Positions 1-9,531 of a stretch of DNA of 9,531 nt are shown one piece after another (positions within the stretch are counted from its first letter, which is position 1; every line of letters begins with the position of its first letter). A program made the position numbers and the translations under genes. The notes beneath the pieces are model-generated. The model had not been told where the DNA came from and did not search any database. It saw only the letters and a list, made by a program, of their open reading frames with translations. The stretch comes from Bacteroidota bacterium (GTDB taxonomy: Bacteria > Bacteroidota > Bacteroidia > Bacteroidales > UBA10428): positions 1-9,531 of the forward strand of contig JAHEEB010000098.1 in the NCBI GenBank assembly GCA_024640925.1, in the 5' to 3' direction.

Positions 1-174
1 TTTTGCAGAAATGTTATAATATACTTTAATTACAATTTGCAAAGTAAAGTATTCGATTTATTTCATCGGAACCTTTATGATAGTGGGGCTCTGATACTTG
101 GCATGCACGAAACAATTTTAGGATCTTACTCAGTTAAATTTCAGAAAAAAGGACATGTATACTATAAAAATTAA
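1..174 (+). CDS. cheR: CheR-type protein methyltransferase, C-terminal fragment (cut by window start)
   Basis: Frame 1 is open from the first base to a TAA at 172-174 and gives 57 residues matching the end of the CheR catalytic domain. It opens with FCRNVIIYFN, the conserved CRNV-IYF motif near the SAM pocket, followed by an amphipathic helix (LQSKVFDLFHRNL) and a GALILGMHETI strand that matches the usual 'GGLL.LG.SE' element. CheR transfers methyl groups from S-adenosylmethionine to glutamate side chains of sensory coiled coils. The rest of the gene lies upstream of the window. Its stop is only two bases before the next start, so the two are almost certainly co-transcribed. Unlike the second CheR at 2367, this copy keeps the Cys of the CRNV motif and looks canonical where visible. 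Family assignment is firm; substrate is unknown. Confidence 0.85.
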   Translation, partial: FCRNVIIYFNYNLQSKVFDLFHRNLYDSGALILGMHETILGSYSVKFQKKGHVYYKN

Positions 175-176
175 AA

Positions 177-2354
177 ATGGCTTCCAGGATTAAACATATT
201 ACATCAAGGTTTTGGATTCATATAATTGTATCAACACTTTTGTTAATACTTTTATTGGTTTTTGCATTAAGTGCTTCTTATTTTAAAAAAGAAGTCATTA
301 GAATTGCAGAGGTAAATGATAATATAACCTCTAAACTTGAGATTCTGCAATATAATTATGAAAAATCATTATTGCTTCAGAAGAGCGATCCTGCCTTCGT
401 GTCAACAACTTGTGATAAAATAATACTCGAACAAAAACAACTAATTAAAAGCATCACAGATACAATTGAGAAGATTTCTAACCTTCCTTACATAAAATTT
501 TCTGTTGAAAAAAGCAGTCTGGATACTCTTTATCTCTTTTTTGATAATTACTCTATTGCTTTTGAAAAAACACTTCTTTCACTTAAAGAAATGGGCAACT
601 ATAATCAGGGTCTTGCTGTTTCAATTATTGCCCCTTCTAATCAATTGTCCGATGTTTTATTCAGAAATACTCTGCTGTCACAAAAATCTTCTGAATTAAA
701 ACAGAAAACCAACTCTTTCCTTCTATCATTAAATGCTGAATCACTGGTTGTATTGGAACAATTTTGCCAAGATTTAAAAGATCAAATCATATTGGAAGGA
801 ATTGATCCGAGCCAATTTGATGCTCCAATTTATGATTTACAAAAGAGTCTTTCAGATATTAAAGAAGTTGAAACCCGTTTGTTTGATCCTGCAACCAACA
901 AAGGTCAGCTTTTTGATCTCAATTTTTTTTATAACCAGACAAATCATTCTTATAAACGACTTAGCTTTATTATAAACAAAAACATAAAAAATGTTCTTTT
1001 TTACTGGAATTTTTGGCTTATATTTTTTGCAATAATACTTATAGCTGTTAATTTTAGCTTATTATTCCGATTTTCTCGTAAATTAGCCCGCCAACTTAAA
1101 TCCCTTTTAAATTCAACTATTCAATTATCGAAGGGGTCGCTTGAGGTAGAATTTTCAACTAATGCGGCCTATGAATTTAATGAATTGAACCTGCACCTTT
1201 CTACTTTCAAAACACATCTTACCGAAAAGAAAAATTTTGTTGATAAACTTTTATCAAAGGAGTTTGATCGGGAAATTGAGTTGCTGAGTGATAAAGATGA
1301 GCTCGGGGCAAAGCTTATAGCATTGAAAGAACAAATGCTTTCAGCAAAGAAAGAGCAGGAAATCCATAATAAAGAGACTGAAAGTAACAGGTATATAAAC
1401 GAAGGATTGGCAAAATTTGCTGATATCATGAGGCAGAACAACAACAATACCGTTGCTCTTGGCGATAGTTTAATAAGGGCGCTTGTAAAACATATTGAAG
1501 TTCAACAAGGAAGCATTTTCCTTACAGATGAAGAAAATGAAAACAGGCTGAACTTAATTTCTGCCTTTGCCTTTGATAGAAAGAAATACTTAACAAAAAC
1601 CATACAAAAAGGAGAAGGTTTAGTTGGTACATGCGCTGTGGAAAAAAACACTATCAACCTTATTGAAGTACCTGAAGAATATATCTCGATTAAATCGGGA
1701 TTAGGTGATACTCCTCCCAGAAACATTCTCATTGTTCCGGTTATGCATGAATTAACACTTGTTGGTGTTGTTGAACTGGCTTCACTAAAAATTCTTAACA
1801 ATTATGAAATAGAACTTACAGAACAAATATGTGCGAGCCTGGCTTCTACAATTATTACTGTTAGAAACAATACTAAAACAGCCCAGCTACTTGAAAAGTC
1901 GCAACAACAGGCTGCTGAAATGGCCGAACAAGAAGAAGAAATGCGACAAAACATGGAGGAATTAAAAGCTACACAAGAAGAATCGGCGCGTAGGGAAGAA
2001 GAATTGATTGGAATTATTGAAGCCATAGGAACCAGTTTCTTTGTAATCGAATACAATACAGATGGAACAATTAGTCATATTAACGAACGATTAGGCAGGT
2101 TTCTAAATCAACCTGTTGATTCTATTATAAACCGTAAACACCAGGAAGTATTTTCAACTAAATCTGTAATTAATTCCGATTTATTTTCGGATTTGTATAA
2201 AAACCGAAAATCTATAAATATAACTGAAACTTTATACTGGGGGAACAGAGAATATTTATATAAGCATTCCATTTCTCCTGTACTTAATAAATATAGTGAA
2301 GTATTGAAGATTATTAATTTACTGACTATTGAAGAGAAAAAACCAAACAACTAA
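177..2354 (+). CDS. Membrane sensor protein with HAMP-like, GAF and PAS domains and no output domain
   Basis: This is a 725-residue inner-membrane sensor. Residues 12-33 form a transmembrane helix and residues 34-272 a predicted extracytoplasmic, mostly helical sensor region. Residues 273-298 form a second transmembrane helix, followed by a HAMP-like linker (about 299-350) and helical connector. A GAF domain spans about 420-560 and contains GEGLVG (479-484), a VPEEY segment and a SGLGDTPP segment. A Glu/Gln-rich coiled coil (about 565-610) contains RQNMEELKATQEE (590-602), and a PAS-like domain (about 610-718) closes the protein. No histidine kinase, cyclase, phosphatase or classical MCP tip is present, so the signal must leave through protein contacts or through modification of the coiled coil. 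It sits between two CheR genes, which makes it a natural candidate methylation substrate (inference). The ATG start is two bases after the upstream stop and is followed directly by the first membrane helix. Domain edges are estimates. Confidence 0.85.
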   Translation: MASRIKHITSRFWIHIIVSTLLLILLLVFALSASYFKKEVIRIAEVNDNITSKLEILQYNYEKSLLLQKSDPAFVSTTCDKIILEQKQLIKSITDTIEKISNLPYIKFSVEKSSLDTLYLFFDNYSIAFEKTLLSLKEMGNYNQGLAVSIIAPSNQLSDVLFRNTLLSQKSSELKQKTNSFLLSLNAESLVVLEQFCQDLKDQIILEGIDPSQFDAPIYDLQKSLSDIKEVETRLFDPATNKGQLFDLNFFYNQTNHSYKRLSFIINKNIKNVLFYWNFWLIFFAIILIAVNFSLLFRFSRKLARQLKSLLNSTIQLSKGSLEVEFSTNAAYEFNELNLHLSTFKTHLTEKKNFVDKLLSKEFDREIELLSDKDELGAKLIALKEQMLSAKKEQEIHNKETESNRYINEGLAKFADIMRQNNNNTVALGDSLIRALVKHIEVQQGSIFLTDEENENRLNLISAFAFDRKKYLTKTIQKGEGLVGTCAVEKNTINLIEVPEEYISIKSGLGDTPPRNILIVPVMHELTLVGVVELASLKILNNYEIELTEQICASLASTIITVRNNTKTAQLLEKSQQQAAEMAEQEEEMRQNMEELKATQEESARREEELIGIIEAIGTSFFVIEYNTDGTISHINERLGRFLNQPVDSIINRKHQEVFSTKSVINSDLFSDLYKNRKSINITETLYWGNREYLYKHSISPVLNKYSEVLKIINLLTIEEKKPNN

Positions 2355-2366
2355 ACAATTTTTTTC

Positions 2367-3194
2367 ATGGTAGAATTAGGCATTGTAGATATTAGAGAAA
2401 TTGTTCGGATCATAAAAAAATCATACGATTATGATTTTTCGAACTTTGCTTTAACATCTTTCAAATATAGCCTCGAGAAAGTTATGGCTGTCAACGGGCT
2501 TATTAATGCCGAAAATCTTTTCCGCAAACTTAGTGATGCTCCGGATTTCTTCGATTCATTTCTGCACGACTTGTTCATTCCATCGACAGAAATGTTCCGC
2601 GATCCTTCTTTATGGCGCTGGCTTCGGGAGGAACATTTTTATAACATGCCTGAACGACACCTCGATAATTACAAGATATGGATACCTCAGTGCATATCGG
2701 GTGCAGAACTGTATAGCCTTTGTATCTTACTTAAAGAAATTGATTTAATTGATAAGGTAAAAATATTTGCGTCGGTTTATAGCAACAAAAGCCTGGAATT
2801 TATTAAATCGGGTAGATATCCATTAAAGAAACTCGAAGTTTCCAAAGAAAACTATGTTCGTTTCCAGGGATCTAATACTCTGGAAACCTATTATACTTTA
2901 TCAAACAATGAGGCAATCAGAGATACTTCGTTAATAAAATCTGTGGAATTTATTAAAGATGACATTAACTTTAGCAAAGCACCCCAGAATTTAAAACTTA
3001 TACTTTTCAGAAATGTCATGATTTATTATAATCCAACCTTACAAAATCTGATACTCGATAAAATGAACAAAAGTTTGTCTGCGGCAGGCAACCTGATTAT
3101 AGGAATAAAAGAAACCTTAAAGCCATCAAATGCTTTAAGCACCTCATTTGAATTAATCAATAATAACGAAAGTATTTATAAAAGAAAGATTTGA
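2367..3194 (+). CDS. cheR: Divergent CheR-type methyltransferase, possibly with impaired SAM site
   Basis: The 275-residue product has the CheR layout: an N-terminal helical domain (about 1-70), then the TEMFRDP motif (74-80; the family has T.FFR), CISGAELYS (109-117; usually C.TGEE.YS), IFASVYSNKSLE (133-144), GRYPL (149-153) and LFRNVMIYYNP (213-223). Several family positions differ. The Asp of the usual ATDI(N/D) strand, which binds SAM in Salmonella CheR, is Val137. The first Glu of TGEE is Ala113. The Cys of CRNV is Phe214. The Arg-Asn-Val core (215-217) and the aromatic pair are kept. CheR normally methylates receptor glutamates; here activity may be weak, altered or lost, leaving a binding or regulatory role. 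It starts 12 bases after the sensor gene and overlaps the cheB start by four bases. The family call is secure; catalytic competence is in doubt. Confidence 0.85.
   Translation: MVELGIVDIREIVRIIKKSYDYDFSNFALTSFKYSLEKVMAVNGLINAENLFRKLSDAPDFFDSFLHDLFIPSTEMFRDPSLWRWLREEHFYNMPERHLDNYKIWIPQCISGAELYSLCILLKEIDLIDKVKIFASVYSNKSLEFIKSGRYPLKKLEVSKENYVRFQGSNTLETYYTLSNNEAIRDTSLIKSVEFIKDDINFSKAPQNLKLILFRNVMIYYNPTLQNLILDKMNKSLSAAGNLIIGIKETLKPSNALSTSFELINNNESIYKRKI
3191..3194 (+). promoter_or_regulatory. TTGA start/stop overlap, cheR to cheB
   Basis: The TTG start of cheB (3191-3193) overlaps the TGA stop of the second cheR (3192-3194). This kind of overlap usually means translational coupling and would keep methyltransferase and methylesterase in fixed ratio. 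It also supports TTG as the real start, because no in-frame ATG precedes the catalytic GGSAG. Confidence 0.6.
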
Positions 3195-3772
3195 ACATAG
3201 ATGTAACGAAATATAAGGCGCTGATTATTGGCGGTTCTGCCGGGAGTTTCCAGGTTGTTACAAAGATATTGAGTTCTTTGTCCGATAAATTTCCAATACC
3301 GGTACTTTTATGTCTTCACCGATTAAAACATGTGCGATCAGGGTTCGTAGAAGCACTCTCTTTAAAATCAAACATACCTATTGAAGAACCCAATGATAAA
3401 GATCAGTTAAAACCCGGAAGGGCTTACCTTGCTCCTGCCAATTATCATATGTTTATAGAACTGGCTAATCGCATCGCTCTTTCAACAGACGATCCAGTCA
3501 ATCATTCAAGGCCTTCGATTGATCTATCGTTTACTACTGCAGCCAATGCTTACCGAGATAAACTTATTGCCATCATTTTGTCTGGAGCTAATCGCGATGG
3601 TGCCTTAGGATTGAAAGTAGTTTCTGAAAGAGGTGGAATTACTATTGTCCAGGATCCTAAGGAATGTGAAGTGAAAACAATGACGGAATCCGCCATGCAA
3701 CTTACCAAGGTTGATTATGTTTATTCAACTGAAGAAATTATAAGGTTTTTATCAAAACTAAATTATACTTGA
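3191..3772 (+). CDS. cheB: Stand-alone CheB-type protein-glutamate methylesterase domain
   Basis: This 193-residue cytoplasmic protein is only the catalytic domain of CheB; the usual N-terminal receiver domain and linker are missing. The catalytic triad can be placed: Ser16 in IIGGSAGS (12-19), His43 in CLHRLKH (41-47) and Asp136 in LSGANRDGALG (130-140). The KPGRAYLAPANYHM segment (74-87) and the late VQDP (153-156) and MTESAM (164-169) segments are also typical of the family. CheB hydrolyses glutamate methyl esters, or deamidates glutamine, in sensory coiled coils and so reverses CheR. Without a receiver it cannot be controlled by CheA-type phosphorylation in cis. The TTG start is chosen because the catalytic GGSAG begins at residue 14, no ATG lies in frame before it, and the TTG overlaps the cheR stop (TTGA), which suggests translational coupling. 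The ATG of the next gene shares its last base with this stop. Confidence 0.88.
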   Translation: MNIDVTKYKALIIGGSAGSFQVVTKILSSLSDKFPIPVLLCLHRLKHVRSGFVEALSLKSNIPIEEPNDKDQLKPGRAYLAPANYHMFIELANRIALSTDDPVNHSRPSIDLSFTTAANAYRDKLIAIILSGANRDGALGLKVVSERGGITIVQDPKECEVKTMTESAMQLTKVDYVYSTEEIIRFLSKLNYT

Positions 3773-3774
3773 TG
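3770..3774 (+). promoter_or_regulatory. TGATG stop/start overlap, cheB to GAF protein
   Basis: The TGA stop of cheB (3770-3772) shares its last base with the ATG of the membrane GAF gene (3772-3774). The arrangement favours the ATG over the TTG one codon upstream and suggests coupled translation. Confidence 0.6.
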
Positions 3775-4551
3775 CAAACGATCAAATATAAAAAATATAT
3801 TATCATGTCGTTCGTGGTGGCTTGCCTCCTTCTTATTATGCAAGCTATAGTATTTTGGAATGTCATTGCAAACAATAAAAAATCACCGGGAATCTGGCCT
3901 TTTCTGCTTCTGATTATTGCCTTGTTGGCTCTTGGTTATATGTTTTCTGTTTTTTTAAAAACAACTAACTCCGAACAAATTGAAGCTGCAATTAATAATA
4001 AAGTAGCTGAAGAGAGAGCAAAAATTCTTAAAGATTTAGAAAAGAACGATAATCTGGTACAAGAAGATGATCAAGAAATATACATAGAAAATACAGCAAA
4101 AGAACTCATTCCAAAAGGAAACTTTAAAAATCTCCCATCACTTATTGAGAAATTCCTCAATAATATTGCAAATACATTTGAAATTGTTCAGGGTATAGTC
4201 TATATTAAGGAAAAAGGAAATAATGAATTTATCTTTTCATCAGGCTATGCATTAACCAGCGACAAAAAACCCGATAGTTTCAAACCTGGGGAAACTTTAC
4301 CAGGCCAGGTTGCTATAAGTAATGCTATAACGTATATTAATGATATCCCGGAAAATTACTTTTTTATTTTTTCCGGATTAGGACAATCCAAACCCAAACA
4401 ACTAACATTTATTCCACTTCTACTCGATAATGAAGTATTTGGTATTATAGAAATTGCTACATTTAAACCTATAGAAGGAAACAACAGGAAAATACTTGAA
4501 AAAACAATACAAAATATATCAACCAAAATGTCTCAAACCATTAAGTCATAA
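3772..4551 (+). CDS. Two-helix membrane protein with cytoplasmic GAF domain
   Basis: The product is 259 residues from the ATG at 3772, which overlaps the cheB stop as TGATG. A TTG one codon earlier is possible but less likely. Two hydrophobic helices (about 8-33 and 41-63) form a hairpin with almost no extracytoplasmic loop. A charged coiled coil (about 66-95) and a GAF domain (about 118-258) follow. The GAF carries the same landmarks as its two larger neighbours: GETLPG (173-178), IPENY (192-196) and SGLGQSKP (201-208), then an IPLL...FGIIEIAT strand pair. There is no effector domain and no post-GAF coiled-coil motif. GAF domains bind small ligands or mediate dimerisation. A role as accessory sensor or heterodimer partner for the other two GAF proteins is inference. 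Its specific function is not recognised. Confidence 0.8.
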   Translation: MQTIKYKKYIIMSFVVACLLLIMQAIVFWNVIANNKKSPGIWPFLLLIIALLALGYMFSVFLKTTNSEQIEAAINNKVAEERAKILKDLEKNDNLVQEDDQEIYIENTAKELIPKGNFKNLPSLIEKFLNNIANTFEIVQGIVYIKEKGNNEFIFSSGYALTSDKKPDSFKPGETLPGQVAISNAITYINDIPENYFFIFSGLGQSKPKQLTFIPLLLDNEVFGIIEIATFKPIEGNNRKILEKTIQNISTKMSQTIKS

Positions 4552-4557
4552 GACTTT

Positions 4558-7182
4558 ATGAGTAAAATAAAAGAACTATATAATAAATTCATTCTAAGCC
4601 AGCAAAATATTCCTCTTCTGGCATTAATAATCAGTATTTTAGTTATTATACTGGCATGGATAACACAATTTCTGGTTAGTCATTTACCATTTACAATTGA
4701 CAATTTCGTTAAAATTCATCAGACTAATCATGTTCTGTTCCTTATCGACTTTTTCCCCTTTGTCTCTTATCTTTTGCTCTTTATTATAGAACAAAAAAGA
4801 AAGGACGAAAAAAACAAGTTTAACAAAGAGATTGAAAAACGCGAACAGACCCTAAATGCAATGGCCGATTTTGCCAAACAGATAGGTGAAGGAAATTTTA
4901 AATCGAGGCTTGACATTGATACCCATAATAATATACTGGCTCATTCACTGTTTTTGATGCGCGAAAACCTTGCTTCGAATCATAAGAAAGAAACCGAACA
5001 AAGTTGGATAGCTGAAGGCAAGGAAATTATTTCTGACATACTTCGAATGCATAATAAAATCGAAGAATTGTCAATCAAAGTCATTCAGGAACTTGTTAAG
5101 TATGTTAGTGCGGTTCAAGGTGCTTTATATATTTACGAAGAAGATAAAAAAATACTCAGGAATATTGCTACTTATGCTTATAACCGCAGGAAATATATTA
5201 ACCAGGAATTCAAATTGGGACATGGATTAATTGGTGAATGCGGATTTGAGAAAGAATATATTTACCGGACCGAAATACCAGATGACTATGCCACAATAAC
5301 CTCCGGGATTTTAGGAGAACAAAAACCCCAGAGCATATTGCTTGTACCATTAATATCCGATGAGAAACTCCAGGGCGTTATTGAATTTGCAAGCCTTAAT
5401 AAAGAAATCCCTGAGTTAACTGTTCGATTTTTAATTGAGCTTGGCGAAGTTATTGCCCGCACCTTATTTAACCTGCGAATTAATCAAAAAACTGAGCAAC
5501 TGTTACAAGAAGCTCAAATAATGACTCGCGAGTTACAGGAAAACGAAGAGCAACTGCGGCAAAATGCCGAAGAAATGCGTGCCACTCAGGAAGAACTCCA
5601 AAAATCGAACGAACAACTTGCTACAAACATTCTAAAAGTTGAAAACGCACAAAAGAGGCTACACTCCTTACTTGAAAATGCTTCTGAAATTATCTCCATT
5701 TATAATAAAGATTTCGAATTAACTTACGAGAGTCCTTCTGTAGGAAACATTCTTGGCTATTCAACTGACGAGATGATGAGTGGTAAAGATATGGACAGGC
5801 TTACACGAAAAGGTGAAACTGCCTATCGTGATATGTTTAAACAACTGATGGAAAATCCGAAAAAGCCTGTAACTATCCAGTATACTTACATGAAGAAAAA
5901 TGGCCAGAAGATTTTCCTTGAGACTACTGGCCGAAACCTGCTTCACGATTCTGCCATCCAGGGTATTATTCTCAATTCCACCGATATTACTGAGCGCAAG
6001 CGAGCAGAAAAAGAAGAGCGCATGCGAAGTAAAATGCAGGCTTTATCTGAGAATTCGCTTGATCTGATAATGCGTCTGAGTACTGTGGGACAATTCTTTT
6101 ATGCCAATCCTATAACCAAACAATACTTAGGCCTTGATGTAAAAGATCTGTTAAATAGAACATTAAATGAGGTTGAATTTTCTGATATCTTGTTTAATTA
6201 TTTCCGCGAAACAATTGAGCAGGTAAAAGCAAATCCTGTAAAAGCAAACGCTGAAATTACAATCCCAACCAAAATCAATGATGTCAGAGAAGACAGGATT
6301 ATGAGCTTTGTTGCCATTCCAGAGTTCAACGAAAACGAACTGGAAACAATATTATTTGTTGGGCACGACATTACTGAAGCCAAACGTATAGAACTCGAAA
6401 TACAGGATAAAAATCGGAAAATTGAAGATTCCATTAACTATGCACAGCGTATTCAAACCTCCATATTGCCCGATAACAGAATTATTCGCGAGTATCTTCC
6501 AAAATCTTTTATATTCTATCGCCCGCGTGATGTAGTAAGCGGAGACTTTCCATGGTTCTTCCAAAAAGGCGATATTACTTATATAGCAGTGGTAGACTGT
6601 ACCGGACATGGTGTACCCGGTGCCCTGCTTTCATTTATCGGTTATTTCCTCTTGAACAATATTGTTGACCACGACAAGGAGCATTCCGCTGCAAGCATAA
6701 TCGACGATTTGCACCATAGGGTCAGAAAAACCCTTAAACAGGATTATATGGATGCTGAAGCCCGGGATGGTATGGACATTGCTTTCTGCCGTATAGATTC
6801 GCAAAAGAAAGAACTTCAATTTAGTGGAGCCCATAGAGCTCTTTATATGTTAAGAAGTGGTGAACTTGAAGAATTCAAAGGCGATCGAAAGGCAATTGGT
6901 GGTATACCTCAGAAGAATAAAGAGGAAAAAGAATTTACTAACCATGTTATTAATTATAGCTCAGGTGATAAAATATTCTTCTTTTCCGATGGCTTACCTG
7001 ATCAACTTGGCGGACCAGAATTAAAAAAATATTCTCCAAGGCGTATCCGGGAAAACATTGTTGAAAATAAAAATTTATCGATGGAAGAATTCAACACTTT
7101 TTTTGCAAAAGATTTTGAAGATTATCAAGGCGATAATAAACAAATTGATGATGTATTGCTTATAGGTATAGAATTAAATTGA
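4558..7182 (+). CDS. Membrane-bound GAF/PAS-regulated SpoIIE-family (PP2C) serine/threonine phosphatase, SiaA-like
   Basis: This 874-residue protein starts six bases after the previous stop. Two transmembrane helices (about 18-40 and 58-77) are followed by a HAMP-like stretch (about 90-140), GAF (about 160-310), coiled coil with EEQLRQNAEEMRATQEE (330-346), PAS 1 (about 365-480, ending in DITER) and PAS 2 (about 487-607, ending in DITEAKR). A linker, KIEDSINYAQRIQTSILP (621-638), leads into the SpoIIE/PP2C domain (about 640-873). The phosphatase motifs are present: SGDF (661-664), VVDCTGHGVPG (678-688), DGMD (737-740), SGAH (756-759), SDG (810-812) and IDD (863-865), supplying the acidic metal ligands. 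One oddity is Pro665, where close relatives usually have Tyr (SGDFYW). By analogy to SiaA it should dephosphorylate the SiaC-like protein encoded at 7837, opposing the SiaB-like kinase just downstream. Family assignment is firm; the substrate is inferred from context. Confidence 0.92.
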   Translation: MSKIKELYNKFILSQQNIPLLALIISILVIILAWITQFLVSHLPFTIDNFVKIHQTNHVLFLIDFFPFVSYLLLFIIEQKRKDEKNKFNKEIEKREQTLNAMADFAKQIGEGNFKSRLDIDTHNNILAHSLFLMRENLASNHKKETEQSWIAEGKEIISDILRMHNKIEELSIKVIQELVKYVSAVQGALYIYEEDKKILRNIATYAYNRRKYINQEFKLGHGLIGECGFEKEYIYRTEIPDDYATITSGILGEQKPQSILLVPLISDEKLQGVIEFASLNKEIPELTVRFLIELGEVIARTLFNLRINQKTEQLLQEAQIMTRELQENEEQLRQNAEEMRATQEELQKSNEQLATNILKVENAQKRLHSLLENASEIISIYNKDFELTYESPSVGNILGYSTDEMMSGKDMDRLTRKGETAYRDMFKQLMENPKKPVTIQYTYMKKNGQKIFLETTGRNLLHDSAIQGIILNSTDITERKRAEKEERMRSKMQALSENSLDLIMRLSTVGQFFYANPITKQYLGLDVKDLLNRTLNEVEFSDILFNYFRETIEQVKANPVKANAEITIPTKINDVREDRIMSFVAIPEFNENELETILFVGHDITEAKRIELEIQDKNRKIEDSINYAQRIQTSILPDNRIIREYLPKSFIFYRPRDVVSGDFPWFFQKGDITYIAVVDCTGHGVPGALLSFIGYFLLNNIVDHDKEHSAASIIDDLHHRVRKTLKQDYMDAEARDGMDIAFCRIDSQKKELQFSGAHRALYMLRSGELEEFKGDRKAIGGIPQKNKEEKEFTNHVINYSSGDKIFFFSDGLPDQLGGPELKKYSPRRIRENIVENKNLSMEEFNTFFAKDFEDYQGDNKQIDDVLLIGIELN

Positions 7183-7203
7183 TTGATATTAAAACGGTTA
7201 ACT

Positions 7204-7782
7204 ATGGATAACAAGAAAGATGTAAAAGGCTTCCTGGAATTTGTTTACGAGTTTTACAAATCGATGAAAGCCCATGAGATTACCCTGGTGTATGAAGGAG
7301 AAATAACTCATCAGATCACTAAGGCGTTTACTTCACTTACCGAGTCGAACATGGCTAAAGATGATGAACCTGGCACTGTTCAACGTAAAGTATTTCATGT
7401 TATGGTAGAATGTTTACAGAATATCAGCAAACATGCCGATGACTTTACTTCAAGTGATTTCATGTTTTCTGGGAGAGGAATATTTCTTGTTAGTAAAGGC
7501 GATAATGAATACAGTGTTACTACCGGTAATGCTGTCGACAATGACCGTATTGAAGAACTTACTAACATGCTTGAGAGTATTAACAGAATGAATAAAGATG
7601 AACTCAAGGATCTATACAAAAAACAGATGAAAGAAGGCCGCCTGTCGGAAAAAGGGGGTGCTGGTTTAGGTTTTATTGATATCAAACGTAAAACCGGCAG
7701 AGATTTGGAATATCACTTTTTACCCATTTCTGATGATACTTCATTCTTTTTATTAACTTCGACTATTGGAAGAGATGAGTAA
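7204..7782 (+). CDS. siaB: SiaB-family GHKL protein kinase
   Basis: The product is 192 residues from the ATG at 7204. A TTG at 7183, immediately after the phosphatase stop, would add seven residues; I prefer the ATG because MDNKKDVKGFLEFVYEFY resembles the usual start of the family. It is an HATPase-like fold: an N-box-like EC LQN-ISKHAD element (Glu69 and Asn73, with His77 close by), a TGNAV segment (107-111) where histidine kinases have the D.G.G box, and a glycine-rich SEKGGAGLGFIDI loop (148-160) for ATP phosphate binding. No dimerisation domain with a phospho-accepting His is present, as expected for a serine/threonine kinase of this class. Pseudomonas SiaB phosphorylates SiaC; the SiaC homologue is the next gene and the opposing phosphatase the previous one, so the same reaction is likely here. 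It is a soluble cytoplasmic protein. Confidence 0.88.
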   Translation: MDNKKDVKGFLEFVYEFYKSMKAHEITLVYEGEITHQITKAFTSLTESNMAKDDEPGTVQRKVFHVMVECLQNISKHADDFTSSDFMFSGRGIFLVSKGDNEYSVTTGNAVDNDRIEELTNMLESINRMNKDELKDLYKKQMKEGRLSEKGGAGLGFIDIKRKTGRDLEYHFLPISDDTSFFLLTSTIGRDE

Positions 7783-7836
7783 TTTTAATTATTTTTATTT
7801 CATATTCATTTCAAAAAATTCTATAAAAGCTCTGCT
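7783..7836 (+). other. A/T-rich 54-base spacer before siaC
   Basis: This is the longest gap in the window and is almost entirely A and T. I find no Bacteroidota-type promoter pair (TTTG and TAnnTTTG), no clear hairpin terminator and no strong ribosome binding site; the A-rich stretch AAAAAATTCTATAAAAG lies just ahead of the siaC ATG. It probably acts only as a translation leader within the operon. Confidence 0.4.
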
Positions 7837-8217
7837 ATGGAAACAATAAAAATACAAGGCACGGAAGATACCCCAAAAGTAATACTTGATAAAGAAAAAG
7901 AAGCTATGGAAATATCAGGGCGTTCGCTTCCGGAGGATGTAGCTTCGTTTTACGATCCTATTCTGACTTGGCTTGACGAATATGCTCAATCTCCTAACAA
8001 AAAGACTATCTTTAATTTTAAGCTTACTTATTTCAATACAGCTTCATCAAAACTTTTGCTCGATATATTAATGAAGCTTGAAGAAATACATGAAGCCGGG
8101 CACGATGTGTTAATCAAATGGCATTATCCCGAAGATGATGAAGATATGGAAGAAGCCGGAGAAGAATATGCTGATATTGTAGATGTACCATTTGAACAAG
8201 TTCCTTATTCGCTGTAA
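7837..8217 (+). CDS. siaC: SiaC-family switch protein (DUF1987)
   Basis: This 126-residue cytoplasmic protein matches the SiaC/DUF1987 family in length and layout. It has an N-terminal IKIQGTEDTPKVILD segment, then MEISGRSLPEDVASFYDPI (24-42), an aromatic WLDEY, and YFNTASSKLLLDIL (65-78), the most conserved stretch of the family. It ends in a very acidic tail region (about 98-116). Thr68 lies in the FNTASS motif; from memory, Thr68 is the residue phosphorylated by SiaB in Pseudomonas aeruginosa, so the number and the motif both agree. In Pseudomonas the unphosphorylated form activates the diguanylate cyclase SiaD. No such cyclase is in this window, so the downstream target here is unknown. 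The fold is related to STAS anti-sigma antagonists, which fits partner switching with a GHKL kinase and a PP2C phosphatase. Confidence 0.9.
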   Translation: METIKIQGTEDTPKVILDKEKEAMEISGRSLPEDVASFYDPILTWLDEYAQSPNKKTIFNFKLTYFNTASSKLLLDILMKLEEIHEAGHDVLIKWHYPEDDEDMEEAGEEYADIVDVPFEQVPYSL

Positions 8218-8250
8218 TTATTTAGCTGATAAGTATTAACAAAGTAGCCT

Positions 8251-9531
8251 ATGAGTGAAGAGATACTAAAGGCATTAATGCAGCTGTTTGCTATAATTGC
8301 CAAACAGGATGAAGGTGTAGAAAAAACTCAGGTTGAGTATGTAAAAAACTTTCTACAAACTCAAATTACTGCCGATAAAGTAACTGAATATTTCGCTCTT
8401 TTTGAACAGCATGCTGCGTCACGCGATGATCAATCAAAAGGGAGACTGACTTCTGTTAAAGATTCCGTGCGCATCCTTGGACTTTGTAAAAAAATCAACA
8501 AAACCCTTACTCAAAAACAAAAAGTTGTTGCTCTTGTTCGGCTTTTTGAAATTGTTAACGCTGACCGGAAATTTTCCGATCAACGTATGGCTATTATCAA
8601 TACTGTCGCCGAAGTTTTTAATATTTCTCAAGAAGAATTTAAGAGTATTGAATTGTTTGTTGTTCAAAACGAACCACAAGATTTGGATGACAGCAATATA
8701 CTTATTATCAACGATAGAAACGAAAGGTATTCAAATGCTAAAAAAATTCTTACCAAACATCTGGATACCAATATTTATATTCTAAGAGTAAAAAGTGTAG
8801 ATCTTTACTTTCTTAAATATACCGGCAATCAGGACTTGTTTCTGAATGGATTACCTATAAACAGTACACGCATTTATCTTTTTGCCAATGGTAGTACCGT
8901 AAAGTTGCCAAAAGGTGCACCCATATATTACAGTGATGTAGTATCGCACTTTTTAGCTGACATTACATCAAGTCATGTTTCTTTTGTAGTTAGGGATGTT
9001 AGCTTCCAGTTCCCAAATGGCAATCTGGGTCTTAGGAATGTTGCCTTTTCAGAAGGACATGGCAGGTTAATTGGAATTATGGGTGCCAGTGGTGCCGGAA
9101 AAACCACACTTCTGAATGTATTATCAGGAATTGATCCCCCATCTTCAGGTGAAGTACTTATTAATAATATTAATCTTCACACCGAGAAAAATAAGCTGGA
9201 GGGAGTTATTGGACTTATTCCACAGGACGATTTATTAATAGAAGAATTAACAGTCTTCGAAAATCTATACTTTAACGCCAAACTTTGTTTTAAAGACAAA
9301 AAAGAAAGCGAGATTACAGAAATGGTTCACAGGGTTTTACAAAGCCTTGGCCTTTTCGATCGGAAAGATTTGAAAGTTGGTTCCCCCTTGAACAAAACCA
9401 TTAGTGGCGGACAACGAAAAAGACTTAATATTGCATTGGAACTTATCCGGGAACCCTCTATCCTTTTTGTTGACGAACCTACATCAGGCCTTTCTTCTCG
9501 TGACTCTGAAAATGTTATGGACCTTTTAAGG
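8251..9531 (+). CDS. TerB-like domain / ABC ATPase fusion, N-terminal part (cut by window end)
   Basis: Reading from ATG 8251, the frame stays open to the last base (427 codons) and has no stop in the window. Residues 1-135 look like a TerB domain in two helical halves, beginning with LFAIIAKQDEGVE (12-24) and LVRLFEIVNADRKFSD (95-110). Residues 149-235 are a strand-rich region I cannot assign, including LFLNGLPINSTRIYLF. The ABC nucleotide-binding domain starts near 245: Walker A GASGAGKT (278-285), Q-loop Gln325 in LIPQDDLL, signature ISGGQRKR (384-391), Walker B ILFVDEP (404-410) and D-loop SGLSSRD (412-418). The signature and the 'TVFENL' segment resemble ABCG/ABC-2 type ATPases, so a fused membrane domain may follow beyond the window; that is inference. 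The gap from siaC is 33 bases with no visible terminator, so it is probably in the same operon. Transported substrate is unknown. Confidence 0.87.
   Translation, partial: MSEEILKALMQLFAIIAKQDEGVEKTQVEYVKNFLQTQITADKVTEYFALFEQHAASRDDQSKGRLTSVKDSVRILGLCKKINKTLTQKQKVVALVRLFEIVNADRKFSDQRMAIINTVAEVFNISQEEFKSIELFVVQNEPQDLDDSNILIINDRNERYSNAKKILTKHLDTNIYILRVKSVDLYFLKYTGNQDLFLNGLPINSTRIYLFANGSTVKLPKGAPIYYSDVVSHFLADITSSHVSFVVRDVSFQFPNGNLGLRNVAFSEGHGRLIGIMGASGAGKTTLLNVLSGIDPPSSGEVLINNINLHTEKNKLEGVIGLIPQDDLLIEELTVFENLYFNAKLCFKDKKESEITEMVHRVLQSLGLFDRKDLKVGSPLNKTISGGQRKRLNIALELIREPSILFVDEPTSGLSSRDSENVMDLLR

Follow-up and report, generated by a model that had tools for sequence, protein, structure and literature searches.

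Gene content and layout of the locus

The window is an entire contig of 9,531 bases from a Bacteroidales-type genome. It encodes a collinear series that Pfam identifies as CheR, a stand-alone CheB, three GAF proteins, a SpoIIE phosphatase, SiaB and SiaC (Table 1). A first-pass annotation made from the sequence alone had given this gene list, and Pfam bears it out except that the first "CheR" (CheR1) is only a 57-residue C-terminal piece at the contig edge. The intergenic gaps across the cluster (12, -4, -4, 6, 0, and 54 bases) lie in the range of -4 to 54 bases that had been reported, and the reported lack of CheA, CheW, CheY, and MCP genes agrees with the Pfam search, which found no CheA, CheW, receiver, or MCP in the window. 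By contrast, the cluster does not end at position 8217 as had been proposed: a gene for a TerB and ABC-transporter protein (TerB-ABC) starts 33 bases after siaC, and the median gap over 89 such gene pairs is 43 bases. Scans of the window for sigma-70-type promoters and terminators gave no more matches than in shuffled sequences and were set aside; one match to what we take to be a Bacteroidota-type promoter pattern was found in the window, on the other strand.

Table 1. Features of the window and the evidence for each
Feature	Position	Strand	Evidence
CheR1, C-terminal 57 residues, rest beyond contig edge	1..174	+	PF01739 positions 141-187, E 1e-8
GAF1, membrane receptor, 725 aa	177..2354	+	Pfam, AlphaFold
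GAF1 coiled-coil box, residues 582-605	1920..1991	+	13 invariant columns, consensus match
CheR2, methyltransferase paralogue, degenerate SAM site	2367..3194	+	PF01739 E 1e-23
Stand-alone CheB methylesterase without receiver domain	3191..3772	+	PF01339 E 5e-49
GAFs, small membrane protein with GAF domain	3769..4551	+	Pfam
GAF-box-PAS-PAS-SpoIIE (PP2C) phosphatase, 874 aa	4558..7182	+	SpoIIE E 1e-16
Phosphatase box, residues 325-347	5530..5598	+	Consensus match
SiaB-family kinase	7183..7782	+	DUF6272/SiaB E 5e-42; NF038262 over cut-off
SiaC	7837..8217	+	PF09345, E 3e-43, 146.8 bits
TerB + ABC ATPase, runs off contig end	8251..9531	+	Pfam; conserved SiaC-TerB/ABC gene pairs

Conservation of the operon

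The cluster is present in many Bacteroidales and some Cytophagales. Its order is kept from Bacteroidales to Microscillaceae, and median gaps between operon genes in relatives are 3-43 bases. We surveyed gene neighbourhoods in two overlapping sets of loci (16 of 80 first-set contigs match second-set ones in length), leaving out L072 and L230, in which ORF calling missed CheB. In the first set, 60 of 79 loci have SiaC downstream of CheB in the same orientation and no more than seven genes away. The similar gene orders that had been considered possible in other Bacteroidota do occur; the other 19 loci have SiaC on the other strand (1), a contig end too near (13), or no SiaC in that range (5). Among the 48 loci of the second set, SiaC lies within six genes of CheB in 31, the contig ends early in six, ten have no SiaC in that range, and the CheB ORF was uncalled in one. 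Thus the separation of cheRB from siaABC, which the first-pass annotation had named as evidence against a joint system, is found in 10 of 48 loci, and the linkage is kept in most. SiaC is encoded in all 48 genomes with the cluster-type CheB (orthologues of at least 46% identity, read by hand) compared to 8 of 51 genomes without it, and of 47 loci assessed for CheW, one has it no more than 12 genes from CheB. We conclude that the cheRB-siaABC linkage is real and old, and far beyond chance.

CheR and CheB proteins

In relatives CheR1 is complete, at about 280 aa, and its SAM-site residues were scored on these copies, the window copy being the C-terminal 57 aa. In 94 relatives, both Gly, the second Glu, and the Asp are 99% kept, and the first Glu is Gln in 96%; CheR1 is therefore predicted to be a methyltransferase and looks active. 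In CheR2 relatives, the SAM-site Asp is replaced (Ser 38%, Cys 23%, Val 11%) and the first Gly of the SAM motif is present in 18%, with the second Gly (94%) and second Glu (92%) kept; the window copy has Val and Gln at the lost positions. The functions of the acidic SAM-site residue and of the first Gly are those that we take CheR residues to have. Hence the CheR/CheB methylation module of the first-pass annotation stands in part: its complete CheR (CheR2) has lost SAM-site residues, and the active-looking one is the partial first gene.

The 193-aa CheB has PF01339 as its sole domain above the Pfam cut-off and no N-terminal receiver. Its presumed catalytic triad (S16, H43, and D136) is invariant in 22 sequences and aligns with solved CheB. 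Members of this CheB subfamily occur in 4 of 296 genomes of a phylum sample, scoring >300 bits against 200 for the next best, in a test that was not blind, as the model included two of these four. With a model lacking those two, three f10 CheB proteins scored 288-299 bits compared to 164-204 bits for 12 other stand-alone CheB proteins. The usual gene after CheB is that for GAFs (124 CheB-GAFs pairs).

Phosphatase, SiaB, SiaC, and TerB-ABC

SiaB scores over the NCBIfam subfamily cut-off (NF038262, 172.7 versus 85 bits), and matches to the Pseudomonas-type equivalogs fall below theirs (NF038263, 179 of 700 bits; NF038264, 78 of 225; NF038265, 90 of 150), which implies proteins of the same kind as the Pseudomonas type that are not the same equivalogs. 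The phosphatase is SiaA-like in its C-terminal 260 residues, with the NF038263 match covering residues 611-871 only, and the Asp columns that we take to form its metal site are kept. In the alignment, T68 of SiaC (codon 8038-8040) falls on T68 of P. aeruginosa SiaC, the residue phosphorylated there, and Thr occupies this position in 79 of 80 operon SiaC proteins. A PHROGs search with SiaC returned nothing. The SiaD diguanylate cyclase is not in the operon, and the next gene after siaC encodes TerB-ABC, a candidate output, in which an ABC2 membrane part is present in a full-length relative. Elsewhere in the source genome are 13 other SiaC matches, two of which adjoin a SpoIIE match; on visual inspection both of these looked TPR-like, and neither has a GAF or a box.

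A conserved coiled-coil box with predicted methylation sites

Pfam and AlphaFold order GAF1 as a helical periplasmic region, TM, HAMP-like segment, GAF, box, and PAS, with PAS and HAMP below the Pfam cut-off. The box (QEEEMRQNMEELxATQEE) is a conserved coiled coil, new here, that follows the GAF domain in both the 725- and 874-residue proteins. In GAF1, 13 of its columns are invariant in an alignment of 22 sequences whose mean column identity is 36%; AlphaFold predicts the box helices with low confidence. It also marks membrane receptors without an output domain: 28 of 34 box proteins in fetched loci lack a kinase, SpoIIE, or receiver match, and MCPsignal (PF00015) matched none of the window proteins or of 10 scanned box proteins. 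Cytophagales carry this receptor architecture in fusion with SpoIIE. Profile comparison found no homology between that fusion and the sensor region of GAF1 (probability 0.1), so that homology was rejected, which implies that the two share architecture only. Searching for similar folds with the model of the 725-aa protein returned mostly GAF, PAS, and phytochrome-type matches and nothing decisive for the sensor part.

The box holds EELKAT in GAF1 (residues 594-599, bases 1956-1973) and EEMRAT in the phosphatase (residues 338-343, bases 5569-5586), both exact matches to the E. coli methylation consensus EExxA[ST] as given in PMC1079850. Predicted methyl-accepting sites are E595 of GAF1, favoured within its motif, and E339 of the phosphatase.

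Of 44 receptors, 39 have the consensus at the box, and only 5 of 591 other receptor Glx-Glx pairs match it; among other phosphatase Glx-Glx pairs, only 12 of 1113 do. Among phosphatases, the consensus is kept in 65 of 84 from CheB-centred loci (leaving out five from loci fetched through the box) compared to 0 of 7 from split genomes (p 8e-5). The strict consensus is missed by 19 of the 84 and a relaxed one by 14; in split genomes, eight of nine phosphatases miss the strict form, and the ninth was fetched through the box. Phosphatases of split genomes would thus hardly be acceptors. The greater constancy of the consensus in receptors implies that receptors are probably the main methyl acceptors and that the phosphatase is a second acceptor only where linked to cheRB.

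Distribution of the box

The box pattern was found in 42 of 48 genomes with the cluster-type CheB and in 3 of 51 without it. With one genome per family, the association was 23 of 29 versus 1 of 48 (p 4e-13); other CheB types showed no association with the box (0 of 12 versus 1 of 36). All six genomes that have this CheB and lack an exact box match are without MCPs, and two of them show variant boxes (L084 and L092). In the 296-genome phylum sample, four of the five box-positive genomes have the cluster-type CheB, and the fifth has its box inside a CheB-CheR fusion. CheR presence was discarded as a predictor of the box: all five box genomes have CheR, but so do 187 of 296, making it uninformative.

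A control pattern, EE[LM]xxTNEE, occurred in 31 of 99 genomes and was weakly associated with the module (22 of 48 versus 9 of 51); in part this reflects contigs with a long CheB ORF, which hold 27 of the 67 listed matches. Among eight hybrid kinases beside another CheR-CheB pair, seven lack the consensus in their GAF coil, and L106 has the relaxed form only.

Proposed mechanism and alternatives

The gene content, order, and conservation, together with the box, its match to the consensus, and its occurrence alongside this CheB, suggest a conserved sensory operon. In it CheR1 would methylate, and CheB demethylate, glutamates in the box that membrane receptors with a GAF domain have in common with the linked SiaA-like SpoIIE phosphatase. 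Methylation, as an adaptation step, would tune how quickly the phosphatase dephosphorylates SiaC in opposition to the SiaB kinase. We give this proposal close to an even chance of being correct. CheR2 may be a non-catalytic partner, receptors and phosphatase may come together in mixed helical bundles by way of GAF and box, and dephosphorylated SiaC may act on the TerB-ABC transporter of the adjoining gene in place of SiaD.

One alternative is that the box receptors are shared, feeding a CheA/CheW pathway as well as the SiaABC switch, with CheR/CheB adapting them for either. A box gene follows a receiver-type CheB within 4 kb in 11 of 27 genomes, among the matches listed (leaving out 11 of 38 CheB matches, that of G371 among them, with no box or no listed position), which also speaks for the main proposal. 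Moreover, MCPs occur more often in genomes with the module (33 of 48) than in those lacking it (8 of 51), and most CheA-bearing genomes carry the module. The complete upstream chemotaxis array that had been raised as another explanation for the CheR/CheB pair does exist in one genome (L090), where a CheA array directly precedes the module. However, 14 of the 48 genomes with the cluster-type CheB have neither CheA nor MCP matches, and G335, 99% complete, encodes one CheB match and five box proteins and likewise matches neither. We consider shared receptors unlikely.

Rather unlikely, too, is that the box is merely a structural signalling coil of GAF-PAS proteins and that CheR/CheB target GAFs, SiaC, or a small molecule instead. 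Glu-Glu pairs at heptad spacing occur frequently in GAF-PAS coils, and such spacing alone was dropped as evidence; in addition, CheB usually adjoins GAFs rather than GAF1, and many phosphatases miss the consensus. Yet the Ala-Ser/Thr half of the consensus stands at the box far above background, the box tracks the cluster-type CheB across families, and phosphatases lose the consensus where cheRB lies elsewhere.

That CheR/CheB serve an ordinary MCP/CheA array and sit beside siaABC through operon history is improbable: the source genome has 2 CheA-type and 18 MCP matches, with a CheW-CheR-HATPase-CheD-CheB(receiver)-GAF/PAS cluster on another contig (C932), and cheRB lies apart in ten loci, but a hidden array fails as an explanation for the 14 genomes without CheA and MCP matches, SiaC accompanies this CheB in all 48 genomes, and a GAF-SpoIIE-SiaB-SiaC block lies elsewhere in six of those ten genomes and in three with the locus at a contig end.

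Persistence of the linkage in those 14 genomes implies that CheR/CheB need not serve a histidine-kinase array. Thus, of the methylation route without a histidine kinase envisaged in the first-pass annotation, the independence from a histidine kinase gains support, and its focus on the PP2C phosphatase shifts, as the main acceptors are probably receptors. Both proteins it named as possible acceptors carry the E. coli consensus, at a highly conserved position.

Tuning of SiaC dephosphorylation through box methylation may be part of a second kind of chemosensory system, with HAMP-GAF-box receptors bearing MCP-like sensors, its own CheR/CheB, and a PP2C and SiaB/SiaC Ser/Thr switch replacing CheA/CheY; this wider reading we hold tentatively, at somewhat less than even chance. 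In textbooks, the memory of chemotaxis is the reversible methylation of glutamates in MCPs, which in turn drive CheA. Should our proposal be correct, much of the sampled Bacteroidales, including genomes without a CheA match, would use this memory on a Ser/Thr phosphatase switch that has a receptor class of its own. E595 of the 725-aa protein and E339 of the 874-aa protein are concrete sites for a direct test.

Comparison with known systems

A literature search, with subscription papers and preprints outside its scope, found no description of a CheR/CheB-to-SiaABC route. The nearest likeness to the switch is P. aeruginosa SiaABCD, as described in PMC8457831, in which the SpoIIE/PP2C phosphatase, SiaB kinase, and SiaC are also consecutive and with which SiaC T68 is shared. 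Unlike that system, the cluster is without SiaD, replaces the SiaA sensor part with a GAF-box-PAS input, and adds CheR, CheB, a GAF receptor, and TerB-ABC. In the Shewanella oneidensis Che1 locus, as presented in PMC9855816, CheR and CheB likewise share a locus with a partner-switch pair (CrsR/CrsA); that locus has CheA, CheY, CheW, and MCPs, and the cluster here has none.

CheB-CheR fusions of the phylum are comparable in that the L155 fusion carries the box and several lie on contigs with EExxxTNEE coil matches; they differ in being a single fused protein, and L155 adjoins a histidine-kinase/receiver gene, with no SiaABC there. Adaptation of E. coli MCPs, in the account of PMC1079850, likewise pairs CheR with CheB and uses Glu pairs seven residues apart, as at Tsr sites 297, 304, and 311. 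In contrast to E. coli CheB, the CheB here is without a receiver, and in contrast to E. coli MCPs, the receptors here terminate in HAMP-GAF-box(-PAS), and no MCP signalling domain was found in them.

Gene content and conservation of the operon

Domain searches bore out the list that the first-pass annotation had read from the bare sequence (CheR, CheB, GAF proteins, SpoIIE, SiaB, and SiaC). Of its two CheR genes, the second is complete, and the contig edge cuts the first down to its last 57 residues. The source genome is fragmented (82% complete, 1,131 contigs), and the window is one entire contig. The genes lie as listed in the cluster assigned to 1 to 8217, but the cluster runs beyond 8217 into a TerB and ABC transporter gene. 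The order in relatives is CheR1-(GAF1)-CheR2-CheB-GAFs (small GAF membrane protein)-GAF/box/PAS/PAS/SpoIIE-SiaB-SiaC-TerB/ABC-lipoprotein-like gene. This last gene, of ≈300 residues, is lipoprotein-like by eye, and the one partial copy scanned matched no Pfam family. Among the matches listed, the closest named CheB relatives are from Bacteroidales, at 92% identity (L179).

To annotate neighborhoods in a first set of 60 loci and a second set of 80 loci (the best 80 of 436 confirmed), we used profiles derived from the window and L007, the Che-cluster locus of the same genome. The sets are not independent, as 16 of the second 80 contigs match one of the first set in length. The suggested linkage of CheR/CheB with SiaC was recovered in the second set: 60 of the 79 loci with a CheB ORF contain a same-strand SiaC ≤7 genes downstream of CheB, while SiaC is on the opposite strand in one (L256), 13 are ended by a contig edge, and five lack SiaC. 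Separation of cheRB from siaABC, which had been named as evidence against the linkage, does occur in 10 of the 48 first-set loci with a close CheB, whereas 31 have SiaC ≤6 genes away; six others are truncated, and one has no called CheB ORF. A GAF-SpoIIE-SiaB-SiaC block was sought elsewhere in the 10 genomes with cheRB apart and in three with a truncated locus. It is present in six of the former (G327, G333, G360, G371, G377, and G380) and all three of the latter (G334, G372, and G381), and was not found in G350, G353, G373, and G392, where part of the SiaC matches was inspected. Outside the order, the operon carries one CheR and occurs in three genomes of one family (f10; L144-L146) as well as in records of Cytophagales and of the Microscilla type (L254, L257, and L258).

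Coordinates of features noted beside the main analysis
Locus	Positions	Feature
Window	8251-9531	Usual gene after SiaC: TerB, ABC ATPase, and ABC2 membrane protein; no Pfam match between TerB and ATPase
L047	16047-19145	As above
L178	1964-6295	1,444-residue GAF protein with two box copies
L007 (G000:C932)	1676-2554	HATPase protein flanked by CheR and CheD in the receiver-type Che cluster

Methylation enzymes and the phospho-switch

CheB residues S16, H43, and D136 show no variation among 22 sequences, and they also align with solved CheB. At the CheR SAM site, with residue roles that we assume, CheR1 retains both Gly, the second Glu, and the Asp at 99% (94 sequences), and its first Glu is Gln in 96%. 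In CheR2 (95 sequences), the second residue of each pair is retained (Gly 94%, Glu 92%), the first Gly falls to 18%, and the Asp is replaced by S, C, V (as in the window), and others. We infer that CheR2 may be a non-catalytic partner. A single CheR next to CheB is of the active type in f10, Microscilla-type records, and L082; L080 and L084 have the CheR2 type alone at this locus.

The phosphatases keep Asp in the columns where the SpoIIE metal site is expected. Window SiaC T68 aligns with T68 of P. aeruginosa SiaC, which SiaB phosphorylates (PMC8457831), and 79 of 80 operon SiaC proteins have T at this position. No SiaD is present in the cluster. TerB-ABC is the usual neighbor of SiaC and so a candidate output of the switch. 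SiaC genes are strongly expanded: this genome has 14 matches and relatives have as many as 21, compared with 18 of 296 genomes with any SiaC in a phylum sample.

A conserved box in receptors and phosphatase

Both long proteins, GAF1 (725 residues) and the phosphatase (874 residues), carry a box, QEEEMRQNMEELKATQEE or NEEQLRQNAEEMRATQEE, on the helix following GAF. These helices are low-confidence in predicted structure models; the box has 13 invariant columns across 22 receptors (mean column identity 36%). Box Glu pairs are spaced by seven residues, and since generic coils have such repeats too, we gave the spacing no weight as evidence. Tsr sites 297, 304, and 311 are similarly spaced (PMC1079850), and box sites EELKAT and EEMRAT match the E. 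coli methylation consensus given there, scored here in its strict form as EExxA[ST]. The consensus occurs at the box in 39 of 44 receptors, picked by gene position independently of the box, and in 65 of 84 phosphatases of CheB-centred loci (70 in relaxed form, leaving 14 without even this), compared with 5/591 and 12/1113 other Glx-Glx pairs in the same receptor and phosphatase sets. In phosphatases not beside cheRB, it is found in 0/7 (p 8e-5), or 1/9 when two box-fetched loci are added (p 2e-4). This loss agrees with maintenance of the box by the linked enzymes, and common descent may contribute. Because the consensus is gone where cheRB is not adjacent, the phosphatase of split genomes is probably not a methyl acceptor.

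The 34 box proteins in fetched loci comprise four GAF-SpoIIE phosphatases, one hybrid kinase, one CheB-CheR fusion, and 28 GAF proteins in which kinase, SpoIIE, and receiver domains went unmatched. Of these 28, 27 are predicted to have one or more membrane segments. Nine were scanned with Pfam, and none had an output domain: every one matched GAF, five matched HAMP, three matched dCache and MCP-like PDC, and one matched Reg_prop. In six, 20-32 residues separate the end of the box from the C-terminus. In f10 and Microscilla-type records, a single polypeptide combines this receptor architecture with SpoIIE, a fusion which suggests that box receptors and phosphatase act together. The fused sensor regions have no detectable relationship to that of GAF1.

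A 27-base pattern encoding EE[LM]x[AT]TQEE was found in 45 of 99 relatives (reversed control, 0/99), all 45 of which contain SiaC. It occurs in 42 of 48 genomes with this CheB, the other six having no exact match, versus 3 of 51 without. Shared descent is not eliminated from such distribution tests, and one genome per family gives the fairer figure (23/29 versus 1/48, p 4e-13). Other kinds of CheB are not associated with the box (0/12 versus 1/36). In the phylum sample, this CheB subfamily (>300 bits, next best 200) occurs in four of 296 genomes; all four have the box, which is present in five genomes of the sample. This test was not blind, as two of the four contributed rows to the model; without those rows, f10 CheB scored 288-299 bits versus 164-204 for 12 other stand-alone CheB. 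The fifth genome has the box within a CheB-CheR fusion (L155). A box gene also follows the receiver-type CheB in 11 of the 27 genomes with listed positions. Separately, CheB-CheR fusions seemingly contain tandem EExxxT heptads (G305:C60, G353:C301, G356:C173, and others), and a long CheB ORF shares the contig with 27 of 67 listed TNEE matches.

Relation to chemotaxis arrays

On another contig, this genome encodes CheW-CheR-HATPase-CheD-CheB(receiver)-GAF/PAS, and it also has MCP and CheA-type matches. The HATPase protein has a weak HisKA match (18 bits versus a cut-off of 26.9) and apparently Asn at what we take to be the phospho-accepting His position (FISNICNEIVNP), and is likely a pseudokinase. 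An upstream chemotaxis array, raised earlier as an alternative explanation of the CheR/CheB pair, is present in one relative (L090), where a complete CheA array lies directly upstream of the operon. MCPs are commoner in genomes with the module. However, 14 of the 48 have no CheA (PF02895) and no MCP (PF00015) match; 12 of these are listed as >90% complete, and G335 is listed as 99% complete with a single CheB match. These 14 genomes imply that the operon CheR/CheB does not need an MCP. Paralogous stand-alone CheR-CheB pairs adjoin GAF-histidine kinase-receiver hybrids (L095, L096, L098, L101, L102, L103, L105, and L106), both elsewhere in the order, in different families, and within the same genus, in G302.

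Proposed mechanism and known systems

We propose that a ligand on a box receptor would alter the HAMP-GAF-box helix, through which receptor and phosphatase, both with GAF and box, may pair. SpoIIE would dephosphorylate SiaC, opposing SiaB, and box charge would be slowly reset by CheR1 and CheB. What we observed of this scheme is limited to its parts list, conservation, and box statistics. Neither operon nor box was found described in the open-licence literature searched. A non-MCP target has been reported in PhoP, methylated by Salmonella CheR (PMC8546571). As here, the Shewanella che1 locus combines CheR and CheB with a partner switch, but unlike the operon described here, it includes CheA and MCPs (PMC9855816).
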